DNA from: Turnera subulata
Lineage: Eukaryota > Streptophyta > Magnoliopsida > Malpighiales > Passifloraceae
Length of the DNA stretch: 64,000 nt
Direction of reading: 5' to 3'
Assembly: GCA_028386065.3 (NCBI GenBank)
Contig: JAKUCV010004254.1
Span: 308,827 to 372,826 of the forward strand
Made by a program: the position numbers and the translations under genes. A model generated the notes under the pieces. That model searched no databases. It worked only from the letters and a program-made list of their open reading frames with translations, and had not been told where the DNA came from. Positions 1 through 64,000 of the stretch are shown here, in pieces (within the stretch, counting starts at the first letter, position 1; each line of letters starts with the position of its first letter).

Positions 1-722
1 CGTAGGATCGAAAAAGAAACAAAATTGGAGATTTTCGAAGATTTTGGGCACCCATGACCGCCATGGCCACAAGACCGCCAGGACTTGGCGGGCATCCCGT
101 GATGACCCGGGCCCTCCCGATTTTGTGCATTCTTTCCTTTTTTGCTCCTCAATCCCCCTAATTCAGTTGTGATTCGATCCTACCGCGTAATCAACCCCTA
201 ATCTACCCAGAATCACTCAATTACTTGATTAGAACTCCCCCAAATCATTCCATAATCAAAAGATTGCACACTAACACCCAAAATCATACCAAAAAACACA
301 TAATCTACTTAAATGATAATTAACTCTGATTTTCCACGAAAATCAGAGCAAAAATTGATCTGCAAGAAATGTGTTAATGGGCTGGACAAACTCTGGAGAA
401 TAATTAATTTGGACCCTTAAATCCATTCCTAACCCAAGAATAAATCATCTCATTATTGTTGGATAAGAAACAAATAAAAGGCCCAAGTAATGTATTTTAA
501 TGCAAATAAACCTTATTATACATTCTATCCTAAGGTTAAATCATCTCATTAATCCTAGGATTAAACACATGAAGGTTAAATTATCAAAATACATCAATTC
601 CACTAAGTTAAATTCTCATCACGCTTGAACCTTAGACTAAATCATCTCATTAATCCTAAATCTACACATGTTTGAAATCTAATTTTAGTGAAATATTCAT
701 GGGTCAAATTTGGGTGTTCACA
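1..722 (+). mobile_element. 3' part of a gypsy-type LTR (family N, copy 1), cut by the window start
   Basis: This stretch matches 40.6-41.38 kb over most of its length: a GACCGCC-rich segment, then a block around 'taatcaacccctaatctaccc', then the same terminal words 'gggtcaaatttgggtgttcaca'. The shared end at 722, after which the two copies diverge completely, marks an LTR 3' boundary ending in CA. Near 56-110 are degenerate copies of the GACCGCC...GGCGGTC hairpin that is regular in the other copy. The 5' end lies outside the window. Assignment to Ty3-gypsy is inferred from the gypsy integrase remnant that lies near copy 2. Confidence 0.65.
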
Positions 723-1551
723 GTGTTATGATCCAGTGTCTTCTATTTAAGTGGTTCTGGAATTTTTGTGCGCATGTTGATAGTGCATGGAAGGGGCTAA
801 TAATGAGTAAATATGATGTACAACCACCCTTGCTATCTCCAGTTTTTGCACTACAAAGGTGTTCTTCTACTTGGCGTGATATTGTGTCCTCTATTTCTTC
901 TAGTAGTCAATCAGGTGTCCCTCTGCTTCAAGGCTCACTCATTCGGATAGGGTCGCTCACTCATTCGGATAGGGTCAGAATCAATGGTTCGATTTTGGCT
1001 AGATGATTGGTCCGACCGTGGGTCTTTGAAAGGATTATTTCCCTGCTTATTCTCCCTATCAACATGCCAGAACTCATCCATGAGGGAGTGTCTCGTTCCC
1101 AGCGAAAAGAGCTCCAGATGGGATGTGTCATGGAGACGAACCCTATACAGATGGGAGTTGCTGGATGTGGCAGAAATACAGAGTTTACTAGATGATGTGC
1201 TTTTTTTTTTCTGCGAACATGGATTCAAGAAGCTCAAATGACAGTCCAAATAGAATATACTGTTCCAAGCTAGGAAGGGCATTCATTTACTCACAACTGG
1301 GTCCTTTACGATCTAAGCCCTATGTGTGGTTCTCCTTGTCTCCATTTAAGACAGAGTGTTGGTTGTGGTTAGCTCTGAACAATGGGATTCCAACCAAAGA
1401 GGCATTCAGGCAAAGGGGCATTGTCTCCCTCGCTGATTGAATCTGTAGTTTATGTGGTTCCAGCTTTGAGACCAGGGATCAGTTGCTACTCTCTTGCCCT
1501 TTCTCTTGGCAAGTGTGGTGTAAACTATGCAGATGGTGGGGTGTTTTATGG
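723..1551 (+). pseudogene. LINE (L1-type) ORF2 C-terminal fragment
   Basis: Broken frames together read like the C-terminal part of plant L1 ORF2, ending in the zf-RVT zinc-binding region. Visible pieces are a 'RFWLDDWSDRGSL' segment near 0.99 kb, a 'WLALNNGIPTKEAFRQRGI' segment near 1.37-1.42 kb, and a Cys/His-type 'SFETRD...LLSCPFSWQVWCKLC' region to about 1.54 kb. Frameshifts separate the pieces, and a small direct duplication ('cactcattcggatagggtc') occurs near 937-976. The fragment is cut on both sides by LTRs. It has no coding capacity. Confidence 0.7.
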
Positions 1552-3044
1552 TGTATGCTATTCGTTGCAAACAGCTGCAAGTGCACAACGTTGCTGTAGC
1601 AAACAAGGTCGAATCACAGGGACTGGAAAATAATATTGGCCTTAGGCTCTTGATTGATTAAACTGTAATAAACAATAAACAATAAATAAAATTCGATATT
1701 TAAGAGTAGTGTTTGAAATCGATGGTAAAATAAATAAACAACGAGTAAATAAAAGAGATAAGAGTAATATAAAATCAACAAGGGAACAAACAAGAAGTAA
1801 ATAGCTGGTATGGATTGCTTTGGGCAGAAAACGCAGTGATGGGAAACCTAGGTTGTCCGGGGTTCACTACAGTGTCGCTGCTTGACAATAATTCGATAAC
1901 TTGGTAAATATATTCGTCTTCTTTGAAGGGCTACCTAACCTAAATTGTCTATAACAACTGTCACATGTTGAAATAAACCTACCCTAGTTTCGAACAGCCC
2001 GCTTTCGCCAGGGAAGCTCTTTCCTAGGGTGCAGTGTCGCTGTGCCATGCGCTGTTATCCTCAACTACCCTAAAATTCTCTTTCGACAATCAGTAAGGTA
2101 GAGGCTTGATATAGAACGTTCTGAGTTCCTAGTTTCACCGTTAGCTCCGTCACTAAGGCGTCTAAGATAGTGTGTGAGGGTGATCAAGCCGCAGACACTG
2201 TTAAGCACTCTATATCAAATCAAAGCATAACGAAATAAAAAAAACCAAGTCTGAATCATAAATCAAACATCAAGAACAGTAGCTACATCCTATAAACCTA
2301 GATATAGTATCTAGTTCATGAAGAAGAAGAAAAAAATAAAATAGAAAAGAGAAGTCGACATAATAAAAGAAAATATAAAAACTCGACTGAAGCTCCACTT
2401 TCTTCCAGCCAAATTCCTGAATTTTTGCTCCTCCAAAAGCTTTCAATTTCGTCTAGCAAGTCCTCCTTTTATATCTAGGGTTTTATTCCTGAAAGAAAGG
2501 AATTTATGCGTGTAGAAATTGGAATAAAACTCCTAGACTTTAGCTTCAAGAATTCCTCTTTCAATCTTCTTTCCTTGCTAGGAGTGTCTAGGTGCATCCC
2601 CTCTTAAATACTCCTGGAAATTAGGTGCAAACCCTAGTATAAATAGGGACTTGATGCCAGTGCCACTACAGGGGCGTTGTCAGGCATCCGAATTGTACTA
2701 GAACAGTGCTCTTCACAGCGCCTCACTAGTTTTGGGCTATAATCGTCAAATCTCCTCCATAGCAAGAGATTCTCTGGAAGGAAAAGGTTTAAGAGCAGAT
2801 ATCTCGTAGCAGCGGCGCTGCTAGGCAATTGGTCCAGTGTCTTCAACAGTGGCGCTGCTAACCCAAAATCATCAAATATGCTCTAAAAAGCTCCAAATTG
2901 CACCTAAAAGCATCCAAGGGTACGGAAAGATGGATTTGGCAGTATAAGAAATGATTTAATATCTAAATGCATGAATTTATGATGAATGCAATGCCAAAAG
3001 ACAACAATGTGCGCTGTAAAATATGTGTAATTTCATGCACATCA
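1552..3044 (-). mobile_element. Long LTR of a Tat/Athila-like gypsy element (family E)
   Basis: The segment starts TGTATGC and ends CATCA on the plus strand, so in minus orientation the LTR begins TGATGTGCATG. Just to its right, reading in minus sense, is the motif 'CTTGAGGACAAGC' followed by 'TTTGGGGAAATT', which is the usual polypurine-tract context before the 3' LTR of plant Athila/Tat elements. Near its left end it shares with the solo LTR at 12.24 kb the words 'ctgcaagtgca', 'gttg(c/t)tgtag' and 'cacagggactgg'. It contains several near-palindromes of the form CAGTGKCGCTG (about 1870, 2030, 2810, 2860). The left boundary is uncertain by a few bases. Confidence 0.6.
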
Positions 3045-3430
3045 AATTTCCCCAAACTTAAACCATTGCTTGTCCTCAAGCAAAATCACAGATCAAAACA
3101 CAGAGAAAAAAGATGTTGCAGGAAATTACAAGTGTTTTCTCAAATTATACACATCAACAGCACCTATCACGCACGCAGCAGTGCTCACTGCTCAATATCC
3201 TGCATATTCTCTGATAGAAAAATCATCAGCTCTAATTTAGCAAAGTTTAGCAGACACAATATGATCAAAAGAAAACAGCAAGTAAGCAGTTAACCTTCAA
3301 AGTTCCTCATGCCAATGTAGAAAGTTAAGTACCAGGGCCAAAAATTCTATCTCATAGGCCGACTCAAGTTTTCAATTTCCACTAATGACATTCAAAATTC
3401 TGTCTGGTCGCTGATTCTGTTTTGCTGGTA
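3045..3430 (-). mobile_element. 3' non-coding internal end of the family E gypsy element
   Basis: Read on the minus strand, this begins in unassigned AT-rich sequence and ends with the conserved 'GCTTGAGGACAAGC' and 'TTTAAGTTTGGGG' words at the LTR border. No integrase or other coding motif is seen. The right-hand limit is set only by the point where LINE-like sequence resumes and is approximate. Confidence 0.45.
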
Positions 3431-3524
3431 TTTGCTTGCTTCTAAGATATTCAGTTGATAGGAAAGTTTCATTGGGTAATTTGATATCTATTTCCGCTGC
3501 ATATACTGTTATCTGCTTTACTTC

Positions 3525-3985
3525 CCAACACCTTCACCACTCTGAAACCTCTTCTCATCTCTTTCTCCATTGTAAGTCCTCTTGGTTGTTGTGGCAGAAG
3601 GTTTGCAACAGGCAGCGAGTATCATGGGTCATGCCTGCTTCCTGCTCTCTTTGGTATTATCATTGGCCTACACTTACGGGTAATAAGCATAACAAAGGCT
3701 CTTCGCATATCATCGCTTCTGCAGTATTATGGTTCATTTGGTTAACACGCAACGATCTGAACTTCAATGACAAAGAGCCACCTTGGCCTACAATAGCTCA
3801 AGCTTAATTCCTTTCTCTATGTTCTGTTTTTTTTTCTCCGTAATTAGATTGGTTATATAATATCTCCTCTTACCTTTGAAACTTTTTCTTAGTAATAAAA
3901 TTTGATTAGAAAAAAAAAAATCAAATTCTGATAGGAGATGTGTCAAACTGCTTCTCTCGATGGATGCCACCTGTCAGGTTGTTGT
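3525..3985 (+). pseudogene. LINE 3' end, copy 1
   Basis: The reading frame carries an L1 ORF2 tail: a 'HHSETSSHLFLHCKSSWLL' zinc-region end, 'SCSLWYYHWP' and 'WLTRNDLNFNDKEPPWP'. A 3' UTR follows with 'ttagtaataaaatttgattag' and an A-rich run at about 3910. It is closely similar to 8513-9005. The similarity continues about 70 bases past the A-run ('gatgtgtcaaactg...'), so either the element ends later or a larger block was duplicated. Confidence 0.7.
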
Positions 3986-3999
3986 AATTAAGACACATT

Positions 4000-4533
4000 G
4001 AAAATTCAGCGGCATGACCTGTTTTGGGATCCTTCTTGTGTGTTTGTCTCTTGAAAGATCCAAAGACTCAAGATTTGTAAGGTTTGAAGTAGTGTCACAA
4101 TCTGGCTTGGCTATGGGTATGGTGTATGTTGCGCAGTTGGAACTTCCTCTCTCTATATTGCTGCAGTCGATTTTCATGGTATATCAACGGTTTATCTGTG
4201 CTCGGAACGGTTTGGCTCAAAAGGAACAGTTGGGTCTTTAATAACACTACTGCAGATATTGATAGAATTGTGGACCTGTCCCTTGTCCATGCCACATTGT
4301 GGATTAAGGCGCTTCAACGGTCAACAAATCGGCAGTGGGTAAGGGCCTAAAAATGCTTCATGAGTCTTGGAACTTCTTAAACTTGCACATGTAATTGCTG
4401 AAACTATCTGTACAATCTGTATATGGTTTCTGTGCGTTCATCAGTGTTTTGGTGTTTTTTCCTTTGTATTGAACTCCCTGTAACTATCTTTGTGATCATC
4501 AATAAAGTTTTAGTATCAAAAAAAATAAAAAAA
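4000..4533 (+). pseudogene. LINE 3' end with poly(A), second LINE family
   Basis: Near 4200-4340 the sequence encodes 'GTVWLKRNSWVFNN' and 'LVHATLWIKAL', which is typical of the tail of plant L1 ORF2. It is followed by a 3' UTR ending 'caataaagttttagtatc' and an A-rich tail at 4518-4533. It may be the continuation of the LINE at 723-1551, whose frame has the same style; this is inference. It is frameshifted and not functional. Confidence 0.55.
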
Positions 4534-4967
4534 GAAGAAAATGGAATGCTTCCGCTGAGGTTGTTTTTGGATGTGTCTAAGCAGTACTGATACCCCTAGG
4601 AACAGTACGGGATTGTAAAAAATCCTTCACTAAGATCGTCAGCTCTTACTTTTAAAATTCCAACACCTTTAAAAAAATAAAAAATTAAAACCCTCAAGAC
4701 CTGAAGGCACAAATTTCCTACAATTTACAGGTGTTTGCCTAATTATTATTTCAATTAGACGGCGTAAACGTTCAAGTATAGCAACAAGATAAGAGGTCAT
4801 TACAAAAACAGGAACCTGTACTAAGTATAGCAAGATCAAAATCATTATAACGTATCAGAGGTGGGTGAAGCGTCGACCCGTCACATAAAAACCATTGGAA
4901 ACAAATGAAACAGTAGATATGATACAAACAAAATTTTTGATGAATGAAGGAACAATTACCCCAAATA

Positions 4968-5797
4968 GGGGCTTGCTCACCTCCAGTGTAAAACCCTCCA
5001 TTCTCCTCCAGTGTGCCGTAAAGATCTAGACACATCATTTATATTTGATCTAATGGATCATATCACAACTTGTTTAAAATTTATCTTTTATTCTAACTTT
5101 TTCTTTCTTTTCTTTCCTCGCCTCTCAATATATTTTTTTTTAAAGAACAAATCTCCTAAAACAAATTAGTGTCTTTTTCTAAATTATAAAATATTGGATT
5201 TTTCTATCTTGTGCCTTAGGGGCACATGATAAGACACTAAAAAGGAAAATACAATCTCCAAATTAATGAGCATTATTTTTATAATGACTGAAATAACCTT
5301 TCACTGTTATGTTTTACATAATTACATTATAAAAATTACCTTTATGGAAGAGCTATTTCAGACACTAGGAAAATGATGTTCATTGATTGGGAGATTTATT
5401 TCCTTTCATAGCGTCTTATCATGTGCTCCTAAGACACAAGATAGAGAAACCCATTATAAAAAATCAGTTCCAATTTTTTTGGTTGGAGTGACTTATTTTC
5501 CCATCTACTTAATGGTTGCAGTGCCTTATTTTTCCATCTAATATTTTTTTAACACCTGTAAATACAATCATTAGAAGAAAAAAATTAGTTTTACGGATGT
5601 TCATGAGTTTTATGACGGAAGACACTAATTTTTTTTGAAGGCCTAGTTAGAGAGTGGGAGGAAAAGAAAGAAGAAGGTAGATTAAAAGATAAATTTTAAA
5701 CACATGAGCCATTAGATCAAATTTAAATGATGTGTCTAAATCTTTACCACACACTGGAGGGAAATGGAGGGTTTTACACTAGAGGTGAGCAAGCCCC
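4968..5797. mobile_element. Fold-back MITE with long terminal inverted repeats
   Basis: The left arm starting 'ggggcttgctcacctccag' at 4968 is mirrored by the right arm ending 'ggtgagcaagcccc' at 5797. The arms stay complementary for roughly 150-160 bases with few mismatches. A second inner inverted pair ('ctatcttgtgccttaggggcac' and its complement near 5425-5445) makes most of the element self-complementary. It contains no ORF of note. A clear target-site duplication is not visible, so the superfamily is unassigned. Confidence 0.65.
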
Positions 5798-6510
5798 GAG
5801 TTTATTTTTTGTTTCTCATCCAGTATCCGGAACTTTGCCCGCTACCACAAGGGGACGAGAGCCTTCAGCCTAACTGATTACTCAGGCGAGATAGAAGGAT
5901 CCATGCTCAAGATGGCAATCAAATCTCAAGCCCCTTTGGCAATCCAGTTAGTCTAAAGGATCGTTCTTGCAAGATCAAAAGAAAATCATTAATCAATTTC
6001 ATAACCTAGGCTATGCGAAAATCAAGAGAGAGTGTTTTAGAAAACCATAGTTTATTATACAAGACTGAGGATTGAACCAGAACATGTCCTCTGATCCATA
6101 CAATTTGAAAAATCTTATATTTATAGTTGGGGGTCTCTTCCAACTTACATCACTGCCTACATCACTGCCTTAATTATTAAAATAATAAGACAATACCGAG
6201 TGGTACCATGATCACATGGTGGCTGAGTCTCCCAATGAGAATTTTCTATTGCTAGAGTTTGTCATATGGCTGGAGGCAAATTAGTAGTATGGGCGGGAAA
6301 GAATTCTATACTTGACAAAATTTAATTTCTTTAAAAAAAAACTTGATGTAATATATATTAATATATACTATGCGGTCCATTAACTGAACTTTTTAAATCC
6401 TTTTTTTACGAATATCTTTTTTTTTCCAATTAAAAGAACTGCATGCGTGGATTTGGGACAATAAGAAGGACCACAGTTTTCCACCGCCTGACTTACCAAG
6501 TATTTGTCAA
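5798..6510. other. Intergenic, AT-rich upstream region
   Basis: No gene or repeat is recognised between the fold-back MITE and the TATA box of the F-box gene. The last few hundred bases are AT-rich, with long A and T runs, and presumably contain that gene's upstream promoter. Confidence 0.4.
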
Positions 6511-6514
6511 ACCA

Positions 6515-6521
6515 TATAAAA
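6515..6521 (+). promoter_or_regulatory. TATA box of the F-box/DUF295 gene
   Basis: TATAAAA lies about 140 bases before the preferred start codon. A transcription start about 30 bases downstream would fall near 6545. This would exclude the upstream in-frame ATG at 6541 and favours the ATG at 6658. Confidence 0.5.
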
Positions 6522-6657
6522 GAAACAGTTGTTTTCCCGCATGTACAAACCCTGGAAACGAACCCCGGAAAGTATCTGTTGCTGGTGCCACTCCAGCCCA
6601 GAAAGTATAATTAAACAAACCCTAGAAACGAACCCAGAAAGCATAGAAACCTCCTCC

Positions 6658-7866
6658 ATGGCTCCAGCCTCATTGAATAGCTGCTGGACCAATCTTCCTG
6701 TCGAGCTCGTGGAGAAGATCGAGAGTTCCTTCCTGCAGAATAGCGATAGCTACCTCGATATCCTCCGTTTCAGGGCGGTTTGCCGCTCTTGGCGGCGATC
6801 GGCTTCCATTCGCCTCCTTCCAGGGATCCCATCCCTCAGAGTTCCCCCACTTAAGGTTAATGGTAAGAAGTATGTCGCGGCTCTACTCAAAGAGTTTGCT
6901 GTTTATTCCGTCCAACCAGCTATTTCCGAGACCCCAACCACACCCTTGATTCTGAAAACCAAATCGACCCAGGAATGCTGTCGTGGTGTGAATGTGATGA
7001 CACACTTCGAAGCACTGAACTCTTCACTACCGTTGAAAGAGAGAGCTAGGATCATGGACGCGAGGGATTATAGAGTAAAGGAGATGTCGTTTGATTATGA
7101 TCTTGTGTCTGTTGATGGTTCTAAAACTCTCAATGCCAGAGGAGTTGCTGTTAGTTCGAGTTTGGGCAAGACTAAGGCTAATGGTTTTGTAGCGATGGTC
7201 CTGATGGATTTTGAGCTGTTTCTGTGGAAGATAGGAGATGATGCATGGACAAAAATCACTGACAGCAATACGGGTCGTATGCCTTCTAGTGTTGTATACA
7301 TGAATGATCATAAATTCTATGTTTCGGATTCGGTCAGAAACGTTGTAGTAATCGATGCAACCAAACCCGATTCCAAGAACACCAGGCATTTAGTGGTTAT
7401 GCCAAGGTGGAGTCGGCTTTGTATTCCTCAGTACTTAGTGGAATCTTGCGGGGATGTATTTTTGGTGTATGAAGATGATCGAAGACATCAATATATAGTG
7501 GAGAAGTTGGATGAGAAAGAGGGTAGATGGGTTAAGCCATCCGGGGATGAATTCAAGAGACACTTGCTTTTTGCAGGATATCGCGGTTCATTTTCGCTTA
7601 TGGCTTGTGATTTTCCAGAGTACAAGACGAACTGCATTCATATTACTCATCCCCTATACCGATGGTACAATGAACCTGCAGATTGTAGACGTTGTAGCTG
7701 GGGTCAAATGCACATTTTTGATGTGGAAGAAGCTCGTGTCAGGAGTTGGTGTGACTATTACGGATGTATGGTGCGGCCAACTTGGGTCCACCAATTATCA
7801 CCCTTACTTAACCTGCATAATTCTTTCTTTACGGAATTCAATTATAGTACAATTAGGCGTTTCTAG
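6658..7866 (+). CDS. F-box protein with DUF295 domain (intact)
   Basis: This is an uninterrupted 402-residue reading frame. The N-terminus has an F-box ('WTNLPVELVEKIESSFL' and 'FRAVCRSWRR', about residues 8-50), which in this family binds SKP1 within an SCF ubiquitin ligase. The C-terminal half has the DUF295 signature: 'VVYMNDHKFYVSD', then 'YLVESCGDVFLVYED', then 'VEKLDEKEGRWVKPSGDEF', then 'GSFSLMACDFPEYKTNCI'. The frame stays open upstream to 6529 without an ATG of good context. ATG 6658 (ccATGG) fits the Kozak context and the TATA position. At least four decayed relatives occur in this window, and this is the only intact one. The substrate is unknown. Confidence 0.85.
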   Translation: MAPASLNSCWTNLPVELVEKIESSFLQNSDSYLDILRFRAVCRSWRRSASIRLLPGIPSLRVPPLKVNGKKYVAALLKEFAVYSVQPAISETPTTPLILKTKSTQECCRGVNVMTHFEALNSSLPLKERARIMDARDYRVKEMSFDYDLVSVDGSKTLNARGVAVSSSLGKTKANGFVAMVLMDFELFLWKIGDDAWTKITDSNTGRMPSSVVYMNDHKFYVSDSVRNVVVIDATKPDSKNTRHLVVMPRWSRLCIPQYLVESCGDVFLVYEDDRRHQYIVEKLDEKEGRWVKPSGDEFKRHLLFAGYRGSFSLMACDFPEYKTNCIHITHPLYRWYNEPADCRRCSWGQMHIFDVEEARVRSWCDYYGCMVRPTWVHQLSPLLNLHNSFFTEFNYSTIRRF

Positions 7867-8412
7867 CTTCAATATGTCAATTTTTCTGATGTCAGTTTGA
7901 TTTTGCTAGGCTTAACCCTTTTCTATTTTATAAAGCTAGCTTAACCATTTGTTGTTTCCATTGGCTGCTGACATTGATCTGGTGGTTCACTTTTTGGGTC
8001 ATAATTAATTCTCTTAATAATTGTCTGCTATAAGATATTCTGGAACACCACACTAGTGGTGTTGGATTACAATATTAAGCAAGCGTTGTCTTGACTAGAA
8101 TGGTCATTAATTTCTTTTCTTCTCGCTCCCATAATTTGTTTGCCTTTGAATATTGTATTTTGCAGATTTGTCGTTTGAAGCAGTGGTTTGTTTCCTTTTT
8201 TTTTTTTTAAAATGTTTTAGTGGTTTGGTTCCTGCGGGTAGACGTCGGGACACGCTTTATGGTTCATGTCCAAACTTGGACGAACTGCTGCAGCATTTTG
8301 ATGGTTCATGTCCAAACTTCTAACATTAAATTACAACTGCACATGGAAGCTGCTTCTATTTCTTCTACTTCACAGTTTTACAGTGTTAGTTCATAATTAT
8401 TACTTCATCTAG
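7867..8412. other. 3' flank of the F-box gene, no gene seen
   Basis: The sequence is AT-rich and non-coding; the first few hundred bases probably include the 3' UTR. A short phrase 'atggttcatgtccaaacttg' is repeated near 8258 and 8300. Nothing else is recognised. Confidence 0.4.
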
Positions 8413-9010
8413 ATGGCGTTTAAACTGAGGGCAAATTTTTTATGGTTCATAAACGGTATCCCAACTCGTGACGCTTTGCGTCTCACAGGGGCGTTTTACA
8501 GGAAAATGATTCTAACCATCCCTTGCCTTCACCACTCTGAAACCTCTTCTCATCTCTTTCTCCATTCTAAGTCCTCTTGGTTGTTATGGCAGAGGATTTG
8601 TGACTGGTGGGGAGTATCATGGTTCATGCCTGCATCCTGCTCTCTTTGGTATTATCATTGGCCTGCACTTGCGGGTAACAAGTATAACAAAGTCTCTTGC
8701 CTTATCATCGGTTCTGCATTCATTTCGTTAACACGCAACGATCTGAACTTCAACGACAAAGAGCCATCTTTGCCTTCAATAGTTCAAGCTTAATTCCTTT
8801 CTCGATGTCCTGTTTTTCTTCTCTGTAATTACATTGGTTATGTAATCTGGTGTTGTAGTCAGGCTGCCAAGCTAGTTGCTGGATTGTCTCCTCTTACCTT
8901 TGTAATTTTTTCTTAGTAATAAAATTCGATTAGCAAAAGAAAAAAACCAAATTCAAATAGGAAATGTGTCAAACTGGTTCTCTGGAGGGATGCAACATGT
9001 CAAGTTGAAA
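8413..9010 (+). pseudogene. LINE 3' end, copy 2
   Basis: This is the same family as 3525-3985, extended further 5' ('NFLWFINGIPTRDALRLTG' of the zf-RVT region). It shares 'HHSETSSHLFLH', 'SCSLWYYHWPALAG' and 'LTRNDLNFNDKEP', then a 3' UTR 'cttagtaataaaattcgattagc' and an A-rich tail near 8936-8946. The match to copy 1 again runs past the tail, to about 9005. It directly abuts the plastid-derived clpP sequence. Confidence 0.7.
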
Positions 9011-9011
9011 T

Positions 9012-9137
9012 TTCCTGAAATAAAAAAATCAAACGGTTCTCATAAAGCGCACTAAATAAGTCCTTCCACTCGACATCCCTTTTATCGCCTTTGTCTTCCC
9101 CAGTGAAATACGGAACTTTTGGCACTCCAAGTGGCAT
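9012..9137 (-). pseudogene. clpP: Plastid-derived clpP copy 2, N-terminal fragment
   Basis: On the minus strand an ATG at 9137 opens 'MPLGVPKVPYFTGEDKGD', then 'RDVEWKDLFSALYENRLIF', then 'LFQEIST', followed by a stop. This matches the start of plastid ClpP1 (the usual form begins MPIGVPKVP, with 'RLYRERLLFLGQE' later) but is strongly diverged. It lies about 100 bases downstream of the first clpP copy in the same orientation, so it is a tandem duplicate. It is cut at about 9012, where LINE-flanking sequence begins. Confidence 0.7.
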
Positions 9138-9240
9138 AATATTCTTCTCCTTCCCGATAGGGAGTTAAGTTGACGCATAAGCATGGAAAAAAATAAGGGG
9201 CTTACCTGAAAAGTCCATTCACTTTTTCATGGAATCTGTC

Positions 9241-9949
9241 TTATTTTGAACTCCCTTTTTTCTTCTTTTGACGACTTTCGAGACATTCGCTATAGATATT
9301 TCGCTTTCTTATACGCCCTTCCGCGATTACATCTTCAATCAGTCCATAATCCCTGGCTTCTCTTGCTGAAAAAAAAGTACATTTGTCAATGTCTTGGACT
9401 ATTGTTGATCTGTTTTGCCCTGTTCTTTTTGCAAAAAGATCTGCCGTGATTTCATACAACTTTTGGACTTGTTCCATTTCATCCAGCAAATCGACTGTGG
9501 TTAGGTTTCGATCGTTAGAGAACTTAACCCGTGGTCGACGGAGCATTACCCTAGTGGTCGGGAATGCTATACATTTGCTAAACGAACCTCTGGCAAGTAG
9601 AAGAGATGCTGTTGAAGCGACAAATCCTAGGCCTATTGTTTGTATATCCGGGCGAACTGAAGTGAATTGTATCATAAAGACTGAGTCCCTGCATTATTTC
9701 TCCGCCCCGAGAGTTTATAATAAAATGGATATCCTTTCGATAGTTTTCTATATCCAGCATGAAAATTGTGTCAATAATCCGATTTGCTACCGTACTATCA
9801 ATCTCTTGAAATAAAAAAACAGCTCTCTCTCGATGAAGCCGATCGAATAGGTCAATCCTCTCTATGTCCCTAGTTTGATAATAATACGGAGGAACTTTGA
9901 CTTTTGGAACATGTTTTGGAACAATGACTTTTGGAACATTTATAGGCAT
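9241..9949 (-). pseudogene. clpP: Plastid-derived clpP copy 1 (ATP-dependent Clp protease subunit), frameshifted
   Basis: The minus-strand frame starts '[16 protein letters not shown]' and runs through 'LFDRLHRERAVFLFQEIDS', 'DIHFIINSRGGEIMQGLSLYD', then, after a one-base shift near 9670, 'VRPDIQTIGLGFVASTASLL', 'AFPTTRVMLRRP' and 'FFSAREARDYGLIEDVI'. This is full-length ClpP1 with no sign of the usual two introns. The nucleophile Ser (ASTAS) is kept, but the catalytic His of the normal RVMIHQP motif is Arg (RVMLRRP). Such divergence and intron loss are known in some accelerated plastomes, so the source gene may already have been unusual. The frameshift and nuclear setting argue that this copy is dead. 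Confidence 0.8.
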
Positions 9950-9989
9950 AGTCCTCCCCATTTCATTTTCCAATACTTTCTTGTTTGAA

Positions 9990-10180
9990 TAAGGGCATTT
10001 CTCCTTTTGATAGGAACTTCTGTACCAGAACGAATCGTATGTCCAATTCGAGTCCCCTTGGGATGGAAAATGGATCCCTTCTCACCATCCCCATAGTGTA
10101 TGAGACAAATCTACACATTTCGATTAGGATCGTATTCTATACAATTCGACCATATATGTCTTTTTCATTCCGTCGAAAAA
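9990..10180 (-). pseudogene. rpl2: Plastid-derived rpl2 fragment
   Basis: On the minus strand 'RRNEKDIYGRIV' is followed, after a small deletion and frameshift, by bases matching 'EYDPNRN', 'LIHYGDGEK', '[17 protein letters not shown]' and 'NAL'. This is the end of exon 1 of plastid ribosomal protein L2. The match stops close to where the rpl2 intron normally begins, and clpP follows directly. In the usual plastome order rpl2 and clpP are far apart, so the donor plastome or the insert is rearranged. Confidence 0.7.
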
Positions 10181-10419
10181 GGTTAATGATACAATCCAGC
10201 AAGAAGTTCTGACTGAATTCTTCCATTGATCCGATTTTTCCAGGAAAAAAAAGAAATAAGGCAAGGAATAGCTCCAATTGAAGGAATAATCTTATTCCAT
10301 CATCAAACTGACTTTGCTATCTATTTTGGAAATCCCTATCCGTGGATTTTCTTTTGAATTCATACCACCCTTTGCCCAGAACCTTTCTTCAAATTCGAAC
10401 TCTTCGTTCTTTTTTACTT

Positions 10420-11095
10420 TTCTTGATATAGCCTTATATCTCCTTTTCTCTAGTGATATAGTTTATAGCTTCTTTTTCTCTAGTGATATAGCCTTATAGC
10501 TTCCTTTTCTTGATATAGCCTTATAGCTAGCTTCTTTTTTTAGTGATATAGCCTTATAGCTAGCTTCTTTTTTTAGTGACATTGCTTGTAGCTTCTTTTT
10601 CTTGATATAGCCTTCTAGCTAGCTTCTTTTTCTCTAGTGATATAGATTATAGCTTCTTTTTCTTGATATAGCCTTATAGCTAGTTTTTTTTTATTGATAT
10701 GGTCTTATAGCTAGCTTCTTTTTCTCTAGTAATATACCCCCTCCGTCCCACTCAAGCTGGCGTCTTAGGTTTGGGCACAATAATTAAGGAAATTATTAGC
10801 TTTGATTTAATCTAGATAAAGTTTGCTCAAATTGTCTAATTTGCCCTTATAAAAGATGAGAGAGAATGACAAAAGAGAGAATAGATGTGGAAAGATAGCA
10901 TTAAAATTTATCTTGAATTCAATAAAGAATAGTTAAAATTATCTAGAACTTATAAAATGCCAGCTTGAGTGGGACAAATTTTTTTCCTAATACGGCAGCT
11001 TCAGTGGGACGGAGGGAGTAGCTTATAGCTTCTTTTTCTTGACATAGCCTTATAGCTAGCTTCTTTTTCTCTAGTGATATAGCTTATAGCTTCTT
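10420..11095. repeat. AT-rich tandem array 'tagcttctttttctctagtgatatag', interrupted by a MITE
   Basis: About a dozen imperfect copies of a 35-45 base unit built from 'gatatagccttatagctagc' and 'ttctttttctctagt' run from about 10420 to 10736 and resume at 11021-11095. The Stowaway MITE at 10737-11018 splits the array. The array follows the plastid-derived segment and could come from a repeat-rich plastid spacer, but that is inference. Confidence 0.7.
10737..11018. mobile_element. Stowaway MITE (Tc1/mariner type)
   Basis: This 282-base element has inverted ends 'CCCCTCCGTCCCACT' and 'AGTGGGACGGAGGGAG', matching the classic Stowaway terminus CTCCCTCCGTCCC. It is flanked by the TA target duplication (10735-10736 and 11019-11020). 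It has no ORF. It lies inside the tandem array, so it inserted after the array formed. Confidence 0.92.
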
Positions 11096-11453
11096 TTGCT
11101 CTAACTTTTTCTAATTAGCCTTTGCCTTTGTTTTTTTAATTTCTATCTATATAATAGAATTGCAAAATTCTATTCCTCTGAATATCATTCATTTTGCGTT
11201 CTTCAATTGAAAGAGATTCGAATTCTCAACTCTCTTAGTTATCAGGGTTAAAAAATTTTCCCAAATAAGTAAACCACAAACCTCCCCCCCCCCTTTTTTT
11301 TTCGATTTTGGAAGTGAAGAGAGATACTATTTTCTTCCTAGCCAACTAAAAAAAACGCGATGAAAGTCGAATAGAGAATATTTTCGAATATTTTATAGAA
11401 TCTATTTTATATAAGATAAGAAGATTTTATCTTTCTATAAGATATTTTATAGG
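11096..11453. other. AT-rich spacer, possibly plastid-derived
   Basis: No gene is recognised. The sequence has a poly-C/poly-T run (11285-11303) and AT-rich text resembling plastid spacer DNA. Continuity with the plastid insert at 9.0-10.2 kb is possible but not shown. Confidence 0.3.
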
Positions 11454-11880
11454 GTTAAGCACCTTTTATATACCCTGAGTTTCTTGTTTGTCCCGATTGT
11501 ATACCTCGGAGTTTTTGTGTCTCTATTATGTACCCAAGTTTCAATATTCGTCCCTTTTGTGTACCTCGGGCAGCCGGCGATGACGTGGCCGTCTGCCCGA
11601 GTTCACTTAAAATGTGTCGCGTTTCTATCGGGCCACGTGGAAAAATTGTGGGACCCACCATTTTTGCCAGATTTGTTATTTCTAAAATTAGGGAAATTTT
11701 TTCCTATTTTTAAATTCATATACCGGCTGGTTGACCCGATTTTCGTCCCAGTTCGCCCATTCCCATCTCCTTTTAAAAGTTTAAACTCATACCATACATT
11801 AATTTTTTTTTTCCTTTCTCACTTTCAATTAAAAAAAAAATCCATCTGACTTTTCATCAGAAGGACATCGCCTTCTGCAA
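11454..11880 (+). repeat. Dispersed repeat; its right part is inverted at 14.61-14.86 kb
   Basis: The segment from about 11640 to 11875 is the reverse complement of 14615-14860 with moderate divergence; both contain 'gcccattcccatctcctttt' and 'cctttctcactttca'. The left part repeats phrases such as 'tgtacctcggg' and 'tatacctcgg', suggesting internal tandem structure. It may be the arm of a MULE-like or other DNA element. No target duplication was found. Confidence 0.5.
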
Positions 11881-11999
11881 TTTTTTCTTTTTTTATCACG
11901 AGTCTTCTGCAAATGGATATTAAATCCCATCCTTTGGTATAATGAATAACAATAGCATGCTACATTCACAAAGCATGCAGACACAATCCCGTCCAAAAA

Positions 12000-12220
12000 T
12001 TACACAAAAAGGAACTTCAATTTAACAAACAAACTGGAATTAATCTTACAAACTATCAACAACCCCAATTGAAACACATCCTCGATTAAACACAAAAAGG
12101 AATTAATCTTACAAACTATCAACAACCCCCAATTGAAAACACATCCACTGATTAAACACATGTCCCAATTGAAACACATCAACGAAATGGAGTTAATCTT
12201 ACAAACTATATCTGTTTATT
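12000..12220. repeat. Short tandem repeat, about three units of 65-70 bp
   Basis: The phrase 'ggaattaatcttacaaactatcaacaaccc' with 'ccaattgaaacacatcc' recurs at about 12033, 12090 and, degenerate, 12186. It lies upstream of the NTF2 fragment's original promoter. No coding content is seen. Confidence 0.6.
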
Positions 12221-12241
12221 AATCCCTTTTGTGTCGAATAT

Positions 12242-14286
12242 TGATGCGTTCGTGGTTTCCTGCAAGTGCATAGGGTTGTTGTAGTACGTATCAAGGTCGT
12301 ATCCACAGGGACTGGGTTGAATCTGTTTTCCTTAAATTTCGGACTACTAGACTTGAAAACAAATTGACTGGGATGGATTTTGGTGAATAATAATTAAGAA
12401 GCAAATAAGCAGTAAAATAAATGTAGCAACAATTTAAACGAGGAAAAGGTCAAGAATGGTGAATTCTTAGGCATCCGGGATCCACATGTCCCGAATTATG
12501 CTTATAAACTGCTCTACAGCCTCAGTCGCAGACTGACACTGTGATGAGGCTGTGGCTAATGAGATGTCTTGACGGGGCTCCCAACCTAAGGCACTACCAA
12601 CGGCTTTCGATCTTATTAATAGTTCCCTAAACGTCCATCTACCCCCTGTCACTAGAGCAGACGTCCACTTAGAGATGAAGTTCAATGTAAGTGCGTATTC
12701 CCACAGTCTCTCCTTACCTTCTTTCGAATGCTTAAGAAGTGAAGGTTGACTATTGTAGGTCTAGCACTCCTGGCTTCTCCTTTCGGTCTTTCTCCAGATT
12801 GCTACTAAAATGAAAGTATGCTACCCAATAATCAATCAAGAATCAAACTAGGAGTTGTGTTATCTCTTGAATACACTGTCACAGCGTGAGGCTGTAGAGG
12901 ACACAGCCTGAAGCTGTCGACAGCAAATTAGTCAGTTATAATGGTAGGATCTTGCAGGGGCTCTCAACCTATACTGCGCCCATTTGCTTTCGCTCACAGG
13001 CGCCTCCCAAGGTTCTCATCTTCCTGGTGCTCTCGCATAGGTCAAACTCAAGGGGGATGAAGATATGGTGTTGAGGCTAATTCCTCAATTAGTCTCTAAC
13101 TCTGTCACGAGCTAAGAACTAAGGTTTGGTTGTTGTTTTTCCATTGAGCTATGGTTTCTCCCTTCGGTACTTCTCCTAGCCACCTGAGTTCGCATGGGTT
13201 TGATCAGAACCTAAACATGGATAAAGGGCTCAACAACTAAAGCAAGGATGAAGGGATTAAAACGTGAGCAATTCATTAAACACAAATCGGGTACATGCTT
13301 CCCCCTTCAACCTAAGAAGGGGTTGTTTAGTACATAATAGTAAATACAAAAACAATGGAGGTATGGTATGTCATGGTGTTTTCGAGTGAACTGAGAGTGA
13401 GGGGCAACACGATTTCTGCCCAGAAAGGCTGCAGAATCGCGTTTCCTCTTCGTCCCTTGAATTTCGGGTCTTCTGCTCAACTCACGTCGATCCGTTGCTT
13501 TCCTCCTTTCCCCTTTTTGTAGGGTGCACCTCCTCTAGTCTTCTCCTTTCCTAAATTGCTGGAAAACTCCCTTTGTCTGGGCAAGTTGTCCTGATTATTC
13601 TCCAACGTGCGCGTGTGTGTGTCAAGACAGGGGGCGTGATGGGCAGCAATTGGTGGGTGGTGAGTTCCAAGGCGCCTCTTTGTCTGGGCAAGTTGCAGAA
13701 TTTCCAGCGGGTGTTGTCAGAGCAAGCGGAATGGGCAGCGCCGATTGGTGGGTGGTGAGTTCCAAGACACCCTTTTTGCAGAAGATAATCATTTTCAGAG
13801 AGATTCCCTCTAGGTGTCATGTGCCCATTGCTCCTTTTCCTTCAAAGTGCTCTGGGAATGTCAGGAGATTGATTGTTTAAGTTATTGGAGCAGGTGGCGC
13901 AAGTGACGGCGTTCTTTATTCGTTTTGCGTTTTCTCGGTTTCTGCAGCGTGTACAGACTTACGCTGTGGCTGAGGCTGTAGCAGTTCTTTCTCAAATTCT
14001 TCCTTTAATTGGTTCCTGCTTTGGGTCCTTGATGAACGACAGCCTCAAGAACAGGCTCACAGGCTCTGTCACAGTCTCACGCTGTGACTGAGGCTGTATG
14101 TTCATATTCTTCAATGAAATCCTATTGATTTGGCCAAAATGTACCTGAAACCACTAATCATACAGTAAGGGATGGAAATTGGAGCGATATGATGGAATAT
14201 TGCATATGAGGCATATAATCATGATGAATTGAGAGCAATTTGTGTACAAAATTATGCCTTAAACTATGCATATTTCACATGCATCA
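12242..14286 (-). mobile_element. Solo LTR, family G (Tat/Athila-like), 2,045 bp
   Basis: The segment begins TGATGCG and ends GCATCA, and is flanked by a perfect 5-bp duplication AATAT (12237-12241 and 14287-14291), which defines a solo LTR. In minus orientation it starts TGATGCATGTGAAATATGC, the same start as the element at 62812. It shares the 'ctgcaagtgca...cacagggactgg' core with LTR E. It contains several hairpins with arms close to ACAGCCTCA and TGAGGCTGT (near 12515, 12890, 13950, 14040-14095). No gag/pol is present. Confidence 0.85.
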
Positions 14287-14288
14287 AA

Positions 14289-14295
14289 TATAAAA
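14289..14295 (+). promoter_or_regulatory. TATA box of the NTF2 fragment, at the LTR target site
   Basis: TATAAAA follows immediately after the solo LTR, and its first bases belong to the AATAT target duplication. The start codon at 14450 lies about 155 bases downstream, a normal 5' UTR distance. The LTR therefore separated the core promoter from everything upstream of it. Confidence 0.55.
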
Positions 14296-14449
14296 CCCCT
14301 TCCACCCTTTTACTCCGTCTCTACTCACTCTCCCTCACTCTCCTTTTTCACACACATAGACTGCGTGAGCTCAAAGCCAAACCCGAAGAAAACCCCAAAC
14401 TCGTACCCAAGAAGGAAAAAGAACAGAAAGGGAAGAGAGAAAGAGAGAG

Positions 14450-14620
14450 ATGGCGATGGATCTCGACGTGTTGGCAATGGTGTTTGTGCAACACTACTAC
14501 ACGACTTTCGACACGAGCAGGGAGCAGATGGCGGCGTTGTACCAGGAAGAGTTGATGCTGGCCTTCAAAAGGCAGCAGGTGTTGGGATCCCAGAGCATCG
14601 TCCTCACCACCTTCGATGAA
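14450..14620 (+). pseudogene. NTF2 (nuclear transport factor 2) N-terminal fragment
   Basis: From the ATG the frame reads 'MAMDLDVLAMVFVQHYYTT' then 'FDTSREQMAALYQEE' then 'GSQSIVLTTF'. This matches the start of plant NTF2, which imports RanGDP into the nucleus (family words: AFVEHYYTTFD, LYQE, GSQ.IV.KLTSLPF). The Phe/Gln-rich continuation and the rest of the fold are absent. After about residue 55 the frame runs into the inverted repeat at 14615. A long pyrimidine-rich 5' UTR precedes the ATG. It is a truncated gene, probably dead. Confidence 0.7.
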
Positions 14621-14865
14621 AAGTTTGATGGATATTTTTTTTTTGAAAGTGAGAAAGGAAAAGGAAAATTGATGTATGGTATAAGTTTTAAATTTTTAAA
14701 GGAGATGGGAATGGGCGATCCGGGATGAAAATGGGTCAACCAGTCAGTACATGAATTAAAAATAGAAAAAAAATTGGTGAATGATTCGGTGCTGCCCCTT
14801 GATCGATATGCACCAGTACATACTCCACGTGGCGAATTCTTATAGGGCCACATGGCATATTTTTT
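14615..14865 (-). repeat. Inverted copy of the 11.64-11.88 kb repeat
   Basis: The reverse complement aligns with 11640-11875 across 'tggttgaccc', 'gcccattcccatctcctttt', 'cataccatacat' and 'cctttctcactttcaa'. It terminates the NTF2 reading frame. The pair brackets about 2.7 kb that include the solo LTR and the NTF2 fragment. Confidence 0.55.
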
Positions 14866-15420
14866 TTCCATCTTGGAAAATTGAAAAATATTTTTAATAA
14901 ATATTATTCTTATTTATGAAGTCCCTTAAGTTTTAAAGATTGTTAAATATATCCTAATTTACACCTACCTCTTAACGGAACAACTCCTTGTTTTAAACAT
15001 TTAAAACAAAATCAAGCTTTGTTTGAATCCCTAATTCCTAAATCCCCTCTCCTCTATACTAAAGCAATCAACTCAACACCCACGAGATAAACCACATCCC
15101 TAACTCCAAAAATAAAAGTTAAAATCCCTAGCACCTATTCCTCAATATCCTCTTCCCTTTCCTCGCTTATAAGAAGCTATACTCCAACAACAACCATAAT
15201 TGCCTGAAATCATAAAAGGAGTATAATTTTTACAATAAAAATCAGTACCAACAAAACCCCATCTTCTTCTCCCCCTTCTTTCACTTGTGCTTGAAAGACA
15301 AACAGAACCCACTTCATATTCCAACCGAGGCACCATAAGGAAGCCACCTTTAGGTGGCCAGATGCTCAAAGCTTGCATTTTTGTGACGAATTCAGCAGCG
15401 AAGAGAAAAACCCAGGTGCA
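14866..15420. other. Unassigned region
   Basis: No gene or repeat family is recognised. A 78-codon open frame on the minus strand (15142-15378) has no family resemblance that I can name. The copia fragment begins just after this stretch. Confidence 0.3.
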
Positions 15421-15425
15421 AAATC

Positions 15426-16596
15426 ATGCTAAAGAACAAGAAGGTATGCAAGTTGCAGACATCCATTTTTGGATTTAAGCAAGCTTCTAGGAGTTGGAAT
15501 CTTCGTTTTAATGATGTGATCAAAGAGTTTGGTTTCATTAAGAACGAAGATGAACCGTGTGTTTACAAGAAGGTTAGTGGGAGCATTATTGTTTTCTTGT
15601 TGTTGTATGTTGACGACATCCTGCTCATTGGGAATGACATTCTGACACTACAGTCTGTAAAGGCTTGGTTAGGGAAGAGTTTCTCAATGAAGGACTTAGG
15701 AGAAGTAGCCTATGTGTTAGGCATAAAGATCTATAGAGATAGATCCAAAAGGCTTCTCGGGCTAAGTCAGAGTACGTATATTGACAAGGTGCTAAAGAGG
15801 TTTAACATGCAAGATTCCAAGAAAGGATTCTTGCCCATGTCACATGGTGTATGTCTCTCTAAGAATCAATGTCCTAGTACATCGAAGGAGAGAGAGCGGA
15901 TGAGTAAGATCCCTTATGCTTCGGCAATAGGATCTATCATGTATGCCATGTTATGTACTCGACCGGATGTCGCATATGCTTTGAGCATCACAAGCAGATA
16001 TCAATCTGATCCCGGTGAGAGTCACTGGACATCGGTTAAGAACATCCTTAAGTACTTTGAGAAGGACTAAGGATGCATTCCTGGTTTATGGAAGCGTGGA
16101 TGAGCTTGTTGTAAAGGGTTACAGAGATGCTAGCTTCCAAACCGATAAGGATGATTTTAGATCGCAGTCAGGTTATGTGTTTTGTCTTGGAGGTGGTGCT
16201 GTATGCTGGAAGAGTTCTAAGCAAGAGACAGTTGCAGATTCTACAACCGAGGCTTAGTACATTGCTGCCTCAGATGCGGCGAAAGAGGCTATTTGGATTA
16301 AGAAGTTCGTAACTGAACTTGGGGTGGTTTCTAGTATTGAGAGTCCGATTGAGCTCTATTGTGACAACAATAGGACAATCGCACAAGCTCAAGAACCTAG
16401 ATACCACCAGAGATCCAAACATATACTCCGACGCTATCATCTTATTAGAGAGATCATAGATAGAGGCGACGTCAGACTGTGCAGAGTTCCTTCTGAGAAT
16501 AATGTAGCAGATCCTTTGACTAAGCCGCTCACACAGCAGAAGCATGACGGTCATTGCGCATCCATTGGTATTAGATACATGCCTGATTGGCTTTAG
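15426..16596 (+). pseudogene. Ty1-copia family A: reverse transcriptase and RNase H remnant
   Basis: The copia RT second half is present: 'FGFKQASRSWNLRF', the catalytic 'LLYVDDILLIGND', 'SFSMKDLGEVAYVLGIKI', then 'PYASAIGSIMYAMLCTRPDV'. A frameshift near 16060 leads into RNase H ('WKSSKQETVADSTTEA', an in-frame TAG at 16256, then 'ELYCDNNRTIAQAQEPRYHQ' and 'NNVADPLTKPL'). The 5' half of the element is missing. A purine-rich tract 'agtgggaga' at 16601 precedes the 3' LTR. Confidence 0.85.
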
Positions 16597-16610
16597 TGCA
16601 AGTGGGAGAT

Positions 16611-18127
16611 TGTTAGTGTAATATGCCCAAAAGCCAATCAATGGATGTTTATTTGTAATCATGTATACACATTAAGATTATTCCAATAAATATGATTATG
16701 AGATAATCGCTTGCACATATTTATAACCCTAGAATATTTATATATTCTTAAAATGTCCCTAGTCGATTATTATTATGGACGAGTAGTAATAATAAATTAA
16801 GACTAGCGTATGTTAAGAATTGTATGAGATACGAATTCTACATACGGGTACAAGTTAGAGAACTTGTGGACTGGACCGACCCACATAAGGACCCTACATG
16901 GAACGTTATATGATTGTCATTAGTGGTTCTTATATGTATTGTCCTTAGACCTGAGATCATCAAGGTTCCCAGCATATGAGTCGTATACTTTGATATTATT
17001 CCTAGTCATCCGTAACTGGGTGGTCTTAAGGGTAATCATTGGGTATATGATAAATGTGTAGTGGGTTTTTATTGATCAAGATGGGATTTGTCCAACCCAT
17101 AACGGGTATATTATTAGTTGGGCCTCTTGATAGAGTTGAACTGTAAAAGCATGGCCATGCTCGCATTATATGATATGGTGATATCATTAGTATCCGTTAT
17201 ACACAGTTAACTCGGGAATCAAGAAACTAAGATTAAACATATACGAGATTGACGTTTTCATGTCTCGGTTTAATCTTGATAATGGGACGAAAGGACGATG
17301 ATATGTTCCGAGGCATATAGAATCAGTACTGATCTTGTCATTCGGGTAGCAATGATGTGTTGCTAGACGCCGCTCTTTGCTTATAATTGTAAAATGAGAT
17401 TTTACAATTATTGTTGAACGTTACAAGTGCCTACAGGGTGACACACATAGAGTTGTTGATTCGAGCAGGTGGTTGGACCATGGTTCGACCGGGTGTGGTT
17501 GGACCATAGTTGGACCATGGTTGGACCAAGGTCGTTTTGGGCTGGTTTGGTTCAGTGATTGACAAAATTATTGGACCAAATTAATGCTGTGATGAGTGTT
17601 TGTACATTAGTGGAGACATGGTAATGTGGAGACATAATCATATAAGATAATGGGCCATCATGTTGGCCATTATCCCATTGTCTCTTAGCACTAATTGGGG
17701 GTAGAGTAATCAGATTACTCTTGATCCTTCTCACTCTCTCTTGCCTTCTGAATTCTAGGTTTTTCAGAGCAAGAAACACACACACATCTTCCTCTCTTCT
17801 TTGTGAAAGAAAGAGATACCATAAACACCACATATAGCTCCCGGAAATCCGTACCTAGCACCACGGTTCGGGAGTGCTCGGGTTGGAGATCGTGAGACAG
17901 TTTCCAGATGTGATCGACGGTTCGTGTGGATACCATAGAGGAGCAGGATATCCTTCCGGCTCTAGATGATTCGGTTCTTCAGTTAGGTGAAAGATCCTAA
18001 CCGTTTCAGCTATGTTTGTTTTGTTGTTCGGTTTAGTTGCTTCACATGGATCCTTCATGTGTTTCTGGGTTTCCGCTGTGCATTTGTTGCATTTAGATTG
18101 TCTATTTTGCATGACCGGAAGCTTACA
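16611..18127 (+). mobile_element. Copia family A 3' LTR (copy A1), 1,517 bp
   Basis: It starts TGTTAGTGTAATATGCCC and ends AAGCTTACA. The same sequence recurs at 33672-35030 (minus), 45208-48127 (plus, interrupted) and 53846-55378 (minus), which fixes both ends. It contains runs of 'ggttggaccatgg' near 17470-17530. Its right end lies within exon 3 of the thioredoxin pseudogene. Confidence 0.9.
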
Positions 18128-18645
18128 CTTCTTTCATGAATATGAAAGTTGGCGTTGAGTCCACTCCGCAATCCTCAGCAACAAGCTAAAAGACAATAGA
18201 CAGTAAACTAATCAGATAACAACCTTAGATAAAAAAAAGAAAAAGAAGAAGTTTTACCTTCAATTCATCCACATCCACCGTCATGAAAATGACATTGGTA
18301 AACTTCTTAGCCAACTCATCAAGTACAGGGGCCATGAACTTACATCACACCCTGAAGCAGTAAAACCCACCACATTCTAATCCAATAACAAAAAAAAAAA
18401 AACCCATCAAATAAAATCAGGCAAAGGAACATGAAACCAATGCAAATAACAAGGAGGGTTTGCTTTGTTAAAATGATACACACCAGTTTGTTGGACTCTG
18501 GTCCCTCAGACATCTGGTCGAGCCACATTCTCGTGTCGCAGCAGGCGATCACTTGTCCCTCCTCGCCGAAACAGGCTTTGAAATCGGTGGTTTGAGCTAT
18601 GGAAATGTTAACTGCACTGACCCAAATATTTCTCCGCTGGATCAA
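18128..18645 (-). pseudogene. Thioredoxin h pseudogene, truncated by copia LTR A1
   Basis: Minus-strand exons match the intact gene at 31.5-32.0 kb. Exon 1 is 'GEEGQVIACCDTRMWLDQMS' with the start codon lost. Exon 2 ends 'FTNVIFMTVDVDELK' but carries a deletion that destroys the active-site region ('VGFTAS' then frameshift). Exon 3 is 'EDCGVDSTPTFIFMK', cut at 18128 by the LTR. Introns lie at the same positions as in the intact copy. Three independent lesions mean it is not functional. Confidence 0.8.
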
Positions 18646-19196
18646 TCCTATACATGGAAAACTTGGACCAAAAGAAAGAAAATAGGGGAAATAGTATTAG
18701 TGGTTCATATGATTGATACACGCCGACACATGGGATGCAACCACGGGGTTGTTGGATTGATGTAATTGTTAACAAGAGATTATGACCACGTGCCAGTGTT
18801 AATTTGATGGTGATGTAAAATTGACTCCGTTCCTTTGGTCTGTTCTATGATCACCAAGAAAAAACTCATTGGCCGCCATATGTGCTGATTTTTATCACTA
18901 ACTTTTCTCTTCAGTTGATTTGCCAAGGATATGATTTTGCTCAAGATTATCTTACTTCTTGTCTCTTACCATGCATCTCCAAAGAAAAGGGAAGACCTAG
19001 GATGTCAGGAAGTATCTTCCTTGAAATCAGTCCTAGAGCGACACATAGAGGGATTATTCATTAAATTCTTTATTGGAACAATGTTCTTGATTTCATCGAC
19101 CCAACAACATTCAGAATCGTGAAGCCTTTTCCAGCAAAGACATCCCCAAGGGAGAGAAAACTAGGAGTATAGGGAACTACAAATAAACCATAATCT
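18646..19196. repeat. Duplicated flank of the thioredoxin locus
   Basis: The stretch 18695-18860 matches 32160-32325, upstream of the intact thioredoxin ('tggttcatatgattgat', 'ccagtgttaatt', 'attgactccgttcctttg'). The stretch 18960-19065 resembles 30985-31065 ('gaagacctag', 'cttccttgaaatcag', 'agagggatta'). A block including gene and promoter was therefore duplicated and rearranged. Nothing else is recognised. Confidence 0.55.
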
Positions 19197-19783
19197 TGTT
19201 GTATGTGTGAACATGTTATAGTTATTTTGGCATACCGCACATCGATGGGAAGTATGGTAAGGAGGGTATGAAAATGCTATAAAAGCGACACTTTGAGTAT
19301 TAGTTGTATATCTACAATGGTACAAAACACTCTTCTCTTAGTAAAGCGAGCAGGTCTCCTTAGTGGTGCTCCGGAGACGTAGGCAAAATTGGCCGAACTC
19401 CGTTATCAATTTTTTAGTGTGTCATTTCTTTTTTATTCCGCCTTTATTTTTCCACATTTGTTTATTTGTTTAGTATTCAACATTGGTGGCTAAGCCGCCT
19501 TATCTCTCTATTGCCTGGCAAAGCCGCCTTGTTTCATTTGTTGGCCGGCTAAGTCGTCTTTGTCGGGTATAAGTTGTGAATTATAACACTGTGCAAGTGA
19601 GTCCTGTCTAAGAGGCTGGGTTTTAAGTGAACCACTGTTCCTCCAGTCTTTCCTGAGGATTTATCTAGGAATGATAACTGTGTCTAAGGACATAGGCTAT
19701 GATATCTTTCCTGGGAATTATTGAATCAGTTCAATTCACTAGTTGTTTGTTGCAGTGGGAAAATTACCCGAGTTTCCCCAACA
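19197..19783 (+). mobile_element. Copia family B 5' LTR (copy B1), 587 bp
   Basis: The segment starts TGTTG and ends TTTCCCCAACA. Its 3' half matches the LTR at 51534-52172 closely ('gtggtgctccggagacgtag', 'ggctaagccgcctt' repeats). A TATA-like CTATAAAAG lies at about 19278, in the expected U3 position. It is followed directly by the primer binding site. Confidence 0.85.
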
Positions 19784-19785
19784 AG

Positions 19786-19798
19786 TGGTAGCGGAGCC
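19786..19798 (+). promoter_or_regulatory. Primer binding site of copia B1
   Basis: TGGTAGCGGAGCC, two bases after the LTR, resembles the plant copia consensus TGGTATCAGAGCC complementary to initiator tRNA-Met. Confidence 0.8.
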
Positions 19799-19854
19799 GA
19801 AGGTTCGTCCTTTGGGCTATTTGAAACAGTTGAATACTTTATTTTGATTTTGCA

Positions 19855-20778
19855 ATGGCGGAAGTAGGTTTAAAACAGGCTACATCAAGTACACAGTCAG
19901 GAGAGATGGCTTCCACATCCAGATGGTCGAGGATCCCAATATCTAGTTCGAAGCTTGCTGTGGAAATATTTGACGGTATCGGTCATTTTGGCATGTGGCA
20001 GTGTAAGGTTCTTGACTCTCTATTCCAGCAGGGACTTGATGTTGCTATTGAAGAAGAGAAACCTGTCGATATCAATGACAAAGAGTGGGCCGACGTAAAC
20101 AAGTTGGCATGCGGGACAATTCGATCATGCTTGTCCAGGGAGCAGAAATATGCATTCAAAAATGAAGTTTCTACACACAAACTGTGGAAGGCATTGGAAG
20201 ACACTTTCTTGAAGAAAAGTGGTCAGAATAAGCTTCTAATGAAGAAGAGATTGTTCCAGTTCGAGTATCGACTAGGTTCTACGATGTATGAACACATCAC
20301 TTTGTTTAAAAAATTAGTAGCAGACCTGTTCAATTTAGATGTTATATTTGAAGATGAAAACTTGGCTTTGATGTTGTTGTCATCTCTTCCCGATGGATTC
20401 GAGCACCTAGAGACTACGTTACTTTATGGGAAGGAGAATGTATCGTTAGAGGCTGTATGTTCTGCTTTGTATAGTCATTAGTTGAGACATCAAGATAAAG
20501 TGAAGAACAAAACACCTACAGCAAAAGAAGCCTTAGTGGCTAGAGGACGACAGCAAGGCCAGTCAAAGGGGAGAAGAGGAAGATCCAAGTCGAGAAGCAA
20601 AGTTGTCAAAGATGAATGTGCCTTTTGTCATGAGAAAGGGCATTGTAAGAAAGACTGTCCGAAGTTGAAAAAAAAGGGAAAGACTCCAAAAGATGCAAAT
20701 GTTGCAGAATGCAAGAGTCATGCAGAGTCTAGTACTTCTTCGGTTGCTTCACCTTCAACATCACACGTTGATGAGTGA
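19855..20778 (+). pseudogene. Copia B1 gag
   Basis: From ATG 19855 there is a UBN2-type gag ('FDGIGHFGMWQCKVLDSLFQ', 'LWKALEDTFLKKSGQNKLL', 'LPDGFEHLETTLLYG'). After an in-frame TAG at 20479 comes the basic region and a CCHC knuckle (CAFCHEKGHCKKDC). Frame is kept throughout; only single stop codons break it. A TGA at 20776 sits exactly where the protease Trp of 'WILDSG' would be. Confidence 0.85.
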
Positions 20779-23735
20779 ATTTTGGATTCTGGTTACACCT
20801 ACCATATGTGCCCCATTTGGGAATGGTTTTTTGACCTTGAAGAGCTCAATGACGGGGTTGTTTTCATGGGTAATGACAATCTATGTAAAACAGCCGGGAT
20901 AGGTTCAATCAAGCTGAAAAATCATGATGGATCCACCAAAATTTTGAGAGATGTTCGATATGTTCCAGAGTTGAAGAAGAATCTCATTTCTTTGGGGGCC
21001 TAAGAATCAAAAGGCCTAGTTGTCACTATTCGAGATGGAATTCTTAAAGCAACATCAGGAGCATTGGTGATGTTAAAAGGTGTGAGGAAGAATAATCTAT
21101 ATTACTACCAAGGTAGTACAGTAATTGTGGCAGTTGCAGTGGTAACTTCTGGAAGCAAGAAGGATGCAGAGGCAACGAAGCTATGGCATATGCGTTAGGG
21201 ACATGTTCGTGAAAAATCCTTGCAGATTCTTGCCAAGCAAGGATTGTTGAAAGGTGCAAAGACTTGCAAATTGGAATTTTGTGAGCATTGTGTTCCGGGA
21301 AAGAAACAAAGAGTGAAGTTTGGCACTGCAATCTTTGATAGTAAGGGGATTTTGGACTATGTGCATTCAGATGTGTGGAGACCTTTCAAGACTCCATCTC
21401 TTGAAGGTAGACACTATTTTATCACTTTTGTTGATGATTTTTCCAGAAGAGTGTGGGTGTTTACAATGAAGAAGAAGGATGAAGTGCTTGGGATTTTGCT
21501 TAAGTGGAAAACTCAGGTTGAGAACCAGACAGGAAGGAAGATTAAAGTTCTCCAAACAGACAATGGTGGAGAATATACGAGTGATCCTTTCTTGTAGATA
21601 TGCCAAGATTGTGGCATAGTTCGGCCCTTCACAATTAGAAAAACACCACAGCAGAACGGGGTGTCAGAGCGTATGAACAAGACATTGGTGGAAAAAATTC
21701 GTTGTATGCTGTCTAATGCTGGGCAAGGTAGAAATTTTTGGGCTGAGGCTGTGACATATGCTCAACAACTTGTTAATGGGTTGCCACATTCTGCTTTAGG
21801 TGATAAGACCCCTTTGGAGGTATGGTCTGGAAAACCTGCTACAAATTATGATTCTTTGCGTGTGCTTGGCTCCACTGCATACTATCATGTGAATGAATCA
21901 AAGTTAGTTCCACGAGCAAATAAGGCTCTATTTATGGGTCTTAATGCAGGAGTGAAGGAATATCGTCTTTGGTGTCTAGAGACAAAGAAGACTATTATCA
22001 GCGGGGATATTACCATTGATGAATCTGCCACATTGACAAAGGTAAATCCAGAAGAAGCTGGTGGTACTTCACAGCAGGTGGAGTGTGTTTCAAAGCAGGT
22101 GGAGTTTGAGTCTACTATGGTGATCCCAGCTAAAAGCGCCAAAGGTGACTCTCCTATGATAGAGGAAGAGTCAGATGAAGAAGAGGTTCTGACCCAAGAA
22201 CCTATGCAGCAGTTCGAGTCAATTGCCACTAGTAGACCAAGACGAGAAAGGAGAAAACCAGAACGTCTCATTGAAACGGTGTCCTATGCACTTCCAGTCG
22301 TTGATGATGTTCCTTCCACTTTTTCAAAAGCCATTCGGAGTTCTGAAAGTAGTAGTTGGAAAGAGGCAATGAAGGAGGAGATGGAATCTCTTCAAAAGAA
22401 CAAAATATGGAAGTTGACACAACTATCAAAGGGAAAGAAGGCAATTGGATGCAAATGGGCATTTGCTAAGAAAGAAAAATTTCCTAACAAGAGTAATGTT
22501 CGCTACAAGGCAAGATTGGTGGCTAAAGGTTATGCTCAGAAGGAGGAAATTGATTATAATGAGGTATTTTCTCCAGTTGTGAAGCATTCCTCCATTAGAA
22601 TTCTGTTGGCCTTGGTAGTACAGTTGAATTTGGAGCTAGCTCAACTTAATGTGAAGACTGCATTCTTACACGGTGACTTGAAGGAGGGAATCTATATGAC
22701 TCAGCCTGATGGATACAAAGTTGCTGGTAAAGAAAATTGGGTGTGTAAACTAGACAAGACGTTATACGGTTTGAAGCAATCTCCAAGACAGTGGTACAAA
22801 CAATTTGACAAGTTTATGTTGGGTCAGAAGTACACAAGGAGCAAATACGACCATTGTGTGTATTTGAGAAGAGTACATGACAGGTCCTACATCTATCTAC
22901 TCTTATACGTTGATGATATGCGGATAGCTACAAAGAGCCAAGTTGAAGGCTCAGTTGAGTAGAGAGTTCGAGCTGAAGGATTTGGGAGAAGCAAAGAAGA
23001 TTCTCGGCATGGAGATAAGCAGAACAAAGATGGAGGCATGCTTTGGCTGACTCAAAAAGAATATTTGAAGAAAGTACTACAACGTTTTGGCACGAATGAA
23101 GGGTCAAAACCTGTAGGTACTCTGCTTGCTCCTCATTTGACGCTTAGCTGTCAGTTATCTCCGCAGACAGAAGAAGAACGAGAGTACATGGCGAAAGTTC
23201 CTTATGCCAATGCAGTCAGAAGCTTGATGTATGCAATGGTGTGTACGAGACTAGATATTTCACATGCTATTAGTGTTGTGAGCAGATACATGCATGATCC
23301 TAGCAGAGGTCATTGGCAAGCTGTAAAATGGATTCTTCGGTATATCAAAGATACCGTAGACGTTGGCTTAAAGTTTGAGCAGGATGAATCACTTGGTCAA
23401 GGAGTGGTTAGATATTGTGATTCTGACTATGCAGGAGATTTAGATAAGCGAAGATCGATGGCGGGTTATTTGTTCACTTTAATAAAAGCTCCTATTAGTT
23501 GGAAGTCCACTTTACCGTCAACGGTGGCTTTGTCTACAACGGAAGCAGAGTATATAGCTATTACAGAAGCTGTGAATGAGGCAATTTGGCTTCATGCGTT
23601 GCTAAATGACTTGGGAGTTGGTCAGAAACAACTTGTAGTATATTCTGACAGTCAAAGTACTATTCATTTAGCGAAGAATCAAGTGTTTCATGCACGGACG
23701 AAACACATTGATGTTCGCTATCATTTTGTGTGGGA
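20779..23735 (+). pseudogene. Copia B1 pol (protease, integrase, RT, RNase H), 3' truncated
   Basis: The order is protease 'ILDSGYTYHMC'; integrase zinc region 'LWHMR' (then TAG) 'GHV...FCEHC' and catalytic core 'DYVHSDVW', 'TFVDDFSRRVWVF', 'LQTDNGGEYTS'; RT 'VKTAFLHGDLKEGIYMTQPD', 'CKLDKTLYGLKQSPRQWYK' and 'LLYVDDMRIAT'; RNase H 'YCDSDYAGDLDKRRSMAGY' and 'SWKSTLPSTVALSTTEAEY'. In-frame stops lie at 21001, 21196 and 21595, and a deletion with frameshifts at 22950-23040. Similarity ends at about 23735, before the C-terminus and 3' LTR. Confidence 0.88.
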
Positions 23736-24149
23736 AATTTCTTATGTTTTTTTTTTGTCTGCTAACAGGAAACCTATTGTCTTAAATTTAATGTTCCTGA
23801 CGAATTGGCACGTTCCGTTATGAGAAAAGCAGTACACTACTCCTCTGCATCATCACACGGCCTTCATTCGTGTTTGTGTTTGCTCTTTCTGTGTTGTGAA
23901 ATAAAATTGATATAAATTGAGAAACTAATAATACTTACTTGAGTTGTGTGAATTGATTATAAACATGTGTTGTGTGAATTGAGTACAAATAGATGCAAAA
24001 GAGGAAATTTTTTTCGTTTTAATGGCAGCAAAGTTTTACAGGAGAACCTATTAATTGTGCGGTGGGGGTGAGATGAAACAATAGAATTAAGTTATTTGAT
24101 TGCTTCCGACATATTTTTTCTTATACTAGAGGAGTTTGATACTAGAGTC
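23736..24149. other. Unassigned AT-rich region
   Basis: The copia frame decays here into sequence with no recognisable domain. No 3' LTR of family B is present. It leads into the F-box relic on the minus strand. Confidence 0.35.
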
Positions 24150-25109
24150 CTTTCCGACATTCTTTCCTTCAGTTCATCCCTACCCGGCTTAACCCACTTC
24201 CCCTCCTTCTTATCCAACTTCTCCACATTGTATAGCCAAGATAGTCCCTTTAGGGTGAATGTGCATAGGTGACTATCGACTCTGTCCTATTATTACATGT
24301 ACACTTGGATCCTGTACTTGTAAATAGCTAGCAATAAAGGTAATCGTTTAGCATCAGGAAAATTATACCCCTATCTTATCTTTCATTTTGTACACCCAAA
24401 ATAAATCCCCCAAAGATTCCACCAGAAAGTTATGACAAGATTTACTAGTAGGGACTCCTTCCTCCATCTTTGCCTTAGCAACTGGAGTAATGATCGAGCT
24501 GAAGCAATTCCATCATTGGGAAAATCAGTAGTCACAACCATTCCTCTGTCAGCCAAAGCATAGAATCTATTATTTACATATACAACACTACAAAAAAAGG
24601 TATATTTTTCGATAATAGTCCACCTTTCCTCTCCCAACCTCCACAAGGCCAAATCCTGTTCAGCCATGACTACCATCACCTTCAGCTCGCCCCCTCCCCC
24701 ACCATGGCTGATATCACGAAAACTAGAACTAGCAGCAACTTGACTTGAATGAATAGTGTTATAGTAATAACTGTAACCATCAGGTACAAGGCAATAAGCA
24801 TACCACATTTCTTGCACTCTGAGGTCATCCTTACATGTTTTGCCATTGGGGAGTTCAATGCTTGAAGGATCACATCCCCAGGCCGTGAAGATAGCTCGGT
24901 TTCAAAAGCAATGGTGTGGTACTGCCCGAAAGACGAGCCGGTTGGACGGAATAAACAGCCAACTCTTTGATAGAAAAGTGGGTACCTCGAAGCTCAGGAA
25001 TCCTAACGGAAGGTACTACTATAGGAGGGAGAAGGGTGGAAGAACACCAAAAACGGCAAACGGCCCGGAAACTGAGGATGTCCTGATAGTTATTTTGGAG
25101 GCCACTAGC
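24150..25109 (-). pseudogene. F-box/DUF295 pseudogene
   Basis: On the minus strand, N-terminal remnants near 25100-24850 ('GCLFRPT' type text matching the 'VYSVQPA' region of the intact gene) are followed by 'MWYAYCLVPDGYSYYY', 'LALWRLGEERWTIIEKY', 'VVYVNNRFYALADRGMVV' and, after an apparent insertion at about 24240-24370, the DUF295 hallmark 'VEKLDKKEGKWVKP' near 24210-24170. Frameshifts and stops abound. The small LTR element at 25110 inserted just 5' of or within its coding start. Confidence 0.7.
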
Positions 25110-25527
25110 TGTTGAATGTGGTGATCCTGTTACTATGGGCTCAATGGTGTTTATTTGTCACATGTTGTAATATGTAATAAACTATATTATGGTAGGTATG
25201 CAACCTAGAGTCTTCAGGAGATTTTTAGAAAAAAATATGGTCTTTGTGATGGATAGGCTTGTAACGAAAGTGTTTGTAAACACAAATACTTCTATAAATA
25301 TGTAACTAGTTGTATGTTGTGATCAGAGTGTATGTTTGTGAGAAGTGCGTGTAAAGAGAAATGAAAAAAAAATTGTGTGTATGGAACTATCTTCTCCAGG
25401 AGTTTGTGTCTTCATCAAATTCTATTTTGTGAGAGTTTTGTGAGAAAGTTAAGTATTTTTAGTTTCCTTCACCGATCTCTCCTACTATTTAGCATCTTTG
25501 AAATCATGTCCAAAACAAAAACCAACA
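25110..25527 (+). mobile_element. 5' LTR of small LTR element K, 418 bp
   Basis: It starts TGTTGAATGTGG and ends AACCAACA, matching 26519-26810. It includes a TATA box, TATAAATA at 25293-25300, absent from the 3' LTR because of an internal deletion there. It is flanked on the left by CTAGC (25105-25109), which is repeated after the 3' LTR. Confidence 0.9.
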
Positions 25528-25529
25528 AT

Positions 25530-25541
25530 TGGTAGCAGAGC
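25530..25541 (+). promoter_or_regulatory. Primer binding site of element K
   Basis: TGGTAGCAGAGC, two bases after the 5' LTR, is a copia-type site for initiator tRNA-Met. It indicates that the element was replicated by reverse transcription rather than being two chance repeats. Confidence 0.85.
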
Positions 25542-25662
25542 TTTCTTCTTTTGGGACCCTACATTTTTTCATAAATGGTTTCCATAAACCGTGAAATTGT
25601 CTCCACAGAGTAGGTTATTTCTTTACAGGTCCTGTCCTTTTGATTTGTTAGAAACCAAGAAG

Positions 25663-26489
25663 ATGATTTCTGATTGGGAGATCATTGCAAGGTTGAGGGA
25701 GATTCTTCAATGTTCTAATCTTGACACAATGACAACAAAGATGTTGTACCAGAAGCTGGAAGAAGAGTTCGACTTGGATTTGTCGGACAGAAAATCGTTT
25801 ATCATAAATCAGGTGATTTTGTTCCTTGAAAGTGATGAGCTTGGGAACAATGAAAATGAAGAAATTGAGGATGTTGAAGATGCTGAATCTGAGATAACAA
25901 ATGGCTCTGATTTGGCTGTAATTGATGAAAATGAAGGTTTGATTGGTAAGAGTTATGAACTTACTAAAAATGATGAATGTTTGGATGATTTTGGATTAAT
26001 TGATGAAGTGGTTATGCATGATAAGATTCTTACTGTTTTTAGTCCTGAAAATGGTACTGAATCAATTTTGTTGTTTGTGAGAATTTGTGTTTGGAGTTTA
26101 AAGATTTCTCCAATTGCAAATTAATTGAAGTTGGGAGTGAAAATGGTAGTTCAAGATCAAAAACACAGAATGTTGTTGAAATTGAATGTGTGAATGAAGA
26201 GTTTGTTGACTGTAAAATTCTGGAAATTCATGGAAATGGTAAAAAGCTGAAAATCAAAGGGTGGAAAGAACTTGACAACGTCAGCAGTAACTTGAGCAAC
26301 AATTTTGATATAGAGGATGTGATCAGATGGAGGCATGAGATGATGCAGTTCATATCTGTTGTATTTTTCTTCCATGATAAATATGCAGATAAGGCTTTAA
26401 AAAAGTTTAAGATAAAGACAAACTTAGGACAACCTACCCATCATATGTTGGAGCAAAAAAAATGTGGAGATAAGAGGAATTGCAGCTGA
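25663..26489 (+). pseudogene. DEK_C-domain protein ORF carried by LTR element K
   Basis: From ATG 25663 the frame reads 'MISDWEIIARLREILQCSN', 'TTKMLYQKLEEEFDLDLSDR', 'KSFIINQVILFLES'. This is a DEK C-terminal domain, about residues 2-60, as in DEK and UAF30/SWIB-type chromatin proteins. An acidic stretch follows. A single frameshift near 26070-26090 separates the first frame (stop at 26122) from a second in the next frame that continues to 26489 ('CLEFKDFSNCKLIEVG' and 'IRWRHEMMQFISVVFFF'). No gag, protease, integrase or RT motif is visible. It could be a captured host gene or an unusual gag replacement. A purine tract 'aagggggag' follows at 26510. Confidence 0.65.
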
Positions 26490-26518
26490 AGCGTGAAGAT
26501 AACAGTATCAAGGGGGAG

Positions 26519-26810
26519 TGTTGAATGTGGTGATCCTATTACTATGGGCTCAATGGTGTTTATTTGTCACATGTTGTAATATGTAATAAACTATATTATG
26601 GTAGGTATGCAATCTAGAGTCTTCAGGAGATTTTTAGAAAATAAGATGGTCTTTGTGATGGATAGGCTTGTAACGTGGAAGTGTTTGTAAATTTGTGTCT
26701 TCATCAAATTCTGTTTTGTGAGAGTTTTATGAGAAAGTTTGGTATTTTTAGTATCCTTCTCTCCTAATATTTAGCATCTTTAAAATCATATCCAAAACAA
26801 AAAACCAACA
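26519..26810 (+). mobile_element. 3' LTR of small LTR element K, 292 bp
   Basis: It is nearly identical to the 5' LTR except for a roughly 126-base internal deletion removing the TATA region. It ends AACCAACA and is followed by CTAGC (26811-26815), the perfect 5-bp target duplication. The complete element spans 25110-26810 (1.7 kb). Confidence 0.9.
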
Positions 26811-26815
26811 CTAGC

Positions 26816-27230
26816 CATCTTCTCTAGGAGCTCGAGCAGAAGATCGGCCCAGCGGCAAGAATGCGGAGAGGTTCGAGCACGACAAGCCGTGGTGGTTGGT
26901 TTCTTCTGTTGTATTTGTAAAAAAGCTAGCTAGGGCACAAACAAGAACACCGAATTCTTCTAAAGAAATGTAACAAATATCCAAAAGTCCACTAAGCCTT
27001 ACCTGACTCTGGTCGAGATGGATCAACCTATTGGTCTTCTTATACCAGGTCGGCCTACGGCTAGAGTAGGGCCACTGAAACGTAAATATTGATTTATGTA
27101 AAAAACATAAACAATAATCGCTTCTAATATTATAATTTAATTAGTCTCAAGATTCAAAATTAAATTAAGCCAAACATAAGGTTTAGAGTAAATTAAAGCA
27201 AACATATTTAGATGACTAATAAATACCACT
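26816..27230. repeat. Dispersed block, copy 1 (similar to 37.72-38.05 kb)
   Basis: It shares 'gcggagaggttcgag', 'gtggttggtttct', 'gagatggatcaacctattgg' and 'aaattaagccaaacata' in the same order with 37715-38050. It contains no long frame. It may be the 3' flank of a duplicated gene or a non-autonomous element. Confidence 0.5.
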
Positions 27231-27459
27231 GTTAGTGCTAACTGAGTGCAAAATATCCTACTCTTAAACTAAATTTTAAATAATTCAGTCAAATTTGAGG
27301 AGTTTTCAGGCGATAAAATTGTTTAAAAATAAACTCTACATAGGGCTTTGGGCCTCCCTTTCTATTAGAATTTTTTTAAAAAAGAACTAATATCTATTCA
27401 TATATTATTTTGTATGATGTTGTTGAATTAAAGGCACAACTGATTTGTTTTTGGCAACA

Positions 27460-29205
27460 CAGACTCCTCAGTGGCGCAACTACAGCAGGAAATTGAATCC
27501 CTTGAATTGATTGCTGAAACTAGATCCCTGCTCTCCCAAGAAACCGAAGATCTATTCCAAAAGAAAGACAACTTCTCCAAAGAATCAAAGCTCAAAGAAA
27601 TCACTTGGAGGCAAAAATCTAGCAATCGGTGGCTAAGACTAGTGGACAGAAACACGCGTTTCTTTCACCTTTCTGCTTGTGCAAGAGGTCGGAGAAATAT
27701 CTCTTCTATCCTAGTCGGCTATACTGTGCTCCAAGAACCGAATCAGATCAAAAGTGAAGCCTCATCTTTCTTCTCCAATCTTTATAGCGAGCCCATCCCT
27801 GTACGCCCCTCTATTGGCAATATTCCCCTCCCAAAACTTGATCCTCAGTCATCTCTTGCACTTGAATAGCCTATCACCATGGAAAAAATTAAAGCCGCTA
27901 TTTGGGAATGCGACAGTGACAAGGCCCCTGGCCCAGACGGTCTAAATTTTTTGTTTTACAAAAAATGTTGGGACCTCTTTAAATTTGACCTGTTTGATAT
28001 CATTGGCGAATTCTTTGCCACAGGTTCCCTTCCAAAAGGCTTGAACTGCTCATATATTACATTGGCTGCAAAGAAAAAAGAATCCGAGACCTTTGATGAT
28101 TACAGACCCAACACCCTCGTCGGAGGTATCTACAAGATTATTTCAAAAATCCTCTCCCTTCGTTTGAAGGCAGTCCTCTCCTCTATCATCAATAGTCACC
28201 AATCAGCATTCGCAGAGGGAAGATACATTCTTGATGGCGCTTTACTTGCCTCTGAGGTGGTTCAACGCCTCAAAAAATTTAAAGACCAGGCTATCATTTG
28301 GAAGCTCGACTTCTGCAAAGCTTTCGATTCCATATCGTGGGATTACTTATTGCAAGTCCTAAATGCTATGGGTTTTGGCAAGAAGTGGATCTCTTGGATT
28401 CAAGCATGTCTCCAGACTTCCAAACTCTCTGTTCTCATCAACGGTTCCCCATCTCCAGATTTTTTTATGAGTAGTAAAAAGCAGATCAACACTCCCTTCT
28501 CAATCTTAAGTGCGTACTTAGATGCTTTGAGCTTCTCTCAGGTCTATGTATAAATTTTCACAAGAATGCCTTGGTGGGCATCAATATTGAAGCCGATGAG
28601 GTCCATTCGCTAGCAGTAACTTTCCATTGTAAGGCTGACTTCCTCCCATTTAATTACCTTGAACTTCCTATTGGCGCAAGCATGCATAAGACTGCAAACT
28701 GGAACCCCATCATTGACAAAATTAGGAGGAAATTAAAAGCATGGAAATCAAAATTTCTGTCCACTACGGGCAGGGTTACTTTAATAAGGTCATTCCTCTC
28801 CTCTCTTCCTCTTTATTTCTTATCCCTTCAAAAAATTCTCTCTCACAAAGTGCTCTCTGACCTGGAAAAACATCATCCTCTCTTCTTCCCCTAACAGCCA
28901 AACCTCAATCCCACTTTCTGAAGAAATCAGTGTCAAGGTTGGCTGCGGTTACTCCATCAGTTTCTGGCCAGATGTATGGTGTTCATTAGGTTGACCTCGA
29001 ACCTGCTTCCCTCGCCTGTTCCAGATCTCCCTCCTTCCTGATGCGTCCCTCGCAGATTTTCACAACAGGCTAATCTCTTCTCCTATTGAAAAGTGGCCAT
29101 GGCGTTGCCATACTCTTGGGAAAGAAATGATTGGCTTCTCATCCAAGACGAACTGAAAGATGTCACCTTATCCCCCTCGGCAGCCGACTCTTTTCAATTT
29201 GGGGG
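27460..29205 (+). pseudogene. L1-type LINE ORF2 fragment
   Basis: An endonuclease-RT linker ('SNRWLRLVDRNTRFFHLSA') is followed by RT motifs 'DKAPGPDGLNFLFYKKCWD', 'DDYRPNTLVGGIYKIISKIL', 'SAFAEGRYILDGALLASEV' and 'KLDFCKAFDSISWDYLLQV'. The YxDD-containing block is deleted near 28490-28560. The thumb resumes with 'GRVTLIRSFLSSLPLYFLS', then 'SVKVGCGYSISFWPDVW'. Both ends are truncated and frameshifts occur at about 27870, 28555 and 28895. It is inactive. Confidence 0.85.
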
Positions 29206-29719
29206 GAAATAGAATTAATGTCAAAATTAGGAGGGATAGAAAACACAGTACACACAAGTGGGAAAGAAAACACCAACGAGTGGCCTGTAATCTTTTGTTA
29301 GAAAACTAAGTTACATTATCCAACATTCCAACTCAACTGGTTCTGAAGATTTTGTGGAGAAATGATTCTGAAGCTTACACAATATACTAGAGTCTACAAG
29401 AATCAAGAATGAAGAACTCATACGTCATGCCTTTAAGGTTTGCTCATGCTATTGCTAATTGAAGCTAAATGCTAACTTGGTAAGTTTAAATTCTTTCTTT
29501 TTGGTGCATAGTCCTTAGGCTACAATCGGTTATCCCAAAAATTATATCTACATCTAAAATCTATAAACAAAAAGCGTTTTAAATTGGTTGGCTTCTTAAG
29601 ATATTGTGGTTATTGTTGGCTGAAACATCTAACTTCTAAGCTAAAATGAGAATGTGCCCACTAGTTATTTGATCTAATGCCACAACGATCATTACTTGAT
29701 TCTTTTGGCCAATTTGCAG
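29206..29719. other. Unassigned region before the kinase exon
   Basis: The sequence is AT-rich with no recognised feature. The last bases ('ttggccaatttgcag') form a good 3' splice site for the following exon, so part of this is probably intron. Confidence 0.35.
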
Positions 29720-29893
29720 GTGAAAGTTGGAATACAAAGAGCTGAAGAATTTGGCGATTTTGAGGAGTGGTTTAATTACAGGCTATCAAGCGCAGCTCCT
29801 GAAACATGTGCTGATTTCCTTGGAAGTTTTGTTGCCGATGAAACAAAATCGCCATTTGCAAAGGGCAGAAAATGGCTTGTTTGGAAATTCGAG
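29720..29893 (+). pseudogene. Isolated exon of an STN7-like thylakoid protein kinase
   Basis: A 174-base, 58-codon phase-0 segment reads 'VKVGIQRAEEFGDFEEWF', 'NYRLSSAAPETCADFLGS' and 'KGRKWLVWKFE'. It matches my recollection of the N-lobe of plant STN7, the state-transition light-harvesting kinase of the thylakoid. It is bounded by 'tttgcag' and 'GTACAA', good splice signals. No neighbouring kinase exons (HRD, DFG) are present on either side; FBA sequence follows instead. The assignment rests on memory of the family, not a search. Confidence 0.55.
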
Positions 29894-30099
29894 GTACAAA
29901 TTTGGAAATACAACCAACTTCTCTTCATTTAAATCCTACATAACTTCCCTGTTTTGTCTGTTCAAGTTCTTCACATGTATCTTGAGTATGATACTGGTGA
30001 ACATAAATGAGCTAATGCATCAAGTGTGGCTCCTTCGTTCTTTAATTCTTGGAATATTGTACATCAACCAGCTATGTCTGTTCCACGTTAAAACATCTT

Positions 30100-30759
30100 C
30101 CCAGTTCAAAATTTACTTTAGGATTTTACAAGTTGCTCTCTATATATGGCTCTCAAGCTACTGGAAAAGGTTATGGAGGTATTCAAATTCTTGTATTAGG
30201 TATGGAGGACAAGCCTTCGTGGAAGCATGTTGATTCTACTCATCTTGAAAGCTTTGACAAAAATGATCTTATCCAGGTATGGACTGTAGAAGGAGTCGTT
30301 CACATTGCGAAAATAAGCACGAGTCAATCACGGGATCACGAGGTGATGTCATTCGATCTGGATACCGAGAGTTTCCGTGGTCATAAACTCATGCCGAGGT
30401 CTGTGTTCCCGGATGGCTCTGCTGTTTCCTTCGCTCTAGCAAACGATGAGCTGCATGTATTGGGGTTGAAAGACTGTCAGGAAGGTAAGTTCTATGGTAC
30501 GAAGACAACAATTCCATTGCCATTCTTGAAAGAAAATCCAGAAATGAGAAGAAAACTTAGGGTTAGGTCTATTTCATTGCATGGACAAAAGATTTGGTTT
30601 TGTTGGGAAAATTGTAGTGCATTTATTTACTACATTCGTGAAAAAAGGAAGGGCCCAGAGGCATGTGTTGGGCGGAATGACAAGCGTACTTCTGTTGCAT
30701 ATCGATCTAGCTTGGTAACATTCAAAGGAATGAGACCCCAACCATTGGAGGAAAGCTGA
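30100..30759 (+). pseudogene. FBA-type F-box-associated domain gene, lacking its F-box
   Basis: The frame reads 'LGFYKLLSIYGSQATGKGYG', 'ILVLGMEDKPSWKHVD', 'VWTVEGVVHIAKIS', 'ESFRGHKLMPRSVFPDG' and 'ISLHGQKIWFCWEN' to a stop at 30757. This is the F-box associated domain that binds substrates in SCF complexes. No F-box or start codon of this family lies upstream; the 5' part is lost or replaced. The domain itself has no internal lesion, so it may be the 3' exon of a chimeric gene. The copy at 33.05 kb is a close relative. Confidence 0.65.
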
Positions 30760-31474
30760 AGTATGGGATATTGATATTCATATGAGCCAACTAATAAAAT
30801 TTTTAATTGTTACGTTAAATTTAGTTTCTTTTTTCTTTTTCGTGTTGGAGTGTGCCAGACACTAATTTTTATCACAACTGTTCTTCTTTCAACACTGTTT
30901 TTTATATATATATATAATTTCTCTTTGAACTGATTTCCTAGAGGATATATAATCCTGTTTAGATTATATTATAGGCTTCTTGCAAGAAAGAGAAGACCTA
31001 GAATATGAGAAAGCATTTCTTCCTTGAAATCAGACCTAAAGCAACTCAAAAGAGGGATTAACTGAAAGCTAATGGATACTACTTTGCTGCTTTTAAGCCT
31101 TCTACTTGTAGAGAGTAAAGTCACAATTACAACTAAAACATCAATCATCATACTCCGGATAAATGACTAAATATTTAACGATTGTTGAGTCTTGGACTGA
31201 ATTAGATATCAAGATGTGAATGCATATAGAAGTAGAGATAGGAGACCAAGATGTCAGCATTATTGGAGTTGAGGCTGCAGGTTTTCGCCTGGATAGAGGG
31301 AAGCATGCTATAGATTTAGACGAAATAAATTCCATTCTTTACATTCATGAATTTTGGTGCATTCACTTAGCCACGAACCATTTGTTGCAGGATGAGGAAG
31401 GGCAGACATAGACACACATATAGCATAAAGTGCTAATTGAAAGGCAATAAGTTCATAATTCCTCCGTACATCGA
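30760..31474. other. 3' flank of the FBA gene; part duplicated near 19 kb
   Basis: This holds a probable 3' UTR, a (TA)n stretch at about 30903-30918, and a segment at 30985-31065 similar to 18960-19065. No gene is recognised. Confidence 0.4.
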
Positions 31475-32032
31475 TCATGCCACTGCAACCACTACTGTTG
31501 CGTGTGTTTCTGTGAGCTTCTGCAGCTCGTCTTTGTTAGCAGCACCCACAAACCTATCCACTATGCGTCCATCTTTCATGAATATGAAAGTGGGCGTTGA
31601 GTCCACTCCGCAATCCACAACAACAGGCTAAAAGACAATAGACAGTAACTAATCAGATAACGGCCTTAGAGAATAAAGAGAAAAATAAGAAGTTTGAATA
31701 TATGCAGTTAATTACCTTCAATTCATCCACATCCACCATCAAGAAAATGACATTTGTAAACTTCTTAGCCAACTCATCAAGAACAGGGGCCATGAACTTA
31801 CAGGATTCACAACATGAAGCAGTAAAACCCACCACAATCTAATCCAATAACAAAAAAGAAAGAACCCAGCAAATAAAATCAGGCAAAGGATCATGAAACC
31901 AATGCAAATAAGAAAGAGGGTTTGCTTTGTTAAAATCATACACACCAGTTTGTTGGACTTTGGTCCCTCAGACATCTGGTGGTGCCACGTTCGCAGGTCG
32001 CGGCAGGCAATCACTTGTCCCTCCTCGGCCAT
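31475..32032 (-). CDS. Thioredoxin h-type with atypical CCESC active site
   Basis: Three exons on the minus strand (32032-31946, 31838-31716, 31627-31475) with canonical GT/AG borders give a 120-residue protein, normal for cytosolic thioredoxin h. Exon 1: 'MAEEGQVIACRDLRTWHHQM'. Exon 2: 'VVGFTASCCESCKFMAPVLD' and 'NVIFLMVDVDELK'. Exon 3: 'CGVDSTPTFIFMKDGRIVDR' and 'FVGAANKDELQKLTE'. The usual WCGPC redox motif is CCESC: both CxxC cysteines remain, but Trp and the Gly-Pro pair are replaced. The cis-proline is kept (TPTF). Reading frames and splice sites are intact. A broken duplicate lies at 18.1-18.6 kb. Confidence 0.8.
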
Positions 32033-32329
32033 GTTCTTCTCTGCAACTAAAATTAATACAGTATTTGGGTGTTCTTTGCAAGCAGGAAAAGGGTTTGATC
32101 AGATGGGTGCTTTAAGCTATATATGGAAACATTGTCCAAAAATAGAGAAAACAGGGGAAAGTATTTGTGGTTCATATGATTGATGCACGCCGACACATGG
32201 AATGCAACCACGTTGTTGGATTGATGTAAAACAAGAACTAATGACACGTACCAGTGTTAATTCGACTGTGATGTAAAATTGACTCCGTTCCTTTCTCTGG
32301 TCTGTTCTTTGATCATCAATTTTTTATTC

Positions 32330-32799
32330 TAAAACAAAAGTGAGAAACAATTTGCTGACTTTTGATATGAAGATATAGTTGTTTTTGGTTGAAAATTGAA
32401 ATATGAGAGTTATAGTTTAGCGATATACATATCTGCAATTGGAATCCTCGTTCATTAATGAAGATTGTTTTAAAACTATCATCATTTATATATTTTTATT
32501 TTTAAAAAGATTTTTTTAAAACTGCATATCAATTTTTTAGGAAAACAAAGGTGCATATCAATTTGAATACTTTAAATTCTCTGTAGTATATCATCAAAAA
32601 AAAATTCTCTATAGTACTATTAAATTATTTTTAATAATTGCGTTGTCGCAAAGGAATGCCTTCTTAAAAAAAATTATTTTTAATAAAATTTAAATTCATG
32701 AGCATAACATGAACATAGCTAGAAGCAAAGTGCAAAGTGAAGTATAGGTCAAAATAAATCTACTCAATATTGAAAGCAAAGGAGAGAAATACTCCCCTC
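32330..32799. other. AT-rich region, no gene seen
   Basis: Long A/T runs and small local repeats ('gcatatcaatttt', 'ttctctatagtac') are present, with no coding signal. It separates the thioredoxin promoter from the FBA relic. Confidence 0.4.
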
Positions 32800-33660
32800 G
32801 CAGTCTACAGCCAATCTTTCTCCCGCTGGAATTCATCATTGAGATATTAACCCGCGTGGCAGGAGAGAAGTACTCCACCAGGTGGCTCTCTGCCTCTTTC
32901 TACAGTCCTGGCTACGGCCAGTCTTTCCACCAATATAGAAGTGAAGAATTTGCTGAGATTCAAGTGTGTTTCCAAGGAAATGAAGCTCTTAATTGAGGGT
33001 CGCTATTTTGTTCGTAAGCATCTCTAACTCAGCACAAATGGTTTATTCTCGGTGGTGGATCAACCACCTTTTGCTGCTTTGCAGTCTTGTGACGGAATGA
33101 TACTAGAGAAGCACGAGCTTTCTGAGCAGCTTCGCATCAGGAACCCAACACTGGAGCAAGTATTCTATATACCTAATCCGCATAAAAGGAACCGAGTAGT
33201 GTGGTTTGGTTTTGCTCCCACTTCAGGATTTTACAAGTTGGTCTGTATATATGACTCTGATGTTGTTGGAAACGGTTATGGAGCTGAAATTCTTGTGTTG
33301 GGTATCGAGGATAAACCCTCCTGGAAGCACATAAACAACGATCATCTCATGGTGTGTACTGCAGATGGAGTCCACCACATTGCAAAAATAAGCACGACTA
33401 AATCATGGGATTGTGAGATGTTGTCAGAGTTTTCAAGGTCATAAACTCATGCCGATGTCTATATTCCCAGATGGCTCTGATGTTTCCCTTGTTTACGGTG
33501 ACGAATGGCAGTCCTCGTCGCTCTAGCAAACGATGAGTTGCAGATATACATTGGGGTTGCAAGAATATCTGCAGGAAGGTAAGTTGCAGGGTAAGAAGAC
33601 AATAATTCCATTGTCATTCCTGAGAGAAAATCCAGCGACGGGTGCAGCACCGACAGGACG
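32800..33660 (+). pseudogene. FBA-type F-box pseudogene
   Basis: F-box remnants 'LPLEFIIEILTRV' (32817 on) and, after an inserted duplication of local sequence, 'LLRFKCVSKEMKLLIEGRYF' in another frame, are followed by the FBA domain ('RNRVVWFGFAPTSGFYKLV', 'ILVLGIEDKPSWKHIN', 'TADGVHHIAKIS'). Stops and frameshifts occur at about 33027, 33442 and 33500. It is similar to 30.1-30.76 kb. The 3' end runs into GC-rich text that leads to a SKP1-like frame. Confidence 0.7.
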
Positions 33661-33671
33661 GGTGCTGCACC

Positions 33672-35030
33672 TGTAAGTTTCCGGTATGCTATATGACACT
33701 CATATACAAGAAAAACATGCAACGGAATTTCCGGAAACAACATAGGAACACATGTGAAGCGTATAAATCGAATAACAATTTTCGTACCTTACACGGTTAG
33801 GATCTTCCACCTAACTGAAGTGCCGGAATCAGCAAGAGCAAGACAAGGTATCCCGCCCCTCTACGGTATCCACACGAACCGTGATCAAGCCGGAATCGTC
33901 ACACGAACACCAACTTCGAGCTCTCCCGAACTGGTGTGCTAGAAACAGATTTCAGGGAGGATGAGTTTGTGGTGTTTCTCTTCTTTCTCAAAGAAGGTGA
34001 TGTGTGTATGCTCTTTCAAGCTCTCAAGAACACTCTCAAGAACAAAACTCAGTCAATGGCATGAAGGAGAGGAAGTAATCAGATCACTCCAATCCACACA
34101 TCAAAAGCTAATGGAGATAGTGGAGGTCATGGCCAACACATTGGCCCATTACCCACCACAATTATGTCTATACATAATAATGTCTCCACTACACCTTATC
34201 AACATACACAGCACCTAAAGTGGCTCAATAATGCTGACAATTAGTGAACCAACCAGCCCAAAACGACCCTGGTCCAACCACGGTCCGACCACGGTCCAAC
34301 CACAAACCGGTCCAACCACCTGCTCGAATCGACGGTTCTATGTGTGTGACCCTGTAGGCACTTGCAACATCCGGCAATAATTGTAAAATCTCATTTTACA
34401 ATTATTAGCAAAGAGCGGCGTCTAGCAACACATCATTGCTACCCGAACGACAAGATCAGTACTGATTCTAAATGCCTCGAAAACATGTCATCGTCCCTTC
34501 GTCCCATTATCAAGATTAAACCGAGACATGGAATATGTCAATCTCGTATATGTTTAATCTCGGTTTCTTGATCCTCGAGTTAACTGTGTAAAACGGATAC
34601 CAATGATATCACCATATCATAATCCGAGCACGGCCATGCATTTACAGTTCAACTCTATCAAGAAACCATCCGATAATATACCCGTTATATGGGTTGGACG
34701 AATCCCCTCTGGATCATACAAAACCCACTACACACTTATCATATACCCAATGATTACCCTTAAGTCCACCCAGTTACGGATGACTAGGAATAATATCAAA
34801 GTATATGACTCACATGTTGGGAACCTTGACGAATAGTCTTAATTTATTATTATAACCCATCCATAATAATAATCGACTAGGGACATTTAAGAATATATCA
34901 AATATATATTCTAGGGTTATAAATATGTGCAAGCGATTATCTCATAATCATATTTATTGGAATAACCTTAATGTATATACACGACTATATACGATCATCC
35001 ATTGATTGGCTTTTGGGCATATTACTAACA
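33672..35030 (-). mobile_element. Solo LTR, copia family A (copy A2), 1,359 bp
   Basis: In plus orientation it begins TGTAAGTTTCCGG and ends ATTACTAACA, the reverse complement of LTR A1. It is flanked by perfect GCACC duplications (33667-33671 and 35031-35035). It lacks roughly 170 bases present in A4 near 55030-55190. No internal sequence is attached, so it formed by LTR-LTR recombination. Confidence 0.9.
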
Positions 35031-35056
35031 GCACCGACGGGAGCATCCCTCTCCCC
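35031..35056 (+). pseudogene. SKP1-like gene, upstream piece between two insertions
   Basis: The bases here read 'TDGSIPLP' in frame with the SKP1 piece at 37092 once element D is set aside. They are part of the 'D.(S/A)GIPLPNVT' segment of plant SKP1/ASK proteins. One 5-bp duplication from each insertion lies at its ends. Confidence 0.5.
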
Positions 35057-37091
35057 TAAACGAAAGTACTCAGGCAGTCTTTCAATACTGTCCTGGTATT
35101 TTTATATAACACAAGTGATTAACATCATACAATGAGAACATATACAATAAGAAGTATAATACTATCACACTACTACCTAACCTATCACTTTAGACTTATC
35201 TAAAACCTTACTCTTATCATTCCCCCACAATTTGAGGGTGGCTAAATTAGCCAAGCTCAAATTGGTACACAAAGATGTAAAAGCAGCAACCCCCAAGGAC
35301 TTAGTAAAAATATCAGCTAGTTACTGGTCCATCGCGACATGAACAACATAAGTCTGCCTCCATTGGATCCTTTCATGAACAAAATGAAGATCAATCTCCA
35401 AGTGCTTCGTACGTTGGCGCTGAACAGGATTATGTGCTAAGTATGTAGCAAATAGATTATCACAACGAACCACTGCAGGTAATCGTGAAGGAATCCCGAG
35501 TTCAATAAGATGAGAACAAAGCCAACAAATCTCTGCAACAGTACTCGCAAGGGCTCTGTATTCTGATTCAGCACTACTTCGTGACACAGTCCTCTGCTTC
35601 TTGGCTGACCAAGAGATCAAGTTACTCCACAAATAAAGACTAAAAGCAGTCGTGGAGCGGCGTGTGTCTAAGCACCCTGCCCAATCCGTATCAGAATAAG
35701 CAGCAACATTATGTACCGAAGTGGGGCGAAGAAGAAGACCTTGCATCCTAGTGCCTGAAGGATAACGAAGAATGTGTTTCACTGCTTTCCAATGCTCAGT
35801 TCTCGGTGCATGCATGTATTGACATACGGTGTTAACAGCAAAAGCGACATCTGGTCTAGTGAATGTGAGATATTGCAGAGCTCCAACAACAGTCCTATAA
35901 AGACTTTGAACATCCTCATTCAATAACTCACCCTGATGCGCAGAGAGAGTTAACCGTGACTGGATTGGAGTAGAGGCTGGTTTAAGAAATTGCACACCTG
36001 CACGTTCAAACACAGATTGCAAATATTTCCCTTGATGAAGCAACAACCCATCTGTGACATGATGCACCTGAATACCCAAGAAATAATGCAGGTTCCCAAG
36101 ATCAGTCATCGAAATTCCTTTTTTAACAAGTGTGGAAGCTGATGAAGAAGAGAATCAGAGGATGCAGTGAGGATTATATCATCCACATACAAGAGAAGAA
36201 AAGCCTTATCTTTGCCTGCCCGGAAAACAAACAAATAGGCATTGGATTTGCTTGCTACAAACCCGTGAGAACAAAGGAATGATGCAAAACAAAAATACCA
36301 AGCACATGGTGCTTGCTTTAACCCATATAATGCACGTTGCAGCTTGCAAACATACGAAGGATAATGAAGATCTTCAAACCCAGGTGGTTGTTTCATATAT
36401 ACGTCTTCTTGAAAAACCCATTTAAGAAGGCGTTTTTGACATCAAGTTGCCGAAGAGACCAACCAAACGACAGAGCAAGAGTGAGAGCTGTCCAAATGGT
36501 GGCCGGCTTGATCAGGACTAACGGTTGCAAAGATCCAAGTAACCAGAGTACTATCTATTTGATTCCATTGAGAAAAGGCCGGGTTTGGTTTAGGGGGGAC
36601 ACCAGGGTTGGACGAAGGGATTGTAGGAAGAGGTTGTGCACTGGAGCCGTCAACATGTCCCGTTACTTGATGAGACTGAAAAACTGTGTACAACAGACTT
36701 TGCTTTACCAGGAAATTGGAGAAATCAAGGGTAGCTGGGACATAGTTTTTGATGTTACTCACACTCAACACAGAGTGAACAGTCGAATGAAGAGATGCAG
36801 GTTGTGAAGAAGAAGAAGAGGAGGAAGAAGAAAAAAAGGAGGAAGAAAGAGTAGATGAATCAGAAGCCATTGCAGGAAGAAAAAGAACAGAATTTTGCTT
36901 CAAAAGATAGACTACTGCTCCGCTACCATAAACGAAAGTACTCGGGCAGTCTTTCAATACTGTCCTGATATGTTTATATAACACAAGTGATTAACATCAT
37001 ACAATGAGAAGATATACAATAAGAAGTATAATACTATCACACTACTACCTAACATATCACTTTAGACTTATCTAAAACCTTACTCTTATCA
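35057..37091 (-). mobile_element. Non-autonomous copia element D with internal deletion, 2,035 bp
   Basis: Two 163-base LTRs (35057-35219 and 36929-37091) flank the element, and TCCCC duplications lie outside (35052-35056 and 37092-37096). In minus orientation it has PBS TGGTAGCGGAGC (36928-36917), a Ser-rich gag start ('MASDSSTLSSSFFSSSSSS'), then a direct jump into RT ('MKQPPGFEDLHYPSYVCKL', 'LLLYVDDIILTAS') and RNase H ('YSDTDWAGCLDTRRSTTAF', 'ISWSAKKQRTVSRSSAESEY'). A purine tract GTGGGGGAA precedes the 3' LTR. Protease, integrase and much of gag are gone. Termini are TG...TA rather than TG...CA. Confidence 0.88.
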
Positions 37092-37396
37092 TCCCCAATG
37101 TTACCAGCATGAGCAAGGTCATCGAGTATTGCAAGAAGCACAGCAGGAGCGGCAGTACAAAGGAAGCAGAAAAAGAACTCGAGGCGTGGGATGCCGAGTT
37201 CGTTAAAGCCGACGACTACGCCGCCCTCATGTTTCTCATGATGGCAGCAAATTTTCTGGACATACAGGGATTGATGGACCTGGCAGCTCAAACTCTGGCA
37301 AACATGATGAAGGGGAAGAGTCCCGAGGAGGTTCGCAGGATGTTTAACATTAAGAATGACTTCACACAGGAAGAAGAGGCGGCGGTTCGCAAATAA
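37092..37396 (+). pseudogene. SKP1/ASK-like C-terminal fragment
   Basis: It encodes 'SKVIEYCKKHSRSG', 'LEAWDAEFVKADD', 'FLMMAANFLDIQGLMDLAAQ' and 'MMKGKSPEEVRRMFNIKNDF'. This is the helical F-box-binding half of SKP1, the adaptor linking F-box proteins to cullin 1. A TAA at 37394 replaces a sense codon, and the usual ending 'NQWAF' is still readable just after it, so the last few residues, which are part of the F-box contact surface, are lost. The BTB-like N-terminal half is missing. It is split from its upstream remnant by element D and solo LTR A2. Confidence 0.75.
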
Positions 37397-37714
37397 AACC
37401 AATGGGCCTTCGATGACAACAGATCATCATGAAGATAGATAGACAGATGATTGCATAGCTTTTTGATTACCAAGTTTTGTTCTTTCTTTGTTGCTAGCTA
37501 GCTCTGGTTCCTTTTTCTCTTTTTTTGGGGAAAAATAATAATAATCTGGACTCATTGGGGTCTCTTTTCTTCTTTCAAAAGATCAATCGCATACTTTCAG
37601 TTTTTGTGTTCGAAATTCAATACCAGCTTAATTGCGAAACATCAATAACCACGTACGCCATATTGATGCTCTTAACTGGTAGTATTAGTAGTAGTGATTA
37701 TGAAAAAGAGACAT
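37397..37714. other. 3' flank of the SKP1 fragment
   Basis: Non-coding sequence compatible with a 3' UTR, including 'gctagctagctctgg' and AT-rich runs. Nothing else is recognised. Confidence 0.35.
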
Positions 37715-38050
37715 TGCTGCGCCATACGAAACATCGGCCAGCCCACCGGCAAGATTGCGGAGAGGTTCGAGGAGGACGAGGGCCATTGTGGTTGGTTTCT
37801 ACAGTTGTATTTGGAAACAAAGCTAGGGCAGAAACAAGAACACCAAATCAAAAAAGAAATTTAGTATCCAAAGGTCCATTAAGCTTTACCTGACCCAGTT
37901 CGAGATGGATCAACCTATTGGCCTTCTTGATTTAGTTCAATACCAGGTCCGCCCATTGTTAATGACTTCAAATATTAATTTTTTCAAGATTCAGAATTAA
38001 ATTAAGCCAAACATAGAATTCAATATAAATTAAAGCAAACATAGAATTTA
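37715..38050. repeat. Dispersed block, copy 2 (similar to 26.82-27.23 kb)
   Basis: It is the counterpart of the block following element K, with the same order of shared phrases ('gcggagaggttcgag', 'gagatggatcaacctattgg', 'aaattaagccaaacatag'). Confidence 0.5.
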
Positions 38051-38179
38051 GACTAATAAAATAATAATTAATAAGAGTTGATTTGGTTTGTTGTGTTTCA
38101 TCTAACACTCCGGTTAAGTAGTTGAGAGTTAATATCATAATGATTCTTTCTAATAGTGGTAGTGTGTAAATATCTATAT

Positions 38180-38890
38180 CTATACTATATATAAAAGCAC
38201 GAAGTCCTAAAATTTGCGAAATTGAAATACTAAAATACCATTCTCTTTATTATTGTTATATTATATTTAATAGTTTAATGGTCATTAATTACACAATCAT
38301 AGAATGCTTGGGCTGCCGTATTCAGATAACAACACTTTATATTGATGGGTTTTTTATTTTTATTATTTTTTATTGCACAAAATTGAAATATTAAAATACC
38401 CTTCTCTTTATTATTGTTATTTTATATTTAATAGTTTAATGGTCATTAATTATTTTAGAATGCTTCGGCCGAATTCTGACGAATTCTGATGACAACACTC
38501 TATAATTCCATATTAATTGGGTTTTTTATTTCTTTTATTTTTTATTTTTTTCTACTAACTACTATTCAATTTTATTAATCCATAACAAGAAATAAATAAG
38601 GATGGTGATAATTAACTACTGACAACGAATAAATATATACAAAGAGTATATTACATATATAAAAGCAACAGTAATAAAAATAAAAAATTATATAGACATA
38701 CTTTACCGATTAATAATAATTTTTTACTATTCATTTTTTAATCCATAATAAGAAATAAATATAAAGTATGGTGATAACTAACTACTGACAACGAATAAGC
38801 ATAAAGAGTATATTGCATACGTAAAAGCAACAACAATAAAAATTAAAAATTATATAGACATACTTAAGTATTAATAATAATTTTTTTGAG
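38180..38890. repeat. AT-rich tandem duplications
   Basis: One pair, 38216-38295 and 38380-38455, shares 'ttctctttattattgtta' and 'atagtttaatggtcattaat'. A second pair, about 38575-38718 and 38735-38885, shares 'aataagaaataaat', 'ctactgacaacgaataa' and 'ttatatagacatact'. The opening 'tctatactatatataaaagc' resembles a Helitron 5' end, but no matching 3' terminus was seen. Confidence 0.55.
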
Positions 38891-38939
38891 TCCAAGTATT
38901 AATAGTAATTAATAAGCGCATAAAATATTATATTTTTAC

Positions 38940-39600
38940 TAGACCTGGCAATTCGTGTTATTGTGACGGGTTCAAGAGGTAAACGGGTTCTAATTCTTCA
39001 ACCTACCGACCCATTTAATAATCGTGTCGTGTCGTATCCAACCCGTTTATTATCATGTGGGTTCGGGTTGACCCCGCAGGTAGACCTGGCAAAATGGGTA
39101 TTGACACGACAACCCGACACGAAATTAGCAGGTATATGTTAGAGATTTTCAACCCGTTTAGTTAAATGAGTAGAGCCAACACGATACGAAAATTAGCAGG
39201 TCAGGTCGCGGGATGACCCGCCAACCCAATGGGTACCTGTTTTTGACCCGATTATATTTAGAGTATAAATATTTTACTGATTTAATATAAGACTTATTTA
39301 ATATTTAAGGTTAAAGTTAATAAAATTATCCACATATATTTCTATAAATGCTTTAAAATATTATTATATTATGATTTTATAATTTATAATTTTATTTAAT
39401 ATATGAGAAAATCTAATTGTATGGCTATTTGCTTAAAAAATACAATGACTTGTGCAAAATAGAAAAATTTCATACTGATTTTTAGGCTTGTTAGACTTAA
39501 TAGGTAACCCGCGGGTCAACCCGACACGATAATAAACGGGTTGGACACGACACGACACGATTATTATGAAATGAACCGACCTCTAATTACCCAACTCACA
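38940..39600. repeat. Inverted-repeat DNA transposon-like segment ('acccgacacgataataaacgggttgg')
   Basis: Left-side phrases 'tagacctggcaa' (38940 and 39082), 'acgggttc' and 'aacccgtttattatcatg' are mirrored on the right by 'cgggtcaacccgacacgata', 'ataaacgggttgg' and 'cacgacacgatta' near 39500-39560. The pattern is that of widespread plant non-autonomous elements, with two left ends suggesting nesting. The superfamily (hAT or Mutator) is not certain. Confidence 0.5.
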
Positions 39601-39619
39601 GTAATTATTGGATAACAGT

Positions 39620-41382
39620 GCCGACACGTGGCACAATCAATGAATATATCAGAGAAACCGACCCAACGTCACATCATAAACATCAGAAATCTGGCCCTTC
39701 GGCCCAACATCAAAACACGTCGCCCGACCTCGGGGACATCAACAATAGCACAGCGGAAGCAATTATGTGAATACCCGACCTTAAATCACTTGGGCCTATT
39801 CACCTTTCCTTTACACCTTTTTCATAACCATCATCTAACATCTTTGGAGTCGCCACCCAAATTTTATTAAGGGACAAAAAACTTGGGAAAAAACCCTTCA
39901 TGTGACTCCATTAGGCAACTGGATAACGAACCAAAGATGCTAGACCCGGGGATTCGTCATGGATGGGAAGGTATTAGGCACCCATCCAGGTTGGGTCGAA
40001 ACTTTGTGCAATTAGAGGATTTTGTATGCCTTGTGCAAGTGCGCAAGTGTGAGCACCAAAACATATAATAACTGAATATTAAAAAGAAAGGGGAGAAGAA
40101 GAAGATTGGGCTTGAGTTTCCACCACTAGAAACCACCTACGTACCCCAGCGACCAGGTTCAAAGCCCACATAGTTCTTGACATGACATCACAACATTCAC
40201 ATCATCATTAACATCAACATCTCAACAATAATTGGTCAGACAAAAAGGGATTAGGATTACCTCTTGTAGCCCACCTCTAGCTCCTTGGTTTGGGTTGTGC
40301 CTCCCACACAATTTCCTCCCACTCCTCAACTCAATCTTGGAGTTCTTCTTGATTTTCCCCTTTGCTGCCTTCAATGGATGATGCTACCCACGAAATTCTA
40401 CAAGATTTTTTTGCCTATAAAACTATTTCCGAGGCTGGAAGAGACAGAGTTTCTCCAATCTTCAAAGCTTTATGAAGAGTGTTTGTGTAATAGAACGTCC
40501 CCTTGAAATGTGAGAGAGGGGTCCTATTTATAGTGTTCTGGATAGCGTAGAGGCGTGGACCAACTTAATGATCAAAGTAAAGGCCAGAAATATGGGCAAA
40601 AACTGAGTAGAATCAGAATACGGCGAAAATCGGGGAGAAAACGCGTTTCTAGGTGTGCATGACTGCCATGGCCGGCGGTCATCCTATGGATGACAGCCAG
40701 GCCGGGCGGTCATGGGTGGAAGACCGCCCAGGCCCGGCGGTCATCCCGAGAAGACCGCCCGCCCCTACGTGTCTCACCCGTTCTTTCATTTTTCGGTCCC
40801 GATTCTCCCCTAATTCCTCCCTGATTGATCCTGCCACGTAATTAACCCCTAGACTGCCCAGAATCCTATACTTTCTTGATTACTGCTCCTCTCAATCATC
40901 TCCTAATTGATTGATTACACATTGATTCCTCATTTTAAGCCAAAATCTTACCAAAAACATTCTTGCTATTAAGGAATGATTTAACTCACTCTGATTTTCC
41001 ACAAAAATCAGAGCTAAATTTGTCTGCAAGCAAGGTGTTAATGGGCTGTGCAACTCTGATGAAAAGTCCATACCTTATTAAATTGGACCCTTACATTTAT
41101 CTTCAATCCCAGAATAAATATAATTGGGTTTAATAAATAAACAAGCCAAAATTTAATGAGATAAAATACATTTTAGCAATTTAGTCCTTAACATATCCTA
41201 AGATTAAATTGTCTCATTAATCCAAGGCATATAAAAGTCTTAATTACTATAATATATAAATTCTACTAAAATTAAACTCCATCCATGCTTCAACCCAAGA
41301 CTAACTCATCAATCTTATGATTCAAACATGTCTGGAGTCTCATCTCAATATAATTTTCATGGGTCAAATTTGGGTGTTCACA
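39620..41382 (+). mobile_element. Gypsy-type LTR, family N copy 2
   Basis: The 3' end 'gggtcaaatttgggtgttcaca' at 41382 is the same as at 722. Further 5' are 'agtcgccacccaaattttatt' and 'ggtattaggcacccatcc', phrases common in plant gypsy LTRs. It contains four GACCGCC...GGCGGTC hairpins with starts at 40661, 40692, 40722 and 40753, i.e. every 30-31 bases. The 5' boundary is not resolved and the given start is approximate. Confidence 0.55.
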
Positions 41383-41659
41383 GAAGCCCCTCGTTGGTGA
41401 GTCTTTAAAACTTAAAGACGAAGGAACGCAAGGAAGGAACAACTAAATTTGGATAACGAATGTGAGTGTTGTGGACCAATGGTTGGAGCATCACATGCTC
41501 CACCTCGAGAATCATCTCATCCCGAGGTTTATGATTGACTCATCTCATCTCTTGGGATTTTCCCGGTCCCAAGAGCTAGCGGGAATCATCCTATCCTAGG
41601 GTTTCTTTTCGGATTTTCCTGGTCCCAAAAATCATTAACAAATGATCATCTCACCTATA

Positions 41660-42525
41660 CTAACTAAGGATATTATCACCCCCCGTGGGGATTTTGCCAA
41701 CTAAGGATATTATCACCCTCCCGTGGGGATTTTGCCAACTTAGGATATTTTCGCCCTCCCGTGGGAATTTTTCCAACTAAGGATATTATCACCCTCCGGT
41801 AGGGATTTTGCTAACTAAAGATATTATCACCCTCCCGTGGGGATTTTGCCAACTAAGGATATTATCACCCTCCCGTGGGGATTTCGTTAACAAGGATCAT
41901 CTCACCTGTGCTAACTAAGGATATCATCACCCTCTCGTGGGGAATTTGCCAACTAAGGATATTTTCACCCTCCCGTGGGCATTTTTCCAACTAAGGATAT
42001 TATCACCCTCCCGTGGGGATTTTGCTAACTAAAGATATTATCATCCTCCCGTGGGGATTTTGCCAACTAAGGATATTTTCGCCCTCCCGTGGGAATTTTG
42101 CCAACTAAGGATATTATCACCCTCCGGTAGGGATTTTGCTAACTAAAGATATTATCACCCTCCCGTGGGGATTTTGCCAACTAAGGATATTATCACCCTC
42201 CCGTGGGGATTTCGTTAACAAGGATCTTCTCACCTGTGCTAACTAAGGATATCATCACCCTCTCGTGGGGATTTTGCCAACTAAGGATATTTTCACCCTC
42301 CTGTGGGCATTTTTCCAACTAAGGATATTATCACCCTCCCGTGGGGATTTTGCTAACTATGGATATTATCACCCTCCCGTGGGGATTTTGCCAACTAAGG
42401 ATATTATCACCCTCCCATGGGGATTTTGCCAACTAAGGATATTATCACCCTCCTGTGGGGATTTTGCTAACTAGGATCATCTCACCTATGTTAACTAGGG
42501 ATATTGTCGCCCTCCTGTGAGGATC
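41660..42525. repeat. 38-bp minisatellite, about 21 units, with higher-order periodicity
   Basis: The unit is close to 'ctaaggatattatcaccctcccgtggggattttgccaa'. Variants (ttttcg, atcatc, cggtagg) recur in the same order about every 315 bases, for example the 'ggatattttcgccctcccgtggg' variant near 41751 and 42067. This indicates a higher-order unit of about eight monomers. Shorter 'ggatc(a/t)tctcacct' spacers mark unit borders. One frame is open for 69 codons only because of the repeat. Confidence 0.88.
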
Positions 42526-43056
42526 TCATCTCATCTCGGGGGTTTTGGGATTTTCCTGGTCCCAAGAGTTAACGGGAATCATCCCGTGGTTCATCTACAT
42601 CGTCTCGGTGCTCCTCTATGTCGGGACAATGTCCCTGGGATATCTATCCCTCAACATCTTCATCCACTCTACTTTAGGGGTATCTGCCCCTAACGACTCT
42701 CATCAATTCTACTTCTATCTTAGGGGCATCTGCCCCTGGTCTCGGCTGGTCTAGATCGAGCGTGTTCGCGGACCCTTCGGATCCTCCCTCATTCAAGGCA
42801 ATCATCCAAAGAATAGGCTCATCACGTTTTCAAAAGACTCGTCATTCTAAAGCAAAGTACACGTCTAACCCATGATAACACATATCATTGTAAATTCAAG
42901 TAAAAGATCATAAAATGCCCCTTAAATGATAAATACGAATGTTTTCCTCTCTTTTTCTAATATTCTTTTTTTCCTCTTCTTCCTCTTTCTCTCCCAATTT
43001 TTTTGGAAAAAAATTTTCGGGTGAATAGTGTCGGCAAGGTGGTCAAGGGGAGAGAT

Positions 43057-43137
43057 GACCGCCACTTCCTGGCGGTCTTGTATGGATGACCGCCAGGCGT
43101 GGCGGTCTTCTCGTCATGACCGCCCGTGCTGGCGGTC
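43057..43137 (+). repeat. Three GACCGCC...GGCGGTC hairpins at 30-31 bp spacing
   Basis: Units lie at 43057-43077, 43088-43107 and 43118-43137. Each has 7-8 complementary bases per arm (GACCGCCA/TGGCGGTC in the first two) around a 4-7 base loop whose sequence varies. They repeat the design seen in LTR N at 40661-40760 and stand about 160 bases upstream of the DUF7745-like ORF. Confidence 0.85.
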
Positions 43138-43300
43138 ATAGGTCCCGGTTTTTTGTCTTTTTTCCTTTTTTTGCTTTTGGGTTTGGGCTTTAGGGTGTTG
43201 TGCGAATTCCAACGACCCCAAATCGTTATAAATAAAACTTTAGGTACCCAGAACTCTTCACAACTTGTCAAAGCATATCTCAAACGCATCTAAAGCAAAC

Positions 43301-44597
43301 ATGAGTGAAGATTTCTGTTCCAAGGTGTTCCAATGGATGGAGAGCATCCCCTAAACGCGTCGCTTCGACCTCAAGCCAACCGGACTTAGTGGCTTGTTCG
43401 ACCTAGCCTATGTGAAGATTGATGAAGGCTTGATTCATGCTGCTGCTATGTTCTGGGATCATGACCATCACGTGTTCCGCTTTGTCCCTTCCACGGCAGA
43501 ACTCTGTCCCACGGTAGAAGAATTCGGCACGCTTTTGGATGTAAAAATAGGGGAAGATATTGCCATGATCTCCCCCACCGCAGTAGCTGAGCTGGAGGTT
43601 AATTCCTTTCTGTCCCTTGACGGCAACCAACTGAAATTCTTGCGGGGCAAGGGGGAATTCATGAACTTATCTCCCATAGTTGATCAATACTTTGTTAGTA
43701 CTGCATCACACGGATATCTAAAATGCAGCCCTTCCTGGAGAAGCAGACGTGACCATGCCCTAGCTTTGGTGATGGTAAGCGAATTCTTGTTAGTCACCCG
43801 TTCTGGCACGTGCCCCCTCGGTGTTGGCGCTTTGGTGGCTAAGCTCTTTAACTGCTGTAACGTGGTGCCTTCTGTTTTGGGCGAGACTCTTATTTGCTTG
43901 GATACTCTGACATCTTATCCTTGCAAGCCCTTGACTAGTTCTCCCCTCCTTCTCCAGGTATCATTCTCGATTTATCTGACTTCTAAAATCGCATTTACTC
44001 TCCCTCGCTTCTGTACAAAACTCGTGAACTCGTTTCTTTTTTCAGATGTGGATATACGACCATCTCCAATTGATCCTCCCTCCAAAGTCTGGCTGGTATA
44101 CCCCCATGGACTATCATGAGCAAAACCTCATCGTTGTTGTTTCTTCTACCAAAGATTGGGTGCTTTTTATGAAGGATATGGCTAACAGCCAAATCTTGTG
44201 GTGTTGCCCTTGGTTCCACCTGCAAGCAGTCGTCTTCCGCTTGCCCGGTCAGAAGGTGGTGGTCCTCCCAGGGGTTTATCGTTCTACCCAATATTATTCG
44301 GCTAGAATAGCTAGACAGTTTGGCCGTGCTCAATTCACTCCTCTGCCTTCATGCTCGCCCCTCGACATGTTAACGGACAATCGTATCATAAAGCTCATGC
44401 ACAGATACTGGAGTCAGCCCATAAGAGTTAAAGTTCTTAATCCGAAGGCCCCCTTTTCTTCCGAGGGATATCAACAATGGTTGAAGAAATACATGGGTTA
44501 TTTTGAATGGATCCTTTTAGGTTACAAGAATCTATTTTTAGGATCAAATGTTCGCTTAGAACCCGAATCTCCTAGCGACAATGAAGAAGAAGCTTAA
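43301..44597 (+). pseudogene. DUF7745/plant-mobile-domain-like protein, one premature stop
   Basis: Exon 1 from ATG 43301 ('MSEDFCSKVFQWMESIP', then TAA at 43352, then 'FDLAYVKIDEGLIHAAAMFW', 'FRFVPSTAELCPTVEEFGTL', 'GVGALVAKLFNCCNVVP') to about 43957. An intron with GT at 43958 and 'tttttcag' at 44045 is predicted. Exon 2 reads 'LPPKSGWYTPMDYHEQNL', 'NSQILWCCPWFHLQ', 'YYSARIARQFGRAQFTPLP' and ends in an acidic tail. The style matches the DUF7745 family found in plant transposable-element settings. Only one stop breaks an otherwise open gene. Family assignment is from recalled motifs. Confidence 0.6.
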
Positions 44598-44762
44598 GCA
44601 TACTGGATGTTTTGCTAGGATAAATTTTATGACATGTGTAATGCATGCAAAATAAATGAGTGAATGAACTCCCTTTTTCTTTCTTGTCAACCTTTAAACT
44701 CTTATTAGTAAAAATTGGCTGGACCCTGAATTTTATCACATTCTTCCCTTTTGAGAGCACAA

Positions 44763-45207
44763 AGAATTGGATCTATATTATACATAATATTTCTTCAACT
44801 AGTCCAGGTTGACTGGCTCTCGAACTCATTCCCGTCCAAGTCTCTAATCTTTGTAGCACCTCTTGACATGAATTCTTTGATGATGTAGGCCCGATCCATT
44901 TAGCCTTGAATTTGCCCCTAGGGTCATGCACGGGTTGTATTATTTCTTTCAACACCTTGTCCCCTTTCTTCAATCCTCTCTCTCGAACTCGCTTATTGAA
45001 GGCTCGAGCTATCCTCCTTCGGTACCCCTGCACCTGGTGTAAGGTTGATAATCGTTTTTCTTCGAGCAATGCTAATTCATCAAGTCTTTCTTGTACCCAT
45101 TTTGTCTCAGGAAGCTCACTCTCCTAAGCCACCCTCAAGGAATGCACTTCAAGTTTTGTTGGCAATACAACTTTCATGCCGTACACTAGAGAATATGAGG
45201 TTGCACC
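44763..45207 (-). pseudogene. Ty3-gypsy integrase C-terminal fragment
   Basis: On the minus strand: 'ATSYSLVYGMKVVLPTKLE', a stop, 'ESELPETKWVQERLDEL', 'RRRIARAFNKRVRERGLKKG' and 'IIQPVHDPRGKFKAKWIGP'. This is the end of the integrase of Athila/Tat-type elements (family words YSLVYG.EAVLP, RRIARAFNK.V, D.RGKF.P.W.GP). It is cut at 45208 by the copia LTR A3. Confidence 0.85.
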
Positions 45208-45637
45208 TGTTAGTGTAATATGCCCAAAAGCCAATCAATGGATGATTGTTTGTAGTCAAGTATACACATTAAGGTTATTCCAATAAATATCGTTTATGAG
45301 ATAAACGCTTGCACATATTTATAACCCTAGAATATTTTATATTCTTAAATGTCCCTAGTTTATTGTTATTATGGATGGGTTGTAATAATAAATTAAGAGT
45401 AGCATATGTTGAGAATTTATATGTGATATGAATTCCACATACGGGTACAAGTTAGAGAACTTGTGGACTGGACCGACAAACATAAGAACGCTGCATGGAA
45501 CGTTATATGTTTGTCGATAGCGGTTCTTATATGTATTGTCCTTAGACTTGAGATCATCAAGGTTCCCAACATATGAGCCGTATACTTTGATATTACCCTT
45601 GGCTATTTCGTAAATGAGTAGACCTTAGTGTAATCAT

Positions 45638-47037
45638 TGAAAGATCGAAAAGACTAAGCTAGAGGGGGGTGAATAGCTTTAGACCTAAAACTGAAAATAT
45701 TTGCAGGAAATAAAATGCGGAATTGAAAGAAGGACACAAGAAATTTTTATACTGGTTCACACACAACGAATTTGTGGCTAATCCAGTCCTTCAAGGTCCA
45801 CTTGAAGAGTTCACTATCTACCGTTAAGCTTCCGGGTGCTTAACAAACCGTTTACAACCTAGGAATTCTAATCACAAGAATCCTACACACTTGCTTGAAG
45901 ATACCTCACTTCAAGACTTCTCTCAAGGAAAGAAAATCACTCTTCCTATGAGTAGTTACAAGGGAACAAACCTCCCTTTCAGTGTATGAACAACACTACA
46001 AAGATTACTCAGACAAAAGCTCTCTCAAGAGTGGGTATGAGTTACAATTAAGCTCTAATAAGGCAACTCTCAATAGTCTCAAAGGAATTGGCTCTTAAAC
46101 TTGAATGATTGTTTTGCAATGAATGATGAATGAATAGAGAGTTGATTAGTTAGAAACAGAGCTGAAAATGCTCAATTTGTAGCTCTGAAAAGTCATGGAG
46201 CCGTTTGAAATCCACCCAAGAAAGAGCTTTAAACAAAACATAGTGGGTGCTAAAAGTTGTCAGCAATAACGGCCATAACATCGATGTTTTAATTTTCAAC
46301 ATCGATGTTTTGTCCAGCAAATTTGAATTTTTGGACTAACGGTAACTAAAACATCGATGTTCTCAAACCCAACATCGATGTTATTTTGATTCTGTGTAAA
46401 AAAACCTTTAAAGCTTCATATTAAGAACATCGATGTTTTGAAAACCAACATCGATGTTATTTTACTTCTGTGAAAAACGATTAAAACTGACCATTGAAGA
46501 ACATCGATGTTTATCAATCCAACATCGATGTTTTGCTCATGTAAAAGTATTTTCAAATGCAACGGTCATTATAACATCGATGTTATGGATTCCAACATCG
46601 ATGTTATTTGCCTACTGCCAAATGTTGGAAATCGTTGAAGAAATCACAACATCGATGTTTTAATTACAACATCGATGTTTTGGCACTTCTGCCAAATTTT
46701 GAGAAAGACTTGAAAACACAGAACATCGATGTTTTTGGGAACAACATCGATGTTATTGACTCAAAATACAATTTTATGACTGAAAGCATGCTATGAAATG
46801 TATGAGTGAAATTTGTTTTGTTTGAGCCAATGCCTAAGAGAAGTTGAGTGTTTTACCTTGTACAAATGGGTCCTAACTTCTCTTGCTCTTCTTTGCACTT
46901 CAACTCTTGATCATATCTTCACTTGAATTCTTGATCACTTTGGTTTTGCTTGATTTCTTTTTGCTTCATCTATGTTATGATCTTGGTTTGTCATTTATCA
47001 AAACCTGTAATGAACCATGAAGACATAGGTTCTAACA
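45638..47037 (-). mobile_element. Solo LTR H (1,400 bp) nested in LTR A3, carrying a palindrome array
   Basis: In plus orientation it begins TGAAAGATCG and ends GGTTCTAACA, so in minus sense it starts TGTTAGAACC. It has perfect ATCAT duplications at 45633-45637 and 47038-47042. It includes the phrase 'ctagaggggggtgaatagc' often seen in plant LTRs. No coding sequence is present. Its notable content is the array of AACATCGATGTT palindromes at 46277-46754. Confidence 0.88.
46277..46754. repeat. Array of 14 perfect AACATCGATGTT palindromes in 7 pairs
   Basis: Starts: 46277/46298, 46350/46371, 46426/46447, 46500/46521, 46573/46594, 46648/46668, 46722/46743. Within a pair the distance is 21 (once 20); between pairs it is 73-76. 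Every copy is exact over 12 bases, while the sequence between them varies. In RNA each pair can form a 12-bp stem with a loop of 8-9 bases, or any copy can pair with any other. Confidence 0.97.
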
Positions 47038-48128
47038 ATCATTGGGTATATGATAAATGTGTAGTGGGTATTGTATGATCCAGAGGGGCTTTGTCCAACC
47101 CATATAACGGGTATATTATCGGATGGTTTCTTGATAGAGTTGAACCGTAAATGCATGGCCATGCTCGGATTATGATATGGTGATATCATAGGTATCCGTT
47201 TTACGCGGTTAACTCGAGGATCAAGAAACCGAGATTGAACATATGCGAGATTGACACATTCCATGTCTCGTGTTTAATCTTGATAATGGGACGAAGGGAC
47301 GATGACATGTTTCCGAGGCATATTGAATCAGTACTGATCTTGTCGTTCGGGTAGCAATGATGTGTTGCTAGATGCCGCTCTTTGCTTAAAATTGTAAATA
47401 AGTTTACAATTATTGTTGGACGTTACAAGTGCCTATAGGGTCACACACTTAGAGCCGTTGATTCGAGCAGGTAGTTGAACCAGGTATTTGAGTTTGTGGT
47501 TGGACCATGGTTGGATTGTGGTTGGACCAGGGTCGTTTTGGGTTGGTTTGGTTCACTAAATGTCTGATTTATTGAACCATAATTAGTGCCATGTGATGTG
47601 TAATCCCACCAAGAGTTAGTGGAGCCATGATTAGCTAAAAACTAATCATGTTGGCCAAAGGTGTTGGCCACTTTGTCCCTTGCTTTGTAAGTGGGGTTTG
47701 ATTAAGCATAATCTGATTATGCTATAGGGAATTATCACTTTGAGTCTGACATTTTTTAGAGGATTGAGCCTTGAGAGGGTCTTGAGAGTTCTTGTGAGTT
47801 TCAGACCATACACAAGAAGAAAATACCACAACCTCTAGCTTCCGAAACCTGCTGCTAGCACATCAGTTCGGGGGTGCTCGGGTTGGTAATCGTGTGACGA
47901 TTCCAACTAGTTATCACGGTTCGTGTGGATACTGTAGAGGGGCAGGATTGTTGTCCGGCTCTTGCTGATTCGGTTCATCGGTTGAGTGAAAGACCTCAAC
48001 CATTTCCAGGTACGATTTTTTTTTATTCGGTTTACTCTGTTTCACATGGATCCTCTATGAGTATCGGTATTTCCGCTGCACATTTGGTTGCATTTGATTG
48101 TCAAATTGCATGACCCGGTTACTTACAG

Positions 48129-48141
48129 TGGTAGTGGAGCC
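48129..48141 (+). promoter_or_regulatory. Primer binding site of copia A3
   Basis: TGGTAGTGGAGCC, one base after the LTR, is a copia-type initiator tRNA-Met site. Confidence 0.8.
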
Positions 48142-48430
48142 TCTTGTGAAACGCTAAACCGAATTTGTTGTGCATATGTATGATATGCTTCTGTAAATAT
48201 ATATGATATGTTGTATATGATGTAGCATGATCATATATATAGAATTCAATTCTTGTATATGTGATATATATTGTGGTTGTGTTTGTCAAAAGTGTTTTGA
48301 CAATGAATGCTTGATTGGTATGTGATATCAATCAAGGTGTTTATGGCAGTAAGTCGAATGAGATCGACAAGGAAAAATCGATTGTCGGTTTGCATATAGA
48401 ACGATTGTCGTTCTAGTACAGCAGGGCCAA

Positions 48431-49039
48431 AACAACGATGTTTGTGAGTCAAACATCGATGTTCACATGAGTTTCGCCTTGGCCGGATCTTCCAAACATC
48501 GATGTTGTGTGACAAACATCGATGTTCTAATGAAGATTGGCTTTGGCAGAGCCTTGAAACATCGATGTTCACGCGCTAAACATCGATGTTCTCAGGACGA
48601 GTGGCCTTGGCAGAACTCTCAAACATCGATGTTCAAGAGTTAAACATCGATGCTCTAGAGTTCTGCCGAATTGTTATGAGAATTCAGAATTCTTAAACAT
48701 CGATGTTTAAGTTGAAACATCGATGTTCTTGAGTTTTAGAACCTCAAACATCGATGTTTAAATGTTTTACATCGATGTTTAAAACTACTGCCAAAAATCT
48801 TGAATTTCCAGAACCTCAAGACATCGATGTTCACAAGTTAAACATCGATGTTCTTGGTCTCTGCCAAAAGATTTCGAGTTCCAGAATTCTCAAACATCGA
48901 TGTTTAAGAGTTACACGTCGATGTTCAAGAGTTAGACATCGATGTTCAAGAGTTAAACATCGATGTTCTTGAGCACTGCCGAGTAGTTGGGAGAATCAGA
49001 TTCTCACATCATCGATGTTCATTGTTAGACATCGATGTT
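48431..49039. repeat. Second AACATCGATGTT array, in the 5' leader of copia A3
   Basis: About 18 copies start at 48431, 48452, 48495, 48515, 48558, 48579, 48622, 48643, 48696, 48716, 48747, 48768, 48820, 48841, 48893, 48914, 48935, 48956, 49008 and 49028 (20 positions counting degenerate ones). Most match exactly or with one change. Partners are 20-21 apart and pairs mostly 63-74 apart; 48893-48956 is a run of four. Spacers contain a recurring 'ctgcc' word as in array 1. The array lies between PBS and gag. Confidence 0.93.
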
Positions 49040-49410
49040 CGCATGTAATTTTGGTTTCCAAATTTACAAAATATCAATATATGATTCATCAAGAACATGC
49101 ATGTAATGTATTGGAATAATATGTTGATGAAAATATTAAGTTCTTCTTGTGTTGCCTTCCATGATAAGCACTCATCAAGGTTAAGATCAACAATTGGTAG
49201 GTTTTGCCAAAGCAAGGTACCAATGTTTATCCTAGCAAGGTGCGACGCGATAATTGTCCTACTTATCTAGTAGTGAAATATGGATCTTGGCCTACTTATA
49301 TAATTGTCTTGATTTGTATAGTAGGAGCATCATTTAATAGAATTCCTTGTTAAATGATTTTGTATGCATGACTCTTATTTGTGTGAGTTGATAATTGTTG
49401 TAGAATTCCC

Positions 49411-50702
49411 ATGGCACAAAACACTAGCACAATATCACTGCGATCGGTCCTTTAGAAGGAAAAGCTGAATGGGAATAACTTCCTAAAATGGTATCATAAT
49501 TTGAGGATAGTCCTCTAACAATAAAATAAATTGTATGTCCTCGAAGGGCCTGTTCTAAATGAACCGACGCCTAGTGCTTCTAGGGCTGGAAAGGATGCTT
49601 ACAAGAAGCTTCTTGATGATGCATTGGATGCATCATGCCTTATACTTATAACCATGGACTCTAAGCTTCAGAAGCAACATGAGAAATTGGGGGCGTTCGA
49701 TGTGATCGAACACCTGAGAGGTATGAGACCTCTAAGGCATTGTTCCAATGCAGGATGGCTGAGTCATCACTCGTAAGACCTCATGTGCTCAAAATGATTG
49801 GATACATTGAGAGCCTCGAGGGTCTTGTTTTTCCTTTGCTGAAGGAGTTGGCCGTTGATCTAGTCCTGCAATCGTTGCTGGATAGTTACAGCCAATCTGT
49901 CATAAGCTTCAATATGAATCATCTTGACAAATCCTTGTCTGAGTTGCTCAACATGTTAAGAACAGCTGAGCAACAGATGAAGGCAAACAATCCAACAGCA
50001 TTATGATGGTTGGAAGTAGCAAGGGAAAGGGTAAGGGCAAGGTGAAGAAATTTCTCAAAAAGTTTGGTGCATCTTCTTCACAAGTGCTGAAACCCAAAGG
50101 TGGTGTTGCAAAGGAAGGTCAATGCTTCCATTGCAAGAAGTCCGGTCATTGGAAATGTAACTGTCCTGTTTACCTTGAAGAGGTAAAGAAGCAGAAGGGA
50201 GGTGAGACTTCCGCTTCAGGTATTTTCGTTATAGAAGCTAATATCTCTATCTCAGCATCATGGGTAATAGATACCGGATGTGGTTCTCACATTTGTGTAA
50301 ATGTGAAGGAACTGAGAAAGAGTAGGAGATTGGCAAAGGGTAAGATAGACTTGCATGTGGGAAGTGGAGCAAGAGTTGCTGCACTAGCCGTAGGAACTTA
50401 CTATCTTACCTTACCGAGTGGTTTGGTTTAGAACTAGACAATTGTTATTATGTACCAACCATAAGCAGGAATTTTATTTCTGTTTCTTGTCTTGACAAGA
50501 AAGGCTTTGCATTTGTAATAAAGGACAATTGTTGTTCTATTTATTTCAATGATGTTTTTTATGGTGGTGCGTATTTAAGCAATGGTTTGTATGTTCTTAA
50601 CCTAGAAACTGCGATCTATAACGTTAATACGAAGAAGGTTAGAATGAACGATTCTAATGAAACCTACCTTTGGCATTGTCGATAGGGCCATATAAATTTG
50701 AA
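49411..50702 (+). pseudogene. Copia A3 gag and protease
   Basis: ATG 49411 opens 'MAQNTSTISLRSVL', then TAG at 49453. Further frames give 'NEPTPSASRAGKDAYKKLLD', 'LGAFDVIEHLRGM', 'VLKMIGYIESLEGLVFPLL' (UBN2-type gag), a CCHC knuckle CFHCKKSGHWKCNC near 50123-50162 and the protease 'SWVIDTGCGSHIC' near 50260. The frame continues to the GAG_pre-integrase zone ('YLWHCR', stop, 'GHINL') and then switches to family B sequence near 50700. Several frameshifts and stops are present. Confidence 0.85.
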
Positions 50703-51429
50703 GCTTAGTAGCCAGTTATCTCCGCAGACAGATGAAGAACGAGAGTACATGGCAACAGTCCCTTATGCCAATGTAGTCGGAAGCTTGATGTATGCAATGG
50801 TGTGTACGAGACCGGATATTTCACAAGCTGTTAGTGTTGTAAGCAGATACATGCATGATCCTGGCAGAGGTCATTGGCAAGCTATGAAATGGATTCTTCG
50901 GTATATCAAAGATACCGTAGACGTTGGCCTAATGTTTGAGCGAGATGAATCACTTGGTCAAGGAGTGGTTGGATATTGTGATTCTGACTATGTAGGAGAT
51001 TTGGATAAGCGAAGATCGACGACGGGCTATTTGTTCACTTTAGCAAAAGCCCCTGTTAGTTGGAAGTCCACTTTACAGTCAACGGTGGTTTTGTCTACTA
51101 CAGAGGCAGAGTATATGGCTATTACAGAAGCTGTAAAGGAGGCGATTTGGCTTCACGGGTTGCTAAAAGACTTGGGAGTTGGTCAGAAACAACTTGTAGT
51201 ATATTCTGACAGTCAGAGTGCTATTCATTTGGCAAAGAATCAAGTCTTTCATGCACGGACGAAGCATATCGATGTTCGCTATCAATTTGTAAGGGAGATT
51301 CTCGAAGAAGAAGAGAAACTTCTCCAAAAAGTTTTGACTTCAGAGAATCATGCAGATATGTTGACCAAGGTGGTGACTAGGACCAAGTTTGAACATTGTT
51401 TAGACTTGGTCAATATCCTGCACTTTTGA
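50703..51429 (+). pseudogene. Copia family B RNase H end joined to family A front (copy B2)
   Basis: It encodes 'SSQLSPQTDEEREYMATVPY', 'YAMVCTRPDISQAVSVVSRY', 'YCDSDYVGDLDKRRSTTGY', 'TLQSTVVLSTTEAEY', 'YSDSQSAIHLAKNQVFHART' and 'NHADMLTKVVTRTKFEHCLD' in one open frame of about 240 codons. It corresponds to 23138-23735 of B1 with better preserved sequence and includes the true C-terminus missing there. Integrase and most of RT are absent between this and the gag-protease upstream. Confidence 0.88.
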
Positions 51430-51533
51430 GTTGGTGCCAGTTGGCACAAGTTGGAAGCACTATGAAGGCTGTTCTTTGTTTGGTTAAGAAGATTAGTACT
51501 TGGTGGGATTTGAATAGCAACAAGGTGGAGATT

Positions 51534-52172
51534 TGTTGGAATAGTGTTGCTATTCTTTGAATCTCACATCGTGGAGTTTGAGCTTGGAGGGGGGGGATTT
51601 TGTTTTGCTATAAATAGAACTTCCCCTTGCCTTAGTAAGTCATCCCAAAATTAGAGTATAATTGTATCCTAACAATTGTACTAAATACTCTTCTTCTCCT
51701 AGTAAAAGGAGCAGGCCTTTTTCTAGTGGTGCTCCGGAGACGTAGGCAAAATTGGCCGAACTCCGTTATCAATTTTTTAGTGTGTTCTTTCTTTATTATT
51801 CCGCCTTTAATTTCCGCATTTGTTTATTTGTTTAGTATTCAACATTGGCCGGCTAAGCCGCCTTATCTCTTTGTTGGCTGGCTAAGCCGCCTTATTTCTT
51901 TCTTGGCTGGCAAAGCCGCCTTGTTTCATTTGTTGGCCGGCTAAGCCGCCTTTGTCGGGTATAGGTTGTGAATTATAACACTGTGCAAGTGAGTCCTGTC
52001 TAGGAGGTTGGGTTTTAAGTGAACCACTGTTTCTCCAGTCTTTCCTGGGGATTTATCTTGGAATGATAATTCTGTCTAAGGAGATAGGCTAGGCCATATT
52101 TCCTGGGAATTATCGAATTAGTTCAATTCACTAGTTTGTTGTAGTGGGAAATTACCCGAGTTTTCCCCAACA
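51534..52172 (+). mobile_element. Copia family B 3' LTR (copy B2), 639 bp
   Basis: It starts TGTTGGAATAGTG after a purine-rich 'aaggtggagat' tract and ends TTTTCCCCAACA. It matches LTR B1 ('gtggtgctccggagacgtag', four 'ggctaagccgcctt' units). It has the TATA box CTATAAATAG at about 51608. F-box/DUF295 sequence follows immediately. Confidence 0.9.
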
Positions 52173-53007
52173 GCTTGTACCTAGTGTTTTGGTTTGCACT
52201 TCTAGGAATGTTCCTCCAAGTGAAGTTGCTGTTAGTTCATGTTTTCGTAGTATTGGTGACAAAGATAGAGTTTTATACGTCAATGATAAGTTTTATGCTT
52301 TGAATAGGAGAAGAAGTGTTGCAGTGATTGACGACAGCAAGAAGATTATAAGGCAACTTGCTCAGGGAGACGGCGACAATTACAATCCATATCAGATTTT
52401 AGTGGAATCTTTAGGGGAATTATTTTCGGCGTGCCAAGATTCGGAACGGGGGAATATTAATCTAAGATTTGAAGTTGAGAAACTAGATGAGAAGGGGGCA
52501 AATGGGTTAAGCCAACTGGTGATGAACTGAAGGGACGCTTGGTTTTTGCTGGATATTTTTCTACGTTCTCGCTTATGGCTAATGATTTTCCAGAGTACAA
52601 GCCCAACTGCATTCAATGGAGAATGAAGGAAGACGGGTATTTTGATCGTCTTAGCCAGGAACTGGGGCTACCTTCAATAGATTTTGAGTTCATAACACAG
52701 GCGTCGCTAGAGTTTTATACGTCAATGATAAGTTTTATGCTTTGGGTAAGAGAAGAAGTATTGCAGTGATCGATGGCAGCAAGAAGATTATAAGGCAAGT
52801 TGCTCAGGGAAACACTTACTATTACAATCCGTATCAGATTTTACTGGAGTCTTTGGGGGACTTATTATTGGTGTGCAAAGATTTGAAACAGGAGAATAAT
52901 GTTGTAAGATTTGAGGTCGAGAAACTGGATGAGAGGGGATGCAAATGGGTTAAGCTATCCGGAGAAGAACTGAAGGGGCGTTTGCTTTTTGCAGACCGCC
53001 GTTCTTC
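52173..53007 (+). pseudogene. F-box/DUF295 pseudogene with partial internal duplication
   Basis: A first DUF295 run: 'RVLYVNDKFYALNRRRSVAV', 'YNPYQILVESLGELFSACQD', 'FEVEKLDEKG', then frameshifted 'FSLMANDFPEYKPNCIQ'. From about 52705 the same domain starts again: 'RVLYVNDKFYALGKRRSIAV', 'YNPYQILLESLGDLLLVCKD', 'VEKLDERGCKWVKLSGEEL'. Hence there is a tandem duplication of about 500 bases. The N-terminal F-box is absent, replaced by the copia LTR. Confidence 0.8.
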
Positions 53008-53329
53008 GTGTTTTTTTTATGCTAATCGAATATTATTGATAAAAGAAAGAAGTACATACAAGAAGTGGAAGACTAGCCAGCCAGGCACTGGCCAGACTAA
53101 CCTTATGAATTAAAAACTTGTTACAATTTGAGGGAGAGTAGAGAAGGAGACTAAAAAAACGAGAAAAGTTATAGAGATGAGATAATTCGTCCTTTCCAGT
53201 TTCTTAAAAACAGCGCATTGGAGATGACCATGGTGGAAGAGAAAGGAAATGATGGATGATTGCTTTTGATCTACCAGGTAGCTCTGGCCAGAATAAGGTC
53301 AGAAATGTAGTCCCATTGAGGTAACTTAG
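53008..53329 (-). mobile_element. Short retroposon (SINE-like or LINE tail) in the F-box relic
   Basis: About 320 bases lie between direct repeats CGTTCTTC (53000-53007 and 53330-53337), with a T-run at 53011 that is a poly(A) tail in minus sense. The minus-strand 3' end 'caataatattcgattagc' before the A-run resembles the LINE 3' ends at 3.9 and 8.9 kb ('agtaataaaattcgattagc'). Confidence 0.65.
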
Positions 53330-53520
53330 CGTTCTTCATTCTCGCTTATGGCTAATGATTTTCCCGAGTACAAGGCCAGCTGCATTCATTTTTCTGATTT
53401 CTCTTCTCAGTATAATTCTTATTGTTTTCGTTGCTATTACCGTATGTTTTTGTCCATCTTTGATCTGGAAGATGGTCGTATCTGTTAGGCTTGGTTTCGT
53501 CCACATGGAGCCAGCCATTG
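53330..53520 (+). pseudogene. F-box/DUF295 pseudogene, C-terminal continuation
   Basis: It resumes 'SSFSLMANDFPEYKASCIHF' directly after the retroposon and continues 'SYCFRCYYRMFLSIFDLEDG' with a stop soon after. It restores the end of the domain interrupted at 53007. Confidence 0.7.
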
Positions 53521-53845
53521 CTGAAAAAAAAAAGGAAGAAAAATAGCACCCAAATGTGGAATTTTAGCACCATTTTGTTGAATTTGTTGATGATCCACTT
53601 CCTATATAAAGGGTGTGAATTCATCTACACAACACACAACTCACATAAGAGTAGAGGGTGTGAGAGAGAGTTGCAGGAAAAGAGTGAAGGAAAGGGAGAA
53701 AGAAGAAGTTTAGTCCTTCTGTTTTGAGGAAGAAGAAGTTTAGTCCTTCTAAATTTCAGAAGGGACAAAATAGTTCCTCTTATTTAGTGAGTGACAAAAT
53801 AGTGAGAAAATACTTTTGGAGTATTTTTGGGAAACACTTGGGAAA
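53521..53845. other. Unassigned region left of copia A4
   Basis: There is a small tandem phrase 'aagaagtttagtccttct' (53702 and 53731). No gene is recognised. Confidence 0.35.
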
Positions 53846-55378
53846 TGTAAGTTTCCGGACATGCAAAATAGACAATCTAAAGGCAACAAATGCACAGCGG
53901 AAACCCGAAAACACATGAAGGATCCAAGTGAAGCAACTAAACCGAACAACAAAAACAAACATACCTGAAACAGTTAGGATCTTTCACCTAACTGAAGAAC
54001 CGAATCAGCTAGAGCCGGAAGGATATCCTGCTCCTCTACGGTACCCACACAAACCGTCAATCACCAGCCGGAATCGTCTCACGATCTCCGACCCCCGAGC
54101 ACTCCCGAACCATGGTGCTAGCTACGGATTTCCGGGAGCTATATGTGGTGTCTATGGTATCTCTTTCTTTCACAAAGAAGAGAGGAAGATGTGTGTGTGT
54201 TTCTTGCTCTGAAAAACTCAGAATTCAGAATACAAGTGTGAGAGAGGGAGAGCGTGATCAGATCACAAAAACACACCCAATTAGTGCATAGTTAATTAGA
54301 CAAAATGGCCAACATAGTGGCAAACATAATGGTCCACCAAAAAGACGATTATGATGGCCATTATCTTGTCTACCACTAGTGCACTAACCAATACATCACA
54401 ACACTTATTTTCGTTCAATAATTCTGTCAATCACTGAACCAAACCAGCCCAAAACGACCCTGGTCCAACCACGGTCCAACCACGGTCGAACCCTGGTCCA
54501 ACCACGGTTCAACCAGCTGCTCGAATCAACGATTCTATGTGTGTGACCCTGTAGACACTTGCAACGTTCGACAATAATTGTAAAATCTCATTTTACAATT
54601 ATAAGCAAAGAGCGGCGTCTAGCAACACATCATTGCTACCCAAACGACAAGATCAGTACTGATTCTATATGCCTCGGAACATGTCACCGTCCTTTCGTCC
54701 CATTATTAAGATTAAACCGAGACATGGAAAACTTCAATCTCGTATATGTTTAATCTTAGTTTCTTGATCCCCGAGTTAACTGTGTAAAACGAATCCTAAT
54801 GATATCACCATATCATATAATCCGAGCACGGCCATGCATTTATAGTTCAACTCTATCAAGAGGCCCATCTGATAATATACCCGTTATATGGGTCGGACGA
54901 ATCCCATCTTGATCAATCAAAAACCCACTACACATTTATCATATACCCAATGATTACCCTTAAGACCACCTAGTTACGGATGACTAGGAATAATATCAAA
55001 GTATAAGACTCATATGCTGGGAACCTTGATGATCTCAGGTCCAAGGACAATACATATAAGAACTGCTAATGACAATCATATAACGTTCCATGTAGCGTTC
55101 TTATGTGGGTCGGTCTAGTCCACAAGTTCTCTAACTTGTACCCGTAGGTAGAATTCATATCTCATATAATTCTGAACATACGCTAGTCTTAATTTATTAT
55201 TACAACCCATCCATAATAATAATCGACTAGGGACATTTTAAAAATACAAAGTTTTCTAGGGTTATAAATATGTGCAAGCAATTATCTCATAAACGATATT
55301 TATTGGAATAACCTTAATGTGTATACAAGATTACAAATAAGCATCCATTGATTGGCTTTTGGGCATATTACACTAACA
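53846..55378 (-). mobile_element. Copia family A 3' LTR (copy A4), 1,533 bp
   Basis: In plus orientation it begins TGTAAGTTTCCGGAC and ends ATTACACTAACA, the reverse complement of A1. The adjoining 'atctcccacttgc' is the purine tract in minus sense. It is the longest, apparently undeleted LTR of the family here. Confidence 0.9.
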
Positions 55379-55590
55379 ATCTCCCACTTGCACTAAAGCC
55401 AATTAGGCATGTATCTAATACCAATGGATGCGCAATGACCAACATGCTTCTGCTGCGTGAGCGGCTTAGTCAAAGGATCTGCTACATTGTTCTCAGAAGG
55501 AACTCTGCACAGTCTGACGTCGCCTCTATCTATGATCTCTCTAATAAGATGATAGCGTCGGAGTATATGTTTGGATCTCCCTCGAGCTAG
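55379..55590 (-). pseudogene. Copia A4 RNase H C-terminal remnant
   Basis: The minus strand reads 'RSKHILRRYHLIREIIDRGD', 'VRLCRVPSENNVADPLTKPL', 'HCASIGIRYMPNWL' and a stop, almost the same as the end of A1 pol. The rest of the element is missing to the right of 55590. Confidence 0.85.
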
Positions 55591-55619
55591 TTTAAACCAA
55601 TGCACAAACATAGATTCCA

Positions 55620-55866
55620 AAGTCTTTAATTAAGAAAACACGCCAGCAAACCCCACCACTTGCAATGACAAACGTCAATGCAAGAATAAACGATCCCTAG
55701 TTTCAGTTTCTATATCACAAAAAGGACAAATAGATCTTTCCAAATCATTCATATCGCAAGCAGTCAGAAAATCCTTCGGGAAGATTTGGTTTTGAAAAGC
55801 AAGCCAAAGAAAACCTTCAACTTTTGGTGGTGTCGGGGAAAAACATTCGTGAACTAGAGTTGTCAT
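55620..55866 (-). pseudogene. LINE zf-RVT fragment
   Basis: The minus-strand frame 'KVEGFLWLAFQNQIFPKDFL' and 'SICPFCDIETETRDRLFLH' carries the CxxC...H zinc-binding region found at the end of plant L1 ORF2. Confidence 0.7.
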
Positions 55867-56289
55867 GCAAAAAAAAAAACTGATTTAATTTGGCCATGAA
55901 CTATATGCGTACTCCTATCCCCTATTCATCTCCATTACCTCGACGGAGGCACAAAGCCTAAACCGAGAAAACATCAAAGTTAGACTTGTCCGGATTAGTT
56001 TGGGCAAAACTTGGATACCAGATGGAGAAGAAGTTAACTTCGCCTTACCCTGCTCCGGGGATGTAATTATTGCCATCTCCACTTGTTATTCCACAACCAA
56101 GAGTCCCATTCAACACAAAAAACATCTGCCTCCTACCCATCCCTCTGTTCGCATATCCATTAAAGAATATACATATAATTCCCAAAAATTAGAAAGCAAA
56201 ATATTTTCGGGTCTCACGTAATTATATTTTTCCACCAAGTAACTCCTAGCTAGAAACCCCTATACACCCTAGAAAGTACAAACCTCTCC
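55867..56289. other. Upstream region of the interrupted F-box gene
   Basis: No feature is recognised. Shortly before the F-box frame the text 'ctagaaaccc...ccctagaaagtac' resembles the 5' leader of the intact gene ('ccctggaaacg...', 'ccctagaaacg...'), suggesting common ancestry of the promoters. Confidence 0.35.
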
Positions 56290-56790
56290 CTGGCTGGTTG
56301 GTGGTCCAATCTTCCAAGGGACCTCATGGAGAGGATCGGGAACTGCCTCCAAAATGACTACCTCGACATTCTCCATTTTCGGGCTGTTTGCAGCTCTTAG
56401 CGGCGATATTCTTCCACTCCTCTCCCTCCCAAGATCTGATCCCTCAGTACCCTCCCTCCATTTCTCTGCGGAAAAAAATCTTACCAGTATGTACTCAAAG
56501 AGTTGGCTGTTTATTCCGCCCAACCTGCTCGTCTTTCCAACGCCACACCGTTGCTTTTGAAACAATCCCTGAATTCTACTGATGATGATGCGGTGATGAT
56601 CCTCAAACCGTTGAACTCTTCATTAGAGCTAGATATACAGCTAGATTACAACAAATATAGAGGAATGTTCTTTGACTTGCGGGACTTTAAGGTAAACGAG
56701 ATGTGGTTTGATTATTGCCTTGTACCTTGTGGTCATGATGGTTCCACAGCTGATCCACGTGAAGTTGTTGTTAGTTCAAGCCTTTGTAAT
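56290..56790 (+). pseudogene. F-box/DUF295 pseudogene, N-terminal half (split by copia C)
   Basis: It encodes 'WWSNLPRDLMERIGNCLQN' and 'YLDILHFRAVCSS', then TAG at the codon that is Trp in the intact paralogue, then 'LKELAVYSAQPARLS', 'AVMILKPLNSSLEL' and 'DFKVNEMWFDYCLVP'. The frame continues directly into 62273 after removal of the element and one GTAAT. Because nonsense and frameshift lesions also lie outside the insertion, it cannot be said which came first. Confidence 0.8.
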
Positions 56791-57483
56791 TGTTAGGAAA
56801 GAGATGGCTATGATACCACCTAGTGATGGTACTAGCCGGATCGAATACGAAATTCTTGTAGAGTGTTAACAAAGGAAATTGAGAAAAGATGGCAAAGGAA
56901 GAAAAGAGACAAAGATTTACGTGGTTCGGCTGTTGAATGCCTACATCCACGGGCAAAGACGGATCAAGTGTTTACTATAGCAAAATGGAGAAGGAAATAT
57001 ACAAATAGCTCTCTCAAAAAATCCCAAACCCCAAATACACCCAAGTATAGAACTCTTACAAACACTCTTGAAAGAAAAGCTCTATATTCTAAAAGGAGAA
57101 CTCATTTTGTTCTACCTTGATGGTGTTGTTGTTGTGTTTTTTTGTTGTGTCCTTTGGCTTGTTGGAAATGGCCTTTTATAGGCAAAGTTGGCATGTTAAC
57201 CGTAGTGTGAAACATGCAGCCACCATCTTCATCTAGAAGCCATATTGTCAAGCCTAGGAGCCATATTGTCAAGCTTAGGAGCCATATTTTCAACCTTCAA
57301 ATATTGCTGCCCATGCTTCATTTTATCTACAGAAAAATCAAGTCTAAATTTACTGCCATCGATGCTGTAAGATGATGGTGCCCAACCTTGTTGACTTGCA
57401 AAGCTTACCCAAAAATTCAAACGGTGCCCAACTTTCCTGACTTGCAAAACTTGTCAAAAAATTCAAAAGCCATAATCTTTTCA
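56791..57483 (-). mobile_element. Copia element C, 3' LTR (left), 693 bp
   Basis: In plus orientation it begins TGTTAGGAAAGAG and ends ATCTTTTCA. It equals the LTR at 61575-62267 in length; a hand comparison finds about 22 substitutions (near 3 percent). It is flanked by GTAAT (56786-56790). Confidence 0.93.
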
Positions 57484-60400
57484 ATCTCCACCTTGGCTTT
57501 GAATTAACTTATGGTAAATCTTTTATCCATCTTCTCAACTGTTGCCCTTAAGGGCAAATTCAAATACTGTGTATCCCAATTAAGTTCAAGCAATGCTTGA
57601 ACTTAGTCACCTAAAGAGGCTTCGTTAACATATCTACTGCATTATCTATAGTACCAATCTTTTTCACAATGATATCACCATGTTAAATTATATCTCGAAT
57701 AAAATGGTACCTGACATGGATATGCTTGGTCCTTTCATGAAACATTTGATCTTTCGTCAAATGTATAGCACTTTGACTGTCACATTGAACAATGCTAACA
57801 TCTTGATTGGAATTGAGTCCACCAATTAAACCTCTCAACCAAGTAGCTTCCTTTATAGCCTCTGTAAGAGCAATGTACTATGCCTCTGTTGTAGACAAAG
57901 CAACAATAGACTGTAAAGTAGCTTTCCAACTGACTACACAACCTCCAAGAGTAAATACATAACCTGAAAGTGACCTCCTTTTGTCAAGATCACCTGCGAA
58001 ATCTGAATCAACAAAACCGACAATGCCATCATAACTTCTTCCATATTCCAAACAATGATTAACTGTACCACGTAGATATCCAAGTATCCATTTCACTGCT
58101 TGCCAGTGTATTTTTCCTGGATTAGCCATGTAATGACTAACTACACTTACAACATGTGAAAAATCTGGACGTGTACAAACCATAGCATACATGATGCTTC
58201 CAACTGCACTAGAATATGGTATATGTGACATGTATTCTTCTTCTTCAACTGATTGTGGTGACAAAGCAGCAGATAATCGAAAATGAGCAGCTAGTGGTAT
58301 ACTTACTAGTTTAGCCTTTTCCATACCAAAACGTTTTAGAACTTTTTCGATTCACTTTTTTTAAGACAGGTACAATCTTCCTGCTTTACGGTCTCTAGAG
58401 ATTTCCATCCCAAGGATCTTCTTTGCTGATCCTAAGTCCTTCATTTCAAATTCACCACTCAACTGATTCTTTAACATGTTAATCTTAGATATATCTTTGG
58501 AGGCAATAAGCATGTAATCAACATAAATGAGCTAGGAAAGAAACGACCCATCATCAAGCTTCTTATGATTTACACAACTGTCATATTTACTCCTTGAATA
58601 ACCATGACTGGTCATGAAGAGATCAAAGCTTTTATACCATTGTTGAGGAGACTGCTTCAATCCATACAAAGATTTCTTCAACAAACAAACATGATCTTCT
58701 TTTTCTTCAATCACAAAGCCTTCAGGTTAACTCATGTAGATTTGCTCCTCCAATTCTCCGTGTAAAAATACTGTTTTAACATCAAGTTGCTCCAACTCCA
58801 AATTATGCATAGCCACTAAAGAGAGCAAAACACGAATAGAGTTATGTTTCACAACAGGTGGGAAACTATTTTTAAAGTCAATTCCTTCTTCCTGAGAATA
58901 CCACTTGGCCACCAATCTAGCCTTATACCTGGCATCTTCAACACCTGGAGAACCTTCTTTCTTTTTGAAAATCCATTTACAACCAACTATCCTCTTTCCT
59001 TTAGGCAGCTGTACCAACTCCCTTGTGGAGTTTTTCTGAAGAGATTACATATCTTTCTCCATAGCAATTAACCACTTTCTAGAGTCAGTACTTGAAATAG
59101 CTTCAGAATATGTGGAAGGTTCATCAGCATTAGATATCTCTTCTGCCACTGATAATGTATGAGCCACAATATCTGCATAGCCATACTTTTATGGTGGTCT
59201 AATCTGCCTCCTTTGTCTGCCTTGAGCAATGCTGTATTGCTCTGCTGGTGGAGAGTCTTCAACATTTGTGGAGTTTGAAATCTCACCAATTTGATTATGC
59301 TGAGGAACTCCACGTTGTGAGGAGACTGTGTTGTCATTCTCTAAGTCCACCTGTTTGCTTGTATCCTCCACCTTAACTGAATCACTGATAGTAGAAAACT
59401 TCTTTTTCGAATTAAACATAGCAGATTCGTCAAATGTAATATCTGTGCTAATTAATAATTTAGAGGTTTCAGGACACCAAAGTCTATAACCCTTTACTCC
59501 TGGTTGATAACCCAAAAATTTTCACTTTGTAGCTCTAGGTTCAAGCTTTCCATTATTAACATTTGCATATGCAGGACATCCAAAAATCTTCAGATTGGAA
59601 TAATCAACAGGATTGTTAGACCATACCTCCTGCGGAATTTTGCATCCAATAGCTGTGTGTGGAGAACGATTCACCAAATAGCAGGCTGTGGAAACAGCCT
59701 CTGCCTAAAAGTCTTTTGATAAACCTGCATTTGACAGCATGGATCTGGCTCTCTCCAAAAGAGTTTTATTCAGCGTTTCTGCAACGCCATTTTGTTGTGG
59801 TGTATGCCTCACTGTTTTATGCCTGATAATGCCTTCATCTTTGCAGAAATTATCAAACTCTTAAGAACAGAACTCTAAGCCATTACCAGTTCTCAGTCTT
59901 TTGATTTTTCTTCCAGTCTTCTTTTCGGTCACAATCTTCCATTGCTTGAAGTATTTAAATAATTCATCTTTGTGCTTCAAAATGAATACCCAGACTTTTC
60001 TTGAGTAATCATCAATAAAAATAAGCATATAACGAGCACCACTTTTGGAAGGAATGTTAGAGGGACCCCAAAGATCAGAGTGGATATAGTCCAAAATACC
60101 TTTAGTTGTATGGGACTCCAGTGCCAAAGCTAAGCCGTTTTTGTTTGCAGAAGACACAATGCTCACAAAATTCCAATTTTGCAGCACTTTGACTCTGCAA
60201 CAGACCTCTTCTGCTTAATATGGCCATCCCTTTTTCGCTCACACTCCCAAGACGCATATGCCATAGCTTGGTGATGTTCGAATCTGACATGGAAGTGGAA
60301 ACAGCTGCTGCACGAGTAATAGTAGAACCTTGTAGCACATAAAGATTCTTCGTCATCTTTGCCTTTATAACAACAAGAGATTCTTTGCAGACTTTGAGAA

Positions 60401-61560
60401 CTCCACCTTCAGCAGATAACTGATATCCTTAAGCATCCAGAAGGCCAAGTGAAATTAAATTTTTCTCCAAGTACGGAACATGCCGAACACCTGAGAGTGT
60501 TTCTGACCATTCCATCAAGCATCTTGATTCGAACAGTTCCTATTCCTTCTATCTTACAGGCAACATTATTGCCCATAAGAACAACTCCTTCTTTGACTTG
60601 TGCGTATGAGGAAAACCAATCTTTATTAGGACACATGTGGTAGGAACAGGCTGAATCCAAAATCCATTTATTTTGGAATTTTGCTTCGTTTGTGACGGAA
60701 ACAACAAGTTCTGTTCTTTCAAAATTTCCCTCTGCAACACTTGCCTCTGCAGACTTCTCTTGATTAGGACGTCTGTGCTCACTCTCATGTTTATTTTGTA
60801 GGTTCCAGCAATCTTTCTTGATGTGCCCCCTTCTTTCGACAATATTTGCAAGTCACATTCTTGTGCATTTTTGACTTGGATCGAGACTTGCTTTTATTAC
60901 TTGAACCCTTTTCTTTGGGTCTCCCTCTGACAAATAAACCTTCTCCAGAACTTTTATTGACTTCGCCATTGATTTGCTTGTCAATTTGTTCTTTAGAAAG
61001 TAAAGCAACTTTGACTTCATCAACCGAAATGGTTTTCCTTCCAAAGAGGAAAGTCTCCCGAAAATGCTTATAAGAGGGCGGCAGGGAGCACAACAGCATG
61101 AGAGCTTCATCTTCTTCTTAAAATTTTATTTCTAACGATTTCAAATCCATCATAATAGAATTGAATTCGTCAAGATGGGATTTAATGGATGTACCTTCTG
61201 ACATCCGCAACAAAAATAAGCGATGCTTCAAATACAACTTGTTGGTGAGGGACTTTGTCATATATAATGACTCTAGCTTGAGCCATAAACCAGCAGCAGT
61301 TCATTCTCCAAGAACTTCTTGCAGAATTTCATTGGATAAGCGCCATTGTATTGCAGTAAGTGCTTTCTCATCAATCTCCAATTTTTGTTCTTCCGTCATT
61401 GTTGCTGGCATTCCAGCAGTTCCCAATAATGCTTTGTGCAATCCTTGTTGTGTAAGGATAGCACGCATCTTCACATGCTATAAGCCAAAGCTCGTGGTAC
61501 AATCATACTTCTCAATCTCGTACTTTGTTGTCTTCTTGGACACCCACAAGAATAGTAACA
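57484..61560 (-). pseudogene. Copia element C internal region (gag-pol)
   Basis: In minus sense from the right: gag with CCHC remnant 'CKYCRKKG' near 60850; protease '[16 protein letters not shown]' (60660); integrase 'KLEFCEHC', 'DYIHSDLWGPSN', 'IFIDDYSRKVWVF'; RT 'VGCKWIFKKKEGSPGVEDAR', 'LDVKTVFLHGELEEQIYMS', 'LKKSLYGLKQSPQQWYKSF'; RNase H 'GSIMYAMVCTRPDFSHVV' and 'FAGDLDKRRSLSGYVFTLGG'. Stops and frameshifts lie at several points (about 58340, 58525, 58725, 59045, 59865, 60410), so it is no longer autonomous although all domains are recognisable. Confidence 0.88.
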
Positions 61561-61572
61561 GCTCCGCTACCA
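61561..61572 (-). promoter_or_regulatory. Primer binding site of copia C
   Basis: The reverse complement is TGGTAGCGGAGC, two bases inside the 5' LTR. Confidence 0.85.
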
Positions 61573-61574
61573 AT

Positions 61575-62267
61575 TGTTAGGAAAGAGATGGCTATGATAC
61601 CAGCTAGTGATGGTACTAGCCGGATCGAATACGAAATTCTTGTAGAGTGTTAACAAAGAAAATTGAGAAAAGATGGCAAAGGAAAAAAAGAGACAAAGAT
61701 TTATTTGGTTCGGCTATTGAATGCCTACATCCACGGGCAAAGACGGATCAAGTGTTTACTATAGCAAAATGGAGAAGGAAATATACAAATGGCTCTCTCA
61801 AAAAATTCCAAACCCCAAATACACCCAAGTATAGAACTCTCACAAACACTCTTGAAAGAAAAGCTCTATATTCTAAAAGGAGAACTCATTGTGTTCTACC
61901 TTGATGGTGTTGTTGTTGTGTTTTTTTGTTGTGTCCTTTGGCTTGTTGGAAATGGCCTTTTATAGGCAAAGTTGGCATGCTAACCATAGTGTGAAACATG
62001 CAGCCACCTTCTTTTTCTACAAGCCATATTGTCAAGCCTAGGAGCCATATTGTCAAGCTTAGGAGCCATATTTTCAACCTTCAAATATTGGTGCCCATGC
62101 TTCATTTTATCTCCAGAAAAATCAAGTCTAAATTTACTGCCATCCATGCTGTAAGATGATGGTGCCCAACCTTGTTGACTTGCAAAGCTTGCCCAAAAAT
62201 TCAAACGGTGCCCAGCTTTCCTGACTTGCAAAACTTGTCCAAAAATTCAAAAGCCATAATCTTTTCA
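61575..62267 (-). mobile_element. Copia element C, 5' LTR (right), 693 bp
   Basis: It is the partner of 56791-57483. It is followed by the second GTAAT (62268-62272). The element as a whole is 5,477 bp. Confidence 0.93.
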
Positions 62268-62272
62268 GTAAT

Positions 62273-62811
62273 ATTGGTGACGATGAAAGGTTTACGGTGA
62301 TGGTCGTGTTACCCAATTATTTTTCTTCATTGGCTGTATGGAGGATGGGAGATAAAAGTTGGGCTATTACATCTGATCTGCATTTCCTGTTTTATAGTGT
62401 TTCGTATTTCAATGACAAATTCTATGTTATCGATGATAGAAAAAATATTGCAGTGATCAACTGTGACAAGGAGTTTGTACATATAAGACAAGTTGCTCAG
62501 GAGATCAAGGGCAACGAATATAGTCGGTGTTAGGATTTAGTGGAATCTTTGTTGGATATATTTCTGGTGCACAGAGATTTGCAACAATGGGCACATAATA
62601 TTCAAAGATTTGTAGTTAAGAAGTTGGATGAGAAGGAGGGCAAATGGGTTAAGCCATCTCAGGATGAACTAAAGGGTCGCCTGCTTTTTGCAGGATATCG
62701 TTCTTCGTTTTCCCTCATGGCTAATGATTTTCCAGAGTACAAGGCCAACTGCATTTACCTTACTGATTCTCGTATCCTTTCTCACTATTCTTATTGTCGT
62801 CGTTGCGGCTA
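62273..62811 (+). pseudogene. F-box/DUF295 pseudogene, C-terminal half
   Basis: It continues 'IGDDERFTVMVVLPNYFSSL', 'LAVWRMGDKSWAITSD', 'VSYFNDKFYVIDDRKNIAVI', an in-frame TAG at 62531, 'DLVESLLDIFLVHRD', 'VKKLDEKEGKWVKPSQDELK' and 'SSFSLMANDFPEYKANCIY'. It is cut at 62811 by the start of LTR G2, so the last exon part is lost. Confidence 0.82.
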
Positions 62812-64000
62812 TGATGCACACGAAATATGCATAGTTTTAGGCATGATTTCAGGCATGATATGTGTTCATTCTTTCATGATTATATGCCTCCTATGCATAA
62901 TTCCGTCGTATTTCCTGTATTCCTATCCTTCACTGCATAATTAGTGGTTTCAGGTGAATTTCAACCAATTTGGGAGGATTTCATTGAAGAATTTGAAGAT
63001 ACAGCCTCAGCACAGTGTGAGCCTGTGACAGAACCCTTGAGGCTGTGACTGAGGCTGTTGTTCATCGAGAATTCAATTGGAGGTCTCAAACCACCCTCAA
63101 ATCACTAAATTTATACTGAATCTCATTGCCCTTACTTCGATCCAAGAAGTCCTCATGACATCTCACCATCGGCAAAAGAAGCAAGAATTAATTAAAGGAA
63201 GAATTTTAGGAGAACTGCTACAGCCTCAGCCACAACGTGAGGCTGTGCATCCTGCAGAAACCCAGAAAATGCAAAAAGAATAAAGAATGTCGCCACTTGC
63301 ACCACCTGCTCCACTAACATAAACAATCATTCTCCTGACGTTCCCAGAGCACTTTGAAGGAAAAGGAGCAACGGGCACATGACATCCAAAGGGAATCTCC
63401 TTAAAGAACAATTATCCTCTGCAAAGGGTGCCTTGGAACTCATAATCCACCAATCAACTTGCTGCCCATCATGCCTATTCTGACACACACGCTGAAGGAC
63501 AGATGAGCCAACTTGCCCAAACACCCATGCTCTCCAGCAGGTGGGAAGGAGGAAGAGAAGGGTGCTGCATCTACAAAAAGGGTGAAGAGAAGAGGAGAAA
63601 GGAGATCCTGGCATCGAGGAATCCAGAGATCATACACCCAGAAAATCACAAAAGTTCTGGAACAGAGGTTTAAACCCAGAACCTTGGGTTTTCAAGGGGG
63701 TACACGAATCTACAGGTTTTTCTGCAGAAATTGTGTCGCCCCTAACCTCCAATCTGTTCCAAAACCTATGCCCATCTTTATTTCCATTATTTTTGTAATT
63801 ATGAGCATGAACTAAACAACCCCTCTTAGGTTGAAGGGGGAAGCATGTACCCGATTTGTGTTTAATGAACTGCTCTTGTTTTAACCCCTTCCTTCTTGCT
63901 TTAGTTGTTGAGTTATTAATCCATGTCTAGGTTCTGATCAAACCAATGCATGAACTCAGGTAGCTAGGTGAAGGACCGAAAGGAGAAACCATAGTTACCA
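62812..64000 (+). mobile_element. LTR family G, copy 2 (5' part; runs off the window)
   Basis: It starts TGATGCACACGAAATATGC and follows the reverse complement of 14286-13150 to the window end, including 'ttgaagggggaagcatgtacc' and 'gttctgatcaaacc'. It has hairpins with ACAGCCTCA/TGAGGCTGT arms at 63003-63030 and 63223-63249; the latter is an exact 9-bp stem with a 9-base loop. It inserted into the F-box gene. Confidence 0.85.

Follow-up and report, generated by a model that had tools for sequence, protein, structure and literature searches.

Why should the solo LTR of a plant retrotransposon contain one and the same 12-bp palindrome 14 times without a mismatch, and in pairs of nearly constant spacing? 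In the window (the whole stretch of 64,000 bp of Turnera subulata DNA analyzed here), the palindrome AACATCGATGTT forms an array at positions 46277-46754 (array 1), in which 14 exact copies are arranged in seven pairs, the successive gaps being, in order, 21, 52, 21, 55, 21, 53, 21, 52, 21, 54, 20, 54, and 21 bp. This recount reproduces the initial annotation, which had reported 14 perfect palindromes in pairs 21 (once 20) bases apart. When up to two mismatches were allowed, 38 occurrences were found in the whole window against a mean of 3.66 in shuffled sequences, and none of the 100 shuffles reached 38; chance or base composition was thus rejected as the origin of the array. The assignment of the array to a solo LTR also holds: the 1400-bp sequence at 45638-47037 (minus strand) has TG..CA ends and a poly-C tract near its 3' end, and is flanked on both sides by the 5-bp TSD ATCAT, read from the sequence at 45633-45637 (left copy) and 47038-47042 (right copy). 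It belongs to a Sirevirus-like family, designated here as family A, and array 1 occupies element positions 284-761.

The solo LTR is an antisense insertion within another LTR, that of family B, which it splits (45208-48127, plus strand) and which was recognized from the other copies of this LTR in the window, at 16611-18131 (plus strand), 33672-35030 and 53842-55378 (both minus strand). Two of these three copies align without interruption across the insertion site and the third with a small gap; an example of the empty site is 17034-17041, which joins 45639 to 47037. Each family B LTR copy also contains GGTTGGACCA-like 11-bp repeats (17470-17532, 34271-34303, 54462-54515 and about 47498-47531). 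The outer LTR is followed by a PBS-like sequence, TGGTAGTGGAGC, at 48129-48140 (plus strand), identified by sequence reading and with a relative at position 4305 of locus L008, and then by a second array (array 2, 48431-49039) of 20 sites with 0-2 mismatches, which lie on the same lattice (see below) in the leader between the PBS and gag. Array 2 is absent from the initial annotation and belongs to a different copia element than array 1. At 49411-49455 (plus strand) a copia gag frame begins, decayed and with a stop after 14 codons, and the relative of this frame in L012 (1128-1961) matches PF14223. The genome query with family B gave at least 82 matches, from the best 40 of 2449 candidate places. 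Family B lacks the Sirevirus marks: its junction is CA/GTGG, and the final 60 bases of its LTR are free of a poly-C run. We take this family to be Angela/BARE-like.

The search of the genome (518.7 Mb in 7125 contigs) for motif pairs, a check named in the initial annotation, revealed 31,041 exact pairs 17-26 bp apart, against 15 for the reversed control. The control is at most 15 and not a clean zero because of what appear to be artefact pairs. The mirror of the motif, TTGTAGCTACAA, occurs genome-wide as 15 exact pairs, 20-21 bp apart and inside normal arrays; it is present in ten arrays, mostly pair for pair. The possibility that it represents a second palindrome dialect was rejected, since in 10/10 arrays the stretches are complemented in place: complemented without reversal, they match family members with 75-99% identity over 78-183 bp (101-286 bits), whereas the same stretches uncomplemented give at most about 30 bits. 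As they match relatives only in this manner, the mirror motif is likely a fault of assembly, polishing or handling, and not biology; we know of no replication process that complements in place without reversing. The base-complemented stretches, about 80-180 bp long, are located in L040 (354-516) and in L070-L078 (within 416-671).

Spacing was analyzed in 39 arrays with 564 sites, of which 17 arrays came from ten 10-kb loci (the surroundings of the first-listed motif pairs), 20 from 19 family B leaders and two from the window. Twenty leaders had been fetched, and one of them, L027, with a single site, was left out of the counts together with L001-L004 (which lie inside L005), arrays of fewer than four sites and sites with more than two mismatches. 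No motif with up to one mismatch was found in L015 and L017-L023, L020, L022 and L023 being a quarter to half N; L016 is all N.

Successive gaps in the 39 arrays are mostly 20-21, 30-33, 42-44, 50-55, 63 and 72-75 bp. The pairwise distances of 15-260 bp (n = 2901) gave R = 0.563 at a period of 10.5 bp with the phase near zero, while other periods were weaker (R 0.18-0.30 at 10.1-10.2 bp and 0.18 at 11.0 bp); with the long gaps jittered by up to 5 bp, R did not exceed 0.158 in any of 500 runs. Of the successive gaps, 500/525 deviate by no more than 0.2 turn from a whole number of turns, as do 232/256 long gaps; the other 25 successive gaps deviate more strongly. The lattice is present in each family alone, with best periods of 10.6 bp in A, 10.5 in B, 10.6 in C and 10.7 in D and E together. 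With related spacers collapsed, p was about 2e-16 for 68 clusters and about 5e-8 for 29 clusters, and the loosest clustering, which left seven independent spacers, gave p of about 0.01. Exact pairs genome-wide number 20,231 at 51-54 bp versus 377 at 56-59 bp and 48 at 35-38 bp. Exceptions to the lattice exist and are concentrated in some arrays: 20 further arrays, chosen for a 56-59 bp gap, display weaker phasing (R 0.40 at 10.6 bp), and collapsed to 36 spacer clusters they peak at 12.3 bp (R 0.445), with R 0.356 at 10.5 bp. The proposal that a protein could bind every site on one DNA face is strongly supported and extends beyond its original wording. A 10.5-bp comb over tens of thousands of pairs argues that the constraint acts on double-stranded DNA, which is read on a single side. 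Outside the plant, a pair pattern of 19-22 bp was found in five stretches (L045-L049) of two assemblies in a 257-Gb prokaryotic collection; these stretches, from a Tannerella MAG and a Kiruna MAG, are runs of a 21-bp unit in open frames (97-142 codons stop to stop) with 7-residue repeats, unrelated to the plant arrays. Viral contigs yielded one stretch with the pair pattern.

The constraint on the palindromes, which had been supposed from array 1 itself, is seen when copies are compared. Between array 1 and L012, the core is identical at 140/140 positions, while the spacers share 61% and the LTR flanks 90% identity. The consensus of the sites is RACATCGATGTY, in which positions 2-11 each have one base in about 97% of cases or more (lowest 547/564) and the edge positions are A/G and T/C. 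A symmetric variant, GACATCGATGTC, accounts for 28/564 sites in the sample; in one branch of family B (L036, L038, L039, L041 and relatives), many pairs have it as their second site. In the pairwise comparison, for which 28 of the 39 arrays were used, core, spacer and flank identities were 0.966, 0.542 and 0.713 in family A, 0.910, 0.565 and 0.659 in family C, and 0.934, 0.774 and 0.862 in family B, the core values being biased upward since the sites were picked by motif similarity. In B3 the same three values are 0.962, 0.883 and 0.920, and in subfamily B2 they are 0.892, 0.820 and 0.937, with the core below the flanks. In the two most diverged families, cores are conserved and spacers diverged. 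The nearest family B pair (array 2 of the window and L024) has 0.984 identity in core and spacers alike, which is expected if selection acts on active lineages and copies drift after insertion.

The palindrome array is not peculiar to the window LTR and is common to several element lineages. In family A it occupies U3 of the Sirevirus-like LTR, and among the relatives the same LTR is followed by copia gag in L009 and L013 (in L009 also by pol), and a pol frame lies on the inner side of the LTR in L012. A second copia lineage (family C) bears the array near the LTR end, and in a third one (family B), as well as in an element designated family D, the array is situated in the leader. The family D array is at 5094-5521 of L014, where the LTRs are 94% identical (BLAST) and the gag belongs to PF03732, which we take to be gypsy-type. 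The polymerases of A and C share 46% identity over RT-RH and those of A and B about 29-38%, in pieces; organism-named relatives among the matches listed for the RT query from L009 show at most 78% identity. Further arrays, assigned to group E (L009 8570 and L013 8741), lie in front of an ORF that follows the A-type gag further downstream, a position in which Sireviruses carry env. The PF20167 match of this ORF (L013) is below the cut-off, and PF20167 is found in the same protein in five Citrus proteins among the matches listed for the A polymerase.

Long spacers of different families are at least 60% identical in 361/13,154 pairs, versus 11 pairs in one base-composition shuffle and 22 in another, and a D spacer is 93% identical to an E spacer over 30 bases. 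Judging from these likenesses, array modules were probably exchanged between elements, and because of them the evidence from the several lineages is not fully independent. Two further words were noticed in the long spacers. AACGGT(C), reminiscent of the plant mitosis-specific MSA element, is enriched in family A (L009, L012, L013, L005 and array 1 of the window), with 11 occurrences against 0.4 expected. The word CTACTGCCAAA / TTTGGCAGTAG recurs in families A, B and C and is perhaps a second site or a trace of shared descent.

The arrays are a Sirevirus-type repeated motif (RM), i.e., of a known kind. According to the available text of the RM description (PMC2829016), the palindromic boxes are present at least 8 times in the upper LTR half, start 200-400 bp in, form clusters extending over 300-500 bp and followed by a TATA box, and are also found upstream of the env gene; the RM is called Sirevirus-specific, and the flanks of its boxes are diverged. 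Family A is similar in place, copy number, symmetry and diverged flanks: the window LTR has 14 copies against the 8 or more described, and they fall at positions 284-761 of 1400, as described for the clusters. A TATA box is located about 96 bp after the array in L009, and the window copy has a TATA-like match only at position 1286, far downstream. The poly-C run lies about 20-25 bp from the LTR end in both the window LTR and L009 (about 21 bp in Sireviruses); the CA/ATTGG junction precedes the PBS in L009 and L013, the window solo LTR being devoid of a junction. In family C (L006, L011) the CA/ATTGG junction is present, and poly-C was not seen. The Sirevirus RM has a CGG-CCG core, which is lacking in AACATCGATGTT and likewise in the Tnd-1 box ACAATCGATTGT, counted as RM in the available text and having the ATCGAT centre in common with the motif studied here (PMC2829016).

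Unlike the RM as described in that text, the sites studied here are paired, with their centres on the 10.5-bp lattice, and the same box is also found in elements failing the Sirevirus marks, against the stated Sirevirus specificity; in the text of PMC2829016 the word 'helical' appears only in a reference title. We found no description of helical phasing of such palindromes in the literature searched, most subscription papers lying outside it, and a text search for the 12-mer, its 10-mer core or the mirror gave nothing on plant transposons among the titles listed. Within this literature, the pairing, the 10.5-bp lattice, the sharing beyond Sireviruses and the scale were not found described and would thus be new relative to the Sirevirus RM.

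A role of the array as a regulatory module, one of those suggested in the initial annotation, is likely. We consider, with a probability of about 70%, that the arrays are double-stranded DNA operators for a candidate cooperative dimeric DNA-binding protein. Each RACATCGATGTY palindrome would be a putative site for such a dimer, binding to two sites separated by two helical turns would be cooperative, and additional pairs, placed 3, 4, 5 or more full turns away, would prolong one protein face along the DNA. Since the array of the Sirevirus-like LTRs is part of U3 and precedes the promoter, it would most likely be an enhancer there, and the output in family A would most likely be transcriptional activation; in other lineages the array is located shortly upstream of gag. 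Insulation or anti-silencing is possible, above all for leader arrays. The arrays of B and D lie downstream of the LTR, where they would also be transcribed. As several lineages use one site, we infer that a host-encoded factor is likelier than an element-encoded one. Somewhat short of even odds, in our estimate, is the wider proposition that a probably host-encoded candidate protein sits along one helical face of thousands of phased arrays, that its operator was taken up, partly via module exchange, by four or more lineages of LTR retrotransposons from both superfamilies, and that phasing is perhaps a rule for all Sirevirus-type arrays.

The palindrome arrays in the LTRs of Sireviruses became known in 2010, and to our knowledge their mechanism was never tested, both hairpin RNA and cis-regulation having been proposed. 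The 10.5-bp lattice makes the mechanism testable by phase shift, and two sites 21 bp apart represent an easy protein bait. The occurrence of this operator in elements other than Sireviruses suggests that a single host handle is reached by convergence, or traded, among unrelated elements; if true, the host-protein reading would mean that a plant has an 'operator lattice' spanning its genome.

The initial annotation had offered an alternative at the RNA level, in which each pair makes a 12-bp stem with a loop of 8-9 bases. Such stems might serve the element in packaging, dimerisation or translation, or give rise to host small RNAs, as has been proposed for the palindromes of maize Sireviruses. 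The stems do form, as the array folds far better than its shuffles (z -10.3, 0/100), but any inverted pair folds. Hairpin-type covariation at the outer edge was recorded for 238 distinct pairs pooled (z 6.9), but only family B shows it clearly, with z 5.3 at the outer edge and z 4.5-5.3 at the spacer ends, and in this family the loop edge is opposite (z -2.7) and the signal could stem from the relatedness of the B sequences; in A the outer edge is weak (z 2.2) with none at the spacer ends, and C as well as D and E together give no positive signal beyond chance. No Rfam family matched at 44500-50500. In maize, palindromes of Sirevirus LTRs are clustered in the cis-region, hairpin-prone and, according to the available texts, attract small RNAs; they resemble the present ones in being hairpin-prone LTR clusters, and differ in sequence, CACCGGAC..GTCCGGTG (PMC10760457, PMC5311732). 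An RNA function predicts no 10.5-bp phasing across single-stranded spacers: the spacing tracks B-DNA, and inter-hairpin gaps of 31, 43, 53 and 73 bp need no phasing in RNA. Moreover, in L009 (family A) the array lies upstream of the TATA box. On these grounds an RNA function seems to us quite improbable. That the array is a satellite, or arose by plain tandem copying of a 73-bp unit, without any constraint is hardly credible: TRF does give units of 73-76 and 64 bp, and very recent copies, such as array 2 and L024, have equal core and spacer identity, but family A spacers average 54% against 97% for the cores, and several in-phase spacing classes cannot arise by copying one unit. By the core versus spacer divergence and the multiple in-phase spacings this origin was rejected.

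It is also possible, though unlikely in our opinion, that the protein recruited by the same lattice is not a conventional activator but one that lifts or prevents silencing, or that acts as an insulator for the element. One short motif is densely arrayed in non-coding parts of the elements, and its CpGs are retained (changed in 32/1128 cells, versus 60/4512 at other core positions) amid CpG depletion, the observed/expected ratio being 0.42 in spacers and flanks and 0.26 in the window LTR outside the motifs. Precedents for such arrays are the VANC sites, same-orientation motifs whose binding protein is encoded by the VANDAL DNA transposon itself and whose arrays evolve by repeat gain and loss (PMC5735166), and the Drosophila gypsy insulator with its 12 Su(Hw) sites in a 340-bp array of the 5' untranslated region (PMC2374998). 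The VANC sites are similar to the arrays studied here as dense short motifs in non-coding DNA of the elements, but they are not called palindromic in the available text, whereas our motif is palindromic (PMC5735166). The gypsy insulator sites, as described in the text available, are asymmetric, 12-bp long and separated by AT-rich DNA, in contrast to the palindromes of a plant; the leader arrays of B (window 48431-49039) and D (L014 5094-5521) are placed as in this insulator, and those of A and C, being LTR arrays, are not (PMC2374998). Both systems are functional analogues and not relatives. Against anti-silencing, Pfam scans of 14 frames in the array-bearing loci, which had no VANC model, revealed no further DNA-binding gene, the matches being gag, pol and RNase H domains, the sub-threshold PF20167 and a weak nuclease match.

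Besides the two arrays of the palindrome, the window contains GACCGCC..GGCGGTC dyads in two short arrays about 2.4 kb apart (40659-40760 and 43054-43137), which repeat every 30-31 bp (about three turns) and bear the classic Sirevirus CGG-CCG signature. Between the two dyad arrays, a 38-bp tandem repeat array extends over about 860 bp (41662-42524).
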